Source: Bartonella henselae str. Houston-1
GTDB lineage: Bacteria; Pseudomonadota; Alphaproteobacteria; Rhizobiales; Rhizobiaceae
DNA: 64,000 bases
Assembly: GCF_000046705.1 (NCBI RefSeq)
Contig: NC_005956.1
Span: 1,585,001-1,649,000, forward strand
Direction of reading: 5' to 3'
Part shown: positions 1 through 64,000 of the stretch, piece by piece
How positions within the stretch are numbered: the first letter of the stretch is position 1
Layout: each line of letters opens with the position of its first letter
The notes under the pieces: model-generated
What the model was told of the DNA's origin: nothing
Databases searched by the model: none
Seen by the model: the letters and a program-made list of their open reading frames with translations, nothing else
Made by a program: the position numbers and the translations under genes

Positions 1-476
1 CTTAAAGCAAAAACAAGAGCGTAACAAATCTTCGCAAAAAGAAAACGCCCTCGTCACAATCGCTATATAGTACTCTTTCCTCTAAAGAGTCAATATCATT
101 TCTATAGCTTTCCTAAAAATAAATTAATTCTTCCATAAATTGCAATCAAAAATTGCAATTTAGTGTTATTTTTGGAAAAATACTACCATAAATAGCTTTC
201 TGTCCTTTAACCAAAATACTGCTAAAGAGGGTATCTTTAGCCATAAAATCCAGGAATCATCCGTGCATATTTCGTGCATGTTTATTGTGCGATGTTAAAA
301 TCCTTTTTAACGCTGTTGTTGCTCTTCTGCTTTTCTTTGCTATTATGTCCATAGAAAGCCATTGCTTGAGATATAAGGATTTGTTCTTTCTGTAAAATAA
401 TCAATTTTTTTAGAAACATTCTAGGCTATGCAAATTTTTCACATTCGATATTTAAAAAAGAGTACAATAAAATTCC
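1..476. other. gene-free stretch
   Basis: No convincing reading frame or RNA gene was recognised. The sequence is AT-rich and presumably holds the promoter for the peptidase gene that starts at 477. Confidence 0.4.
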
Positions 477-2483
477 ATGTGGGATAATAAACAACAAAAA
501 AATGATCCCGGATTGGACCCCGCTCTTGTAGTCAAACGCTTTCTGCCTGATCATCGACAAGTTTCTATCCGTTGGCTTACAGGAACAATTCTCACCGGAA
601 TCACTTCCTGCCTTCTTATGGGTATTGCGCTTTTTGCTGCCCTTGATGAACAACAACGTTTAGTAACACCCCCACAATGGTTTACGCCAACAAACCTCCC
701 ACAAACACAAAATTCTGATACCAACGGACATAAAGGGGATCGTATTGCTCAAACCCATGCACGGCAAAGTTTCGACAGTAAGCGTCAATTTGAATTGTCA
801 ATTCTACAAAAAAAGGGCGATCAAAAAGTTATTCAGACACAAAACTTCGAATGGATTCGAATGGCATTAGCTGAAGAGCGCCCCCAGAAATATAGCTATC
901 CTAAATTTGATGCCTTAAATATTTTTGCTACTGATTCGAAAAATCAAACCGCTCCACCACAAGACACCGGAGAAATTTATGGTGCAAAAGTAGAAACAAA
1001 AATAACCCTACGCAACCATAATTTTATCCTTGATCAAGTAAACTTTGATGGCGCAGATACCCTCACAGAGGATGAAGTACAACAAGAATTACAAAAAGCT
1101 GGGTTTACTTTGGAAAAAAACCATGAGCTCCTTTCAATTCTCACACTGGTCGACCCTTTGAAACTAGAGGATTTATCCTCTAGCTCCCAATTTACCGATA
1201 CCCCTGAGGTACGCATCATTCAAGAAAATGTGACCGTCTCCTCTCAAAATCACCGCATTGATCTCACCAAAAACTATGCTGAAGATATTATCCCTATTCA
1301 TAAAAAACAAAAGATAATCGAAGCTTTTAGAGAAACTAATTATACAAAAGAGCAAATTGAACAGGTTGCAAAAACTTTAGCTTTTTTCAATCATTCCGAA
1401 ACGCTTAAAGCGGGGAGTCTTCTACGTATTGGCATTGTCACACAAGCGGGAGAAGAAGATCACCTTGTGCGAGCAAGCATCTATCAGGGCATGTATCATG
1501 TTCTCACAGTTGCCCTAAATGATGAAGGGCAGTTCGTTGAAAGTACAGAGCCACAAATGTCCCAAGCACTGAAAACCGCTTTTCAAAATGGTATTCCGCA
1601 TTCTTATGTCAATACAACACAATTACCAACAGTTTATGATGCACTCTATAATGCTATACTAAGTCATAATATGTCACAATCTCTCTCGCAACGTATCATT
1701 CGTTTGCTTGCCACCAACGTTGATATGAAAAGTCGTATAACGCCAACCGATCAGCTCGAAATATTTTATGCCGTTCCACAACAAAGCGAGATAGAGAAAA
1801 ACAACAAAGAAACGCTAAATGGTCAAAAGAGCCAGAAAGCAAAAGAATATCCAACCAATGCAGATCCTGAAATTCGTTATATCAGTGCCACTTTTGGCAA
1901 TGCAACTTACAAATATTATCGTTACCAATCAAAAGACGGCAGTGTCGATTATTATGATTCAGAAGGAAAAAGTTCCAAACCTTTTTTACTCCGCAAACCC
2001 ACTCCCAATGGCATTTTTGGCTCCCCCTTTGGACCACGCAAACATCCTATTTTAGGCTATGTCCGTATGCACACAGGCGTTGATTGGGTTGCACCAAAAG
2101 GATCACCCATTATTGCTGTAGGAGATGGTATTGTCATAAAAATGGGTGTTAGCGGTGGCTATGGAAACCATACAGAAATTCAACATCCCAATGGATATAT
2201 CAGCAGTTATTCACACCAAAGTCGTTATGCACCAGATATCAAACCAGGCGTTAAAGTACGGCAAGGACAAATCATTGGATATGTTGGAACAACGGGAATG
2301 GCAACCGGTCCTCATTGTCACTTTGAAATTATTGTCAATGGCGTAAAAGTTGATCCCATGCGCATCCGTATACCTGACAGTAAAACCTTAACCAATCAAG
2401 ATCTACAGGCATTCTTACGCGAAAAAAACAATATTGATTCTTTGCTAAACAGTCCGATGAAACCATCAGAAGATACTTCTTAA
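477..2483 (+). CDS. M23 family peptidoglycan metallopeptidase, membrane anchored
   Basis: The 668-residue protein has one N-terminal membrane segment (about residues 33-56), a long periplasmic region and a C-terminal LytM/M23 domain (about 515-640). The zinc-site motifs are visible: H532 and D536 in HTGVDW, and H613/H615 in PHCHFE. Family members cleave peptide cross-links in peptidoglycan, or act as amidase activators when degenerate; here the metal ligands are intact, so an active DD-endopeptidase is inferred. The ATG at 477 has only a weak Shine-Dalgarno sequence. The gene stands alone, followed by about 1 kb without an intact gene. Confidence 0.9.
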   Translation: MWDNKQQKNDPGLDPALVVKRFLPDHRQVSIRWLTGTILTGITSCLLMGIALFAALDEQQRLVTPPQWFTPTNLPQTQNSDTNGHKGDRIAQTHARQSFDSKRQFELSILQKKGDQKVIQTQNFEWIRMALAEERPQKYSYPKFDALNIFATDSKNQTAPPQDTGEIYGAKVETKITLRNHNFILDQVNFDGADTLTEDEVQQELQKAGFTLEKNHELLSILTLVDPLKLEDLSSSSQFTDTPEVRIIQENVTVSSQNHRIDLTKNYAEDIIPIHKKQKIIEAFRETNYTKEQIEQVAKTLAFFNHSETLKAGSLLRIGIVTQAGEEDHLVRASIYQGMYHVLTVALNDEGQFVESTEPQMSQALKTAFQNGIPHSYVNTTQLPTVYDALYNAILSHNMSQSLSQRIIRLLATNVDMKSRITPTDQLEIFYAVPQQSEIEKNNKETLNGQKSQKAKEYPTNADPEIRYISATFGNATYKYYRYQSKDGSVDYYDSEGKSSKPFLLRKPTPNGIFGSPFGPRKHPILGYVRMHTGVDWVAPKGSPIIAVGDGIVIKMGVSGGYGNHTEIQHPNGYISSYSHQSRYAPDIKPGVKVRQGQIIGYVGTTGMATGPHCHFEIIVNGVKVDPMRIRIPDSKTLTNQDLQAFLREKNNIDSLLNSPMKPSEDTS

Positions 2484-3480
2484 ACCATACAATGCAAACC
2501 TCTTGATCATTGAAAATAAACTATCTTTCTTTGAATCTTTTGCCAAAAAGAAACACTGTAAAAATCTGAGACAACACAAAAGAACGAAGTCTTGGCTTTT
2601 AGCGTTTTCTCAACCTTTTTACAAAAGCCTCATTATCGATGATGAGATCTCTCGTTAATTTCTTACTTTTCGAGGCTGATTGCAGCAAAGTGACAAAACT
2701 TTTCTGAAGTGCTTCTTGCCATGAGAAACTGATAGGACGGAAAACCTCAACAGGTTTTTAAAGTGAGCACTGCCTTGACGTTCCTTTATCATACGCATCA
2801 CACCAAGGACACATCTTAGCAAACTTGAAAGAGCAGTGTTTCACCCTCTCCCTCCCCCAAAAGAGAAAGGATAAGAAAATAAAAAAAGGCTGGTAAAAAA
2901 AATATTGCTGAACGAAGCGTAAAGGTCATTGATCGTTTCTTAACGGTTGATCAGAATAATAATCCAGCATCCCTTCATTTTAAGAAAGATAAAATTACTC
3001 TGGAAATGCTTTGCAAAGGAAGAAAATACCAAAACTTAAACATAAAATCTTTTGCCTTTTTTGCTCTTTACCCATTTTTGTCTTTTATAAATAAAGACAT
3101 CACTTATATCTTTGACTGATGATTGTTCGCTTATGACACTTAAAAATACCTTTGCTGATGAGAGTGTAAACTGGACAGAAGGAAAATTTCAAAGTTCAAT
3201 TTATAAGAGTGCCAGCCCCATATTGCGACAACCCTTGGCACTTGAAACAGTTCATAAGAGGCACAATGATGCCTCTTTTTGACTTCTTTCTTCAAGAGTT
3301 TTTCCCACACGCCAATTCAGCTTGTAATGTGTCATCGAATAGTTTTTATTGATGGAATATACACAGGTTTGAAGTAAGAGAATCTTAATGTATTCGAAGA
3401 TTCTCATTCAACATGCGAAACAATGAATTATTATCATAAATCAATGTGTTGCCATGTATGCACTGGTTCTTTATTTAAAA
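2484..3480. other. gene-free stretch with a phage-gene fragment
   Basis: Nothing intact lies here. A 49-codon fragment related to the tail collar gene is annotated separately at 3133. At about 3380-3404 an imperfect palindrome (AGAATCTT...AAGATTCT) resembles the hairpins found in front of the integrase relics at 13.5, 15.9 and 43.6 kb. Confidence 0.4.
3133..3282 (+). pseudogene. 5' fragment of a phage tail collar-like gene
   Basis: A 49-codon frame starts MTLKNTFADESVNWTEGKFQ and stops at 3280. The core ADESVNWTEGKFQSS aligns with VDESINWAEGQPPSS, residues 17-31 of the tail collar protein encoded at 19763-20770, and then diverges. It is read as a displaced and truncated copy of that gene's 5' end. 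An independent small gene is unlikely. Confidence 0.5.
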
Positions 3481-4905
3481 TCAAGCATAGGCTTCTTTTG
3501 AGGCATTGGGGGTTAATTTGGGCAAAGGAATTACAATTTTTGTTCCTCCCAAAGCAGAAGTTTCAAAAAGCGGTTTTTCACCAAACTGCATACAAAGCTG
3601 TTCAACGACCACCCGACCAAGACCTGTTTTTTTCTCTTGCGTTTGATTCTTCATGCCCACACCATTATCTTCCACAATCAGCATCAGTTGCCCATTTTTC
3701 TGAGGACCAAATGAGATGTAAATATCACCAGAGCGTTTATCAGGAAAGGCATGTTTTAAGGAGTTTGTCAACAACTCACCAAGAATAATGCCCAATGTCG
3801 TCGCATCTCTTGAAGACAATCGGCACTCTTTAAAGTTCGTGTGAATGGTGATATTTTCCCGCAATTCAAGAGGCATTGCCAATTCAACATCATGCACTAC
3901 CGAACTGAGAAACTCTGCCAATAAAGTTGTTTCCATATCATCACTCAAACGCAAACGACGATGCGCTGTGGAGATTGTCTGGATACGGTCACGTGCTGCA
4001 CCAAGAACAGAACGCACCTCTTCATTGTCACTGCGATTTAATTGGAGCCCTAGCAAAGAAGAGACCGTACCAAGAGAGTTGCCAATACGATGGCTCACAT
4101 CTTGCAACAACATTTCAACACGTTGTCGTTCTTTCTCGGCGTGATTGCGTGCTCTTTCCAATTCTTGTGTGCGTTCTTTTACCCGAGCTTCAAGGGCTAT
4201 ATTTTCACTATGAAGCAGCAATTGATACATTTTTAAAGAGCGTACATCACGGTGAAAACGATTAATGACAAAATAGGCCGACATGAAAGTACTCACGACA
4301 GAAACAATAGCAGCCAATGTTAAAGCAGCCCGCATCAGTGCGATTCCCTCGCGCTGTTTTTGCCGCACCACATCATCGCCATTAATAAAGCTTGTCATCA
4401 ATTGCGCTAAACGCGCCACTTGAATTTTTGGGATTTCAGAAGAAGAAGAGGGTTGAGAAGATTGATCAGGAAGCGCATCAAGAGCGCGCATATGGTCATT
4501 CATAAAGGCTTTGCGTGCTTCGACCTCTTTTTTAAAAGAAGTAAACCATTCATACCACTGCGGATGTGCGTAAACAATAAGTTCAATATACTCGAGAATA
4601 TCATCAAGATTACGAGCTGCATGTTCAAAGCGTGCTTTATCTTCTGCCTTGTGGTTTTTTGCATAACTGCGGTCAGCTACGGCCATATCGATCAAACTAA
4701 TAAGCACCAAATCAGCTTGTTCACGCAATTCTGAACTTGTATTCAACTGTGCAACTTCGCGATCAACGGCGTTTGAGAGTAACAAAATAAAGGCCGAAGC
4801 CAACAGAGCCATAACAAGAGAAACAATAATCGCTAACCAACGCCAACGCGATATTATTGCATCAGAAGAGGGTATATGAGGGAGCAAATTCGTCTTTGTT
4901 GTCAT
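3481..4905 (-). CDS. membrane sensor histidine kinase (PhyK-like, HisKA_2 type)
   Basis: The 474-residue protein has membrane segments at about 24-44 and 193-215 with a helical periplasmic sensor between them, then a coiled coil and a HisKA_2-type dimerisation/phosphoacceptor region with H272 in DVSHRIGNSLG. A HATPase domain follows, with LGELLTNSLKHAF and VEDNGVGM motifs. It lies directly downstream of nepR-ecfG, the usual place of a PhyR-activating kinase in the alphaproteobacterial general stress response, so phosphorylation of PhyR is inferred. The start at 4905 is preferred over an upstream ATG at 4938 because only the inner one has a GGGA-type ribosome site. The cue is unknown. Confidence 0.85.
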   Translation of the reverse strand: MTTKTNLLPHIPSSDAIISRWRWLAIIVSLVMALLASAFILLLSNAVDREVAQLNTSSELREQADLVLISLIDMAVADRSYAKNHKAEDKARFEHAARNLDDILEYIELIVYAHPQWYEWFTSFKKEVEARKAFMNDHMRALDALPDQSSQPSSSSEIPKIQVARLAQLMTSFINGDDVVRQKQREGIALMRAALTLAAIVSVVSTFMSAYFVINRFHRDVRSLKMYQLLLHSENIALEARVKERTQELERARNHAEKERQRVEMLLQDVSHRIGNSLGTVSSLLGLQLNRSDNEEVRSVLGAARDRIQTISTAHRRLRLSDDMETTLLAEFLSSVVHDVELAMPLELRENITIHTNFKECRLSSRDATTLGIILGELLTNSLKHAFPDKRSGDIYISFGPQKNGQLMLIVEDNGVGMKNQTQEKKTGLGRVVVEQLCMQFGEKPLFETSALGGTKIVIPLPKLTPNASKEAYA

Positions 4906-5130
4906 AGAATTCCCATCGGCGAACCTGAAAATCGTCATTTTTCAGCGCAAAAGAGGGCGCCCTTATGGCATCATAGTGCAGCAAACCCACTGAAGAATTC
5001 CTATAAACTTTCTTTATTTTTCCCAAGGGTCACGCTAAACACCATGAATTTCTTTAGATGCTGACTTTACTTTAATAGCTATAAAGGGAATTAAAAAAAC
5101 AAGGCTCTTAAACATAATTATTGTACTTTT

Positions 5131-5685
5131 TTAGCCGTTAAATGAACATAATGTGCTCCCAGCCGAATAAGAATCGGGACCATAATCGGATTCACCATCC
5201 ACTTTGAGGAGTTCCTGTAAACGATTACGCGCTCGGCTTACACGGCTTTTAATTGTTCCAACAGCACAACCACAAATCGCTGCAGCATCTTCATAAGAAA
5301 AACCGGATGCACCAATCAGAATAATGGCTTCTCTTTGATCAGCAGAAAGTAGATTTAAGGCTTTTTTAAAATCTTGCAAATCAAGCGACCCATATTGAGG
5401 AGGATGAACAGCCACATTTTCACTAAAGACCCCTTCGCTGTCTTGAACTTCTCTGCCCCTTTTGCGCATTTGACTGTAAAATTCATTGCGTAAAATGGTA
5501 AAAAGCCAAGCTTTAAGATTGGTTCCCATTTCAAAACTGTCCTGCTTAGCCCATGCTTTCATAAGAGTATCTTGAACCAAATCCTCTGCTTTATCATGCT
5601 TGCTGCTTAAAGAAAGTGCAAAAGCCCGCAGAGACGGTAGGATCAGAAGGAGTTCCTGTTTAAAATCTTTCATGCTTTTTGCCAT
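5131..5685 (-). CDS. ecfG: ECF sigma factor of the general stress response (EcfG/RpoE)
   Basis: The protein of about 184 residues has sigma-70 region 2 (AEDLVQDTLMKAWAK) and region 4 (FSYEDAAAICGCAVGTIKSR), with a short linker as in ECF15/EcfG sigma factors. It directs RNA polymerase to GGAAC-type stress promoters and is held by NepR until PhyR-P frees it. The start used (5685) falls 7 bp beyond the nepR stop; an upstream in-frame ATG at 5709 would overlap nepR and lacks a ribosome site. In Bartonella quintana this sigma factor (RpoE) has been linked to adaptation to the arthropod vector. Confidence 0.9.
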   Translation of the reverse strand: MAKSMKDFKQELLLILPSLRAFALSLSSKHDKAEDLVQDTLMKAWAKQDSFEMGTNLKAWLFTILRNEFYSQMRKRGREVQDSEGVFSENVAVHPPQYGSLDLQDFKKALNLLSADQREAIILIGASGFSYEDAAAICGCAVGTIKSRVSRARNRLQELLKVDGESDYGPDSYSAGSTLCSFNG

Positions 5686-5692
5686 AAAGGAT

Positions 5693-5896
5693 TCAAACCT
5701 TTTCCACATTTTTTAAGCCAAATTGCTCTGCTTTCTCCAACCTATCCAAAAGTTCAAGTAAATGAGCAGGCAGTGCTTCTTCCTGAATTTCTAAGTAAAA
5801 TTGGCGTAATTTCCGTGCTATCTCGCTATTGACACCGAGAAGATCCTCTCCAAACGTAAAATGATTGGTGAGATTTTTTTCATCACGGTCGTTCAT
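5693..5896 (-). CDS. nepR: anti-sigma factor NepR
   Basis: This 67-residue protein carries the NepR signature in its centre (IARKLRQFYLEIQEEALPAH, then LLELLDRLEKAE), forming the two helices that clamp EcfG. It lies immediately upstream of ecfG in one transcription unit, and phyR is divergent. In the known partner switch, phosphorylated PhyR exposes a sigma-like decoy that takes NepR away from EcfG. A strong G-rich ribosome site (AGGGGGG) precedes the ATG. Confidence 0.92.
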   Translation of the reverse strand: MNDRDEKNLTNHFTFGEDLLGVNSEIARKLRQFYLEIQEEALPAHLLELLDRLEKAEQFGLKNVEKV

Positions 5897-5979
5897 TTTT
5901 TACCCCCCTAATCCATATAATAAGTAGCAGCTAGAACAATTTTTCGCCTTATAGTTGTAAATATGCTTATCTGTAAAAA

Positions 5980-6000
5980 GTTCCATACGAACAGAGGAAC
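5980..6000. promoter_or_regulatory. divergent GGAAC boxes between nepR and phyR
   Basis: GGAAC occurs on the minus strand at 5984-5980, facing nepR, and on the plus strand at 5996-6000, facing phyR. GGAAC is the -35 element recognised by EcfG, so autoregulation of both arms is plausible. Neither copy has a clean CGTT -10 element at the expected 16-17 bp spacing, which keeps confidence low. Confidence 0.4.
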
Positions 6001-6062
6001 TTTTTCCTCTGTGAAGGATTTCGATCAACAAAGTGCTTCAAATGTCAAAGGAGTTAGAAATC

Positions 6063-6860
6063 ATGTCATTATCAACGCGCATTGCACCGCATCTCCCTTA
6101 TCTTAGACGTTTTGCCCGCTCTGTCACAGGCAGCCAAACCTCTGGCGATGCTTATGTCTCAGCGATGTTGGAAGCGCTCATTGCTGATATTTCCATTTTT
6201 CCAAGAGCATCATCCAGTGACCGGATTGGTACTTATTGGCTTTTTTGCCATCTTTTTGACCAAACCACGCCTAATATTCCCGAACCAATGCCACAGTTTG
6301 GTCTCGAACAAAAAACCAGTGCGAAATTATCGTATCTCACACCACGAGCGCGCCAAGCTTTTTTATTGATTGCTGTTGAAGGATTTAATGAAAAAGAAGC
6401 CAGTGAAATTATGAATCTGGATGCGAAAGAGTTCCGTAAGCTCCTCAACCAAGCATCAACGGATATTTCTCAACAAATTGCCACACAGGTTATGATTATT
6501 GAAGATGAACCTCTTATTGCAATGGATATTGAGCAAATGGTTGAAAGTCTTGGCCATCAGGTGGTAGGCATAGCCCGAACCCGCAAAGAAGCGGTTGTTA
6601 TGTATCATAAAGAAAAGCCACGGTTGATTTTGGCTGATATTCAACTAGCCGATAACAGTTCCGGCATTGATGCAGTCAATGACATTTTGCAAAATGATCG
6701 TATACCGGTGATTTTTATTACAGCATTTCCTGAAAGATTATTGACCGGAGAGCGTCCAGAACCAACTTTTTTAGTCACTAAACCCTTTAATCCTGATATG
6801 GTAAAAGCGCTTATTTCACAGGCTTTATTTTTTAAAGAGAATGCTTCCAAAGCTGCCTAG
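6063..6860 (+). CDS. phyR: response regulator PhyR (sigma-like decoy plus receiver)
   Basis: The 265-residue protein has an N-terminal sigma-factor-like domain (about 1-135) and a C-terminal receiver domain (about 140-260). The receiver shows the acidic pair E147/D148, phosphoacceptor D192 (LILADIQL), T220 and K240. This inverted domain order is specific to PhyR, the NepR-sequestering switch of the general stress response. The start at 6063 is chosen for its AAGGAG ribosome site 9 bp upstream; a GTG at 6033 is less likely. The gene is divergent from nepR-ecfG and lies 20 bp before an HWE kinase gene in the same direction. Confidence 0.95.
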   Translation: MSLSTRIAPHLPYLRRFARSVTGSQTSGDAYVSAMLEALIADISIFPRASSSDRIGTYWLFCHLFDQTTPNIPEPMPQFGLEQKTSAKLSYLTPRARQAFLLIAVEGFNEKEASEIMNLDAKEFRKLLNQASTDISQQIATQVMIIEDEPLIAMDIEQMVESLGHQVVGIARTRKEAVVMYHKEKPRLILADIQLADNSSGIDAVNDILQNDRIPVIFITAFPERLLTGERPEPTFLVTKPFNPDMVKALISQALFFKENASKAA

Positions 6861-6880
6861 AAAAGATTACCATCCAGACC

Positions 6881-7894
6881 ATGATTGTTACGCCTATTCC
6901 CAAGCCCCCTTTGGAGAGATCACATCTAAGCGCTCTGATGCAAGCGATCCGTGGGGCTGATATTTGTGTTTTATACCAGACAACGAATCTGGTCTATTTA
7001 TGGGCTGAAAACCTGCCACAGCATCTACACAGCAAATGGCGGATGGGCTGCCGTGACAGTGATTTTTTTTCGCTTGATCTTGCAGACAATATGGAAACCA
7101 TCAAATTGCAGGTTTTAGCCACAGGTGAAATGCAAACCATTGAAGCACGGTTTGAAGATATGGCCAAACAAGCCATTTGGTATAAATTTTCTATTGATTG
7201 CCACCGCAACGATAACGGAGACATTATCGGTATTATCACCACTGGTGTTGATATTTCAGGATTACGCCGCCGTGAGCAAGTGCTAAAAATATTGCTTCGC
7301 GAAGTCAGCCACCGTTCTAAAAATCTTCTGGCTATCATTCAAAGTATTGCCAGTCAAACCGCACGCTATACTGAATCGCTTCAAGTTTTCTTACGCAAAT
7401 TTCAAGGACGCCTCCATTCTCTTTCGCATTCTCAAGACCTGATCACCGCTTCCGATTGGCGTGGCGCCCAATTTCGCGAATTGGTTCATTCGCAAACTTT
7501 GGGCTATGTGATGAAAGAAACAGAACGCTTTTCACTGGAAGGGATAGATCCTTATCTGTTTCCCAATGCTGCTTTACATATTGGTTTGGCTTTCCATGAA
7601 CTCATTGTTAATTCTCTTTCTTTTGGCGCCTTATCACAAGAAAAGGGAAGCGTTTGTGTGCGGTGTGAAGTGCACACAAAAATGAATGGAGCAACACAAC
7701 TTCTCATCACTTGGAATGAAAGTTTTGCGGCAGAGACTCCTCTCTCTCACCACAAAAAAGCTTGTTTTGGGAGTGCTGTCTTAGAAAAGATTGTCCCTGT
7801 TTCTGTCAATGGTTCAGCTTCCCTAAAATTGACCGAAGAAGGAATTATTTATCGCTTGTGGGTCCCTGACAGTTATTTTGACATTTTTTTTTGA
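6881..7894 (+). CDS. soluble HWE-family sensor histidine kinase
   Basis: The 337-residue protein has no membrane segment. A PAS-like region (about 20-130, ending GIITTGVDISGLRRRE) is followed by an HWE histidine kinase core: H144 in LLREVSHRSKNLLAIIQSIA, HELIVNSLSFGALS (H239, N244) and a WNE triplet, the residues for which the HWE class is named. The gap to phyR is 20 bp, so co-transcription is likely. HWE/HisKA_2 kinases commonly feed PhyR, so this is a second, cytosolic input to the stress response by inference. The C-terminal G-box region is short and diverged, so catalytic vigour is uncertain. Confidence 0.85.
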   Translation: MIVTPIPKPPLERSHLSALMQAIRGADICVLYQTTNLVYLWAENLPQHLHSKWRMGCRDSDFFSLDLADNMETIKLQVLATGEMQTIEARFEDMAKQAIWYKFSIDCHRNDNGDIIGIITTGVDISGLRRREQVLKILLREVSHRSKNLLAIIQSIASQTARYTESLQVFLRKFQGRLHSLSHSQDLITASDWRGAQFRELVHSQTLGYVMKETERFSLEGIDPYLFPNAALHIGLAFHELIVNSLSFGALSQEKGSVCVRCEVHTKMNGATQLLITWNESFAAETPLSHHKKACFGSAVLEKIVPVSVNGSASLKLTEEGIIYRLWVPDSYFDIFF

Positions 7895-8641
7895 AAAAAG
7901 CGTTTAAAACACTGCGAAATGAAAAACAAAAGGCTTGCCCGCAGAATTTTCTGAGAACCTTCATTTCTCACAAAAAAGACCTGTTTCCCAACAATCAGCG
8001 TCTTGAAAATCAAGCCTCTCGCATTTATCCCATTGAAACGCACACGCAAAACGAGCAAACAGCACTCATGCCCGTAATATCCAATTCAGATAAATATATT
8101 ACCATAAATTGTTTAAAAATCTATCATTCCACAGCATCATCACCTAGCACATGCCTATTTCTACTCTCATAAGCGGAACATTTCCATTTTTTACCGCTCT
8201 TTTTATGATACATCGCTTTCACAAAATCTAAAGATTTATTCCAAAGTACGATTATGAAAGTATAGAACAAGATAAACGATATCTTTTTTATCTTCAGTAT
8301 TTATTGCATCACATTCTTGTACCTTGTTTTCACCACGATTCTCATCACGGCGCACAAGTGTAAGTCTTTACCTACTCTTTTACCAAATAAGAAAAAAGAG
8401 GAAAAAAATATCCACCATCCCACACCGCTAAGACAATAACATCACCACGAATGCTTAAACAGCACTTTTTCATTTAAGCATTTTCCTCTGTCAAAGAGGT
8501 TATTCCTCGCCTCAATACGGTTGCTTTATCTCCATCCTAACAAAAGGAACAATATAATATGCCCACTGGAAACCAGCCCATTGGAACAAAGAACCTTTAA
8601 GAACGTTTTGCCGTAAGAAAACCGGCAAAAGTGGACAGATT
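7895..8641. other. gene-free stretch with decayed DUF4167 copies
   Basis: Two segments resemble the intact DUF4167 gene at 10715-11449. The first (about 8279-8370) matches its middle, in the minus orientation. The second (about 8436-8540) matches its last 25 codons and downstream flank. Both are broken by many changes. A short frame at 7891-8172 shows no family resemblance and is not called. Confidence 0.5.
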
Positions 8642-9025
8642 ATGTTCCCTAATGCCAACCTCTCATTGAGAAAGTTTTTTATGAATACCCTTATTTTTAT
8701 TCTCTTAGTGGTTTCATGTACAGATGATTTTAACAGCTGTTATTCTAACAATACAATGGCCACAATCTACCCAACAGCTGAAGCCTGTGAACAAGCCATG
8801 ATACCCTCCACCAAAAAATTTGCATCTTATGGGCAACAAATCTTCGCGCAATGTACAAAACTCTATACAATCCCACACCGACAAGAAATCAATCTGATCT
8901 GGTCTGTGACAAACCGAGGAAATTTCCTGCTGCAAAGCCAAAACATCAGTCATAACATGTCAACAGAAAACGAAACCGATGTCTTAACCACATCATCCCC
9001 TCCTCTTCTGCCTTCTCCCTCATAA
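8642..9025 (+). CDS. small exported protein, possible lipoprotein
   Basis: This 127-residue protein has an N-terminal hydrophobic segment ending in VVSC, a plausible lipobox, with an RK pair before it if the upstream ATG at 8642 is used; an alternative start is the ATG at 8681. The mature part has several Cys (CTDDFNSC, ACEQA, AQC) and a polar tail. No family was recognised with certainty. The gene precedes another envelope protein gene at 9378, and its 3' half has been tandemly duplicated in between. Confidence 0.55.
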   Translation: MFPNANLSLRKFFMNTLIFILLVVSCTDDFNSCYSNNTMATIYPTAEACEQAMIPSTKKFASYGQQIFAQCTKLYTIPHRQEINLIWSVTNRGNFLLQSQNISHNMSTENETDVLTTSSPPLLPSPS

Positions 9026-9390
9026 ATTTCTTACATAAATGCCGTTAAAAGCATAAATTCATCGAATGCTCAGAAAACAATCAAAAGAAGAGTGTAGCAT
9101 GGTAGATAATAAAGGCAACGAATCTTCGCTCAATACACAAAGCTCTATGCAAACCTACACCGACAAGAAGTCAATCTGATCTGGTCTGTGACAAACCCAC
9201 GCAATGTCTTTCTGCAAAGCCAAAACATCAATCATAACATATCAACAGAAAACAAGGCAGATGTCTTGACCACATCATCCCCTCTCTCGCATCCCTCCCC
9301 ATAAACTTCTTGCATAAATGCCCTTAAAAGCATAAATCCATCAAACGCCCAGAAAACAATCAAAAGAAGAGTGTAGTATGGTGGATAATA
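8831..9390 (+). repeat. tandem duplication of the orf127 3' end, period about 280 bp
   Basis: Positions 8831-9112 are repeated at 9113-9390 with moderate divergence. Each copy runs from the middle of the 127-codon gene, through its stop and spacer, into the first codons of the next gene (ATGGTAGATAATAAA at 9100, ATGGTGGATAATAAG at 9378). The second copy is frame-broken, so 9100 is a dead start fused to the tail of the upstream gene. Confidence 0.8.
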
Positions 9391-9827
9391 AGCAGATTCA
9401 ACCTTCAAAAGACCATTGTGGAGAGCAATGTGCACTGCCTCAAGAGCTCCCTTTAGACCCTGCTGTAGAGCGCGTCAGAAAAAAGCTTATGCGTTTCATG
9501 ATTATTTCCATTTCAATAACGCTCATGATGACTCTTGCTGTCTTATTTTTAGTTGTCTACAAAATACTCGCGACGAGATCAACACCCAAACACCCTCCCC
9601 AATTTTCCTCTCATAATAGAAATCCAGAAGTTGCTTACCACACACTCTCTTTACCGAAAGGAACACAAATTCTGTCGCAAAGTCTTTCGAAACACAATAT
9701 TGTGTTGAAAGTCTTAATGCCAGACGATCACATAAAATTTATGGTTTACAATTATCATACCGGCACACTTATTGCTGTTCTTTCTGTTGAAACAACACGA
9801 TCCAATATCGTCCCCCAGCCCCGTTAA
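9378..9827 (+). CDS. conserved single-pass inner membrane protein
   Basis: The 149-residue protein has a charged N-terminus with ELPLDPAVERVRKKLMRF, one membrane segment (about 39-63) and a C-terminal part of about 80 residues (LPKGTQILSQSL, VYNYHTGTLIAVLSV) that resembles small conserved rhizobial membrane proteins. No function is established that I can name. Its 3' end converges on the DUF4167 gene, and that convergent junction has itself been copied (compare 9790-9850 with 10625-10690). Confidence 0.7.
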   Translation: MVDNKQIQPSKDHCGEQCALPQELPLDPAVERVRKKLMRFMIISISITLMMTLAVLFLVVYKILATRSTPKHPPQFSSHNRNPEVAYHTLSLPKGTQILSQSLSKHNIVLKVLMPDDHIKFMVYNYHTGTLIAVLSVETTRSNIVPQPR

Positions 9828-9839
9828 CAAAACACCACT

Positions 9840-10615
9840 ACCACGTACCCTTAAACAGTGTTCTTTTGTTTCAACATTTTTCTTGGCCAAAGAGATTACT
9901 ACAAGAGACTGATTCGGTTTTCTCTCTATGTCTGCCCCCAAGCTAAAGACAAAAATGCATCTTTTTCTATCTAAGTAGAACACCATTTTGAAAAGTTTCT
10001 GATGTTCTCCTTAAAAGTTCAAAATATGCAAAATCACAGGATGTTTCTTAACAAAAAATGCACACCACACTGATATTAAACCAGCAACATCCCCCATAAG
10101 CGCTTAAAGAGCACTCTTTCATTTTAACATTTTCGTCAGCCCAAAAGATTACGACTCCGACAACGATTTGGTTTTCTGTGTATTTTTGTACTCAAGTACG
10201 GCAAAGATGCATTCTTTTTCTCCCCGTACAACGGCCATTTTCTGATGTTTCCCATAAAAGCCTAAAATGGGAAAATTCAAAGGGATGATTCTCCTTGAGC
10301 TTTACAGTGCACCGACGTGAAGGTCGACGTGTTTTTTTGACAGGTTCAAGCTTTTCTTCCAAAGCACAACGCACTTGGTCCATTTTTTCATTTGGCAAAG
10401 CACTTGCCTCTAACTCGTCATTATAGGCATATTCATTCTGGATTTCTGCCTGTTGATCCTTCCCATTTTTTTGTGGCTGTGTTTGTGACACATCGAATCA
10501 CAGTGGAGGACAGTGTCTTTTTTTGCATCTTCTGCATTTATTTCACTTCATTCTTGCGCGTTATTTTCATCGCGATTTTCATCACGGCAAACAGATTGCG
10601 GCATCTGCTCAACCT
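9840..10615 (-). pseudogene. decayed tandem copies of the DUF4167 3' region
   Basis: One copy (about 9840-10015) retains only the last codons and flank. A longer one (about 10095-10615) corresponds to roughly residues 90-244 of the intact DUF4167 protein. A frame at 10192-10491 still reads SQTQPQKNGKDQQAEIQNEY, closely matching SQTQPRKNGKDRQAEIQNEY of the intact gene. Frameshifts and premature stops destroy both copies. Confidence 0.75.
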
Positions 10616-10714
10616 TTCTCCTCTCAATGATAATAAGAACGCAACCAAACATCGCCCCCCCCAGCCCCGTTAATACGGCAACACCACCACGGACCCTTAA
10701 ATAGTGTTTTTTAT

Positions 10715-11449
10715 TTAAACATTTTCCTCTGCCGAAGAGGTTACTACCCGACGACGACGTGGTTTTTTCTGTATTTCTGCACCCAATACAGGCAAAGACG
10801 CATCTTTTTCTGTCCGTACATCATTCTTTTCTGATGTTGCTAGTGACAGTTCAAGAGATGATTCCTCTTTAACACGGACAGTACGCCGGCGTGAAGGCCG
10901 CCGTATTTTTTTGACAGGTTCAGGCTTTTCTTCCAAAACGCATTGCGCTTGGTCGGTTTTTTCATCTGACAAAGCACTTGCCTCTAAGACCTCATTACAG
11001 GCATATTCATTTTGGATTTCTGCCTGTCGATCCTTCCCATTTTTTCGCGGCTGTGTTTGTGACACATCGATATCACAGTGGACGACAGTGTCTTTTTTTG
11101 CATCTTCTGCATTTATTTCACCGCATTCTTGCGCGTTGTTTTCATCGCGATTTTCATCACGGCGAACAGATTGTGGCGTTTGCCCCACCGCTGCGAGAAT
11201 AATACGCAAGTAGTGTTCAGCATGTTGCAGATAATTCTCTGACATAACACGATCACCAGCACCCTGTGCATCACGCGCAAGACTTATATATTTATCGGCA
11301 ATTTGCTGAGCATTTCCGCGAATCTTAACATCCGGACCGCTACTTTCATAATTCCGAGACAACGGATTAGGGCCGCGACGATTATTATTGCTATTACCAT
11401 TGTTGTTATTATTGCGACCGCGTGCCCGTCTATTTTGTTGTGGCCTCAT
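10715..11449 (-). CDS. DUF4167 domain protein
   Basis: The 244-residue protein starts with an Arg/Asn-rich stretch (MRPQQNRRARGRNNNNNGNS). The DUF4167 core follows at about residues 28-85, with GPDVKIRGNAQQIADKYISL and AENYLQHAEHYLRI-like sequence. The remainder is a low-complexity acidic and basic tail ending in RRRRVV. The domain is a small alphaproteobacterial family, often near prmC/prfA; its function is unknown, and the basic ends suggest nucleic-acid binding. The 3' part has been copied repeatedly nearby and at 18.9 kb. Confidence 0.85.
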   Translation of the reverse strand: MRPQQNRRARGRNNNNNGNSNNNRRGPNPLSRNYESSGPDVKIRGNAQQIADKYISLARDAQGAGDRVMSENYLQHAEHYLRIILAAVGQTPQSVRRDENRDENNAQECGEINAEDAKKDTVVHCDIDVSQTQPRKNGKDRQAEIQNEYACNEVLEASALSDEKTDQAQCVLEEKPEPVKKIRRPSRRRTVRVKEESSLELSLATSEKNDVRTEKDASLPVLGAEIQKKPRRRRVVTSSAEENV

Positions 11450-12234
11450 CTTTATCCCTTTTGGAGTGTTTGTATGTCTTAATGACTCTTCCTCATCGCA
11501 TTACTTTTTCATAATGCTGATCATGTTAGAAATACGGTTATCAGGCTATCGGCGTTTATTTCACTCAAATGATAATACCTACTGATATTTGATAAAGCAT
11601 ATATTTTTTGAAAATCACAAAAACAGCAGGGAAACCATAAGCCTAAAATTCCCTATTTCTCTGCTAACCAGCAGAAACCTAGTGATGTTCACATAAAATG
11701 CCAAGTGTTTTTTTTAAAATAGACCATATTTTACTAAAAAAATAACCATCTTGTGGGGAAATGATGAAAAATGAGAACAAACATACGATACTCCTGGCGT
11801 AAAAAACACTTTTGCCAGAAAAAATATCTGTTTCTCTTTTTCTCTAAAACCATCGGTCTTAAAAAACCGATAATTTCTACCTTTCGCGCACTTAGCTTAC
11901 AAGCACTTTTACCCCCCGAAGTTATTGCACGAACATACTAATTCTATAAGCATAGCCTGTCTTTCTTGCCAAAGCAACCCCCCTATGAAATTCTTAAGCG
12001 ATACTTCCGCTTTACAAGACATTTTGATATCTATATCATAAGGATATAGATGAACAGAAAGCATTATTCAAGTACTATAACCATCATTGGATCTCTTTTC
12101 TGGCCAAAGCGGGCCTAAAACACTGTAAATTTTTCAGTTTGATGATTTAAGCGAATTGGATCTATAATTAGAGAACAAGTTCAGCAAAAAAGCAAAAAAA
12201 AAACGATAGGGCTTTTAAGAAAGAAACGAGCAAC
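11450..12234. other. gene-free stretch
   Basis: AT-rich sequence with no supported gene. It lies between the divergent DUF4167 and fdhE genes and should hold both promoters; none can be pinned down confidently. Confidence 0.4.
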
Positions 12235-13176
12235 ATGGCGCGCACCTTAAAAACAAAGCTTATCAATAAGGATGGCAGAATACACTCTTCTGTTTTTGTT
12301 ATACTTCCTGATGTGAAAACTGTATTTGCAAAACGCACACAACGTTTTACGCATTTAGCCAATGAAATGCCAAACAAAGAGTGTTTGCTTTTTTTCGCAG
12401 ATTTTTGCAATGCACAACAACAATCAATCGAAAAATTTAAAGATTTTGCCATACCTCTTAGTCGTTTTGGGACAACTTCCACCTCTTCTTGTGCTTCTCC
12501 CCCTTCTTTTGATCACTCAAAATTGTTATCTTTAGGCTTGTATAGCAGCATTGTGAAGGATTTTTTGCAACGTCTATCACCCCCTACGCTCTCTGTCCGA
12601 GCCTTTTCGGCAACAAGGCACAAAGCTTTAAAACGCACGCAACAGCAAGAAGATCAATGGCGCTTGTGGGCAGAGAATCTGTTAAACCATAGACTTCCCC
12701 AACAGCAATTAGCAGAACATCTTTTCATCATCGGTACGTTGCAAATTATGTATTCTCTAGCCGCATCACAGCTTGATGGGCAAAGCTTACTTCCACAACC
12801 AGACAACCTCTGTCCTGCTTGCGGGGGCACACATTCAGCCAGCATCATTATCGAGAGGGAGCCGCGAAAAACCATACGGATGTGTTCTTGCCTTTATTGC
12901 AACACCCTCTGGCACACTCCACAATCCCAATGCACTTTTTGTGCAGCAACACAGAATATTTCCACCTGCGCTATAGAAAACACTCCCAACGATATTGTAC
13001 TAGAAACCTGTAAAACATGTGGACGTTATTGCAAACAACTCAATTCCTACCAAAATCCTGTCTTGGATGTTTTTGCCGATGACATCAACACACCTACACC
13101 GGATTTTTTGCAGCAAGGCTCTTTTCATTTCAAACATGGGAACTTCAATCCCTTTTTAGCAGAAGAGAGAAGATAA
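12235..13176 (+). CDS. fdhE: FdhE-like formate dehydrogenase accessory protein
   Basis: The 313-residue protein has the rubredoxin-like Cys knuckles of FdhE in its C-terminal half: CPACGG, CSCLYCNTLWH, CTFC and CKTCGRYC. The family ending is also present (ADDINTPTPDFLQQGSFHFK, then NPFL). FdhE binds iron and helps assemble respiratory formate dehydrogenase. No formate dehydrogenase subunit, fdhD or selenocysteine gene is in this window, so it appears as an orphan. The region between the knuckles is diverged from typical FdhE. Confidence 0.8.
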   Translation: MARTLKTKLINKDGRIHSSVFVILPDVKTVFAKRTQRFTHLANEMPNKECLLFFADFCNAQQQSIEKFKDFAIPLSRFGTTSTSSCASPPSFDHSKLLSLGLYSSIVKDFLQRLSPPTLSVRAFSATRHKALKRTQQQEDQWRLWAENLLNHRLPQQQLAEHLFIIGTLQIMYSLAASQLDGQSLLPQPDNLCPACGGTHSASIIIEREPRKTIRMCSCLYCNTLWHTPQSQCTFCAATQNISTCAIENTPNDIVLETCKTCGRYCKQLNSYQNPVLDVFADDINTPTPDFLQQGSFHFKHGNFNPFLAEERR

Positions 13177-13200
13177 TTTTGCTCTCAAACAAAGAACTTA

Positions 13201-13461
13201 ATGGACAACAAATCACATTCGCGGCGGCTACAACAAAGAACTGACGTAACACTCTGCACAGTTAATGAAAAAGTGCTGACCTCAACAGGTGATATAAAAA
13301 ATACAAAAGCTCCCTTCACACCTCACTTGCACTCACAAGAAACCCCAAATCCATCTTTACTGTCAAGAGCAATAGGGTATGATTTGCTTGAAATTTTGCA
13401 GGTTAGAAATGTCCATGCTGTCTTACAAGAACATTCTCAAGAACATTCTATTGATTTATAA
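13201..13461 (+). CDS. hypothetical protein downstream of fdhE
   Basis: An 86-codon frame begins 24 bp after the fdhE stop. It is polar (MDNKSHSRRLQQRTDVTLCT) with a short helical C-terminus (SRAIGYDLLEILQVRNVHAV). No family was recognised. It could be a real small gene in the fdhE operon or a truncated remnant abutting the integrase relic. Confidence 0.35.
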   Translation: MDNKSHSRRLQQRTDVTLCTVNEKVLTSTGDIKNTKAPFTPHLHSQETPNPSLLSRAIGYDLLEILQVRNVHAVLQEHSQEHSIDL

Positions 13462-14290
13462 AGATAATTCATTGTTTTAAAACGTGAATAAGAACCCTGG
13501 AGTTTCGTAAAATTCTCTGATCTCAAAGCCTCTTAGAGTGAATCAATCAAAATCATTGGCTTGCATATGACAAGCGGGATGCGGGTGTGGACAAAAACTC
13601 TTCAAGAAAGGAATCAAAATGCTCCTTATGAACCCTCTCAATGCGAGAGTTGTCACAACATTTTGAGCTGGCAAAGAGAATGATAACGCCCGCCTGCTCT
13701 TTTCATAAGCGTAAAGATGGCGGTGCACAATAGCTTTTAGGCTATACTTTTCACGGACACCGTCGTGAAATGGTTGAGTGCCTTGAAAAATATTTCTTTA
13801 AAGAAAGCGCGTAAATCTGGAACCCAATGGCATCCTATCCTTCGTGAGAAGCGTTCCCCCATTAAAAAACGCAATAAACAAAACGTAAGGCAATACACAC
13901 TCTCCATTATTTAAAAGACAATGCTGTGGATACTTTAAAAAACCGGAAAGCCGAATTAAAAGAAGATGGAAAGGCTGGTGAGCGATTTTCACCTTTACAA
14001 CTTCATATTCTCCCTAACTTAGGTTGTCTATCCGTTTCAGAAATTACCCCAATAGAGATACGCAAGACCCTTGCTTCTACTTGGCATACAAAAAGCTACA
14101 ACAGCAGAGAAAGCCGGTATCCGTTTCAATCTTTGTCTCAAACATGCTACTGCGCTAAATTTAGATGTCGATTTACAGGCAACAGCAAAAAGCACGCGCT
14201 CTCTTAGGAAGAACAACTCCATAAAATCACTAATAGACCGGTAATGAACTGGAAAATGTTCCGTCTTTTTATAAAACACTTTGCGAAACA
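13449..14290 (+). pseudogene. tyrosine recombinase (phage integrase) relic A
   Basis: Scattered frames give integrase-like sequence. VELKEDGKAGERFSPLQLHI, then SEITPIEIRKTLASTWHTK, then after a frameshift TAEKAGIRFNLCLKHATALN and LDVDLQATAKS. This is the core-binding region of a phage-type tyrosine integrase. The catalytic domain is missing. A closely related relic lies at 15.9-16.7 kb and a shorter one at 43.6 kb. Confidence 0.7.
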
Positions 14291-14298
14291 ACAACCAG

Positions 14299-14446
14299 AA
14301 ACGCACGAAGTTATTGAAAGATCTAAGTCAAAAACATCAGATCTAACGAGTGACGTGGATTGCAATAACGATTGTTGCAAGGTCTTATGTTGTGTCTTGG
14401 GGGATAAGGGCTTATGAAGTGTGTTTGTTTATCGTGATCAGAAAAC
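14299..14446 (+). repeat. left arm of 148-bp inverted repeat
   Basis: This arm is the approximate reverse complement of 15523-15670, both 148 bp, running from AAACGCACGAAG to TGATCAGAAAAC. Identity is high by eye, with stretches such as TTATGTTGTGTCTTGGGGGA identical. The arms enclose about 1.08 kb holding one gene. Confidence 0.8.
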
Positions 14447-14813
14447 TTAATCCTATTTCTTGTATGGGATTTTGCAACAGCTTTTCAACTTTTTCTCAAA
14501 CGATAGCCATATCACCATGAAGAGCGAGAACAGCATCAGGGTTTCTTTCTCTCCAAACTACTTTATGATATCTTTCAAACTGTTAGAAAAAAGACGGCAT
14601 GCATCGATGCTCTCATTATCACTTCAAAGTTATCACTTTAAACAGGTAGTTTTACAAAATGAGATATTCTTTCATGAAGCAAAAAAAACCTTTAAAAGAC
14701 AATAGTTTCCATCGCGAGGGCCACACTATTTTTATACATTTTTTTGCAGTAAGAGCACAGCTTTTATCTTTTTTTCATGCAACTTTCCGCCCTTTAAATT
14801 TTTACGTGAAAAT

Positions 14814-15257
14814 TTAAAAGTGGTTGCGCGCCTTATTTTTTTCACCGTCTTTTTCATTGAGCAAACAATCTTGTAAGAGAAAATAGTTTCCATCGCCTGG
14901 CCGTACCATTTTCATACATCTTTTCTTTGAAGTATCGGAAAGCGTATCCCACATTTCACGAATTGCAAAATAGGCTTCACTTTCCAAATAAAGACAGTGC
15001 TGATAAACTTCCTTTTTCATATCGGGCATCACTGAAGCAGCAATTTCCTTGCAATACACACGCTGATCAAAAACTGGAAGTGTCAATTCAACAGGCACAT
15101 GTTGTGTTACTTGTTTGTTGGAAAAAAAATAACCGATAATTTTTATAATACCAAAACAAAAACACACCACGAAAAAGAGCAGTATACAAACAAAAGCGAT
15201 CTTACGATATAATTTTTTAAAATAAGCTTTTTGCCTCGCGCGGATTCTTTTTTCCAT
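14814..15257 (-). CDS. small membrane protein with Cys-rich periplasmic domain
   Basis: The protein of about 147 residues starts MEKRIRARQKAYFKKLYRK, with a basic N-terminus and one membrane segment (about 20-44). Its periplasmic domain has Cys in the pattern YCKEI, HCLYLESEAY, RCMKMVRPG and DCLLNE. Similar short Cys-containing exported domains occur in rhizobial proteins of unknown function. The ATG at 15257 is preferred for the AAGGA site 9 bp upstream. The gene sits inside the 14.3/15.6 kb inverted repeat, suggesting it moved or was rearranged as a block. Confidence 0.65.
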   Translation of the reverse strand: MEKRIRARQKAYFKKLYRKIAFVCILLFFVVCFCFGIIKIIGYFFSNKQVTQHVPVELTLPVFDQRVYCKEIAASVMPDMKKEVYQHCLYLESEAYFAIREMWDTLSDTSKKRCMKMVRPGDGNYFLLQDCLLNEKDGEKNKARNHF

Positions 15258-15522
15258 AAAGACCGTATCCTTTGAATATCTCAAGAGAAGCTTTTTACAA
15301 CAAAAAATGAAAGAAGTATCAACGCACACCATACATGTTGTCGCTACACATGATCAATCTTTTCTGTAAAAATACGTTTTTTCTTTATGCCATGAACATT
15401 TTTAATTTCTTTGTTGTTAAAATTCTTATCGAAAATTTTTTGTGTTGCCTTTGTAAAAAGGGTATAGAGGCATTCTCCATAAAACTTTGATGATGCAAAA
15501 TCTCATCCAAGAAATATAATAA

Positions 15523-15670
15523 GTTTTCTGATCAGGAGAAACAAACACGCTTCACAAACCCTTATCCCCCAAGACACAACATAAGCCCCTGCAATAATCG
15601 TTATTGCACCCCACGTGGCTCATTAAATCTGATGTTTTTTACTTAAATTTTTCAATCACTTCGTGCGTTT
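15523..15670 (-). repeat. right arm of 148-bp inverted repeat
   Basis: Inverted partner of 14299-14446. No transposase gene, target duplication or terminal IS signature was seen around the pair. Confidence 0.8.
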
Positions 15671-15904
15671 TATTATTATGAATGTGGTCTGTTTTTTTAC
15701 GTTTTAACGGCTTAATCGCCTCTCTCATGCTTTTTAAAGACTTTATGGAAAAAAGATGTTCCGGTTATCTCTTCTTGAGACAACCGACTCAAAGTAGCTT
15801 TTGAAGAACTTTCTGATTTTTAACGCTATAGCATTAATAACATGAAAAGAGATTCCCTTACATTTCCGCTGCATGATCATTATAATCTTATAAAGTATCA
15901 TATT
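15671..15904. other. gene-free spacer
   Basis: No gene or RNA recognised between the inverted repeat arm and integrase relic B. Confidence 0.3.
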
Positions 15905-16712
15905 GACTTATAAAGATAATTAATCATTTTGAATATTGAATAAGAACCTCAAATATCGTAAGATTCTCTTATTGCAAATACTCTTGTAGTAAATTACTCA
16001 AAATCATTCGCGTACAAATCACAAACACAGTTAGCGCGTGGATAAAAACTAATAAAGAAAGGATTAAAAACACCTCTCATGAACCATTTCCATGCAAGGA
16101 CTCGTGAAACATTTTGAATTAACAAAGAGAATGATGGTGCTGGTTTGCTTTTTCATAAACATAAAGAGGCTGGTGCACAATAGCTTTATCACTATACCAT
16201 TCACGGACAGCGTCACGAAATATGCTGGCGAGCATTGAGAAATGTTTCTTTAAAAAAAGTATGTGAATTGGCAAAAAAATGGCATTCTGCTTTACATGAA
16301 TGAGAGGCGTAACCCCATCAAAGAACGTGAAAAAAAGCATAAGGCAATTGCGTAACCTGCATTATTTAAAAGACATTGTTCTAGATGCCTTTGAAAGTCG
16401 TAAAGTTGAATTAAAAGAAGATGATAAGGCTCATAATTGGTTTTCACCTTTACAACTTCATATTATTCCCCAATTAGGCTGTATACCCGTTTCATAAATT
16501 ACACAAACAGAGATACGCAATACCCTTTTTTCTATATTTGGTATACAAAAGCTGCAACAGTTGAGAAAGCGCTAAATTGTCTTAATATTTGTATCAAACA
16601 TGCCACGACGTTAGAATTGGATGTTGATTTACAAGCAACAACAAACACACGCGTTCTCTTAAGAAAGAGCGTCGCACACAAAAAAACAAAAGAGATTTCC
16701 CCACATCAATGA
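15905..16712 (+). pseudogene. tyrosine recombinase (phage integrase) relic B
   Basis: Parallel to relic A: frames give DAFESRKVELKEDDKAHNWF and SPLQLHIIPQLGCIPVS, a stop, then AATVEKALNCLNICIKHATT and LDVDLQATTNTRVLL. The upstream element from about 15910 (an AATAAGAA ... TTCTCTTATT palindrome) also matches relics A and C. Stops and frameshifts inactivate it, and the catalytic half is absent. Confidence 0.7.
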
Positions 16713-16878
16713 CGATATTGAGTTCTCCCCCTCCCTTATAATCCACAATATCTTTGCTTTTAACCAAAGTGATCTATTGCCAAAATTCAAGGTGATAAGA
16801 GTGTCTTTTTAATCAAAGAAACAGATCTATAAATGGTTAAGGAGTTATCCAACTCAGGCCAGGGAGCAACACATTCGT

Positions 16879-17040
16879 CTAGCCCCTGCCAAGCCTTATA
16901 AAGAGCAAGACAGCAGCAGAAAGAGAAAAAGTTTCCTCCATCATTTTCTCACGAATTTGCAAAATTGAAACGGCTTGGATCAAAGTTATTGGGCGTAAAA
17001 AAGCGTCCATAAAAAAGCTGCTCAACGCAGCACCAAGCAT
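16879..17040 (-). CDS. possible small membrane (holin-like) protein
   Basis: The 53-residue frame starts MLGAALSSFFMDAFLRPITL 35 bp beyond the lysozyme stop, with a hydrophobic C-terminal stretch (FSLSAAVLLFIRLG). Its place after the endolysin would suit a holin or export helper. There is no clear ribosome site and no recognised family. Confidence 0.3.
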   Translation of the reverse strand: MLGAALSSFFMDAFLRPITLIQAVSILQIREKMMEETFSLSAAVLLFIRLGRG

Positions 17041-17075
17041 AAAGAAGACAAGAAAACTCTCACGAGAGAAAAAAG

Positions 17076-17738
17076 TTATGAATACTCTTCTTTCATCCGA
17101 TAGACAGACATCCCAATAGCGGCGATTGTAGCCAAAACCATAACCACGGCTAAAGCCCATTGTATAGGTCCCTGTCCCGTTAAAATCCCTGTTAACCCTG
17201 AAAATGAACCAATGATTGGCGCTAAAACTTCTATCTTTCCCCAAAAAGAATTTTGAGGTATTTCGACTTGTTGATAATTGGAAGAAACATAAGCACCCTT
17301 AACCCACAAACCTGCTTCAGCAGCTCGGCGATTTACGAGTCCCTGTAAGCATTTTCCTCCTGCTCTGGTCCATTTTTGCAATTCAGCCGGCACAGCTTCA
17401 TACTTCCCTTTATTAAGTTTTTTTAAGAGTGTAGAATTACAAAAAGTTTCTATTCCGACATTATAGCAAAAAGACACAAGAGTAGCAAACTGCTCATCAT
17501 TTAAGGGTTGCTCCACCATCTCTTCGACAGTTTTTTCAAATTTTGCGAGATCTTTTTGTAAGAGAGTTTCCGCTTCAGCAACAGTAATCTGCATTCCTTC
17601 CTGCACAGAAGGCTCGCCCACTTGAGTGGTATGTCCATAACCGATTGTCCATACACCAACGGCATCTTGATAAGCGTGCAAATGGAGTCCTTCCCATTGT
17701 TTAATGAGTAGAAGTCCCTCTTTTGAAATTTTTCGCAT
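17076..17738 (-). CDS. GH24 (T4-type) lysozyme, endolysin of the particle cluster
   Basis: The 220-residue protein has a GH24 lysozyme domain at about 1-150 with the catalytic triad pattern E16, D25 and T31 (IKQWEG, AYQDAVGVWTIGYGHT), the same spacing as T4 lysozyme. The C-terminus adds a membrane segment (about 186-212). It cleaves peptidoglycan for particle release. A GAGGAG ribosome site lies 9 bp before the ATG. It is the last well-supported gene of the minus-strand particle cluster that starts at 33.9 kb. Confidence 0.92.
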   Translation of the reverse strand: MRKISKEGLLLIKQWEGLHLHAYQDAVGVWTIGYGHTTQVGEPSVQEGMQITVAEAETLLQKDLAKFEKTVEEMVEQPLNDEQFATLVSFCYNVGIETFCNSTLLKKLNKGKYEAVPAELQKWTRAGGKCLQGLVNRRAAEAGLWVKGAYVSSNYQQVEIPQNSFWGKIEVLAPIIGSFSGLTGILTGQGPIQWALAVVMVLATIAAIGMSVYRMKEEYS

Positions 17739-18016
17739 TCTTTAAAACTCCTCAAATCACCTAGGACATATAAAAATAAAATAGGAATACAAGGCATGAC
17801 GATTACTTACCACATACCCCATCTCCAGGAGCGTCCCCGTTGGCCTCCAGAAACAGCCTCATAACCTGCTAGGGATTACTTTTTCTCTTCCTTGTATATT
17901 TTATATGCGGTGCAATAAATGATTATACTCCCTTCAAGCGAGTGATAGATTTTTCAGCTACCAGTAGGCGCACTTTTTCAACTACTTTTGTTGCATAATA
18001 ATCTGTTTCACAGTCT

Positions 18017-18283
18017 TTACGGACCTTTTTTGGCATCTTGTTGATGTTTAAAATGTTCAAGATCTTGGAGAATTACTTTCAATTGTTGTTCTAAAGCATC
18101 CATACGCTGCAAAATTTGCGTGGTATTCTGGAGCTGTTTTTTCTCAAGAGATCCGATGGCTTGGTGCATTTGCTTCAACAGTGCATTTAAAGGGGCATGA
18201 CCCATTCTTCCGCTAGCATAAAGAACCACACGAATATGTTCAGGATCATCAACATCAGCAATAGAAAATGGAAAAAGTGCCAT
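18017..18283 (-). CDS. small coiled-coil protein of the particle cluster
   Basis: The 88-residue protein has a short conserved-looking start (MALFPFSIADVDDPEHIRVV) and a coiled-coil C-terminal half (ALEQQLKVILQDLEHFKHQQ). It has a good AGGAGA ribosome site. It lies between the tail collar gene and the lysozyme, in the same orientation. No function is known to me; a tail or lysis accessory role is only positional inference. A 14-bp minisatellite has expanded just upstream. Confidence 0.65.
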   Translation of the reverse strand: MALFPFSIADVDDPEHIRVVLYASGRMGHAPLNALLKQMHQAIGSLEKKQLQNTTQILQRMDALEQQLKVILQDLEHFKHQQDAKKGP

Positions 18284-18370
18284 TGCGTTCTCTCCTTTTA
18301 CCGAACTCTAGAACAGCGATATTAGTAGATTTCAGTGCATTATTATCAACAAACTTTTGCACCATGCAAA

Positions 18371-18598
18371 AACCCCCAGGGCAGAACCCCCAGGGCAGAA
18401 CCCCCAGGGCAGAACCCCCAGGGCAGAACCCCCAGGGCAGAACCCCCAGGGCAGAACCCCCAGGGCAGAACCCCCAGGGCAGAACCCCCAGGGCAGAACC
18501 CCCAGGGCAGAACCCCCAGGGCAGAACCCCCAGGGCAGAACCCCCAGGGCAGAACCCCCAGGGCAGAACCCCCAGGGCAGAACCCCCAGGGCAGAACC
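18371..18598. repeat. perfect 14-bp minisatellite, about 16 copies
   Basis: The unit CCCCCAGGGCAGAA repeats head to tail without visible variation. The period is not a multiple of three, so every frame reads the same 14-residue cycle (GQNPQGRTPRAEPP on the plus strand). Apparent long frames here are artefacts. It separates the 88-codon gene from a gene-free stretch. Confidence 0.95.
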
Positions 18599-19762
18599 AT
18601 TGAAAAACTGTTAAAAAAGATCTAGAAAAATCAAGCAAAAAATCATCTTAATATGGCATTTTTTCTCTCATCCGAAACGGTGAACTGCCAATCTGAAACC
18701 TCATTCTCTAGAACAAGCACCATCCCAACAAAACTTTCTTATATCCGCCACCGCCCAAGCATAAAAACATTTTTCCGCAAACCAGCCTTTAGAACTTAAC
18801 CTCTAGAATCTAGCCCCTGTAACGCACCCATGAGACCTAACCAACAGAGAACCCAGACTGGTAAAATCCCAACTCAGACGGCAACATCTCCACGCGTGCT
18901 TCAACACCACTCTCTCATTTAAATATTTTCCTTTTCCAAAAGTTTTACCACCTAAAGCTAACGTGGCTTCTCTGTATCTCTTCACCAAAGCACAAGCAAA
19001 ATGGAATCGAGCACTTTGGAAACCAACAAACTGGAAACCAGTCTATGAGAATCCCAAAAGGAATGCTCCAAGACCTTGCGGATCCATTCCCTCACCCACA
19101 ATCTTTCACAAACAGCTTTTCCGGTCTTCATATTGTTCCTCTTAAGCTATTTTTCAGCAAACAAAACAACGTCTTAAGGAAGAACTGGTTTAGAGCATAC
19201 ACGCCTGCCACAGGTTGATATCATCATAAACCCGTCATTGATAAAAACCATGCAGATTTTTTTGTACGCTCTCCTTCTTTTATTAAAAGAGACAATGCAT
19301 CTTTCTTAAACCACAGTAAACTGAAAAAAATACAGAAAGTCTTTCAATAAACATCCCTCCTAATAACATGAGCAAAGATGCATATAAATTTTAAATACAC
19401 CTTTACGTATGCATTTTTCTTAGCGAATTTTCCTATACAAAAAAAATAGTACTCCCTTAACAGAAAAGGGAAGCGCTTACCGAAAACAAAAGCGCTTGTG
19501 CTTTCTCTCTTGTCCACCGATAGGGGAAAATGGCAAAGAGACCAAGAAGCAGATCCAAATGCTGTAAGACACACCACACAGCTCTCACTTCTCTCTGCTC
19601 AGAAGCATTGAAATGCATTCAAGAGAAAATAAACCAAAGATACATTTTTCTTAAAATCAAGCGTTTGCCATTAAATTTAGTGCACAACATATTTTTAATT
19701 TTTCAATGCACCTTTTATACCAAAGCTCTTGCAACAATTGAAATCTAAAAGAGTTTCAATTT
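18599..19762. other. gene-free stretch with a DUF4167 3' fragment
   Basis: At about 18905-18992 the sequence again matches the 3' end and downstream flank of the DUF4167 gene (tttaaatattttccttttcc, then the GTGGCTTCTCTGTATCTCTT segment), 7.5 kb from the intact gene. The rest, including a 72-codon frame at 19530, shows nothing recognisable. Confidence 0.45.
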
Positions 19763-20770
19763 TCACACTTTGATAGCATAAACAACAGCCACATTGACGG
19801 GGCGCGTTTCATCCCCACCTGTTTTTTCCAAAAAGACCTGATGTTCATGTTCTCCTTCAAATTCTGTTAAAGAATTTTGGGAATCGTATCCATAGGCATA
19901 AGCTTTCCACTCATCCAAATTGCGCTGTACAACTACGCTTTTAAACCCTTTAAAACTATGCTTGTGTTTGCCGACGGAGTTTGTTTTTCCTTCATGGGTA
20001 TGGGCTTTAAAAGACTCTTCTTGCCTACTTCCCAAGAAGCGTCCTTTATCAATTTCTTTCCCACTATCCAGCCCCCGCAAAAACATTCCACGCAGATCTG
20101 GCACATTAAATGTGGTTTGCCCATCACCTTTTCCCCATATTTCACCAAGAACAGCAAAGAGGCTTGCATATGCGTTGCGAGAATATTCTTTCCCATCGCA
20201 AAGAAGCCAACCTGTTGGAATTTTTTCCGTAGCAAAAGTCCCAATAAAACCTGGTGAAAAACTTTCTGGCAAAGGGGGCAAGGGGGGGATTTCAGGAAGT
20301 CTGAGCGTAGGATTGGTTAAAAACCAACCATCTACATTTTTTCCAGAAATATCACAAGTGTAAACGAGTTCATAAAGCCCGCCCCTTTGAATTTCTCCGC
20401 CCTTTAAAGGCACTATACCATCATCGGAATTTACCATATAAACGGGCCGTGACAGCAATTGGTTTAAAGCAACATTTGTTATTCCCTTATTCACCCCTTG
20501 TGCTTTAAAGCGCACGACAATCCCACCCATATAAGCCTCAAAAGAAGACTTTGTCATCAAACGGATAGATGTTCTATTCTTCTCCTCATCGAGCATAAAC
20601 TGCGTCTCAATCACCCCACCATTATCCAATAAATATTCTTTGATGCGTTGCATCATCGCCCGCGCACTATCATTGACTGAACTTGGAGGTTGTCCTTCTG
20701 CCCAGTTTATACTCTCATCAACATAGGCATTTTCAGATGTAGTAAGCGACCAATCATAAATCGAGCTCAT
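19763..20770 (-). CDS. phage tail collar / tail fibre protein
   Basis: The 335-residue protein has an N-terminal attachment-like part (VDESINWAEGQPPSSVNDSA), a proline-rich linker (about 157-168) and a tail collar domain (GFIGTFATEKIPTGWLLCDG, then FNVPDLRGMFLRGLDSGKE). The C-terminus contains His-rich repeats (HTHEG, HKHSF, HEHQV) typical of collar proteins. It probably forms the host-contacting tip of a short tail. Its start overlaps the stop of the upstream gene by 4 bp (ATGA). Confidence 0.88.
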   Translation of the reverse strand: MSSIYDWSLTTSENAYVDESINWAEGQPPSSVNDSARAMMQRIKEYLLDNGGVIETQFMLDEEKNRTSIRLMTKSSFEAYMGGIVVRFKAQGVNKGITNVALNQLLSRPVYMVNSDDGIVPLKGGEIQRGGLYELVYTCDISGKNVDGWFLTNPTLRLPEIPPLPPLPESFSPGFIGTFATEKIPTGWLLCDGKEYSRNAYASLFAVLGEIWGKGDGQTTFNVPDLRGMFLRGLDSGKEIDKGRFLGSRQEESFKAHTHEGKTNSVGKHKHSFKGFKSVVVQRNLDEWKAYAYGYDSQNSLTEFEGEHEHQVFLEKTGGDETRPVNVAVVYAIKV

Positions 20771-21891
20771 AGAAGATACCCTTTTTGCAAAAAGGGAAAA
20801 CGCGCAAAGAGAGCAGAAAAGAAAGTAGCAATTCTTTTTTTAGGTTCTGATATTTTCTTCATTTTCAGGCCGATTTTGTTATAATCGACATGCAACAATT
20901 TTGTTTTTGCATTCACAAACACAGCCTCAGGCTTCAAACGCAACACTTCTTGGGCAAGAACGCCACAATAGCGCTGCGGATCTCCTTTATAATTAAAGAC
21001 ATAAAGCGGATAGCCATTTTTTTCACCCACAGGGACAATATTTTCTTTAGCTCTCACATCACAAAGTCCTAAAATTCCTCCCATCAATCCAAGCACTTGC
21101 TGTGCATCACGCAACGGATCTTTTGTAACGGAAGGCATTGTTGTGGATTTTCCTGACGTTGTTCCATAATTTCCAGCAGCTTGCGTTCCCACGCGCAACA
21201 AGCGTTCTAATTGGTTCCAAGCTTGATTATCTTGTTCTGTCCATTTTTGGCGCTCAGCATCTAAGGCATTCTGCCGATTAACATCTTGAATAAGACCACC
21301 CTTCAAAGCATTGCTTTGTGCATTACTTTGCCCTTGATAGTAGTTATTTGCTGCATTCACTTGATCATATAAGGAGCGATCAATCATCTGATTAGCATTC
21401 ATCATATTATGAATATCTTGATTATATTGCTGTGCGGCAGCATTTGTTGCCAATGCACCCAGTTCATCGGCAAGCACCCCGGTATGTGCACCAGAACCAT
21501 AGCGCCCAGCTCCTGCCATAGATTGATTAATAGCATCGGAAGTTTTACTTAAGGCACTTTGCAAGGCGGCATTAAACTTACTATTGTTTCCAATCCAATC
21601 ACCCTTAGCCATACCCAAAAGATTATGAGCACTTTGCGTTGGTGCATTAAACCACTGCGTCAATGCGGGATTATTATACTGACCAACAGCCTGTTCTAAA
21701 CCTGTAAGAGCATTTTTTGTCATAGTACCAAGACCAGCAATGCGCTCTCCCTGATAAACATTTCCACCAATTCCTTTATTATAAAGGTCAAGTGCTTGGC
21801 TACTTGCTTTTTTAAGGATATCAGCCGCCCACGCGGGTGGTGCATTTGTTTGTGTTGTTGTTTGCACTTGAGGTTTTGTTTTTCTACTCAT
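20767..21891 (-). CDS. virion protein with C-terminal S74-like chaperone domain
   Basis: The 374-residue protein has a long Gln/Asn/Ala-rich helical body and a C-terminal intramolecular chaperone (peptidase S74-like) domain from about residue 277: CDVRAKENI, YVFNYKGD, YCGVLAQEVL, HVDYNKIGLKMK. In S74 domains the first position is normally the self-cleaving Ser of an S-D-x-x-x-K motif; here it is Cys277. It overlaps both neighbours by 4 bp (ATGA), indicating tight translational coupling with the tail collar and GNAT-like genes. Confidence 0.82.
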   Translation of the reverse strand: MSRKTKPQVQTTTQTNAPPAWAADILKKASSQALDLYNKGIGGNVYQGERIAGLGTMTKNALTGLEQAVGQYNNPALTQWFNAPTQSAHNLLGMAKGDWIGNNSKFNAALQSALSKTSDAINQSMAGAGRYGSGAHTGVLADELGALATNAAAQQYNQDIHNMMNANQMIDRSLYDQVNAANNYYQGQSNAQSNALKGGLIQDVNRQNALDAERQKWTEQDNQAWNQLERLLRVGTQAAGNYGTTSGKSTTMPSVTKDPLRDAQQVLGLMGGILGLCDVRAKENIVPVGEKNGYPLYVFNYKGDPQRYCGVLAQEVLRLKPEAVFVNAKTKLLHVDYNKIGLKMKKISEPKKRIATFFSALFARFPFLQKGYLL

Positions 21892-22346
21892 GGGTTTAGA
21901 ACCTTTCTGTAATGAATAAGATTACGGGAATATCCGTGATGGCTAAGCATTTTAGACCATCCAGATCTTCCAAACATATGTATTTCCTCAGCATGGATTG
22001 TTCGCGCCCATTCTTCGACTTTATCGATCAATTTGACCAATTCCAGTCCTCCCTCTCCAGCCAAATCTGAAAGGACGACGCGTTTTTTTCCCGTATGGGT
22101 TCTTTCAACTTTGGTAATCGCAAAAGCACTAAATTGGGTTTTATTTTTCAAGACCAGCCACAATTGTGCTTGTCCTCTCGCCAGTTCTTCGGCAATTGTT
22201 GCCAGACAAACATCATCAGGAAAGCGCTGAGCGTATTTTTTCAGTGCGGCATTGAGTGCCTCTTGATAGTGCGCAATTTTTTGCCATGACCATTTTTCTG
22301 TAAGATGAGCAGAATAAGAATTTTGTCTCTCGCATCGCCGTGTCAT
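21888..22346 (-). CDS. phage structural protein with GNAT-like fold
   Basis: The 152-residue protein has a layout reminiscent of GNAT acyltransferases: a central LWLVLKNKTQFSAFAITKVE, a later VVLSDLAGEGGLELVKLIDK and a C-terminal GRSGWSKMLSHHGYSRNLIH. Podoviruses often carry such a protein next to the stabilisation/tail genes; whether it has enzyme activity is unknown. The start overlaps no upstream gene; the end overlaps the next gene by 4 bp. Confidence 0.6.
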   Translation of the reverse strand: MTRRCERQNSYSAHLTEKWSWQKIAHYQEALNAALKKYAQRFPDDVCLATIAEELARGQAQLWLVLKNKTQFSAFAITKVERTHTGKKRVVLSDLAGEGGLELVKLIDKVEEWARTIHAEEIHMFGRSGWSKMLSHHGYSRNLIHYRKVLNP

Positions 22347-22637
22347 AACTTTGGCTTTTTCCGTTTTTTTGTTACGAATCTTTTCACCCTTTCACAGCAA
22401 ATCCTCAACAAAGATTTATCTTTTCCGCAGCATATAAGGGGACTATTTGTTTTTTATAATAAGCGCTTCTGATGCATTACTTCTAACGTTATAAGGCATG
22501 ACTAATGCGTTTCTTCCCCCTCATAAAGCGTATCTCACTGCATCATTCCTGCACGATAGGAGGCGCACTTTTCCACATAGCGTCTTTATTTAAAGGTATA
22601 GGTTACCGCATAACGTCTTTAATCACAAAGACATGCA

Positions 22638-24101
22638 TTATCGCATGCCGGCAGACTGCAATTCCACATCAAAGCCCGTGACATGAGACCAATTTACTCC
22701 TTCCGGGATACGCAATTTAAAGCGATAAAACCGTGCTCTTGCGCGCAAATGAATTTGCCCCGTATTATAGGAAGGTTGTCTTTCCGGCAACCAAACAGTT
22801 TTCTCTTCGAGGGATTGCCGAAAGCGCATTCCCACAGACAAATAAAGCTCTCCACTATTTACTTGAGGCATAATATTTTTCACTCTTGTTATCATGCCAT
22901 TTGTCTGCCCCATTTCCTGTGATGTTACCACACAAGCCATAGGAGGACCAGAAAACGACCCCATTCTCCCTTGATGATCAAAGGCACCAAGAATAGGAGA
23001 TTCATTTTTCCAAGCTTTACTGTCGAGAGAAAAGGGTAAATCATCAATATTCTGAGCGACGTGATCCAATCCTTCTAAGGTAGTTCCTGCTAAAAAGATG
23101 GGCAAAATCATTTTGATATCCACAACCGCCTTAGTCCATTTTTGCAATCCCCAATCATAAACAAGTAAAATACGTTTGTGGACGCTTTCATCGGTATCGA
23201 CCATCCAATAAACGCGATTATACACTCCATCGATAGCAGCAGATAGAGTATACAGATTATTCTGCCTCGATTTTGCAGTCATCGTCCGGTCGACTTTTTC
23301 GAAGCCAATTGGTATAATTTGTCCCTCATTGGTGATCTGATAAAATCCTCCCTCATCAGCAAAGAAGGCAAGATCGCCTCGACAAACGATAGATTCAGCG
23401 TTTTTTGCACCGCGTTTATCATGGATTTTTTGGAAACTGAAAATAATCTTAGATCCAGGAATAAAAGATCCGGCATAGATTGCGGACCGCATAAAGATGA
23501 TTGGATTTGTTGTTTCGGTCGCACCTTGCACGAAACCGCCATCGGGAAAATCTTGATAATCGCAGCTTTTTTTTCCAACAGTCCAAAATTCGGCATCGTT
23601 CAATCCTGACCAATGGACACGTCTTGGATGCTCTGTCAATTTCATCAGACAAACGAAATCTCCCCACACACGCACAATCCCCGCTTGTGGTGGATTTCCA
23701 CCTAAATCTCTAAAGTTTTTGTCATGATTAATGTCGATCACTTGTGGCTTATCATTGGCATTCACAGCAATGATATAATCCCCAAACAAAGCGAAGGACC
23801 ATGGAGCATCGACATTGGCAAGATAAGATTTTCCCTTTTGGCTGATATCTTTCCATTGCTTTGTCGTATTGTCGAGAAGGTAGATTTTTTGTCCGGTCCC
23901 AACAATAACAGAGACACCATTTTTTGTTTTAACAGCAAGAGCTCCTAAAATTGGATGAGGACAAGGCTCTGACACAGGTTGAAAGCTTGGCATAGGGATA
24001 TAGGACCCATCAGCAGGCAACACATTAATAAGCTCATCGGTAAAGATGCCATTAATATCAGCAACATCGGGCCGATAATCAGCAACTGGGAAAAAAGCCA
24101 T
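22638..24101 (-). CDS. packaged-DNA stabilisation / tail protein (P22 gp10-like)
   Basis: The protein of about 487 residues starts MAFFPVADYRPDVADINGIF. It shows repeated beta-strand motifs around a propeller-like core (DAPWSFALFGDYIIAVNAND, RVHWSGLNDAEFW, GDLAFFADEGGFYQ, RVYWMVDT). This pattern is seen in the large head-to-tail or DNA-stabilisation proteins of podoviruses. The inner ATG at 24101 is taken as start rather than 24113. It stands between the adaptor gene with its minisatellite and a 290-bp gap without a gene. Confidence 0.75.
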   Translation of the reverse strand: MAFFPVADYRPDVADINGIFTDELINVLPADGSYIPMPSFQPVSEPCPHPILGALAVKTKNGVSVIVGTGQKIYLLDNTTKQWKDISQKGKSYLANVDAPWSFALFGDYIIAVNANDKPQVIDINHDKNFRDLGGNPPQAGIVRVWGDFVCLMKLTEHPRRVHWSGLNDAEFWTVGKKSCDYQDFPDGGFVQGATETTNPIIFMRSAIYAGSFIPGSKIIFSFQKIHDKRGAKNAESIVCRGDLAFFADEGGFYQITNEGQIIPIGFEKVDRTMTAKSRQNNLYTLSAAIDGVYNRVYWMVDTDESVHKRILLVYDWGLQKWTKAVVDIKMILPIFLAGTTLEGLDHVAQNIDDLPFSLDSKAWKNESPILGAFDHQGRMGSFSGPPMACVVTSQEMGQTNGMITRVKNIMPQVNSGELYLSVGMRFRQSLEEKTVWLPERQPSYNTGQIHLRARARFYRFKLRIPEGVNWSHVTGFDVELQSAGMR

Positions 24102-24285
24102 TGAGAACCCCATTAGAAGAATATTTGAAAAACCTTATCAATGCGAGATTTCAAATCGCCAAAACTTTTTTATTTTAATCAAAAAAGCCCCGTAAGATAA
24201 GACTCTGTAAAAAAGCATAAAAATCAGATTATAGAGGGTAAACGCAAACACATTGATACATTCACGAGTAAGATGGCATAAATGT

Positions 24286-24990
24286 CAGAGCACCAACACC
24301 AGCCACCAACATCAGCCACCAACATCAGCCACCAACACCAGCCGCCAACATCAGCCGCCAACATCAGCCGCCAACATCAGCCACCAACATCAGCCACCAA
24401 CATCAGCCGCCAACACCAGCTACCAACACCAGCTACCAACACCAGCTACCAACACCAGCCACCAACACAGCCACCAACATCAGCCACCAACACCAGCCAC
24501 CAATACCAGTTACCAACACCAGCTACCAACACCAGCTACCAACACCAGCTACCAACACCAGCTACCAACACCAGCTACCAACACCAGCTACCAACACCAG
24601 CTACCAACATCAGCCACCAACATCAGCCACCAACACCAGCCACCAACATCAGCTACCAACATCAGCCACCAACACCAGCCGCCAACACCAGCCGCCAACA
24701 CCAGCCGCCAACACCAGCCGCCAACATCAGCCACCAACACCAGCCGCCAACATCAGCCGCCAACATCAGCCGCCAACATCAGCCGCCAACACCAGCCACC
24801 AACACCAGCCACCAACATCAGCCACCAACATCAGCCACCAACACCAGCCGCCAACATCAGCCACCAACACCAGCCGCCAACATCAGCCACCAACACCAGC
24901 TACCAACACCAGCTACCAACACCAGCCACCAGCATCAGCTACCAACACCAGCCACCAGCATCAGCCACCAACATCAGCCGCCAGTACCAA
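24286..24990. repeat. 13-bp minisatellite, about 54 copies
   Basis: The unit is ACCAACAYCAGCY with C/T variants (CAC or CAT; GCCACC, GCCGCC or GCTACC). One 12-bp unit near 24466 shifts phase. Because 13 is not a multiple of three, long plus-strand frames through it (Thr/Gln/Pro/His/Ser-rich) are artefacts. It fills the gap between two particle genes that are normally close together. Confidence 0.95.
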
Positions 24991-25016
24991 TCATCAATGA
25001 TGAAGAAAAAAGCTTT

Positions 25017-25718
25017 TTAAAAGCTCATGGGCAGAATATTTAAAGAGCCTTTTCGACGCGATGTTTCAAATCGCAAAGCTTGGAGCTGTTCTTGAAAGTC
25101 TCTAAAAGAAACAGCGGCATATTCAGGATCCTTAAGGATATTTTTGTAGAGTTCGTATTTTGCACGTGCTTTAATAAGATCAAATGCATAAATCAACCAA
25201 GGATTATCATCCTCCATCACCTGTTCATCTCCAAAACGAAGAGAAGTATAGACAAGACGCACGGTCTCAACCTGTTTGGGTGTTGGAAAGAGGCCTATTT
25301 TTTGATCAAAGTAGGTATAAAAGAGAGGCGCTCCTTGTGGAGGCTGTAATCCATATTGTTGTTGCAACACCTCAGCGGGTTTAAAAAGCAATTGTATTTG
25401 TGTTGCAGCACATATTCCTAAAAAGACGGATTCAAGAGACCTTTCTGATTGAATAAAAACGCCCTCTTCTTGCCCATACCATGTTTTTTCACATTGCGTT
25501 TTGAATGTCACCTCTCTTTTTTCATTAAAGAAAAAGGGTTCTCGTTCACACAAACGCAAAGCGGTAAAAATTGAATCTTGAATTTGCGTGGAATATTCAG
25601 CTGTTGTATCATCAATTTCATCTTGAATAAGCGCGACCATAGAGGCAAAATTTTGAGAATGGTCTGAATGTGTAAGATTGAGATGATTTGGATCAATAGG
25701 TAAAACGGTCATGGGCAA
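25017..25718 (-). CDS. head-tail adaptor protein
   Basis: The protein of about 233 residues matches the podovirus adaptor type that docks on the portal: DSIFTALRLCEREPFFFNEK, QYGLQPPQGAPLFYTYFD, QVMEDDNPWLIYAFDLIKAR and a final ELYKNILKD helix. The likely start is a TTG at 25718 with AAGGA six bases before it; an ATG two codons later is the alternative. It lies directly downstream of the major capsid gene and upstream of the stabilisation protein, as expected for the cluster. Confidence 0.75.
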   Translation of the reverse strand: MPMTVLPIDPNHLNLTHSDHSQNFASMVALIQDEIDDTTAEYSTQIQDSIFTALRLCEREPFFFNEKREVTFKTQCEKTWYGQEEGVFIQSERSLESVFLGICAATQIQLLFKPAEVLQQQYGLQPPQGAPLFYTYFDQKIGLFPTPKQVETVRLVYTSLRFGDEQVMEDDNPWLIYAFDLIKARAKYELYKNILKDPEYAAVSFRDFQEQLQALRFETSRRKGSLNILPMSF

Positions 25719-25819
25719 TGATAATCCTTTTGCGTGTGAGGCGTTTTAAGCATCTCTCCCGCAAAAAACATATTCTTTTGAGAGAAAGAATTCGCAAGCT
25801 TTTTAAACAGTTCTTAAAA

Positions 25820-26050
25820 TAAGCACTCCAGAAGCTCAGATCACGCGTGTACAGAAATTGGAGCACCTTCTTTGCTCTAAAAATTTCTCCTCTCCTTCAG
25901 CATATTCTGTCAAGAGGAAGGATTCGAACAATCTTTAAGCAGCTCTGAAAGCAGATGCTCTATAAATTGGCATCACGATACTAGCAAAATTCTAGGCTCC
26001 TTGGTTGTTCTTTGACAAGCTGTTAAAACCAATGGCTTGGATCCGCTCTC
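25820..26050 (-). repeat. decayed copies of the capsid gene 3' end
   Basis: Two degenerate segments (about 25820-25870 and 25937-26030) resemble the last codons of the capsid gene (the GGGATCACGATGGTACCAAA region at about 26118). The spacing is near 130-170 bp. They fill the capsid-adaptor gap. Confidence 0.55.
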
Positions 26051-26091
26051 CCAACAAGATATTCTGTTGGGAAGGAGCCTTCACACACCCT

Positions 26092-27210
26092 TTAAGCGGG
26101 TGCTCCATAAGTTGGGATCACGATGGTACCAAAATCTTGTGCCCCTTGTTTACTTCCTGGCAAGGTGAAGCAAGTCTTTTTCATACCGATAATAGTTTTT
26201 GCTGCAACACCGAACTCTCGTTCATAGTCGAACAGCTCTTCCACCAATTTATAGCGTGTAGCACCGCGATCTTTTCCAAAAGCGATGACAGCACTTTGCG
26301 CCCCCAGCAGCACAGCACGCCGCACATTTGGCACAGCTTTGTTTGTTGCACCGGACTCGACACCTTCGGTAACATGTTCAGCCTCACGCAAGACGACGCC
26401 ATTATACATTCCAAGCGATCCATCATAGAGTGGATTTTTAAGACGGCTTCCACTATAGATTGCCTTGGTAATATCGAGCCACTGTCCAGCATCTGTATTG
26501 GTTCGCAATTGTGTGACCTGCGTTGGGTGTAGATACAGCACATAAACACTTTCGCCATCAATGCGTACGGGTCTAATTTTAGGATTTGCCAGCTTAGCCC
26601 GTTCAACAGCTTGATCGATCAGGTTGAGATCAAAGACATCGGTTTGTTTTAAATCTTCATCTTTTGTTTTTCCATTAGGACGCACAATGCGTTTATCGGT
26701 TGGTGCAGTTGGTGCATTAAACCCGTAATGGACAGGTTTAAGAGTAAGAGTACGACCTTCGAAGTTAATGGTTTTTGCGGTATAGCCGCAAACTTGAATA
26801 AAGAACATCAAACTCAAGCGATCAGCATACCAATCGACCAAACCATTTTTGGCTTCGGTACGCAAATCGTGCAAAATACGTTGCTGATCAATGGTTCCTT
26901 CATTTTTGACACGCACCGCATGAACAAGTTCATTAATTGCCAAGCGATCATTAAGGAATTGGAGAGCTTCTTCATTACCTTCAAGCGCCTGTCCTTCACT
27001 CACCCCATCACCAAACAGCTGTACACGTAAATTAAAGCTAATGGCATCACCACTTGCTTTGGTGGTTTCATCTTTTAATTGTACAATACTATTTGAATCA
27101 TTCCCAATCAACGGTGCAATAGGGATTGCTTTTGAGACTTCCTGGTTCAAGAGTTTAGACCATGTGCGCACTGCCATTGGGTCATTAAGTCCGATATAAG
27201 TTACAGTCAT
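26092..27210 (-). CDS. N4-gp56 family major capsid protein
   Basis: The 372-residue protein has the family hallmarks: MTVTYIGLNDPMAVRTWSKL, a Q-L-F/G-D-G-V loop, ALQFLNDRLAINELVHAVRV, and a C-terminal YELVEELFDYEREFG-like segment followed by GAQDFGTIVIPTYG. It forms the icosahedral shell. An AGAGGAT ribosome site precedes the ATG. Upstream lies a terminator-like hairpin, so it may have its own promoter; downstream are decayed copies of its own end. Confidence 0.92.
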   Translation of the reverse strand: MTVTYIGLNDPMAVRTWSKLLNQEVSKAIPIAPLIGNDSNSIVQLKDETTKASGDAISFNLRVQLFGDGVSEGQALEGNEEALQFLNDRLAINELVHAVRVKNEGTIDQQRILHDLRTEAKNGLVDWYADRLSLMFFIQVCGYTAKTINFEGRTLTLKPVHYGFNAPTAPTDKRIVRPNGKTKDEDLKQTDVFDLNLIDQAVERAKLANPKIRPVRIDGESVYVLYLHPTQVTQLRTNTDAGQWLDITKAIYSGSRLKNPLYDGSLGMYNGVVLREAEHVTEGVESGATNKAVPNVRRAVLLGAQSAVIAFGKDRGATRYKLVEELFDYEREFGVAAKTIIGMKKTCFTLPGSKQGAQDFGTIVIPTYGAPA

Positions 27211-27234
27211 TTTATCCTCTAAAAGTTTATTGAC

Positions 27235-27260
27235 ATAAAAAACCCGGCAAAGCGCCGGTT
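27235..27260 (-). terminator. Rho-independent terminator-like hairpin before the capsid gene
   Basis: On the minus strand an AACCGGCG...GCCGGGTT stem with one bulge is followed by a run of Ts. It sits between the scaffold gene and its 3' copies and the capsid start, so capsid expression either needs its own promoter or uses attenuated read-through. Confidence 0.6.
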
Positions 27261-27584
27261 GTTAACACTCCACATTTTTCCTTTTCAGAGAGTGAATTTG
27301 TTATTAAGTGTTTTTATATTATTTTTATTGATGATCTTTGCCTCCCCCTTTGAACGATCTTCTCATTGCATAAACACCCTCAAGCTCCTATAGATCTGTC
27401 TCAAAAGTTTCTAGACAGACGTCTTAAAAGCCCCGGCCCATATCGGCTCCAAGCTCTCCACACAGTCATCTCACCCACTGCGCATCTGCTTCAACCCCCA
27501 CGCAACAGCCTTACCCGCCACACTGCCACTTCAATCCTCCACGCATCTGCTTCGAGAGTTTCCCCACCATACGTTCATGCTTTA

Positions 27585-28195
27585 AGATTCTCCACCACCC
27601 ATTAAGCGGTTAAAAGCGGCTTTATTTTTTGGATCAGCAACCCAATGACTAAATTCTGCTTCCGACATTTTGTCGAGCATATTCAAAGAAATCGGTCCAT
27701 TTGGTGTTAAGCCGTTATAGGCAGCGAGTGTACGTGCAGAATTTTGCCTTTCAAGCTCCCCACACTGCCGCTCCAACCCCTACGCAACCTCTTCACGCCT
27801 TCACACAACTGCTCCACACTCCCCACACTGCCACTTCAATCCTCCACGCATCTACTTCGAGAGTTCCCCTATCCACGCGTTCATGCTTTTAGGATTCTCC
27901 ACCACCCATTAAGCGATTAAAAGCGGCTTTGTTTTTTGGATCAGAAACCCAATGACTAAATTCTGCTTCCGACATTTTGTCGAGCATATCCAAAGAAATC
28001 GGTCCATTTGGTGTTAAGCCGTTATAGGCAGCGAGTGTACGTGCAGAATTTTGCCTTTCAAGCTCCCCACACTGCCGCTCCAACCCCTACGCAACCTCTT
28101 CACGCCTTCACACAACTGCTCCACACTCCCCACACTGCCACTTCAATCCTCCACGCATCTACTTCGAGAGTTCCCCTATCCACGCGTTCATGCTT
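27585..28195 (-). repeat. two tandem copies of the scaffold gene 3' end, period 307 bp
   Basis: Codons encoding QNSARTLAAYNGLTPNGPIS through to the stop of the scaffold gene recur at 27889-28083 and 27582-27776, almost unchanged. Each copy is linked by a C/T-rich spacer. The frames inside remain open, about 64 codons each, but have no ribosome sites. Confidence 0.92.
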
Positions 28196-28993
28196 TTAGG
28201 ATTCTCCACCACCCATTAAGCGATTAAAAGCGGCTTTGTTTTTTGGATCAGAAACCCAATGACTAAATTCTGCTTCCGACATTTTGTCGAGCATATTCAA
28301 AGAAATCGGTCCATTTGGTGTTAAGCCGTTATAGGCAGCGAGTGTACGTGCAGAATTTTGCCTTTTCTGAAAATTTTCACCAATGGTATTTGGAGCATTT
28401 GTGTAACCAATTTTTTGCGCGACAGCGTAGATCACTTCGGCAGGACTTTGATTTTTTTTCGCACAATCATGCAAAATCTGTTTCAATTCATTACCAATCA
28501 CCGCATCCACGACGTTTGGGTCAGCCATTTCAGGATAGAGTGAAGAGAAAGCTGCCAACTGCTTAGCTCGCGTATCATAAATAAAATCGGCAGCTTGATC
28601 AAAGTCATGATGCTTTTGTTTAACAGCAGCAACAGATTGCTGATATAAAGCATGCAACTGTTCTGATTCATGGCTCATAGCAGGTGGTTGTTCAGAGAGC
28701 AACGCCCCTTGTTTGTAGAGTGTTTTTCCCAACCATTGTATATAACCCATAAAATCTTTTTGCGGATCTGGTGGTGCATCAACCTCTAGCGCTTTTTGAA
28801 CATCTTGTGATTGTGAACCTGCTTGCAATGATCGCTGTTGTTGCTGTACATTTTGGTGCCCTTGGAAATTTTCTTCCAAATTTTTTGCTTTTTCTCCTAT
28901 ACCAATTTCACGATCTTCTCCCTGTTGTTCTCCTGAAAGAAAACCCTGTTTCAATTGGTTTTGTTCTGCTGGTGTTAAATGTTCTTGATCCAT
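28196..28993 (-). CDS. capsid scaffold protein
   Basis: The protein of about 265 residues is acidic, Gln-rich and helical (LTPAEQNQLKQGFLSGEQQG, QNVQQQQRSLQAGS), with a compact basic C-terminal segment (ARTLAAYNGLTPNGPISLNM, then ASKF-like AAFNRLMGGGES). Size, composition and position between portal and major capsid genes point to the scaffold that guides procapsid assembly. The ATG at 28993 with AAGGA seven bases upstream is preferred over a TTG nine codons earlier. The 3' 192 bp are duplicated twice downstream. Confidence 0.75.
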   Translation of the reverse strand: MDQEHLTPAEQNQLKQGFLSGEQQGEDREIGIGEKAKNLEENFQGHQNVQQQQRSLQAGSQSQDVQKALEVDAPPDPQKDFMGYIQWLGKTLYKQGALLSEQPPAMSHESEQLHALYQQSVAAVKQKHHDFDQAADFIYDTRAKQLAAFSSLYPEMADPNVVDAVIGNELKQILHDCAKKNQSPAEVIYAVAQKIGYTNAPNTIGENFQKRQNSARTLAAYNGLTPNGPISLNMLDKMSEAEFSHWVSDPKNKAAFNRLMGGGES

Positions 28994-29039
28994 ACTGTTG
29001 TCCTTCTCTTTTTCAGACAATTAAAATGATGTTTTTTCA

Positions 29040-29960
29040 AATGAAGTCATTTATCTTTACGCATATGCCCTCTGCAAAATGATCTACCAGCGACTTTGCC
29101 TGCGCATAACCACTGAGGCTCCCTCCAACATTACCAGCGCCCCCTTTATTCACACCGCAATGTTACACTCTCCACTAGCTCCACCCCTAAGTTGTCCTGT
29201 TCCACCCCTAAGCTGTCCTCCAGCCCTGTCACGTAATGGAACACTTTGCTCCGCTAAGCTCTGTTTTGTATTCTGAGTATAATTTTATGAATGAGAGATG
29301 CGGACAAAGGAGAGGAACGCAGAAGATTAGGCATCCTGAACATAAAGCCATTTACCTTTGCGCCTTTGCCTTTTGCAAAATGGTCTACCAACTTGCTTTG
29401 CCCCCGCATGACCACTGAAGTTCCCTTCAACATTACCTGCAAAGCGCTCCTCTATTCACACCGCAATGTTATGCTCTCCATTAGTCCCGTCACTAATTTC
29501 TCCTCTTTCACCCCTAAGCTGTCCTCCAGCGCTGTCACGTAATGGAGCACTTTGCTCCACTAAGCTCTGTTTTGTATTCTGAGTATAATTTTATGAATGA
29601 GAGATGCGGACAAAGGAGAGGAACGCAGAAGATTAGGCATCCTAAACATAAAGCCATTTACCTTTGCGCCTTTACCTTCTGCAAAATGATCTACCAGCGA
29701 CTTTGCCTGCGCATGACCACTGAGGCTCCCTCCAACATTATCAGCGCTCCTCTATTCACACCGCAATGTTATGCTCTCCATTAGTCCCGCCACTAATTTC
29801 TCCTCTTTCACCCCTAAGCTGCCCTCCACCACTGTCATGCAATAGGGAACTTTACCCAGTAAACTCTGTTTTTGCGCTTTGAGTGCAATTTTATGGATGA
29901 GTGATGCAGACAAAGATGCTATGCATAAAAAACCGCACTTCCTAAACACAAAGCCATTTC
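29040..29960 (-). repeat. three decayed copies of the portal gene 3' end
   Basis: The segment coding for LPASLIHKIALKAQKQSLEK and the following stop region recurs with spacing 214, 300 and 306 bp (landmark ATGAG(A/T)GATG at 30111, 29897, 29597, 29291). Decay increases away from the gene. Frames inside are short and broken. Confidence 0.85.
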
Positions 29961-29965
29961 ACTTT

Positions 29966-31804
29966 TCATGTGCCTTCTGCAAAATGGATTGGCATCAGCT
30001 GTTCCACACCGGCATGACCGCTAGGGCCTCCTAAAGCCTCAGCACTGTCTTGCAATGGAGCACTTTGTTTCTCTAAACTCTGCTTTTGTGCTTTGAGTGC
30101 AATTTTATGGATGAGTGATGCAGGCAAAGGTGAATAACGCAAAAGATCGAGCATAATATCTGGCGTTGTGAAACTCTGCATCAAAGGCAGCAATTGCATA
30201 ATAATAGCAAATGTCCGCTCTTTTTCATTGAGACTCGTTGGAGCATCATCAACCACAATATCATACTCCAAACTGGTAATCATTTCGCGTGTTAACGGCA
30301 CATACCTAGCATTTTCGTCACCAGCAATACGCACCAATCGCCCATCGGAAAGATAGTTTTGAATAAGGTAGAGAATAATTTTTCCCTGTCGCTGCCGATA
30401 TCGCCGCAAACCATCAAAGAAAGAAGCCAACAAATTGAGTGAAGATTGGCGGCGTTGTTGTTCAAGAATTCCTGGTTGATTGACCGCCCGTGTACCAATA
30501 AATTCAGAAGACAATCCGGTCACTTGTTCGAGTGCGCTCTTTGCTTCATTAAACAGCTGAAAGAAGCCTTGGGGGAATTGTGCAACGGGCTTAGGCTGGA
30601 TTCTTCCCCCAGAAACAGCCCCACTTTTCAGCCAAGTAATGCTATCGGCTCTCGCCCAACTTTCCACGGCTTGTCGATCATCATCAAAAGCATCGCGTTC
30701 AGCCATAATTCCGCCTTTTGACTGACTATTAAGCAAATGCATCACTTGACTAAAATATTTATTTGCCCAGCGTTGCGGATCTTTTGTTGGTTTGACAATC
30801 CCATAAAATTGCCGGCTCAACTTATCAAAAGTGCCAGTAATACATTCCCATCCCAATTGACCTGCTGGCACCAGAGGCTTATCTGGTGCTTCGAGCAATT
30901 TTCGACCCAAAAAAGCACGTTTGACAATTTTTCTCGTTAATCTTGTCGCTTGGATTGCAGGAAAATCTTTGCACAAATTTTGAAAATCTTGCTCTGAATA
31001 ATCGATAAATTTTCCACTTAAAGGATCGAGGATCTTATAAACAACTTCACGTTCGAACCAGCGGCATTCAGCCAATGTAACCATTTTAGGACGTTGAGAA
31101 CTGCTCTCCTCCTCCACATCTTTCTGATAGCTTTGCATATTATCAGCGCTGGTTTGATGAAAAAACGTCTGATGTTTGACCCAATCGGCATTAAGATCAC
31201 TCCAATGGACATGAGGAAACATTTCCTGAGCCATTGCTAAGGGTTTTTCATCAATATACCATAAGCGCTGCGCATCAACCAGATTAGGCTTCACGGCACT
31301 TGCATCCCAGACCATTTTCATTGGATCCAATCTTGCAATGACGGGTTTTCCTTGCGGATCTTCTTCATAATCAAGCCTGGTATCGGTCCACCCCATTCCG
31401 CAAATGATAGCATCTTGAAAGGCATCAGAATCTTCGTACTCCCCATCAGCTTCATCACGAAACCATTCGGCTGCTCCGGTGAGAATCTGGTTGGCAAAGG
31501 CAGCCCCTTCTTGGCGTGGAATAAATTGCACTTGTCGTTTATTATTGCGCTCTGTGCCAATCACAGCATTGACCAAAGGAGCAATGCGATTAAAAGTCAT
31601 GACCGGTCTGTTTTGTTCGCGCAACACGGCAAGATCTTGCTCATTCCATTGACGTCCATTATAAAAATCGTAGTCTTCTTGGGCATTTTTTCGCCATTGC
31701 TCGACATGTGCAATATCATCCTGATACCAGCTGACGAGTTTTTTAAAGAGTGCTTGGTGTTCAAGCGTCTCTAATGGATCAAAAGAGTCTTTAGAAATAT
31801 TCAT
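29966..31804 (-). CDS. P22-type portal protein
   Basis: The protein of about 612 residues has the P22-like portal pattern: DYDFYNGRQWNEQDLAVLRE, RPVMTFNRIAPLVNAVIGTE, GMGWTDTRLDYEEDP, a central YFSQVMHLLNSQSKGGIMAE, TGLSSEFIGTRAVNQPGILE and a helical C-terminus. It forms the dodecameric DNA gate. The start used overlaps the terL stop by one base (TAATG); an ATG five codons upstream is possible. The order TerS-TerL-portal-scaffold-capsid is canonical. Confidence 0.9.
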   Translation of the reverse strand: MNISKDSFDPLETLEHQALFKKLVSWYQDDIAHVEQWRKNAQEDYDFYNGRQWNEQDLAVLREQNRPVMTFNRIAPLVNAVIGTERNNKRQVQFIPRQEGAAFANQILTGAAEWFRDEADGEYEDSDAFQDAIICGMGWTDTRLDYEEDPQGKPVIARLDPMKMVWDASAVKPNLVDAQRLWYIDEKPLAMAQEMFPHVHWSDLNADWVKHQTFFHQTSADNMQSYQKDVEEESSSQRPKMVTLAECRWFEREVVYKILDPLSGKFIDYSEQDFQNLCKDFPAIQATRLTRKIVKRAFLGRKLLEAPDKPLVPAGQLGWECITGTFDKLSRQFYGIVKPTKDPQRWANKYFSQVMHLLNSQSKGGIMAERDAFDDDRQAVESWARADSITWLKSGAVSGGRIQPKPVAQFPQGFFQLFNEAKSALEQVTGLSSEFIGTRAVNQPGILEQQRRQSSLNLLASFFDGLRRYRQRQGKIILYLIQNYLSDGRLVRIAGDENARYVPLTREMITSLEYDIVVDDAPTSLNEKERTFAIIMQLLPLMQSFTTPDIMLDLLRYSPLPASLIHKIALKAQKQSLEKQSAPLQDSAEALGGPSGHAGVEQLMPIHFAEGT

Positions 31805-33129
31805 TAAAAAGCCATCCATGAAGTTTGAGAATGGTGAGAAGAACGATAAGTATTTTTTTTCGGCCGCATGTTTGGCTGTTCATAAGCCACACACATCAGT
31901 CCAAAGGCATCCGCGCCATGGCTTGCCCAATCATGTTCAGCACCCAATCCGATATTACGCTGTTCGTCGCGTTTTTCGTGATACCAAGCAAGCGCTTTTC
32001 GGCCAGCATGTGTTGTTTCACGGTTAAACCATATAGCAGGAAACAATCGCCGTACCGCTTCGATACGCATTTTCACAGCTCCCACACCCTGATTAGGAAT
32101 AACCTTAGTTTGAAACCCTGCTTGTTGGAGAGCACTTTCAAAACTCACATTATAGACACGATCTTTCGTTGCGCCATCATGGGGCAAGACCATCAACGCC
32201 TTATCATATCCCCTTTGGAACACCCATCCCACATGCTCAGAGAGCGGCTGTCCTTGGGCTTCATAATAATCGAGGACACGGATTTCCCGCCCCACAAATT
32301 GCGCCACCCACAAAGCGGTAGCATCAGCCTTTGCCCCTGTTCCACCGATATCCCAAAAGATTCTGATCTGCATCAAGGGATCACGGGGAACAGTAGTAAT
32401 ACGCCCTTCCCGTGAAGCCTCCAGCAACGCTTTTTGGTAATAGGCACCTTCAACAGTTTGGAGATATTCCCCTTCCCAAATATGGTTATAGTGTTCAGGT
32501 CGTTGTTCTAAATCTGCCTTGCGATCTCGATTAAGTTTTTCTGGAAATTGAGGATTATCACGCCAAGTGATTTCAGCACCTTTGATATGAGGATTATTGA
32601 CATTTCGGAAACGTTTTTCCACGGGTGCATTTTCACGGCAAGGGTTCCATGTCACCCACAATTCCGCATTCCAATCATTTCCTTCTTCGCGCAAAGTTGG
32701 AATGAGTGTTTGCCAAGCAGTCTCAGTCACAGGTTCCGCCTCATCGACCCAGCAGAGGAAAACGCGCCCCATGGATTTAATACTTGCGATATTGCGATCA
32801 AGCCCAGCGAAAACATAGACGATACGTCCATCTTTTGACTTAATATATTTATCGCCGATTTCATAATAGTCTTGTAGAAAAGGATAGGATTCGATAGCTC
32901 GTTTAATTTCTTCCAGCGAACTTTCATTGAGTGAATTTTGAAATTGCCGTGCACAGAGTATAATGCCGCGCTCTCCAGCTTTTCCATGTCGATATCCGAT
33001 CACGGCAGACATCAAAGCAAAGGAACGTGTTTTTCCAGATCCTCGTCCTCCCCAAGCAGCACGTACATCGGCTTTTCCAGTAAAAACAGGTATAAGCTTT
33101 GGAATAAGAGCAATTTGCGTTGTTGTCAT
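31804..33129 (-). CDS. terL: terminase large subunit
   Basis: The 441-residue protein has a Walker A motif GGRGSGKT (27-34), a Walker B-like FLCWVDEAEP (D129/E130) and an RNase H-type nuclease domain starting at FWDIGGTGAKADATAL (D260). It is of the PBSX/Terminase_3 type: the ATPase motor that pumps DNA into the procapsid and cuts it. It is followed without a gap by the portal gene. Motifs are intact, so it should be functional. Confidence 0.93.
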   Translation of the reverse strand: MTTTQIALIPKLIPVFTGKADVRAAWGGRGSGKTRSFALMSAVIGYRHGKAGERGIILCARQFQNSLNESSLEEIKRAIESYPFLQDYYEIGDKYIKSKDGRIVYVFAGLDRNIASIKSMGRVFLCWVDEAEPVTETAWQTLIPTLREEGNDWNAELWVTWNPCRENAPVEKRFRNVNNPHIKGAEITWRDNPQFPEKLNRDRKADLEQRPEHYNHIWEGEYLQTVEGAYYQKALLEASREGRITTVPRDPLMQIRIFWDIGGTGAKADATALWVAQFVGREIRVLDYYEAQGQPLSEHVGWVFQRGYDKALMVLPHDGATKDRVYNVSFESALQQAGFQTKVIPNQGVGAVKMRIEAVRRLFPAIWFNRETTHAGRKALAWYHEKRDEQRNIGLGAEHDWASHGADAFGLMCVAYEQPNMRPKKNTYRSSHHSQTSWMAF

Positions 33130-33165
33130 TCATCCTCAAGCATAACGCCCCTCAAAAAAACATAC

Positions 33166-33464
33166 CCCAAAAACCATGGCGTTCCAAAAATCACGCGCTC
33201 CCAAGGCTCCAAAATCTTCAAACATCGTGCCAAATACTCCACCCCTCAAGCATCACCCTCTTTAGCCTCCGGCTCGCAAGAGGAGGCATTTTTTGCAATC
33301 ACCGGCACAATCTCCACACGTGAAATTGTCTTAACATCACCCACAGCTTTGTGCCGTAACTTGCACAGACAAAATCTTTACAAGAAGCGAAAAACTGTTC
33401 ACACGGGACACATATCAACTTTTCCAGTAAAAACTGGTCATAAGCTAAGAACAACACGACAACC
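33166..33464 (-). repeat. decayed copy of the small terminase 3' end, period about 299 bp
   Basis: Positions 33166-33380 repeat 33466-33690, including the TerS stop region and the flank ACCATGGCGTTCCAAAAA. It separates terS from terL by over 400 bp, where the two genes are usually adjacent. Confidence 0.88.
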
Positions 33465-33544
33465 TTCAAAAACCATGGCGTTCCAAAAACCACGCGCTCC
33501 CAAGGCTCCAAAATCTTCAAACATCATGCCAAATACTCCACCCC

Positions 33545-33877
33545 TCAAGCATCACCCTCTTTAGCCTCCGGCTCGCAAGAGGAGGCATTTTTTGCAATCA
33601 CCGGCACAATCTCCACACGTGAAATTGTTTTAACATCACCACCTGCTTCTCCGGTAACTTGCAGAGGCAATACTTTAGCCAGCAGCGAAAAAAAAGGCAC
33701 AGGATTATTTAATGCATGATATTGAAGATAAGACACCAGCCCATCTTCACCATAGTGATATCCAGCTTGCTCTGCAGCTGTAAGAAGGGCTTCATTAAAG
33801 CGCTTTGTTGTTTTATTCACAGCACCTTTTGACCGCCCTCTTCGACGTAAGGGAAGACAAGGTTTTTCTGCCATCAT
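33545..33877 (-). CDS. small terminase-like DNA-packaging protein
   Basis: The 110-residue protein opens with RRRGRSKGAVNKTTKRFNEA, an AT-hook-like basic start common in phage small terminases. It continues with SYLQYHALNNPVPFFSLLAK and VLPLQVTGEAGGD, also typical. It is the first gene of the minus-strand cluster and precedes terL. A GAAGGA site precedes the ATG pair. By position and motif it recognises DNA for packaging. In a gene transfer agent this would be expected to be of low specificity. Confidence 0.75.
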   Translation of the reverse strand: MMAEKPCLPLRRRGRSKGAVNKTTKRFNEALLTAAEQAGYHYGEDGLVSYLQYHALNNPVPFFSLLAKVLPLQVTGEAGGDVKTISRVEIVPVIAKNASSCEPEAKEGDA

Positions 33878-34873
33878 CCTGTTCCTTCAAATTAAAGAGA
33901 AGCTGATCCCATATCTTGAAAAATGGCATAAAAATCAGCAATAAAATTTTTAAGAACAACCAACCACATGTAAAAACTTTGTGATCAGAGGCCAATCAAA
34001 TAGCTTTGCTAGCCTTTATATGACGATACATTTTTGGCAATCCTTTGCTGGATAATTGAGTGAAAATCTTTTTGCCTTTTATCCCAGGCTCCTTTCTCTC
34101 ATAACCATGATACTCTTTGTTCTCTAAAGAAACACGCAAATCTCCCGTTACAGCTTCCAACAAAGAACGCATAAAAGGTATAACAGCAATAGAAGATAAA
34201 AAGAATAACGGTACTTTAGAAAAGCAATCACCTGAAATAGAATAAAAATAGAATTTTCTGATAAAAAAACGAGAAAGACCTACACTCATCCCCCAACCTT
34301 AGTCACCCAGCAAAGGATTACCAAGAATGTATCATTATATAAATGCTAGCAAAACCATCCCCTTTTCTAGAGAAAGACATCTCTTAGAAATCTCTCCCTC
34401 TCTTAGAAATTTCTCAAAGACCGGAAAACTTATTGATTATAATACGACACTGTGAGACCGATGAATATGACAAAGTCTGACCGATGAGTGAAATAGAATT
34501 CAAGAAGTTATAAATGAACTAACCGTTTATAACGATAAGCCTGTCCTGAGAAATCAGAAAACGATCACTGAAAATGAGATGGTGTGAAAAGGCTCATAAG
34601 CTCTAGAAAGCTCTAAGAAAGACAGAACCGAAACAGATAGTGTTTGATTTACAAACCGCTTCCGCCGTAATGAAGCTTCACCCCCATCATCATTCTTCAA
34701 TCTGCTTCACAAAAGCACAGAATGCTGATTGTATCATTATGATACGCGTTCAGATTTACCTTGTCAAGTTTTTTTTATGTTTTATTATCATTTTTTTCTG
34801 TCTGATAGGCATTTCTTAACGCATTGTTATATCTTTATTTCATTGCCATATTCCTCATTTCTAGAACAGTATC
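33878..34873. other. gene-free stretch
   Basis: Between clpB and the particle cluster. A minus-strand frame at 33996-34289 (97 codons, with a hydrophobic start and a basic tail) is not supported by any family resemblance. The promoter of the particle cluster must lie in or near this stretch, but I could not identify it. Confidence 0.35.
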
Positions 34874-37453
34874 TTAATTTTCAGGCAAAAAAGTCAAATG
34901 CTCTCCTTCTTTTGCAATTGTCACCGCCATCTCATCATGAATTTTTCCAAACAAGATGTTTTCTGCCAGTGGATCTTGAATTTCTCTTTGGATAATGCGT
35001 TTGAGAGGCCGCGCGCCATAGAGAGGATCATAGCCCTTATCGCCAAGGAATTGCCGAACCTCTGGTTCGATATGCAAAGTTATTTTGCGTTCATTGAGCA
35101 AATTTTGCAAATGTTGTATCTGGATATCAACGATAGCTTCCATGTCGCTACGTTGTAATCTCTGAAAGAGAATAACCTCATCAATACGATTAAGAAATTC
35201 GGGACGAAAAGCCGCTTTTACAACATTCATGACATCATTTTTTGCCTGATCGGTCGTTTGTCCTTCTGGCAAGGCGGTTAAAAATTCCGCTCCCAAATTT
35301 GAGGTCATAATCAGTAAGGTATTGCGAAAATCGACAGTACGTCCCTGGCTATCTGTCAAGCGCCCTTCATCAAGCACCTGCAGCAAGAGATTAAAAATAT
35401 CGGGATGGGCTTTTTCAATCTCATCGAACAAAATGACCTGATAAGGTCTTCGCCGCACGGCTTCAGTTAGCACTCCCCCTTCTTCATATCCGACATATCC
35501 GGGCGGTGCCCCAATCAAGCGTGCACCGGCATGTTTTTCCATATATTCCGACATATCGATGCGCAACATAGCATTTTGATCTTGAAAGAGAAAAGCCGCA
35601 AGCGCTTTGGTTAATTCGGTTTTTCCCACACCGGTAGGACCAAGAAACATAAAGGAGCCGATGGGGCGATTAGGGTCTTGCAGGCCGGCACGCGCACGGC
35701 GTACAGCGCGGGAAACAGCTTGCACAGCTTCACCCTGTCCAACCACACGTTTGCTAATTTCGTCTTCCATACGCAGGAGCGCCTCTCGTTCTGCCTCAAG
35801 CATACGATCAACAGGAACTCCGGTCCATCGAGAAACAATCCGGGCCACATGTTCAGCGGTAACAGTTTCTTCAACGAGATGATTTTGCTGATCATCATTT
35901 TCAGCTATGCTCAATTGTTTTTCGAGCTGCGGAATGACGCTATAAGCGAGTTCTCCGGCTTTTTGGAATTGTCCATCACGCTGTGCAATAGCCAAAGCAT
36001 TGCGTGCTTCTTCGAGCTGTTTTTTCAAATCCGCAGCATGTCCTAATTTTTGTTTTTCAGCCTGCCAAGCGGTTGTCATTTCTCTCGATTGTTGTTCCAA
36101 TGTTTCGAGTTCAGCTTGCACGGTTTTCAGACGCTCTTTTGCTGTTGGCTCTACATCGGTTTTCAACGCTTCACGTTCGATTTTCAACTGTAAGATTCTC
36201 CGATCAAGTGCATCGAGTTCTTCGGGTTTTGAATCGACTTGCATACGCAACCGTGCCGCTGCTTCATCGATAAGATCAATGGCTTTATCTGGCAAGAAAC
36301 GATCAGTAATATAACGGTTAGACAAACGGGCTGCAGCAATTAAGGCGCTGTCTGCCAAACGCACTTTATGATGTTGTTCATATTTTTCTTTAATGCCGCG
36401 CAAGATAGAGATTGTATCCTCAAGGGTTGGTTCAGGCACAAAGACGGGTTGGAAGCGCCGTGCAAGAGCAGCATCTTTTTCGACATATTTGCGATATTCA
36501 TCAAGTGTTGTTGCCCCCACACAATGGAGTTCTCCGCGCGCAAGAGCGGGTTTTAGCAAATTGGAAGCATCCATAGGACCATCGGATTTTCCAGCACCAA
36601 CCAGATTATGCAATTCATCAATAAAGAGAATGATCTGCCCATTTTCGGCTTGCACCTCAGCCAGCACTGCTTTAAGACGTTCTTCGAATTCGCCGCGATA
36701 TTTTGCACCAGCGATAAGTGCTCCCATATCGAGTGCATAGAGCCGTTTATCGCGCAAAGTTTCTGGCACATCGCCATTAACAATACGCAGTGCTAACCCT
36801 TCAACAATTGCCGTTTTTCCGACACCTGGTTCACCAATGAGCACGGGATTATTTTTGGTACGCCGTGAGAGCACCTGAATAGTGCGGCGAATTTCTTCTT
36901 CACGTCCAATAACAGGATCAAGTTTTCCTTCCCGTGCATCTTTTGTAAGATCGCGTGCATATTTTTGCAAAGCATCATATTGGCTTTCGGCATGAGGACT
37001 TGTAGCCGTTTTTCCTTTACGCAAAGCGTTAATGGCTTGATTGAGTGCTTGCGGAGTCAGACCTGCTTTTGTGAGAATATCGGCTGTTTTTGCAGTTTTT
37101 TCCATGATAAGCGCTTGCAGCACACGCTCGACGGTTACAAACTGATCCCCAGCTTTATGTGCGAGATCTTCTGCTAGAGTGAAGACTTTTGCCAACGGCT
37201 GCGAGAGATAAAGTTGCCCATTTCCGCCTTGCACTTTTGGCAAAGCATCGAGCGCTTCTTCGAGCGCTTTTTGAATAAGAGAGAGATCACCGCCAGCTTT
37301 TTGGATCAATGATGCGGCCAATCCTTGAGAATCCTCTAACAACACTTTGAGGAAATGTTCTGGCATAAATTGTTGATGATCAGAAGAGAGAGCCTTATTT
37401 TGTGCTGTTTGTAAAAAGCCTTGCAACCGTTCGCTATATTTTTCCAGATTCAT
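34874..37453 (-). CDS. clpB: ClpB disaggregase (HSP100 chaperone)
   Basis: The 859-residue protein has the full family length: N-domain (about 1-145), first AAA+ module with GEPGVGKT, middle coiled-coil domain (about 400-520) and second AAA+ module with GPTGVGKT and a Walker [11 protein letters not shown]. With DnaK it rescues aggregated proteins after heat or other stress. A GAAAGGAA ribosome site precedes the ATG. It appears monocistronic; no CIRCE or sigma-32 box was confidently identified upstream. Confidence 0.98.
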
Positions 37454-37780
37454 TTTTTTTCCTTTCTTGCACTACCGCTGCACTTTAACTCCCCAAAGCA
37501 CCCGCAAGGATCGGCCTTACCCCCGCAAAACACCGCGAACGAGGCAGCATGAAAATAGCTGTAGTGCTAAAACAAATATGGGTTCTCACACGCCCCATAG
37601 CAAGAGGAGGATCACGCGAGTAAAGAAGAAAAAAGATCAAAAACAAACAACGACAAGAAGAACCGTGCAAGAAAGATGACAGCAAAGGAAACAATTGGAA
37701 AAAAGAGAGTATTATTCATAATAAAGAGTGGCAATATTCTGTTTTCAACAGACCACTCTCAAGGCTCAATTTTCTTTCCG
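37454..37780. other. gene-free stretch upstream of clpB
   Basis: No gene recognised. It should contain the clpB promoter. Confidence 0.3.
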
Positions 37781-37789
37781 GCTTCAAAC

Positions 37790-38717
37790 ACCCGGTCATT
37801 TTTCAACCTAAATGCCAATTTCCCAAGCTCAAACGCCCAGCCCTGCTCAACTTCAAATACCTGCCCTGTTCAACCCAAAGCCGGACTTCCAACGCCTTTC
37901 AAAACTAGGCAGCCTTTTTACTCTTCTTCACAAGTTTTATTGCGAACACGAAGCTTCTCTTTAACTTCAAACACTTAAACGATCCGAGTCTCAAGCACGC
38001 AACCTCCACCCTATCATTCACACAATCAACGTCGTCCTTGGCATCCAATGCCAGCTTCCCCAGCTCAAACGCCCAGCCCTGCTCAACTTCAAATACCTGC
38101 CCCTGTTCAACCCAAAGCCGGATTTCCAACGCTTCTCAAAACTAGGCAGCCTTTTTACTCTTCTTCACAAGTTTTATTGCGAACACGAAGCTTCTCTTCA
38201 ACTCCAAACACTTAAACGATCCGGGTCTCAAGCACGCAACCTCCACCCTATCATTCACACAATCAACGTCGTCCTTGGCATCCAATACCAGCTTCCCCAG
38301 CTTCAATGCCCGGTCATTCTTCAACCTAAATGCCAATTTCCCAAGCTCAAACGCCCAGCCCTGCTCAACTTCAAATACCTGCCCCTGTTCAACCCAAAGC
38401 CGGATTTCCAACGCTTCTCAAAACTAGGCAGCCTTTTTACTCTTCTTCACAAGTTTTATTGCGAACACGAAGCTTCTCTTCAACTCCAAACACTTAAACG
38501 ATCCGGGTCTCAAGCACGCAACCTCCACCCTATCATTCACACAATCAACGTCGTCCTTGGCATCCAATACCAGCTTCCCCAGCTTCAATGCCCGGTTATT
38601 CTTCAACCTAAATGCCAATTTCCCAAGCTCAAACGCCCAGCCCTGCTCAACTTCAAATACCTGCCCTGTTCAACCCAAAGCCGGACTTCCAACGCTTCTC
38701 AAGACTAGGCAGCCTTT
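37790..38717 (-). repeat. three tandem copies of the yacG 3' end, period 282 bp
   Basis: The landmark AAACTAGGCAGCC recurs at 38139 and 38421 (period 282), at 37902 after a 45-bp deletion, and as AGACTAGGCAGCC at the yacG end (38702). Each copy contains a minus-strand frame of 64-89 codons ending FVFAIKLVKKSKKAA. As 282 is 94 codons, these frames are in register between copies. They lack ribosome sites. Confidence 0.85.
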
Positions 38718-38990
38718 TTACTCTTCTTCATCAGCTTTTTGTGGCAGGGGTGGCAAGATATAAGAGCCCGAAAGCCATCGGTTCAGATCAATCGCCCGGC
38801 ATCGTGTTGAACAGAAAGGATAGGCGTTTTGTTGTGCCATCTGACCACAAATGGGACAAAGATGGGGAGGACGGATTGAAGAGATCTCTGTTTGCTTCAC
38901 ATTCGGCTTTGTTTGCGTTTGGTGGGCTTTTTTTATTTGTTCGCGCCCTTTACTTAATTTTTGCTCTGTTTGTTTGTTATTCTGTTCCAT
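38718..38990 (-). CDS. yacG: YacG DNA gyrase inhibitor
   Basis: The 90-residue protein has a zinc knuckle with Cys45, Cys48, Cys60 and Cys64 (CPICGQ ... FCSTRC), followed by RAIDLNRWLSGSYILPP and an acidic end, as in YacG. The N-terminal 40 residues form a basic extension longer than in most homologues. YacG binds GyrB and blocks DNA binding. It lies 25 bp behind maf in an infA-maf-yacG order, likely one operon. The 3' end is copied three times downstream. Confidence 0.92.
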   Translation of the reverse strand: MEQNNKQTEQKLSKGREQIKKAHQTQTKPNVKQTEISSIRPPHLCPICGQMAQQNAYPFCSTRCRAIDLNRWLSGSYILPPLPQKADEEE

Positions 38991-39015
38991 TGGTTTTGCC
39001 AGTCAATCCGTTTCT

Positions 39016-39714
39016 CTAATGTGTTTTTCCATTCCAATGAGTGAGAAGTGGATAGTGATAAGCCGTGAGAAGATCCATTGTTTCAGCCAAAGGCAAGCCC
39101 ACCACATTGGAATAAGAACCAGCGATATAGACAACAAAAGCACCTGCTTTGCCTTGAATAGCGTATCCACCGGCTTTTCCTTGCCATTCTCCAGAATAAA
39201 GATAGGCCTCCATCATGGGAGAGGTCAACCGTCTAAAACGGACACAACTTTCGACCAATTTTACGGTTATTTTTCCGCATTCATTAAGCGCACAAACAGC
39301 GCCATAGACTTTGTGTGCACGTCCAGAAAGGAAGCGCAAACATTCATAAGCCTCATCTTCGCTTTCTGGTGAGGGAAGAATAGTACGCCCAACAGCAACC
39401 ACAGTATCAGCGGCCAAGATGACTATTTTCTGCGCTGATACTTTTTCTCCACTGCTTTGATCGCGCCATAGAAAAGTTTCTTGTGCTTTAAGAGCTTTTT
39501 CCTTTGCCAAACGTTTTGCAAGATTTGCAGGATGTTCTCTTAATTTTGGTGTTTCATCGATATTGGTTGCATAAACCTGATGGGGATCAAGACCAATTTG
39601 TGCTAAGAGAGCCAAGCGACGGGGCGAAGCGGAAGCAAGTATCAATTGGATTTCCTCTAAGGAGGTTTCTTCCAAACGAGATTTTTTAAAGAAAGTTTTT
39701 CTTATGACTTCCAT
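39016..39714 (-). CDS. maf: Maf family nucleotide pyrophosphatase
   Basis: The protein of about 232 residues has the Maf signature LILASASPRRLALLAQIGL, the metal/substrate residues in ILAADTVVAVGR, and YECLRFLSGRAHKVYGAVCA. The family hydrolyses non-canonical or modified NTPs and was first described as a septum formation inhibitor. An ATG at 39714 with GAGGGGG upstream is preferred to the GTG at 39720. The N-terminus is about 20 residues longer than usual. Confidence 0.92.
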   Translation of the reverse strand: MEVIRKTFFKKSRLEETSLEEIQLILASASPRRLALLAQIGLDPHQVYATNIDETPKLREHPANLAKRLAKEKALKAQETFLWRDQSSGEKVSAQKIVILAADTVVAVGRTILPSPESEDEAYECLRFLSGRAHKVYGAVCALNECGKITVKLVESCVRFRRLTSPMMEAYLYSGEWQGKAGGYAIQGKAGAFVVYIAGSYSNVVGLPLAETMDLLTAYHYPLLTHWNGKTH

Positions 39715-39909
39715 TTCCACCCCCTCAGAATGATTTTAAACGACTAGCCAATGCGTTTAGCATCCCTGATTTTCTTTTTTGAGAGACCTCTGATATTCTT
39801 TACTCCCTCATATAACGCATTTCCAGGACGATTTTTGCTCTTGGAAGCAAGATAAAGGCTTTTAGGAACACTATTGCTGCTTTTAGAAAAAGTAACAACC
39901 ACAGATGAA

Positions 39910-40128
39910 CTACTTATAGCGATATATAATGCGGCCTTTTGTTAGATCATAGGGCGTCATTTCAACCATGATTTTATCACCAGCTAACACACGAATACGA
40001 TTTTTGCGCATTCTTCCAGCGGTATGAGCAATAATTTCATGATCATTTTCCAGTTTTACGCGAAACATCGCATTCGGTAAAAGTTCAGTTACGATACCAG
40101 AAAACTCCAAGACTTCTTCTTTTGACAT
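39910..40128 (-). CDS. infA: translation initiation factor IF-1
   Basis: The 72-residue protein is near identical to alphaproteobacterial IF-1 ([20 protein letters not shown], then [18 protein letters not shown]). It occupies the ribosomal A site during initiation. The start at 40128 matches the family start and has an AAGGAA site; a TTG two codons earlier is ignored. Maf and yacG follow in the same direction after a gap of 195 bp. Confidence 0.97.
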
Positions 40129-40460
40129 AAACAATAATTTCCTTTATAGACAGTTGATGCGTTTTTGAGCAGCACGTTATTTTTCAGCGTTCATACCTTA
40201 TTTTCTTGGTTTTGTGAACAAAAATTCAACAAAAAGGAAAAGGTTTTTCTTTTTATATTTGTTTCTTAATGCTCTCAAAAAGTTTTAACAAATTTCTGTG
40301 TATACCCTTTTGAGCAGGTTCAGATAGAATTTTGAGAGATTCTTTAAGGAGAATTTCATTATATTTGATCCCTTTTTCTCTTTCCCTCTATCTCACCGAC
40401 ATCGTACATTACAGGCCTTCTCGTTTAGCGCACTCTTCTCTCTGCTTTACACACCATTCT

Positions 40461-41085
40461 CCCCAGCCACCCCTCACTCTCCACCCCTCACTCTCCACCT
40501 CTCACCCTCCACCTCTCACCCTCCACCTCTCACCCTCCACCTCTCACCCTCCACCTCTCACCCTCCACCTCTCACCCTCCACCTCTCACCCTCCACCTCT
40601 CACCCTCCACCTCTCACCCTCCACCTCTCACCCTCCACCTCTCACCCTCCACCTCTCACCCTCCATCTCTCATCCTCCACCTCTCATCCTCCATCTCTCA
40701 TCCTCCGCCTTTCACTCTCCACCTCTCACTCTCCACCTCTCACCCTCCACCTCTCATCCTCCATCTCTCATCCTCCGCCTTTCACTCTCCACCCCTCACT
40801 CTCCACCCCTCACTCTCCACCCCTCACTCTCCACCCCTCACTCTCCATCTCTCATCCTCCACCTCTCATCCTCCACCCCTCACTCTCCACCTCTCACCCT
40901 CCACCCCTCACTCTCCATCTCTCATCCTCCACCCCTCATTCTCCACCCCTCATTCTCCATCCCTCACTCTTCATCTCTCATCCTCCACCTCTCATCCTCC
41001 ACCCCTCATTCTCCATCCCTCACTCTTCATCTCTCATCCTCCACCTCTCATCCTCCACCCCTCATTCTCCAGCGATCACTCCCTC
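40461..41085. repeat. 14-bp minisatellite, about 44 copies
   Basis: The unit is CCACCTCTCACCCT with variants (CTCATCCTCCATCT, CCCTCACTCTCCAC). It ends at CCAGCGATCACTCCCTCATT, about 85 bp before a Brt-like RNA. The same consensus, the same end and the same RNA/HTH unit recur at 46.4-47.6 kb. A frame of 324 codons through it is an artefact. Confidence 0.95.
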
Positions 41086-41165
41086 ATTCAAAAATTGTAA
41101 CTTCACAAACTGTTCTAATTGTTATTGTAAATCCTCTGAAATTCCTTTATGACTTAAAAGATGTT

Positions 41166-41370
41166 TTGGTCGCATACGCAACGACCAATAGGGATCTAAA
41201 AACCCTAAATCCGAGCGTAAAAATGAACCCACTGATGTGGGTATCCCGGAATTCCGGGAGATTTTGCTATGTCCAGGTGCTACAAGCACTAAAAGCAAAA
41301 AGCTGACTCGGATTCAGTATTTTTAGACTCCCGGAATACCAATGCGAGGGCGCTCGCAACCGGCGGGGGG
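41166..41370 (+). ncRNA. Brt-like structured RNA leader, copy 1
   Basis: Hairpins in order: TTGGTCG/CGACCAA (41166-41188, loop with ACGCAA), AGGG/CCCT, CCCAC/GTGGG, TCCCGGAATTCCGGGA (41244-41259), GTGCT/AGCAC, CTGA/TCAG, and GCGAG/CTCGC (41344-41357) just before the ribosome site. ATTCCGGGAG (41251) is also fully complementary to CTCCCGGAAT (41328), so the fourth hairpin and a long-range stem exclude each other. Layout and genus fit the Bartonella Brt RNAs that precede HTH genes. The 5' and 3' ends are approximate. Confidence 0.8.
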
Positions 41371-41373
41371 AAG

Positions 41374-41760
41374 ATGCAAGCGAGAAATCTTCATCAAGCA
41401 AAAAATCTTCATAATGACATTTTCGTGGGCAAAAAAATTCGTTTTCGGCGAAAAATGCTGAAAATGTCTCAAAAAACATTGGCTGATCATTTGAAGGTAA
41501 GTTCCCAACAAATTCAAAAATATGAAACAGGATTAAATCGTGTGAGTGCAGGGCGTTTAAAGGAAATTGCTGATATCTTAAGTGTTCCTATTGCCTTTTT
41601 TTACGCTGATCTCTTTACAAAACAAGACACCCCCACCCAGCATGATGAAATCGCCTCAAACAGAGAGGAATACTTCCTTTTGAAAAGTTTTAGAGAACTC
41701 AAACCGAAAAAACAGAAGGCAATTTTATGGTTGATCTCTGATCAAAATGAAAGTTTTTAA
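41374..41760 (+). CDS. XRE-family HTH regulator (Brt-associated)
   Basis: The 128-residue protein has a Cro/C1-type HTH (VGKKIRFRRKMLKMSQKTLA, then VSSQQIQKYETGLNRVSAGR) and a C-terminal helical part ending LKSFRELKPKKQKAILWLIS. It starts with ATG behind a GGGGGGA ribosome site that follows the RNA leader's last hairpin. Such Brt-linked HTH proteins have been reported to influence badA adhesin expression in B. henselae; the target here is unknown. This is the only intact copy with the MQARN start; two GTG-started paralogues lie at 57-58 kb. Confidence 0.88.
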   Translation: MQARNLHQAKNLHNDIFVGKKIRFRRKMLKMSQKTLADHLKVSSQQIQKYETGLNRVSAGRLKEIADILSVPIAFFYADLFTKQDTPTQHDEIASNREEYFLLKSFRELKPKKQKAILWLISDQNESF

Positions 41761-43330
41761 AATATGCTTAGAGTGTTTCACTCTCTGCTCATAAACATGC
41801 ATGCATATTTTTAAAAATCACTTACCATGACGATAGTGCTCTTATTTCGTCAGAGCATAAAAACGCTTAATGATAACTTTGAAAAACCAAACTGCTGTTC
41901 AGCTCTCACTCTCCACTTCTCACTCTCCACTTCTCACTCTCCACTTCTCACTCTCCACCTCTCCTCTCATCCGGCTCTTCTTTCTGCTCTCCAACATACT
42001 CTTTCTCCCTCTGGAAACAGCCTCCTCCCAACCACCCCACTAGCAACCATCCCATAAACCTCCAAACATCAGCCGCCCCCTCACCAGCAACCAACCTACA
42101 AATTACCTAGCACCAACCGCCCCCTCATCCTTTAGTACGCTTCTTTACCCACGCTCTCCACAACATCTTCCAAATTCATCGGAAATAAACTCACCGGCAG
42201 CTTCCCTTCACCTCACTCTTCAACTCCTCCTTAAAGCGCACACCCCATCCTCCTGCACCCCCTTTTCCTCATCTTTACAGCATATTTATAAGGATGCAGA
42301 TCATGCACAGTTTTTCTGTTTTTTCTTTTTCAAGATTTACGTTTTATCGTTTTTACGACTACACGAAAAATAGTAAAGTAAACCTGTGATAAAAACACCG
42401 TTGGAATACATTTGAAAAACACTTGATTAAAATGAAAACAAATGGAAATGTGCTCTTCTCATTCCACTCATCTATTCCCCTCTTTTCCAGCCTGCTCTCA
42501 GCTTATAGGCAAACTTCCACGGACAATCACCCCACTAAACTAAAAACTACTTTCACGATTCAATTTTGCAAAATCCTATTTCCCTTTATTGCAGAGTGAG
42601 AAAAGTAAATTTTAATATGTCATTTAATTCTGCATTGTGCAGAACTTTTACGGACAAGCATTCCCCACCAACATCCAGTTCCATCGGAAACAGCCTCCCC
42701 CCAACCACTCCACTAGCAACCATCCCATAAACCTCTAAACATCAGCCGCCCCCTCACCAGCAACCAACCTACAAATTACCTAGCACCAACCGCCCCCTCA
42801 TCCTTTAGCACGCTTCTTTACCCACGCTCTCCACCCTATCCTAAGCCTACCCCACCATATCGTTATCACGCTTCATCAGCAACCAATCATCTTTCACCCC
42901 CACAACAATGACCTCATTGTAATCCACCCCATCTTCCCTCCACTTCTCCTCTCATCCGGCTCTTCTCTCTGCTCTCCAACATACTCTTCCTCCCTCTGGA
43001 AACAGCCTCCTCCCAACCACCCCACTAGCAACCATCCCATAAACCTCCAAACATCAGCCGCCCCCTCACCAGCAACCAACCTACAAATTACCTAGCACCA
43101 ACCGCCCCCTCATCCTTTAGCACGCTTCTTTACCCACGCTCTCCACAACATCTTCCAAATTCATCGGAAATAAACTCACCGGCAACTTCCCTTCACCTCA
43201 CTCTTCAACTCCTCCTTAAAGCGCACACCCCATCCTCCTGCACAGCCTTTCCCGCCATTTTACAGCACATTTGTAAGGATGCAGATCATGCACAGTTTTT
43301 CTGTTTTTTCTTTTTCAAGATTTACGTTTT
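41761..43330. repeat. C/T-rich repeat block, three diverged copies
   Basis: After about four 14-bp units at 41899-41960, a segment of about 340 bp (about 41960-42310) recurs at about 42946-43330, with a shorter third copy at 42660-42850 (landmark CATCAGCCGCCCCCTCACCA). Minus-strand frames look like broken gene ends, for example DYNEVIVVGVKDDWLLMKRD stopping at 42847 and NLEDVVESVGKEA stopping near 42138 and 43110. No intact gene was found. Confidence 0.7.
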
Positions 43331-43529
43331 TATACTTTTAAAAATTTACAGAAAGACAGAAAAGCGTATAAAATGAAAAAAGATAATAAGTTTTTAAGCT
43401 TATCGATCAGAAAACGCGCTTATAGAAGCTATAGCGTATTGATATTCTCTCTTTAAGCCGGTATTTTTACGGCAAAACGTGCCCCATTCCCCACATTAAA
43501 ACGCAACATCCCTCGCATTAAAGTAATGC

Positions 43530-44030
43530 AATACACTAATTTATAAGGATAAATCATCGCTTTGTTTATTGAATGAGAGTGCCGAATATCGTAAAGATTC
43601 TCTCATCTCAAATCCTCTCATAGTCAATCAATTAAAATCACTTACTTGCATGTGATAAGTAGGACTAGCGTGTAGGTAAAAACTCTTTAAGAAAAGAGGT
43701 AAAAATGCTCCACCATTTCAATGCAAAAATAATCGCAATATTTTGAGTTAGTAAAGAGGAATGATGGGACCATTTTCCAACTTCATAAGCCTAAAGACGA
43801 TAGTGAACAACGGCTTTTACAGTATACCCTTCGAATACCTTCATGAAATGGGCTTAAAAACCTTGAAAAAGGGTTCTTTAAAACAAGGGCGTGAATTGGC
43901 AACACTAGGCTTTTGCTGTATGGGGTATTTTTGTGGTTTAGGAAACGGTTTTTTTGAGCTGTTTGTTCAATGGCATTCTATTCTTCATAAGGGGCATTGA
44001 CCCCATTATGCAATGCATAAACTTTTGCTA
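43530..44030 (+). pseudogene. integrase relic C (5' region only)
   Basis: The element in front (ATGAGA...TCTCAT palindrome at about 43572-43605) and the following 400 bp match the upstream and N-terminal parts of integrase relics A and B. A short frame at 43761-44000 is out of the ancestral phase. Confidence 0.55.
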
Positions 44031-44998
44031 TTTTTAAAGAGATAATCTTTTCTTAACATGTATATAATCTTATAGCCCGTTTATGATGACATATTATCCA
44101 ACTAAGAGCTTAAGAGTCTTCAAAAAAACACAAGACGAACGCCATCTTGTTTTACCCTATTCTTATCTTTACTTCGCCCCTTAATATCTGCTCTGTTTTT
44201 TGGGTATAACGTCCATAACCTTATCTCCAACTGTTTTCACGGTGTACAGCTTGTTTCTGAGAGAGCATCCGTGTAAAGTCATAATGAAAGTGAAGAACAA
44301 AAGATAAGACCAAGAGCATACTTGAACATTTTTCGCAAGTGCACTCCTATTCCCCAAAATGGCAATTTTTTATTCTTTACCATTATTGCATTTTTATCTA
44401 AAAAAAATCGTAGTTATCTTCATCAATAGTGTATGAAAATTGCGTTGTTTTTTACATTCATAATTTCAATCTATACTTCCTTATGCTTGGCAAAAATTAC
44501 CATCCTTAAATAGTCGCAAAGTTTTGCATTGAATGATTATGCCACATTGCATGAACAGAAAAATGCTTTTGTCAATGCGTAACGAATATGATTATTGAAA
44601 CAATTTTCCTCCCTTATTCAACATTGTTTAAGCATGTTTTACATTCATAAAATCCTTAAAATACGTATTTTCGTTTAACAGGAAAAATCCGTACGATATC
44701 TGATCGCTACAGCTAAAAATCTGCCATTACAACAAAATCGACCAAGATTATGATACGAAAAATAATCCGGCGACAAATAGACACGGCCCACCAAAAATTT
44801 TTGATAAGCAAATTCTTTTGGTGACTCACCATTCTTGTTTGACGCAAAGAATTCTTAAGATTAATCAAACAAGCTGATAAATTGACCGAACCCACTTCAA
44901 TCAAACGGGCTCAATCAACTGCATTTGCAAAAGCAAAGCAGTCTGCCCGGTGGATGAGAAGCTGGAGAGCTTTGTTCTCAAAAGCTTTTGCAAAAAAG
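44031..44998. other. gene-free stretch
   Basis: AT-rich sequence. A plus-strand frame ending at about 45013 (FAKAKQSARWMRSWRALFSK, then AFAKKKRYI and a stop) looks like the tail of a lost gene. Nothing else is recognised. Confidence 0.35.
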
Positions 44999-45029
44999 AA
45001 GCGGTATATTTAAAAGTACCGCTTTTTTT
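44999..45029. terminator. bidirectional Rho-independent terminator
   Basis: Perfect 8-bp stem AAGCGGTA (44999-45006) / TACCGCTT (45017-45024) with a T run on the right and an A run on the left. It lies 50 bp beyond the dsbB-like stop and can end transcription from both sides. Confidence 0.8.
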
Positions 45030-45078
45030 AGTTATAACATTCAAGATATACAGCTAGAAAGTTTATTAAAAAACCTCT

Positions 45079-45660
45079 TTAAGAAGAGGAAGGAAACCAA
45101 TAAGACAACAACTCATATCTTACGGGATCATCGGCACATTGCCCAGTTCCGCATTCAAGCACGGTAGAAATCAGATTTGCTGCAATTAAAAAGACAAAGA
45201 GACCACTTGCCATTTTACTGAGTAAAGGGAAAGGAGCAAATACTTTGAATTTGTAAGACAGTTCACTTAAAATCATAAGGAAGGCAACGGCAAAAATACA
45301 AAGCACTGCAATAATGAATGCCCAAGTATAAAAATGGAGTCCAAAGAACGTTGAACCATATCCAAGATCATCTGGTGTGATATGTAAAAACACCTGACGT
45401 GCAGCAACAATACTGGTTACCATACAACCAAGAATAACCATACCATAATGGGTATTTTTGACCTTATGGTGAATATTAAGAAGGAAGCCACATCCTGCCA
45501 GCATCAAACCTACGCGCTGAAGAAGACAAAGAGGGCACGGCAATTCAAACTTCACCAGTTGATAATAGAAAGCCACCAACAGGACAGCAGAAAGTCCTAA
45601 CAATCCTAATGTGTTCATAAATATGATGAAATGATGATTTTTTTGTTGAACATGTTCCAT
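45079..45660 (-). CDS. DsbB-family disulfide bond formation protein
   Basis: The 193-residue protein has about five membrane segments and the CxxC pair Cys42/Cys45 in ELPCPLCLLQR, which contacts quinone in DsbB. A second pair, Cys170/Cys175 (ECGTGQC), lies behind the last membrane segment rather than in the usual loop between TM3 and TM4, as in atypical DsbB relatives. It re-oxidises a periplasmic thiol oxidase. It follows a DUF5993 gene by 10 bp, forming a two-gene operon that ends at the terminator near 45.0 kb. Confidence 0.88.
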   Translation of the reverse strand: MEHVQQKNHHFIIFMNTLGLLGLSAVLLVAFYYQLVKFELPCPLCLLQRVGLMLAGCGFLLNIHHKVKNTHYGMVILGCMVTSIVAARQVFLHITPDDLGYGSTFFGLHFYTWAFIIAVLCIFAVAFLMILSELSYKFKVFAPFPLLSKMASGLFVFLIAANLISTVLECGTGQCADDPVRYELLSYWFPSSS

Positions 45661-45670
45661 GATTATTATC

Positions 45671-45823
45671 TCAAAAAGACAGATTTAAAGTAGAAGTTGC
45701 ATGATGATTAAAAGTGAGAAGAATAACAACTAACAGGATTGCCCATAAGGCATAACTTATGTTTTTTTTGCCATACACAGTCGTTATTGCTGTACCTAAA
45801 GCGATTAAAAACGGAACAAACAT
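45671..45823 (-). CDS. DUF5993 family small membrane protein
   Basis: The 50-residue protein (MFVPFLIALGTAITTVYGKK ... LLTFNHHATSTLNLSF) has two membrane helices and the FNHHATxTLNLSF ending of DUF5993. These proteins are commonly encoded next to DsbB-like genes, as here. The ATG at 45823 has an AGGAGA site; a longer upstream reading to 45862 is unlikely. Confidence 0.8.
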   Translation of the reverse strand: MFVPFLIALGTAITTVYGKKNISYALWAILLVVILLTFNHHATSTLNLSF

Positions 45824-46410
45824 TAAAGTCTCCTTTCTTATATAACGGGCAACATATTGCACACTTGGGCTAAAAAATAGAGATAATATATTAATTATTC
45901 ACAATTCATTACAAATTATTACAATTCACAATTATATTGTGTTCTCTTTATGACTATAGAAAATACAACAAAACAGAGAGGCTGCTAAAAGTGAATTTCA
46001 AAGCAAAGCATCTCAGCATGCGCTTACTTTTTCATGAAGCAAAAGAGCGTATTTTCACCCTAACCCTGAAAGAATTATCTAAACGACAAAATAATCATCA
46101 TTCACTAAATATTGAGATTTTTATTCTCTCTTTTCACAACACACTCTTCTTATTCTTGCCACAAAATTCCCCTTCTCACCAGCTAAGTGATGGTTTAAAT
46201 TGTAACGCCTATTTTCTGCCCTTTTAGAAAACAAAAAACGGTAAGAATTTCTGAAGGTCTTACAAAAAGATGGGTTTGTGCCTCTGAAATCTCGCAGAAG
46301 AAAAAATCAGAATGAAACTTCAAGGAAAATGAGGAAGGTATTAGAGAAAAAACCATTTACGCTAAGAAAGAAGGAGATATTTTAACCACATAGCTCTAAC
46401 AGCTGTTCAG
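45824..46410. other. gene-free stretch
   Basis: Contains the promoter region of the DUF5993-dsbB operon. A plus-strand frame at 45937-46227 has no recognisable relatives and no ribosome site. Confidence 0.35.
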
Positions 46411-46950
46411 CTTTCACCCTCCATCTCTCATCCTCCATCTTTCACCCTCCACCCCTCATTCTCCACCCCTCATTCTCCACCTCTCATCCTCCATCTCTCA
46501 TCCTCCATCTCTCATCCTCCATCTCTCATCCTCCATCTCTCATCCTCCATCTCTCATCCTCCATCTCTCATCCTCCATCTCTCATCCTCCGCCTTTCACT
46601 CTCCACCCCTCACTCTCCACCCCTCACTCTCCACCCCTCATTCTCCACCCCTCATTCTCCACCTCTCATCCTCCATCTCTCATCCTCCATCTCTCATCCT
46701 CCATCTCTCATCCTCCATCTCTCATCCTCCATCTCTCATCCTCCATCTCTCATCCTCCATCTCTCATCCTCCATCTCTCATCCTCCATCTCTCATCCTCC
46801 ATCTCTCATCCTCCATCTCTCATCCTCCATCTCTCATCCTCCATCTCTCATCCTCCATCTCTCACTCTCCACCTCTCACTCTCCACCTCTCACTCTCCAC
46901 CTCTCATCCTCCGCTTCTCATCCTCCACCCCTCATCCTCCAGCGATCACT
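46411..46950. repeat. 14-bp minisatellite, about 38 copies
   Basis: Same consensus as at 40.5 kb (CTCATCCTCCATCT majority unit) and the same right end, followed by an identical 85-bp spacer and a second Brt-like RNA. The internal order of variants differs from the first array, so the arrays expanded independently after duplication. Confidence 0.95.
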
Positions 46951-47035
46951 CCCTCATTCAAAAATTGTAACTTCAAAAACTGTTCTAATTGTTATTGTAA
47001 ATCCTCTGAAATTCCTTTATGACTTAAAAGATGTT

Positions 47036-47240
47036 TTGGTCGCATACGCAACGACCAATAGGGATCTAAAAACCCTAAATCCGAGCGTAAAAATGAACCC
47101 ACTGATGTGGGTGTCCCGGAATTCCGGGAGATTTTGCTATGTCCAGGTGCTACAAGCACTAAAAGCAAAAAGCTGACTCGGATTCAGTATTTTCAAGCTC
47201 CCGGAATACCAATGCGAGGGCGCTTGCAACCGGCGGGGGG
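47036..47240 (+). ncRNA. Brt-like structured RNA leader, copy 2
   Basis: Almost identical to copy 1 (41166-41370), with all hairpins and the competing ATTCCGGGAG/CTCCCGGAAT pair kept. A T-for-C change in the last hairpin (GCGAG/CTTGC) is tolerated by G-T pairing. Confidence 0.8.
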
Positions 47241-47243
47241 AAG

Positions 47244-47570
47244 ATGCAAGCGAGAAATCTTCATCAAGCAAAAAATCTTCATAATGACATTTTCGTGGGC
47301 AAAAAAATTCGTTTTCGGCGAAAAATGCTGAAAATGTCTCAAAAAACATTGGCTGATCACTTGAGGGTAAGTTCCCAACAAATTCAAAAATATGAAACAG
47401 GATTAAATCGTGTGAGTGCAGGGCGTTTAAAGGAAATTGCTGATAGAGTAAAAACATTTTTTGATGATTTGAGTGGAGGCTTTTCAATATTTCTCAATGC
47501 CTCAGTATCTGTGCGCCTCAGCTATCCGTGCCATTTTTTTAAGGAAGGAAGAAGCACCTGTTTTTATTGA
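47244..47570 (+). pseudogene. truncated Brt-associated HTH gene
   Basis: The first 67 codons match the 41374 gene (MQARNLHQAKNLHNDIFVGK ... RLKEIAD) through the complete HTH. From 47446 the sequence switches to an unrelated tail (RVKTFFDDLSGGFSIFLNAS) ending at 47570. The conserved FRELKPKKQKAI C-terminus is lost. It may still produce a DNA-binding protein of 108 residues with a foreign end. Confidence 0.7.
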
Positions 47571-47864
47571 AAAAATGAAAAAGGACGAAGTTATTACGGT
47601 GTCCAGAATAAAACTTCCTCACAAAAAAGCTAAGAGATAAAAAGATTCCTTGCTGCCTTTTTCACCAAAAAGAAGAGTTCCCACTTGATCGCTTTGGTCA
47701 ACATGTTACCTGCTATCATAGCTGATATATCAGGTAAATACGCCACTTGATCTGTTTTTCCAAGACCTAAACCGCTAAAAACAAGGGCGTTCCCTTACGA
47801 AAAAGTGCATCTCGCACAACAAGATGCACTTTCTTTATCAAGAGTCGTTCTCTCTTTACTACTT
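47571..47864. other. gene-free stretch
   Basis: No gene recognised. Around 47806-47832 GTGCATCTCGCACAACAAGATGCAC forms a hairpin and could act as a terminator (GTGCATCT/AGATGCAC followed by TTTC). Confidence 0.4.
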
Positions 47865-48209
47865 TTAATTAATAAAGCATGACATCCATTTTTGACCGCT
47901 ATATTCCTTAGGGTCAAGATCTCTACAACCATTCCTCATTCCCATAGCCCTAAGAATTGCATGATACTTTTTTTGAATTTTAAATTTATTATTGTCATAT
48001 GTAAAGAGGTTCTTTCTTTCAGGAACAATGATTTCTTGAAGAATCTTTTTCTCTCTGTCTCCAAAACCATTTTTTGTTACAAGTTGCCCGACTATCGCAT
48101 CGCTCTTAGTTCCCCAGCCATTCCCCACTGGCAGTGCATTAGCCGTTACCGGAGATAATACTGAAGAAAAAATAGAAAACAAAGTTGCAGTTAAAACAAT
48201 ACGTTTCAT
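47865..48209 (-). CDS. small secreted protein of unknown function
   Basis: The 114-residue protein starts with a classic signal peptide (MKRIVLTATLFSIFSSVLSP, probable cut after ANA at about residue 25). The mature protein has about 89 residues with one Cys pair (NGCRDL, MSCFIN) that could form a disulfide, fitting the dsbB-like gene 2 kb away. An AAGGGAA site precedes the ATG. No family was recognised. Confidence 0.65.
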   Translation of the reverse strand: MKRIVLTATLFSIFSSVLSPVTANALPVGNGWGTKSDAIVGQLVTKNGFGDREKKILQEIIVPERKNLFTYDNNKFKIQKKYHAILRAMGMRNGCRDLDPKEYSGQKWMSCFIN

Positions 48210-48488
48210 GAGATAAATTCCCTTATTAATAATTAAATTTATAAATGATCTCTGCTATGAAACAAAGCAGTGCACATTTTGTGTTATTAACATTTTAGTT
48301 ATTTTTGTGTTGTACACATTTTGGTTATAATTGTCAACTTTTTATTCTGATTATACCTTTAAGCTTCTCACCGCCCCCTTATTACACCTTTTCTTCTCGT
48401 AACCCATTTGTCATTGTCGATTTGGAAAATACGGCATCTCGTTTAACTAGCTATAACTATCAGTCAGTCTGATTTCATCATTATTCCA

Positions 48489-48863
48489 ATGAAGGAACAG
48501 CAACAAGATGCTTTCGCCACCATTGAGATTATCAAAGAAATTCATCGAGACATGAAAACTGTACACCGTTCTATTGCTCACGCTGTTTTATTTACTCAGT
48601 CTAAAGTTGTTACCAAGTCTAGAACTTCTCACTTTGTATCATATAGAAATCACCAAATTGATACCTTCGAAACTGAAATCAACGAATGTGATGTATTCTC
48701 AGCGATTTTTGCAACTGGAGATTTTCATCGTGACCTCAATGCAAAGGAAGTCAATGATCTTAACGCTGTAATGAGTAATTTTGAAGTATGCGCTACAGAA
48801 GTTATTAAAAAACTGAGAGATAATCAGACCAAGAAAGAAAATAACGTCATGCATTACACTTAA
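48489..48863 (+). CDS. hypothetical protein
   Basis: A 124-codon frame encodes a soluble, mostly helical protein (IEIIKEIHRDMKTVHRSIAH, then DLNAKEVNDLNAVMSNFEVC). There is no clear ribosome site and no recognised domain. Surrounding DNA is AT-rich and contains dead toxin-antitoxin genes, so it may be a remnant of accessory DNA. Confidence 0.4.
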   Translation: MKEQQQDAFATIEIIKEIHRDMKTVHRSIAHAVLFTQSKVVTKSRTSHFVSYRNHQIDTFETEINECDVFSAIFATGDFHRDLNAKEVNDLNAVMSNFEVCATEVIKKLRDNQTKKENNVMHYT

Positions 48864-49130
48864 GAACGCACTTTCTATGCTTTGTTGAATCAAGATTGCA
48901 CAGAAAGATTGAACAATCTACACACAGAAAAAAATATTAAACCAAAATCAAAAAATGAAACAATTCTTTAGTTTCAATCAGAATTAAATCAATTTTTGAA
49001 AAATTTAAAAACGTCAAAATTTTCAAATAAATTTGCTTAACAAAACGAAAAAGAAAAAGGCATTCTTAAAAAGTAGCTCAATTAAGCCATATGATAAAAG
49101 GAAATCAAAGGAGGTTTATAAAGTATAGCA
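48864..49130. other. AT-rich spacer
   Basis: No gene recognised. An AAAGGAGG ribosome site at about 49107-49114 belongs to the dead antitoxin gene that follows. Confidence 0.3.
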
Positions 49131-49391
49131 ATGGCTTCAAAAGATGTTATGTGAATACGCATAGACAAAAATTAAAAAAAAGAAGCACATGAAATATGAG
49201 GCGTTCTAAGACTTACAGTGTCTGATTTTAGAGGGATTGCTTTTACTAAAATTATTAGTGAAGAAAGATTGCCGTTTGAAATGCATATTCCTAATACAAA
49301 AACGCTTAAAACTTTTGAAAAAACAGACAAAGGTGAAGATATTTTTTATGCAAAAGATATAAAAGACTTGTTTAAACAACTCAATATTTAA
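49131..49391 (+). pseudogene. RelB/DinJ-family antitoxin gene with three in-frame stops
   Basis: A single 87-codon frame from ATG 49131 to TAA 49391 is interrupted by three stops near the start. The rest reads as the DinJ C-terminal half (GIAFTKIISEERLPFEMHIP, then KGEDIFYAKDIKDLFKQLNI). A good AAAGGAGG ribosome site remains upstream. Confidence 0.75.
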
Positions 49392-49393
49392 TT

Positions 49394-49675
49394 ATGCGTT
49401 CAGTTAACTATTCTGGTAAGTTTAAAAAGAGCGAAAAAATGCGGAAAAGATATGTATAAATTAACAGAGGTTATGCAACTTCTGATCAAATAAGAAGAAA
49501 TTACCAGACATATAAAAGATCACGCTTTTTGCAAGGAAATTGGAAGCCCACGTGGTAATCTTCATAGAGAACCAGATTGATTGTTAATTGATCCAGATTC
49601 GTTTGTTAATTGATAATGTGAGTGATGAACATGTTCATTGTGATAGAACAGGAACATATTCTAATTTGTTTAAAT
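49394..49675 (+). pseudogene. YafQ-family toxin gene, frameshifted
   Basis: Starting 3 bp after the antitoxin stop, MRSVNYSGKFKKSEK fits the YafQ N-terminus. A frameshift follows, then DMYKLTEVMQLLI in another frame and later stops. The toxin cannot be made. With the dead antitoxin this is an extinct dinJ-yafQ module. Confidence 0.7.
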
Positions 49676-50105
49676 GAATTTAATCGAATCCCTGTAAAAT
49701 AAAAATTGATTTATTTAACGATGATAAATTGTTTATTTTTTTAAGCTTGCTTTCTTTTGTATAGGTTGGTCACTACAGCACTATATGAGGGCGCGCTCCC
49801 TTCCCTATAGGTCGCTTCGCTTGTGAAATGAGAAGCTTTCCGCCTCTTAAAACTCTCTGTCCGCTCACCAAAATCATGAAATCATGACCCGTATTTGTTG
49901 AGAGATTTAATAAGCCTTGGTGAACTCATAAGGCTTGATTGTTAAAGTTAAAACAACCCCTTACAGAGCGCTTGACGCCATCCTGGGACCTAGAACCGTA
50001 ATGCGTTATTGAGTCTTTCACACGCGACTGCGAAATCATGATTTTCTAGGGAGGGGCTCATAATGGCACCTTAAGAAAGTGTTACACAATACGATATGAA
50101 AGGTA
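49676..50105. other. gene-free stretch
   Basis: Nothing recognised except low-complexity and scattered short frames. Confidence 0.3.
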
Positions 50106-50392
50106 CTAGCGTGAATGCATAGAAAGTGGATCTATCTTAGCTTGTTTATGTTTTAGAGCTTGCGCTAAATCATAATTTGCATAGCAAGCCAACAAGCACG
50201 AGCTGTACTTACACCAGCCATTTCAAGCTGAATAGCGAGATGAGCACTAATAGCGGCTTTTCCATTTAAAACTCTAGAAAACGCGACACGAGACATACCA
50301 AGACGTGCAACTGCTTCAGTAACAAACAAACTAAGTTCTTTAATCACATCTTCACGCAATAATTCGCTGGAATGTGGAGGATTTTTCATCAT
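50106..50392 (-). pseudogene. higA: HigA-type antitoxin gene with C-terminal frameshift
   Basis: The frame from 50392 encodes NPPHSSELLREDVIKEL and the HTH (VTEAVARLGMSRVAFSRVLN), typical of HigA. A one-base shift around codon 70 gives an early stop at 50165. In the other frame the expected NYDLAQALKHKQAKIDPLS continues to a stop at 50106. A 75-residue protein retaining the HTH might still be made. Confidence 0.75.
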
Positions 50393-50408
50393 TGTTTAGC
50401 CCTCCTTT

Positions 50409-50702
50409 TTAGTGATAATTTAGATAATCGACCATTTCGACATTTATGCCCTCAAAGCGGAATATTATGTGACAATTTCCATTTACAGTAATCGACCAAT
50501 AACCCTTAAAATCACCCTTTAACGGATGGAGCCGAAAGGATGGATAATTTCAATCATTTGATGCTATAGCGACTTCAAGAGCAGCGAAAATACGCTTTAG
50601 TTTTTTAGGATGGGCAGTTATAATCTGTTCGGTCGTACCAGTATTATAGGTACCAGTATTACAGGGGGTTTTAAGCCTTTTATGTTTAAAACTTAAAATC
50701 AT
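50409..50702 (-). pseudogene. higB: HigB-type toxin gene with an in-frame stop
   Basis: A 97-codon frame reads MILSFKHKRLKT ... AHPKKLKRIFAALEVA, then a TGA at codon 51, then NYPSFRLHPLKGDFKGYWSI and IIFRFEGINVEMVDYLNYH, a complete HigB/RelE-type fold broken only by the stop and a small internal duplication (about 50637-50664). It precedes higA by 16 bp in the usual higBA order. Confidence 0.78.
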
Positions 50703-51795
50703 GATTTATCATATATCGATACAAGAAATTCATTTTTACTCTGAATATCATAAATACCAATAATAAAGCTGCATTTTTCTGTGACACGGCTTTTTCTCTT
50801 TAAAAACAAGCGCTTCTCTTGCCCATTATATACGCTGCTGTAGCGACAATATTATCGCCATCATAACCCATTAGTGTCAATTATAAACCTCAAACGTTGT
50901 ATGAACAAATTCTATTCTTATTAATTTTACATTCGCATAAGCTTTATCTTGAAGTTTACATAACCAGAAATTTTAGCATTATCATAAACAGAGCCATAGA
51001 TTCTTGCATAGCCACTCACTGTAGCCTTACCATAAACATGGGCCTCCTCCATAAACCATGGCATTCTTCCCAACCCAACAATCACCCTACTGTGCTAATT
51101 TTTTTTACCTTATGTATAACTTAAATTGAAAACACAGGTTAATTTAACCTACCGTATAAGGCACTTTTTCTAAAACCTTTCTATTAACCTCAGTTGTTTT
51201 TTTACCATTCTATTTTCTTCTATTTTAAACAACTGAAGTTTTCAAAAGATGCTAAACCTCAATTCTATTGATAAAGAAAAAAGTTTAAAATAGTCAAAAA
51301 CAACGTTTTTTCGGTATTGTTCTTTTGATCTAATATAAGGAGTGGCAACGAGAGGCTTGTCATTGAAAACAAAATTGCGATGAACAAAATAGCAAGCTTT
51401 ACAGGCTGTTTTGCAATGATCTTGACGTTTTCTCGTTTAGCCAAATCATGCGAAAATATCGACGATACTATCATCAACGAAAGAAATTGATTTTAAAGAA
51501 ATCAAACAAAACACTGCAAAACGAGCAGAGCATTCCCAATCCATTTATATTCAAGCTCATAAAAGCAATGCATAGCTTTATAAACGAGCTGTTCTCAATA
51601 TTTTGCTCCTCATATTTACCATGAAGACTCCTTATTATTTATTTTGTCTTACAATCTATATCTATAGCCCACCTTAAAAGAAGGCGAAATTGAAAAAAAC
51701 TGTTGTTCTGTCATCAATTAACTTTGCAAAAAGCCTGTAAGGCTCTTAAAAAATAAGGAGAGAGAATCGCCTTGAACACTTGAAAAGGATGGAGA
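50703..51795. other. gene-free stretch with beta-helix protein remnant
   Basis: On the minus strand around 50930-51045 the sequence reads HVYGKATVSGYARIYGSVYD then NAKISGYV, the hexapeptide-like repeat of left-handed beta-helix surface or phage proteins, with no intact gene. A minus-strand frame at 51265-51477 encodes a possible 70-residue hydrophobic peptide of doubtful reality. The purE promoter lies at the right end. Confidence 0.4.
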
Positions 51796-52293
51796 ATGAT
51801 GAAAGAATCATGTGACGTAGCGATTTTAATGGGCAGTCAATCGGATTGGCAAACGATGCGCCATAGTTCAGATATTTTAACCTGTCTTGGTATTTCTCAT
51901 ATTGCACATATTATCTCAGCCCACCGAACTCCTGAACGACTTTACCAATTTGCAAAAGGAGCAAAAGCAGCAGGTTTCAAAGTTTTGATTGCCGGAGCTG
52001 GCGGTGCAGCGCATCTTCCTGGTATGCTAGCAGCACTCACACCGCTTCCTGTTTTTGGAGTTCCAGTGCACTCACAATCTCTCTCTGGTCAAGATTCTTT
52101 GCTTTCAATTGTGCAAATGCCGGCAGGAATACCGGTTGGCACGTTAGCAATTGGCAAAGCAGGAGCTATTAATGCAGCACTTTTAGCAGCAGCAGTAATG
52201 GCAGTTTATGATAATCATTTGGCACAACGGTTAGACGATTGGCGTCAGCAACAAACAGCCAGTGTCGCGCAAACGCCTGCAACTGAGGTTTAA
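51796..52293 (+). CDS. purE: N5-carboxyaminoimidazole ribonucleotide mutase
   Basis: The 165-residue PurE has family motifs [35 protein letters not shown] and [14 protein letters not shown]. It moves the carboxylate of N5-CAIR to CAIR in purine synthesis. Ribosome site GGATGGAGA precedes tandem ATGs. purK starts 1 bp after its stop, so the two are co-translated. Confidence 0.97.
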
Positions 52294-52294
52294 A

Positions 52295-53545
52295 ATGACA
52301 GACTCTTCTAACATTCTGCTTTCACCCAGCATATCCGCTTCATCCAGCATATCCCCTTCACCCAACGCATCCCCCTCATCCAGCGCATCCGCTTCATCCA
52401 GCATATCCGCTTCACCCAGCATATCCGCTTCATCCAGCATATCCCCTTCACCCAGCATTCTTCCTTCAGGAAGCGTGATCGGTTTAATAGGTGGAGGACA
52501 GTTGGCGCGCATGTTAGCCATAGCGGCAGCAGAACTAGGATTTCGAACAGTTGTTTTTTGCCCTGAAACGGATTGTCCAGCATCACAAACAACAAACGAT
52601 CATATTGTTTCACCCTATGATGATGACTCAGCCTTAGATCGTTTTATATCTCTGTGTGATGTTATAACCTATGAGTTTGAAAATCTTTCCCTTCAAATGA
52701 TTCAATATGTAGAGAAAAGCAAGCCGGTTTATCCCTCTTCGAAGGCATTAGAGTTTACACAAGATCGGCTTTTTGAGAAGCAATTTTTGCAAGAGCAAGG
52801 GATCAAAACGGCATTATGGCATGCTGTTGATGATATGTCTTCTCTAGTCTCAGGACTTTCCAAGTTAGGCGGTCGTGGTCTTTTGAAGACACGACGTTTT
52901 GGCTATGATGGAAAAAATCAGATGATGCTTAATCATCCCAATGAAGAAACCCTAGAGAAAGCATTCACGGCTTTTAAGGAACAGGCATCGATTTTGGAAG
53001 AAATTGTTCCTTTTTTATCGGAGATTTCTGTTCTCTCGGCACGCACGAAACAAGGGGAACATATTTTTTATGATTGCCCTGAAAATCAGCATCAAAACGG
53101 CATTCTTCACAAATCATTTGTTCCATCCCGTATTCCGCTTTCGGTGCAAAAGGCAGCGCAAGAAATAAGTGCAACGGTTATGGATGCCTTGAATTATGTA
53201 GGTGTTCTTTGCATTGAATTTTTTGTCTTAATGGATGGGAGCCTTTTAGTAAATGAATTAGCGCCTCGTGTTCATAACTCTGGCCACTGGACGCAAAAGG
53301 CGTGCGTAACTTCACAGTTTGAACAACATATCCGTGCCATTTGCGGTCTTCCTTTGGGGAGCACATACCGGCACAGCAATTGCGAGATGACCAATCTTCT
53401 TGGCAGCAATCTGCAAGATTTCAAATATTATCTCACACAAGAGCGCACATCGGTCCATTTATATGGCAAAAGCCTTTTGCAACCGACACGCAAAATGGGG
53501 CATGTCATCCAATTAACGGGACCAGTGACTAAATACAAACAGTAA
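52295..53545 (+). CDS. purK: N5-carboxyaminoimidazole ribonucleotide synthase with Ser-rich N-terminal repeat
   Basis: The 416-residue ATP-grasp enzyme makes N5-CAIR from AIR, bicarbonate and ATP. The catalytic part begins at about residue 58 (SVIGLIGGGQLARMLAIAAA) and includes LGGRGLLKTRRFGYDGKNQ and NELAPRVHNSGHWT. Residues 10-57 are eight six-residue repeats (SPSISA/SSSISP type) from an 18-bp tandem array at 52322-52465, absent from normal PurK. The repeat is in frame and enzyme motifs are intact, so activity is probably kept. Start at 52295 directly follows the purE stop. Confidence 0.95.
   Translation: MTDSSNILLSPSISASSSISPSPNASPSSSASASSSISASPSISASSSISPSPSILPSGSVIGLIGGGQLARMLAIAAAELGFRTVVFCPETDCPASQTTNDHIVSPYDDDSALDRFISLCDVITYEFENLSLQMIQYVEKSKPVYPSSKALEFTQDRLFEKQFLQEQGIKTALWHAVDDMSSLVSGLSKLGGRGLLKTRRFGYDGKNQMMLNHPNEETLEKAFTAFKEQASILEEIVPFLSEISVLSARTKQGEHIFYDCPENQHQNGILHKSFVPSRIPLSVQKAAQEISATVMDALNYVGVLCIEFFVLMDGSLLVNELAPRVHNSGHWTQKACVTSQFEQHIRAICGLPLGSTYRHSNCEMTNLLGSNLQDFKYYLTQERTSVHLYGKSLLQPTRKMGHVIQLTGPVTKYKQ
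52322..52465 (+). repeat. in-frame 18-bp coding repeat in purK, 8 copies
   Basis: The unit TTCACCCAGCATATCCGC varies at a few positions (CCC/TCC, GCATAT/GCGCAT, CGC/CCC), giving Ser-Pro/Ser-Ile/Ala patterns. Being a multiple of three it keeps the reading frame, unlike the 13- and 14-bp arrays elsewhere in the window. Confidence 0.92.
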
Positions 53546-53825
53546 CCCCAAGCAGGAATCCCCAAGCAGTGACCTATGTGAGAAAGAATATATTTCATCA
53601 CACTGTTTGAACACAGGGGAACAATTCTCAAGACTCCCCATACGCTTGCTTTTGATGCGCAAGGGAAGACGCAAAACAGCAGCGCAACTTCCCAAGAGCA
53701 CCTTCAAGCATTGCCCATAAAAGTTTTCTGTCAAAACACTTCATCAGATACAGCACTCGCAATATCACTCCACCACCTTTTTAAGAATAACATCCTAGAA
53801 CCTTTCTTTCAGAGCATCCCGCCTC
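53546..53825. other. gene-free spacer after purK
   Basis: No gene recognised. Confidence 0.3.
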
Positions 53826-54935
53826 AAACAGCCCTCACACCTCCCCAATGCCCCCAGAACAGATCCTCCTCGAGAAGCTCTTTTCCAAAAACCTCCTCAC
53901 ACCTCATCAGCGCTCCTCTTGATGCGCACAAAGTGCTCCTTATCCGCAAGCTTTTCTCAGCACTCTGAGCGACTGAGAGAAAATATACAAAATACCGCCC
54001 TCCCCTCAAAACATATTCCTAAAAACACCCCTAGAGCATTCCCCCCTCAAACAGCTTCTCACCCATCCCCTGAAACATCCTCCAGAGCCTCATATCACCA
54101 CCTTTGGCAATACATAACAGATCACCGCGACTTGATTGCAAAGTACAGAGAAACAAAACCATAGCTTTTTCCAAACGTAACAGTGCTCAATCCTGCGAAA
54201 AAACCTGATAAAAGCACACATCCTTTCTCAAAACAAACCAGAACCTTTGCAAGGGCATCATGATGGGCAGGAACATCGATCACCCCTATCACGCCAGCAT
54301 CCAAAAAAACCTTGCCCCCAACAAGCCCTCACACCTCGCCGATGTCCTCAGAACAGATCTTCCTCAAGAATCCTTCTCCAAAAACCTCCTCACACCTCAT
54401 CAGCGCTCCTCTTGATGCGCACAAAGTGCTCCTTATCCGCAAGCTTTTCTCAGCACTCTGAGCGACTGAGAGAAAATATACAAAATACCGCCCTCCCCTC
54501 AAAACATATTCCTAAAAACACCCCTAGAGCATTCCCCCCCTCAAACAGCTTCTCACCCATCCCCTGAAACATCCTCCAGAGCCTCATATCACCACCTTTG
54601 GCAATACATAACAGATCACCGCGACTTGATTGCAAAGTACAGAGAAACAAAACCATAGCTTTTTCCAAACGTAACAGTGCTCAATCCTGCGAAAAAACCT
54701 GATAAAAGCACACATCCTTTCTCAAAACAAACCAGAACTTTTGCAAGGGCATCATGATGGGCAGGAACATCGACCACCCCTATCACGCCAGCATCCAAAA
54801 AAACCTTGCCCCCACACACAGCCCTCACACCTCCCCAATGCCCCCAGAACAGATCTTCCTCGAGAAGCTCTTTTCCAAAAACCTCCTCACACCTCATCAG
54901 CGCTCCTCTTGATGCGCACAAAGTGCTCTTTATCG
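53826..54935. repeat. about 494-bp direct repeats, 2.2 copies
   Basis: Segment 53826-54320 recurs at 54320-54815 with high identity and begins a third time at 54815-54935 (landmark CTTGATGCGCACAAAGTGCT at about 53918, 54411 and 54910). Minus-strand frames of 60-101 codons cross it, some reading DAGVIGV(I/V)DVPAHHDALAKV, but no family or ribosome site supports them. Confidence 0.85.
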
Positions 54936-55268
54936 GAAACTCTTTTCAACATCCTGCGTGTATGAGAAGTTATAGGGAATTTGTAAGAGATAATCCCTTG
55001 ACAAAAATAAGACTTCTTGTTAGAAATAAGATAGTTTTTTTTGCAATTTTCACTTATTCGTTGTGCTAATGAAATGTGTTAATGCGTGCCTTATTAAAGG
55101 TGCGTTTTTCTTTTGTGATTACAATGAAAAAGTGCATAACAAGATGTTATGACGCAATCACAGTTTTAAAGTGCAATGTTGTTTTTACAGCACGCGACTA
55201 TGAGAGTGAGATTATAACCTTGAAGTTATGACATTGCGTTAGAGAGATATCTATCAACGGTGAGTATG
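54936..55268. other. gene-free stretch before rpmJ
   Basis: AT-rich, likely holding the rpmJ promoter. No gene recognised. Confidence 0.35.
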
Positions 55269-55394
55269 ATGAAAATTAAAAATTCGCTTAAAGCACTGAG
55301 GGAACGCCACCGTAACAATCGTTTGGTGCGTCGCAAAGGTCGTGTTTATATCCTCAACAAAACGAACCCACGTTTTAGAGCACGTCAGGGCTGA
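55269..55394 (+). CDS. rpmJ: 50S ribosomal protein L36 (zinc-free type)
   Basis: A 41-codon gene ([20 protein letters not shown] ... [14 protein letters not shown]) matches the alphaproteobacterial L36. It lacks the Cys/His zinc ligands of the classical form. The ATG at 55269 is the second of two adjacent in-frame ATGs and fits the family start. A terminator follows within 30 bp, so it is monocistronic. Confidence 0.95.
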
Positions 55395-55403
55395 TGGTTT
55401 TTG

Positions 55404-55444
55404 TGCCTGCTTTTTTGCAGGCATTAGACCTTTTTGGTCTTTTG
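55404..55444 (+). terminator. tandem hairpins after rpmJ
   Basis: TGCCTGC(55404-55410)/GCAGGCA(55417-55423) is followed by AGACC/GGTCT (55426-55440) and TTTT. The second hairpin with its T run is a typical Rho-independent terminator. Confidence 0.75.
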
Positions 55445-55506
55445 GAAGTTTGTTTTTGCATTTCTAATCGGTTGGTTGATCCCTCATTTTTTGAGGACAT
55501 GTTTTT

Positions 55507-56304
55507 ATGAGGTTTTTTGTTTTTTTAAAAACTTTACAATCCCGTAGCTTTTGTATTTTCCAACAAAGTTTTTTGCTTTTTTTTACCAGTTTTTTTATTA
55601 TTTTTGTAAGCAACCTTTGTTTTATTTCTCGCGGATACGGGCAAAATCCTCCTTCACTTCCTGCGGAACCTCCTTCTCCACAATTGCTTTTGCCCTTGGA
55701 TGATCTGATCCCCAATGATCCTTCCTCAGCACCAGCTGAGCCTAATTCTGATTCGGCAGCGACCATTCTTGAAGATTTTGATGCTGTTCACCAATCTTAT
55801 GCCCAGAGAACTGAACAACGAAAAGAAGCAGAAATTTTACGCTTACTTAAAGAATTGAAATTTTGTGCCGATGTTGAGAAAGCAAGAAAGATCAGTCAGC
55901 AACTTCAGCGTTTATGGTCACAATCAGGCAGTGAGACGATTGATCTTTTGATGTTATGGGCAGAAAATGCTATCAATGCTGACAATTATGGTCTTGCTCT
56001 TGATTACATTGACAATGCTCTTGCACTTTTACCAACTTACGCTGAAGGCTGGATAAGACGTGCTTGGGTGCATATTCAACTGAGTGATTTTAAACTTGCC
56101 ATGCTTGACCTTAATCATGCTCTAAAACTCGAACCGCGCAATTATATAGCATTTTTTGAGCTTGGAATTACTATGGAAGCAACAGAACGTCCAAAGCTTG
56201 CACTTAAAGCTTATGAAACGGCACTGGAATATTATCCGCAAATGCAAAAGGTACAAAAGCGCATTGAAGAACTTTTAGACAAGCAATCACCGCAGGCTCT
56301 TTAA
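55507..56304 (+). CDS. exported TPR-repeat protein
   Basis: The 265-residue protein has a hydrophobic export segment (about 18-44), a Pro-rich linker (PSLPAEPPSPQLLLP) and a C-terminal tetratricopeptide array (about 160-255: AINADNYGLALDYIDNALAL, AWVHIQLSDFKLAMLDLNHA, FELGITMEATERPKLALKAY). It is conserved in related bacteria as a periplasmic TPR scaffold of unknown partner. It follows rpmJ in the same direction after a terminator. The last 270 bp are duplicated downstream. Confidence 0.85.
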   Translation: MRFFVFLKTLQSRSFCIFQQSFLLFFTSFFIIFVSNLCFISRGYGQNPPSLPAEPPSPQLLLPLDDLIPNDPSSAPAEPNSDSAATILEDFDAVHQSYAQRTEQRKEAEILRLLKELKFCADVEKARKISQQLQRLWSQSGSETIDLLMLWAENAINADNYGLALDYIDNALALLPTYAEGWIRRAWVHIQLSDFKLAMLDLNHALKLEPRNYIAFFELGITMEATERPKLALKAYETALEYYPQMQKVQKRIEELLDKQSPQAL

Positions 56305-56640
56305 ACTTACCCCTGAAAACTAGTGATAACACCCTTACGCTCTTACCAACTTACGCTGAAGGCTGGATAAGACGCGCTTTTGTGCATATGCAACTTGAGT
56401 GATTTTAAACTTGCCATGCTTGACCGTAACCCATGCTCTAAAACGCGAACCGCGCAATTATATAGCATTTTTTGAGCTTGGAATTACTATGGAAGCAACG
56501 CAACCGCCAAAGCTTGCACTTAAAGCTTATGAAACGGCACTGGAATATTATCCGCAAATGCAAAAGGTACAAAAGCGCATTGAAGAGCTTTGAGATGAGC
56601 AATCACCGCAGGCTCTCTGAATTCTTTAGAGAGATCTGTC
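56305..56640 (+). repeat. decayed copy of the TPR gene 3' end, period 310 bp
   Basis: From 56339 the sequence repeats 56029-56304 (TACCAACTTACGCTGAAGGC landmark) with small indels that break the frame. The copy of the stop region reads GAGCTTTGAGATGAGC. Frames inside (for example 56399-56593) are remnants. Confidence 0.9.
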
Positions 56641-57012
56641 GTTTAAACCTGCAATAAGTCGCAAAAGAGAGAACTGTTTTCTTCTTGATTATTTTGAATG
56701 AAATTCTTTATTTCATCAGTGAGAGAGTCATCTCTATTTTAGGATAGGGTTTTCTACCAAATTTTATACCTGATGCCATAGCAGCGGTGCACCCATCATT
56801 GGTCCGCTCCAAAATACGTGCAGGTTCAACCTCTGTTACAACAGCTAAAATTTGAATGACCATTTCTCCTCTTGTATCTCCGGTACGATGTATCTTCGCT
56901 ACGATGTCTCTCTGCTACGATGCCTCTGCGGTCTTTAGAGCATTTTCGAAAACAAAGACTGTTTAAATTTTCATTGCTAATATTCTAAGATTATTTTATT
57001 AATGAGATGTTT
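56641..57012. other. gene-free stretch
   Basis: Contains short repeats of the type GGTACGATGTATCTTCGCTA shared with the ends of the following RNA/HTH units (also at 57710 and 58515). No gene recognised. Confidence 0.4.
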
Positions 57013-57221
57013 TTGGTCGGTTACGCAACGATCAATAAGGGAAGTAAAGCCCTAAGTTCTAAAAAAATTAGCTCATTATGTGAGCTTTCCCGGATTCCGG
57101 GAGTTTTTGCCATGTCCAAGTGCTTCTCAGCACTAAAAGCAAAAAGCTGATTAGAACTCAGTACTTTACTACTCCCGGAATACTAATGCGAGGGCGCTCG
57201 CACCCGGTGGGGGACTTTAAA
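57013..57221 (+). ncRNA. Brt-like structured RNA leader, copy 3
   Basis: Same order of hairpins as copy 1 but diverged. The first stem is TTGGTCG/CGATCAA, the third GCTCA/TGAGC instead of CCCAC/GTGGG (compensatory changes), and the fourth TCCCGGATTCCGGGA. The competing pair ATTCCGGGAG/CTCCCGGAAT is unchanged. The leader ends in a GGGGGA ribosome site for the GTG start at 57222. Confidence 0.8.
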
Positions 57222-57578
57222 GTGCAAAACAAAAATCCGCATTTTAATGATATTTCTGTAGGCAAGAGAATTCGTTATAGAAGAAAGATGCTAGGACTTT
57301 CTCAAAAACAGTTAGGCCACTCCTTAGGAGTCACTTTCCAACAAATTCAGAAATATGAAAAAGGAATAAATCGTGTAGGAGCAGGACGTTTACAGGAAAT
57401 TGCCACTCTATTGGATGTTTCTATTTCCTTTTTTTATGCGGATATTTCAACAAAAGAACATGTTTCATACCCTCGTAATAAAGGAATATCGAACAAAGAA
57501 GAAGATTTCCTTTTAAAAAGTTTTAGAGAACTTAAACCGAAAAAACAGAAGGCAATTTTGTGCTTGCTTTCCGATTAA
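57222..57578 (+). CDS. XRE-family HTH regulator (Brt-associated)
   Basis: The 118-residue protein begins at a GTG (QNKNPHFNDISVGKRIRYRR) with an HTH (LSQKQLGHSLGVTFQQIQKY) and the conserved C-terminus LLKSFRELKPKKQKAILCLL. It is about 97% identical to the copy at 58034. The GTG sits 8 bp behind GGGGGA. An upstream ATG at 57120 would lie inside the RNA leader and is rejected. Confidence 0.85.
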   Translation: MQNKNPHFNDISVGKRIRYRRKMLGLSQKQLGHSLGVTFQQIQKYEKGINRVGAGRLQEIATLLDVSISFFYADISTKEHVSYPRNKGISNKEEDFLLKSFRELKPKKQKAILCLLSD

Positions 57579-57824
57579 AATTTTTAAAATCCGCTTTTTA
57601 TAATAAGAAACTCTCCACCTTTCAAATTCTCATATCTGCTCCCATATACGTTCAGATGCAGCTTCTACTGCTGCAACCAATGAATAAGCATTTCTCCTCT
57701 TGTATCTTCGCTACGATGTCTCTCTGGTACGATGTCTCTGCGGTCTTTAGAGCATTTTCGAAAACAAAGACTGTTTAAATTTTCATTGCTAATACTCTAA
57801 GATTATTTTATTAATGAGATGTTT

Positions 57825-58033
57825 TTGGTCGATTACGCAACGATCAATAAGAGAAGTAAAACCCTAAATTCTAAAAAATTAGCTTATTATGTGAGCTTTC
57901 CTGGAATTCCGGGAGTTTTTGCTATGTCCAGGTGCTTCTTAGCACTAAAAGCAAAAAGCTGATTCGGATTCAGTATTTTCAACCTCCCGGAATACCAATG
58001 CGAGGGCGCTCGCACCCGGTGGGGGACTTTAAA
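57825..58033 (+). ncRNA. Brt-like structured RNA leader, copy 4
   Basis: Hairpin set as in copy 3. The fourth stem is TCCTGGAATTCCGGGA, where the T keeps pairing with G. The long-range ATTCCGGGAG/CTCCCGGAAT pair is unchanged. The unit with its HTH gene is a tandem duplicate of copy 3 with a period of 812 bp. Confidence 0.8.
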
Positions 58034-58390
58034 GTGCAAAACAAAAATCCGCATTTTAATGACATTTCTGTAGGCAAGAGAATTCGTTATAGAAGAAAGA
58101 TGCTAGGACTTTCTCAAAAACAGTTAGGCCACTCCTTAGGAGTCACTTTCCAACAAATTCAGAAATATGAAAAAGGAATAAATCGTGTAGGAGCAGGACG
58201 TTTACAGGAAATTGCCACTCTATTGGATGTTTCTATTTCCTTTTTTTATGCGGATATTTCAAAAAAGGAACATGTTTCATACCCTCGTGATAAAGGAATA
58301 TCGAACAAAGAAGAAGATTTCCTTTTGAAAAGTTTTAGAGAACTTAAACCGAAAAAACAGAAGGCAATTTTGTGCTTGCTTTCCGATTAA
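58034..58390 (+). CDS. XRE-family HTH regulator (Brt-associated), tandem paralogue
   Basis: The 118-residue protein starts at GTG 58034 and differs from the 57222 product at only a few residues (for example ISKKEHVSYPRDKGISNKEE against ISTKEHVSYPRNKGISNKEE). All HTH residues are kept. It follows RNA copy 4. Confidence 0.85.
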   Translation: MQNKNPHFNDISVGKRIRYRRKMLGLSQKQLGHSLGVTFQQIQKYEKGINRVGAGRLQEIATLLDVSISFFYADISKKEHVSYPRDKGISNKEEDFLLKSFRELKPKKQKAILCLLSD

Positions 58391-58671
58391 AATTTTTAAA
58401 ATCCGCTTTTTATAATAAGAAACTCTCCACCTTTCAAATTCTCATATCTGCTCCCATATACGTTCAGATGCAGCTTCTACTGCTGCAACCAATGAATAAG
58501 CATTTCTCCTCTTGTATCTCCGGTACGATGTATCTCCGGTACGATGTATCTTCGCTACGATGTCTCTCTGGTACGATGTCTCTGCGGTCTTTAGAGCATT
58601 TTCGAAAACAAAGACTGTTTAAATTTTCATTGCCAAAATTCTGAAATTGCTCTATGGATGGGTCTGTGATT

Positions 58672-58887
58672 TTGATCGTCTACGCAACGATCAATAGGGA
58701 TCTAAAAACCCGAAAACTCGATACATAAAAATCGATCCCACTGATGTGGGTATCCCGGAATTCCGGGAGATTTTGCTATGTCCAGGTGCTTCTTAGCACT
58801 AAAAGCAAAATGCTGATTTAGGTTCAGTATTTTCAACCTCCCGGAATACCAATGCGAGGGCGCTCGCACCCGGTGGGGGACTTTAAA
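58672..58887 (+). ncRNA. Brt-like structured RNA leader, copy 5
   Basis: The first hairpin is TTGATCG/CGATCAA, a full A-T replacement of the G-C pair in copy 1 (TTGGTCG/CGACCAA). The remaining hairpins and the competing ATTCCGGGAG/CTCCCGGAAT pair are intact, although the downstream HTH gene is broken. Confidence 0.8.
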
Positions 58888-59244
58888 GTGCAAAACAAAA
58901 ATCCGCATTTTAATGATATTTCTGTAGGCAAGAGAATTCGTTATAGAAGAAAGATGCTAGGACTTTCTTAAAAACAGTTAGGCCACTCCTTAGGAGTCAC
59001 TTTCCAACAAATTCAGAAATATGAAAAAGGAATAAATCGTGTAGGAGCAGGACGTTTACAGGAAATTGCCACTCTATTGGATGTTTCTATTTCCTTTTTT
59101 TATGCGGATATTTCAAAAAAGGAACATGTTTCATACCCTCGTGATAAAGGAATATCGAACAAAGAAGAAGATTTCCTTTTGAAAAGTTTTAGAGAACTTA
59201 AACCGAAAAAACAGAAGGCAATTTTGTGCTTGCTTTCCGATTAA
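58888..59244 (+). pseudogene. Brt-associated HTH gene with premature stop
   Basis: Collinear with the 58034 gene over 118 codons, but CAA at codon 28 (within LSQKQLG of the HTH) has become TAA at 58969. The rest is uninterrupted, so the mutation is recent. Confidence 0.85.
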
Positions 59245-59971
59245 AATTTTTAAAATCCGCTTTTTATAATAAGAAACTCTCCACCTTTCAAATTTTTTGG
59301 TCCGCTCCAAAATACGTGCAAGTGCAGCTTCTACTTCTGTAGCCAAAATTTGAATGAGCATTTTTCTCCATTCGTCAAAACACCCAAACAACAGCAAATA
59401 CTTGAGATGTAAGCTTTAATGTGCCTCATATCATTGGTTATGATGGACAATATTTTACGGCACGAAGGATAAATAGAGACGACTGTGTGCCATTCAAAAG
59501 TTTGTTTCATAAATCTTTAACAACCTTACCCTTACGATACAGTTGCATAACGATATTAACCCTTAAAGCTTCAAATATAAAAGAAAGTCCACTCTTAGGT
59601 CAGGCTCGCACAAAAGAGCGCACATTATACAATTGACTCTTAAATGGAATAGATTCAACTGCGTGTTTAATAAGCAATGTAAGACTTCTTAAAGACTACA
59701 ATCTTCTCTCACCCTACTTCTTTTAATTTCCAATAAGAGGTTACATATGCTGTGTTTTTTAGCCAAGGATCATGCTATGGATGAGACTTTTATCAATGCA
59801 TTCTAAGTATTCACTCTTTGATTTCCATTTTGAAAAAATAATGGCAAAGAAAGTATAAGAAAAGAATTGCATGCAAGGTCATTTTCTCTCTAGCCGAAGA
59901 TTTCAAACTGTTTTATAATGAAAATGGTGTTCTGCGCCTCTCGACAGGAAATAACATATTCCTGAGACCTT
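59245..59971. other. gene-free stretch
   Basis: No gene recognised. A TATAAT sequence at 59914-59919, about 50 bp before the structured RNA described next, may be its -10 element, though no good -35 box is seen. Confidence 0.4.
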
Positions 59972-60990
59972 AGTGATTTCCAAGGGAGCTGTCCCTGATT
60001 AAGCTCGTGGGCTTTTTCATATGGCGCCCACCTATTTATATAGGTTCCCAGGGATCAACTTTTTCCATCGGTTGTTGTGGATCACCACTTGCTTGCACAA
60101 ATGCAACAAGATGCTATCATCCTTTGAAGCTACCCTCGATTAAGCTCGTGGGCTTTTTCATAGGGCGCCCACCTATTTATATAGGTTCCCAGGGATCAAC
60201 TTTTCCCATCGGTTGTTGTGGATCACCACTTGCTTGCACAAATACAACAAGATGCTATCATCCTTTGAAGCTACCCTCGATTAAGCTCGTGGGCTTTTTC
60301 ATAGGGCGCCCACCTATTTATATAGGTTCCCAGGGATCAACTTTTTCCATCGGTTGTTGTGGATCACCACTTGCTTGCACAAATACAACAAGATGCTATC
60401 ATCCTTTGAAGCTACCCTCGATTAAGCTCGTGGGCTTTTTCATAGGGCGCCCACCTATTTATATAGGTTCCCAGGGATCAATTTTTTCCATCGGTCGTTG
60501 TGGATCACCACTTGCTTGCACAAATACAGCAAGATGCTATCATCCTTTGAAGCTACCCTCGATTAAGCTCGTGGGCTTTTTCATAGAGCACCCACCTATT
60601 TACATAGGTTCCCAGGGATCAACTTTTTCCATCGGTTGTTGTGGATCACCACTTGCTTACACAAATGCAGCAAGATGCTATCATCCTTTGAAGCTACCCT
60701 CGATTAAGCTCGTGGGCTTTTTCATAGGGCGCCCACCTATTTATATAGGTTCCCAGGGATCAACTTTTTCCATCGGTTGTTGTGGATCACCACTTGCTTG
60801 CACAAATACAACAAGATGCTATCATCCTTTGAAGCTACCCTCGATTAAGCTCGTGGGCTTTTTCATAGGGCGCCCACCTATTTATATAGGTTCCCAGGGA
60901 TCAACTTTTTCCATCGGTTGTTGTGGATCACCACTTGCTTGCACAAATACAGCAAGATGCTATCATCCTTTTGGTGGGGAAAAAATCACT
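59972..60990 (+). ncRNA. ssrS: putative 6S-type RNA gene with internal 7-fold expansion
   Basis: AGTGATTT at 59972-59979 pairs perfectly with AAATCACT at 60983-60990, and CCAAGG/CCTTTTGG inside extends the closing stem. If one 141-bp unit replaced the seven, the RNA would be about 170-180 nt, the size of 6S RNA with its closing stem. Each unit contains hairpins GTGGGC/GCCCAC, ACCTAT/ATAGGT and CAAC/GTTG. The position directly upstream of fau is the conserved place of ssrS in proteobacteria. The 6S identity rests on structure and synteny, not on a sequence match. Confidence 0.5.
60001..60987 (+). repeat. seven tandem 141-bp units
   Basis: Units start at 60001, 60142, 60283, 60424, 60565, 60706 and 60847 (AAGCTCGTGGGC). 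Differences between units are few. The last unit loses the repeat sequence at about 60970. 141 is a multiple of three, so a 335-codon frame (unit of 47 residues) runs through, but it has no ribosome site or protein-like composition and is taken as an artefact. Confidence 0.97.
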
Positions 60991-61101
60991 CTGATCTTTT
61001 TAAAAGATTTGTGAGAGCTCTCCTTAGAGTAGCTGATTTATTGTACCTTTTCACCCTTTATGGAATGCTTTATCACCCTTTATGAAATGATTGACGAAAG
61101 A

Positions 61102-61710
61102 ATGACCCAAGACACAAAAACCACGCAATCTCTCTCATCGGTTCGCGCACAGTTACGCAAGAGCGGCTTATCCAAACGCGATGCACTCTCAGCACAAGAG
61201 CGCGATGTTTTTTCGCAGCAAGCCTGTTCTCATCTAATGCATGTCCTTGAACAAAGAGGGGAAGATTTTTCCCGTATGATTCTAGCGGGTTATTGGCCAA
61301 TCAAATCAGAAATCGACCCACGTCCTTTATTCGATTGCATAAGAGTACGTGGTGGAAATTTAGCATTACCGGCAGTGCTTGATTCCACGACCATGGTTTT
61401 TCGTACATTTTCACAAAGCACAGTTTTAGAACCTATGCACTTTGGCACATTGGGTCCTGGTGCAGAAAATACAGTTGTTATTCCAAGCGTTATTCTTGTG
61501 CCTCTTTCAGCGTTTGATAGCCAATGTCACCGTCTTGGTTATGGAGGAGGCTACTATGATCGCGCTGTTGAAATTCTTCAAAAACAAGGGCATCAAATTG
61601 CTCTATTGGGCTTAGGCTTTTCATGTCAGGAAGTTTCCTCCATTCCCCATACAGAACATGATCTAATAGTAGAGGGAATTTTTACAGAAAAAGGTTTCTT
61701 AAAACGTTAA
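61102..61710 (+). CDS. fau: 5-formyltetrahydrofolate cyclo-ligase
   Basis: The protein of about 202 residues has the family motifs ILAGYWPIKSEIDPRPLFDC, VIPSVILVPLSAFDSQCHRL and GYGGGYYDRAVE. It converts 5-formyl-THF to 5,10-methenyl-THF with ATP. The ATG at 61102 fits the family start better than ATGs at 61060 and 61087. It is followed within 3 bp by the phosphoesterase gene and preceded by the putative 6S RNA. Confidence 0.93.
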   Translation: MTQDTKTTQSLSSVRAQLRKSGLSKRDALSAQERDVFSQQACSHLMHVLEQRGEDFSRMILAGYWPIKSEIDPRPLFDCIRVRGGNLALPAVLDSTTMVFRTFSQSTVLEPMHFGTLGPGAENTVVIPSVILVPLSAFDSQCHRLGYGGGYYDRAVEILQKQGHQIALLGLGFSCQEVSSIPHTEHDLIVEGIFTEKGFLKR

Positions 61711-61713
61711 AAT

Positions 61714-62550
61714 ATGATTAAAACGCTCATGCGTTTTTTATTTTTAGGTGACATTGTTGGAGAAACGGGCTGTAACGCTGTTTTTGCAAAGCTTCCAGGG
61801 CTTGTTAAAAAATGGCAACTTGATTTTGTTGTTGTGAATGGCGAAAACGCTTCTGGTGGTTTTGGGATCACGCAAGAGACTTATCAAGATCTTTTAATGG
61901 CAGGTGCTGATGTTGTAACCACAGGGAATCATGCTTTTGCACGCAGAGAAATAATACGCTATATGCATGAGAATGATCGTTTTTTACGTCCAGCCAATTT
62001 TTCTAAGGAGACACCAGGAAGAGGTTCAGGCGTTTTTACAGCAAAGAACGGAGCACGTGTTCTTGTTGTGAATCTTTTAGGACGTATTTTTATGCCGTGC
62101 AAAGTTGATGATCCCTTTGAAATAGCTGAGAAGATTCTTCTGGCGTGCTCTTTGCAAGAACAAGCAGATGCGATTATTTTTGACTTTCACGCAGAAACGA
62201 CGAGTGAGAAGCAATGTTTTGCTCATTTTCTTGATGGTCGTGTCAGCGTTATTGTAGGCACCCATACGCACACTCCAACAGCTGATGCGCAAATTTTAGA
62301 AGGTGGCACTGCTTATTTATCGGATGCGGGAATGTGCGGAGATTATAATTCGTCTCTTGGAATGGATAAGGAAGAACCATTACACCGTTTTCTTTATAAG
62401 AAGAAGCAAGACCGTTATGAGCCAGCGCGAGGTCCTGCAACGCTTTGCGGTTTAGCGGTTGAGATTTCAGAGAAAACAGGTTTAGCAGAAAAGGTCTCAC
62501 CGGTACGGATTGGTCCGCATTTGAAACCTGCAAGTCCAGATTTTTGGTAA
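61714..62550 (+). CDS. YmdB-type metallophosphoesterase (TIGR00282)
   Basis: The protein of about 278 residues shows FLFLGDIVGETG, VVNGENASGGFG, TTGNHAFARRE, DFHAETTSEKQCF and VGTHTHTPTADAQIL, the metal-binding signature of the YmdB/TIGR00282 family; characterised members hydrolyse cyclic nucleotides or other phosphodiesters. ATG 61714 or 61729 may be the start; neither has a strong ribosome site. It is in an operon with fau, separated by 3 bp. Confidence 0.9.
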   Translation: MIKTLMRFLFLGDIVGETGCNAVFAKLPGLVKKWQLDFVVVNGENASGGFGITQETYQDLLMAGADVVTTGNHAFARREIIRYMHENDRFLRPANFSKETPGRGSGVFTAKNGARVLVVNLLGRIFMPCKVDDPFEIAEKILLACSLQEQADAIIFDFHAETTSEKQCFAHFLDGRVSVIVGTHTHTPTADAQILEGGTAYLSDAGMCGDYNSSLGMDKEEPLHRFLYKKKQDRYEPARGPATLCGLAVEISEKTGLAEKVSPVRIGPHLKPASPDFW

Positions 62551-64000
62551 CCCCCCCATTATTTCCATCACCCTCTTCGCCCCTTTTAAGGGTTCGGGGT
62601 TGTCCCTGTCCTGTGTAGTTTTTTCAAACTCTTTCCCCCTTTGACTAAACACTGCCCCTCGAAGAAATTATCCCTCAAAGAGCCCCCTTCATCCCCTTTC
62701 AGGGGTTTGGGATTATCCCCCTGTCTTAGTGCAGTTTCTTTAAGCTCTCTTCTTTGATTAAGCACTTTCCCTCGAAGAAGGTCGCTCTAATAAGCGTTTT
62801 CCCCAATAAGCGTGCTCCAGTGAGGCCTTCCCTTGAAGATGAGGCAGCCTTTTAAGCAAGCTTTTAAGCAAGGTTATTGCGGTGGATGATCATCCGTCAG
62901 ATTTCCACCTTTAAAAACGGTGTTCAAGAAAGAGAAACTCGAAAAGAAAGCTTCTTAAAAGGAGGGGCTCAGGAGTCTGCGTAAAAGGGGCTTTCTCACC
63001 TCCACAATATGTCTCATATGCCTTGAAAAGGTGGCTCCTCGTAAAAAGATTCTCTGAAGAAAAGTTCCAAAAGCTGCCTTCATCCCCATCACTCCCTTCA
63101 GGGGATCAAGGGTATATTTTTGTTCCAGTATAGTTTCTTCAAGCTCTCTGTCCTTTGACGAAACACTGCCCCTCGAAGGGGTGATCCTTCAAAAAACGTT
63201 GCCGCAAAGAAGCTATCTCTCAAGGAACTAAGTCTCCAAAGTCTCTTCACAAGGTAAGAAGAGACCCTAAAGCAAGAAAACACCCCAAGAAGTTTCATTT
63301 ACAGGATCTCAGCTTTCTCATACAAAGAAACTTCCTCGAAGATTTTTTTCTTGCAGATAATCGTAACTTGTCAGCAAATTTTATAGGAGTGTATTTTTTA
63401 AAGGTCTTTCAAACGAAATTTGAGAAGACTTTTTTTTAATCTTAAAAGACTTTCCGCAACCTTCTCTCCTTTTTTGCCATTAAATTCTAACTTTTGTAAT
63501 TTTAGGTCTTTTTTTGATTTTTTACTCTCTAAATCCAATTTGAGAAATAATTAAAAACAATGAATTACCACATATCTTTCATGCCAGCTTTTCCTCCTTA
63601 GTACAAAACGCCTTTAAAACCATAATGGGATGGGATACGGAAAATCCTCATCAAAAGAGCGCCCTTCAAAGGAAACACTCCTGAAAAGCTTCATTCCCCG
63701 AAATGCTCTGCTAGAAAGAATTTTTTTCCCAAGATTCTCCTTGAAGAGGTTGTTCAAAAAGCACAAATTCCGAAAGGAAATTTCTCCCAAAGACAAGGAG
63801 ACACAGAAAGAGATGCCCAAAAGCAAGAGAGCGCTGAAGAGAGTCCTTTTGAAAAAGCCTTTCTAAAGCCCCTATACTCGAAGGAGTTTTCGTTCCAATT
63901 CTCCAACAGAGGTAACAAAAAAACATTTCATAAAAAAACTGTCTAAAGAAGCACTCTTTTTGGCTGCTTCACCTTCAAAGGTTAGTCCTCTTTGAAGGAT
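62551..64000. other. gene-free stretch with diverged direct repeats
   Basis: A segment of about 120 bp (landmarks CTTCAAGCTCTCT and TGCCCCTCGAAG) occurs at about 62566-62680, 62690-62800 and 63080-63210. GAAGAAG/CTTC-rich sequence continues to the end. Short frames at 63614-63926 on both strands are composition artefacts. No gene was recognised. Confidence 0.6.

Follow-up and report, generated by a model that had tools for sequence, protein, structure and literature searches.

A single 6S RNA gene in Bartonella henselae Houston-1 whose 3′ half lies in a seven-copy tandem repeat

Bartonella henselae Houston-1 carries one complete 6S RNA gene (ssrS), and the 3′ half of this gene opens a tandem array that reaches toward fau. 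A 6S RNA needs two strands folded together, and here one 5′ arm faces seven 3′ halves. We consider it probable that this is one ordinary 6S gene with a lineage-specific tandem repeat which has captured its 3′ half, the array being near-neutral and most likely tolerated. Positions below are those of the window, the whole stretch of 64,000 nucleotides that was analyzed (contig NC_005956.1, 1,585,001 to 1,649,000, forward strand).

The 6S RNA gene and its repeated 3′ half

The sole Rfam family to reach its gathering score in the window is 6S RNA (RF00013), in keeping with the earlier note on this DNA, which had seen a 6S-type RNA at the site. In a cmscan of 58000-63000 the match occupies 59926-60087 of the forward strand (73.6 bits, E 9.7e-14, gathering score 46.4) and aligns over its full length, untruncated, with positions 1-187 of the model. 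It is the only RF00013 match in the genome (1,931,047 bp) at an E-value of 0.001, and the covariance search that the note had proposed thus gave a significant, complete 6S RNA here and none elsewhere. The closing stem, central bubble, and apical stem are all contained in this one RNA, with the closing stem formed by 59926 onward paired with the bases up to 60087 in both the cmscan alignment and the fold. The fold has an energy of −52.9 kcal/mol (z −3.15) and none of 200 shuffled sequences was equally stable. The 5′ end lies 46 bases upstream of 59972, the start given in the note, and the 3′ end falls within the first repeat unit. The 5′ half (59926-59992, forward strand), comprising the 5′ strand of the closing stem, the central bubble, and the lower apical stem, is unrepeated; no further 6S 5′ strand was found elsewhere in the genome at E 0.001 or better.

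A putative −10 box read from the sequence (TATAAT, 59914-59919, forward strand) sits 6 nt before the 6S 5′ end. Of 70 Bartonella loci, 32 have a TAYART motif no more than 20 nt ahead of the 6S start, and the motif is missing from all six inter-unit spacers of the array. The putative box is not among the five sites listed by a generic promoter scan of 59500-61800 (mean 4.5 in shuffled sequences); one of the five lies inside the array (60656-60684, unit 5, 9/12).

The seven 141-bp repeats reported earlier are confirmed by Tandem Repeats Finder, which places 7.0 tandem copies at 59993-60971 with 97% matches and no indels. The near-identical units stand head to tail, their starts spaced exactly 141 bp apart, and each combines the 6S 3′ half with a spacer of about 50 bp that includes the junction. 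In unit 1 (59997-60137, set by the repeat register) the 6S 3′ half makes up the first two thirds, up to 60087, followed by spacer (60088-60125) and the junction GAAGCTACCCTC (60126-60137). Unit matches and the register then give, all on the forward strand, unit 2 (60138-60278), an extra 6S 3′ half with its spacer, and units 3 (60279-60419), 4 (60420-60560), 5 (60561-60701), and 6 (60702-60842). Unit 7 (60843-60971), delimited also by the repeats finder, ends in the unique downstream flank rather than in the junction. Identity to unit 2 ranges from 95 to 99%, with unit 5 the lowest of the seven at 95%, and units 3 and 6 have the same sequence over the 129 nt compared. Unit position 26 is T in unit 1 (CATATGG, which is also present in all six relatives compared) and G in units 2-7.

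The earlier note pictured a 6S gene with its inner part multiplied inside a retained outer stem. Part of the gene has indeed been multiplied, but the block is the 3′ half with the spacer downstream of it. The flanking octamers thought to form the outer stem, AGTGATTT (59972-59979) and AAATCACT (60983-60990), exist and are complementary, however, they are not the 6S closing stem, AGTGATTT sitting on the 5′ side of the 6S core, and their pairing is unconserved. An exact downstream complement of the octamer was present in one of 49 Bartonella loci, that of this genome, and with G-U pairs allowed in five of 49, against 5.8 expected from shuffles; 49 of 70 loci could be parsed for this comparison (21 were dropped since the anchoring motif is variable), and the downstream stretches of this genome and of B. 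koehlerae were set by hand. One genome (G032) has a flank similar to AAATCACT, AAATCACTATAATC, downstream of a single-copy 6S without an array, which makes the flank the older of the two. The downstream stretch of B. senegalensis holds no complement of its own octamer.

Other repeats lie nearby. The window is full of arrays from 18371 to 56616, among them 14-bp repeats in 16.3 copies at 18371, 43 at 40467, and 38 at 46414, and a 13-bp repeat in 53 copies at 24291. Long-period arrays (periods 237-494) start at 27518, 29044, 37811, 38047, 53828, and 56029, which makes such arrays common in this 64-kb stretch. Two near-identical 152-aa helix-turn-helix proteins (HTH_3) are encoded in tandem at 57120-57578 and 57932-58390, and a 16-bp repeat array (58513-58588) stands behind the second; the two proteins resemble the Trp regulators described with the Brt RNAs (PMC5387305).

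Distribution of the repeat in Bartonella

We compared 71 Bartonella genomes, one per species, including this genome (G000) and its nearest named relatives, B. koehlerae C-29 (G023) and B. senegalensis OS02 (G038). The 6S 5′ arm has exactly one match in each of the 71. RF00013 has one match each in 70 and none in G058, in which the 5′ arm lies on contig C30 and C14 opens with the 3′ half; the model missed this 6S because it appears to be split between two contigs, probably by an assembly break. With the repeat unit as a DNA query we obtained seven matches here, two in B. koehlerae, two in G047, one in each of 67 genomes, and none in G063, so the copy-number comparison suggested in the note finds multiple unit matches in three of 71 genomes. 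When each 6S was compared with the DNA downstream of it in the 70 genomes other than G058, repeats were detected in the same three only. B. senegalensis, which has the closest 6S among the single-copy relatives (95.7%), holds one unit. Copy number therefore differs among close relatives, at seven here, two in B. koehlerae, and one in B. senegalensis, each value coming from one genome per species. A scan of viral_contigs gave no match. The G047 case (L062/L086) is a separate and shorter duplication of the 6S 3′ arm and a short flank, with 80% identity over 45 nt.

In B. henselae and B. koehlerae the junction falls at the same place, CCTTT being followed by GAAGCT here and by GGAGCT in B. koehlerae. 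This shared place suggests one event and, judged from the sequences, the first duplication probably predates the split of the two species. Unit 1 differs between them at three of 83 positions. Unit 2 of this genome differs at eight of 83 positions from the second unit of B. koehlerae and at five of 83 from its first, and the units within this genome, with one to four differences from unit 1, are closest to each other. For unit 2 to be closer to the first unit of B. koehlerae, either the copies must have been homogenized or the duplication must have occurred twice with an identical break. We count it against our preferred explanation that the unit sequences do not confirm homologous second units in the two species.

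Under that explanation, a segment that begins in the 6S apical stem and takes in about 50 bp of the ssrS-fau spacer would have been duplicated in tandem, probably in the common ancestor of B. henselae and B. koehlerae, and the henselae line would have reached seven copies, presumably via slippage or unequal recombination. Unit 1 would complete a functional 6S RNA that binds RNA polymerase as usual. Units 2-7 would belong both to the trailer at the 3′ end of the 6S transcript and to the fau leader and, having no 5′ strand, most likely serve no decoy function of their own.

Readings of the array

Several observations argue that the array is near-neutral. The 6S-derived part of the unit and the spacer have variable sites at equal frequency (seven of 91 and three of 38), and these sites show no bias toward unpaired positions. 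By the 6S fold of unit 1, four of the seven variable positions in the 6S-derived part are paired, as are 59 of its 91 positions overall; the earlier impression that unit differences fall mostly in loops is thus not borne out. The distance between 6S and fau also varies freely in the genus, and we detected no coding or structural constraint on the array in comparisons of the units and of the reading frames in the relatives. Some points pull the other way. In energy computations, any of the seven 3′ halves closes the 6S with the single 5′ arm almost equally well (−52.0 to −53.3 kcal/mol), an ability that neutrality should erode over time, although the copies are young (95 to 99% identical to unit 2). 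The separate duplication in G047 could also hint that extra 3′ arms are sometimes favored.

It is unlikely, but worth weighing, that the array tunes fau, with the 1 kb leader lowering the expression of the 5-formyltetrahydrofolate cyclo-ligase or, as a variable-number repeat, varying it. The downstream gene (61102-61710, forward strand; longest ORF from 61060) matches PF01812 at 98.5 bits, in line with the note, which had placed the site next to fau. Most of the 1014 nt that separate 6S from fau are taken up by the array, the remainder (60972-61101, forward strand), defined from the sequence and the relatives, being the stretch that contains AAATCACT. The gene lies downstream of 6S in 65 of 70 Bartonella loci, fau having not been placed in the other five. 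Across these 65 loci, however, the distance ranges from 64 to 1318 nt, which indicates that length at this site is free to change, and none of the three terminator-like sites found in 59500-61800 (1.9 expected) is inside the array. The spacing here is the second longest; the longest, 1318 nt, belongs to a locus without a 6S repeat (L019, G035).

It is improbable that the array acts as a copy-number-adjustable brake in cis. With one 5′ arm facing seven interchangeable 3′ arms, a downstream 3′ arm in a read-through RNA would displace the first and the distal refolding would lose the polymerase-binding core. Folding as 6S would be confined to RNA that terminates or is cleaved behind unit 1. The activity of 6S would then be tied to 3′ processing or termination, with the strength of the brake set by the copy number. 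In modeled transcripts of up to 242 nt the 5′ arm pairs with unit 1; from 254 nt this pairing is disturbed, at 266 nt it has partly returned, and by 302-303 nt the arm has passed to unit 2, the joint fold reaching −99.3 kcal/mol against −89.4 kcal/mol with the two kept apart. In a modeled RNA of 1095 nt the partner of the 5′ arm is unit 5, with 13.9 of the 16.8 expected pairs, and G047 shows the same preference for the later arm (−70.0 vs. −63.2). Yet energies calculated at equilibrium are unreliable for a 1 kb RNA, these values stand without a shuffle control, and folding during transcription should favor unit 1. B. koehlerae would gain no energy from the exchange (−87.3 vs. −87.2), although its expected pairs lean to unit 2 (11.1 vs. 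4.1), and 67 of the 71 Bartonella genomes have a single copy of the unit. Were such a brake to operate, strains with different repeat numbers would differ in the activity of a global transcription regulator.

The earlier note itself favored an expanded 6S RNA with several bubbles, or a precursor from which several 6S RNAs are cut, as a means of raising the dose of an RNA polymerase decoy. The family match and the derivation of the units from 6S speak for this proposal, which we nevertheless find very improbable. The 5′ strand exists once per genome, allowing at most one 6S bubble per transcript, and units 2-7 do not contain both strands of the closing stem and central bubble. The array without the 5′ arm (60088-61040) has one RF00013 match, cut off at its 5′ side, which at 15 bits (E 1.7) is well below the gathering score. 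The proposed outer stem is not conserved, and a lone unit is no more stable than its shuffles (z −0.92; 35 of 200 at least as stable). Without a 5′ strand, units 2-7 do not qualify as 6S RNAs and cannot raise the number of polymerase decoys. What persists of the proposal, in changed form, is that the lone 5′ arm can pair with the 3′ arm of a distal unit in the energy calculations on unprocessed RNA.

The ORF list also holds a 335-codon frame (60007-61014, forward strand) that stays open through all seven units and scores above the cut-off as a whole protein with the herpesvirus capsid family PF03327 (31.1 vs. 25 bits), however, no single stretch passes alone and we take the match as an effect of repetition. 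It is scarcely credible that the array encodes a repetitive protein, considering that one of six frames is open in the single 47-codon unit and remains so at any copy number, 141 being a multiple of three and the long frame a by-product of this, and that the codon comparison gives neither a conserved frame nor residue constraint: eight of nine variable codons alter the residue and both relatives examined close the frame, B. koehlerae after 44 codons and B. senegalensis after 52.

Comparison with known systems and significance

The locus is a full-length member of the 6S RNA/SsrS family adjoining fau (ygfA), the familiar arrangement, and differs from it in having six further copies of the 3′ half with its adjacent spacer but a single 5′ half. 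A likeness is seen in the Bacillus cereus group, whose ssrSA-ssrSB operon (PMC7726162) also places at least two 6S-derived sequences in tandem after a single upstream promoter. There each of the two copies is a 6S RNA gene, and the pair is co-transcribed and has been suggested to undergo processing, whereas here only the first is complete, and the genome holds one RF00013 match rather than two or more complete 6S genes. Within the genus, 6S RNA has been detected in B. bacilliformis (PMC7717549). The 6S RNA of S. meliloti is mentioned in PMC2245857, in the available part of which no Bartonella 6S appears. The terms "6S RNA" and "ssrS" are absent from the main text of the Houston-1 RNA-seq paper as far as that text was available (PMC5387305). 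The array is likewise undescribed in the titles and abstract openings, among the matches listed, on 6S RNA (Bartonella, tandem, fau/processing) and on B. henselae repeats and small RNAs.

Tandem arrays are already used for typing in this species. PMC2687025, PMC3428342, and PMC3706593 describe multiple-locus typing (MLVA) of B. henselae by five variable repeats, BHV-A to BHV-E, which resemble the 6S array in being tandem arrays and whose copy number varies among strains. The Houston profile is given as 14, 20, 10, 7, and 5 in PMC3706593, BHV-D thus having seven copies, the same number as the 6S array. BHV-D ranges from one to nine copies (PMC2687025) or, in another study, from one to 12 (PMC3428342). 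However, that study describes BHV-D as intragenic, unlike the 6S array, and its identity with the array is only a lead.

With one 6S strand present once and its partner seven times, Houston-1 offers a natural test of how the 6S 3′ end is formed, and the same genome also tests whether extra partner strands harm 6S folding. If the array is neutral, as we think probable, it would show instructively how an expanding repeat can take in half of a structured RNA gene. Nonetheless, this tandem repeat overlaps the gene of a global regulator, and differences in copy number between strains, should they exist, might have consequences.
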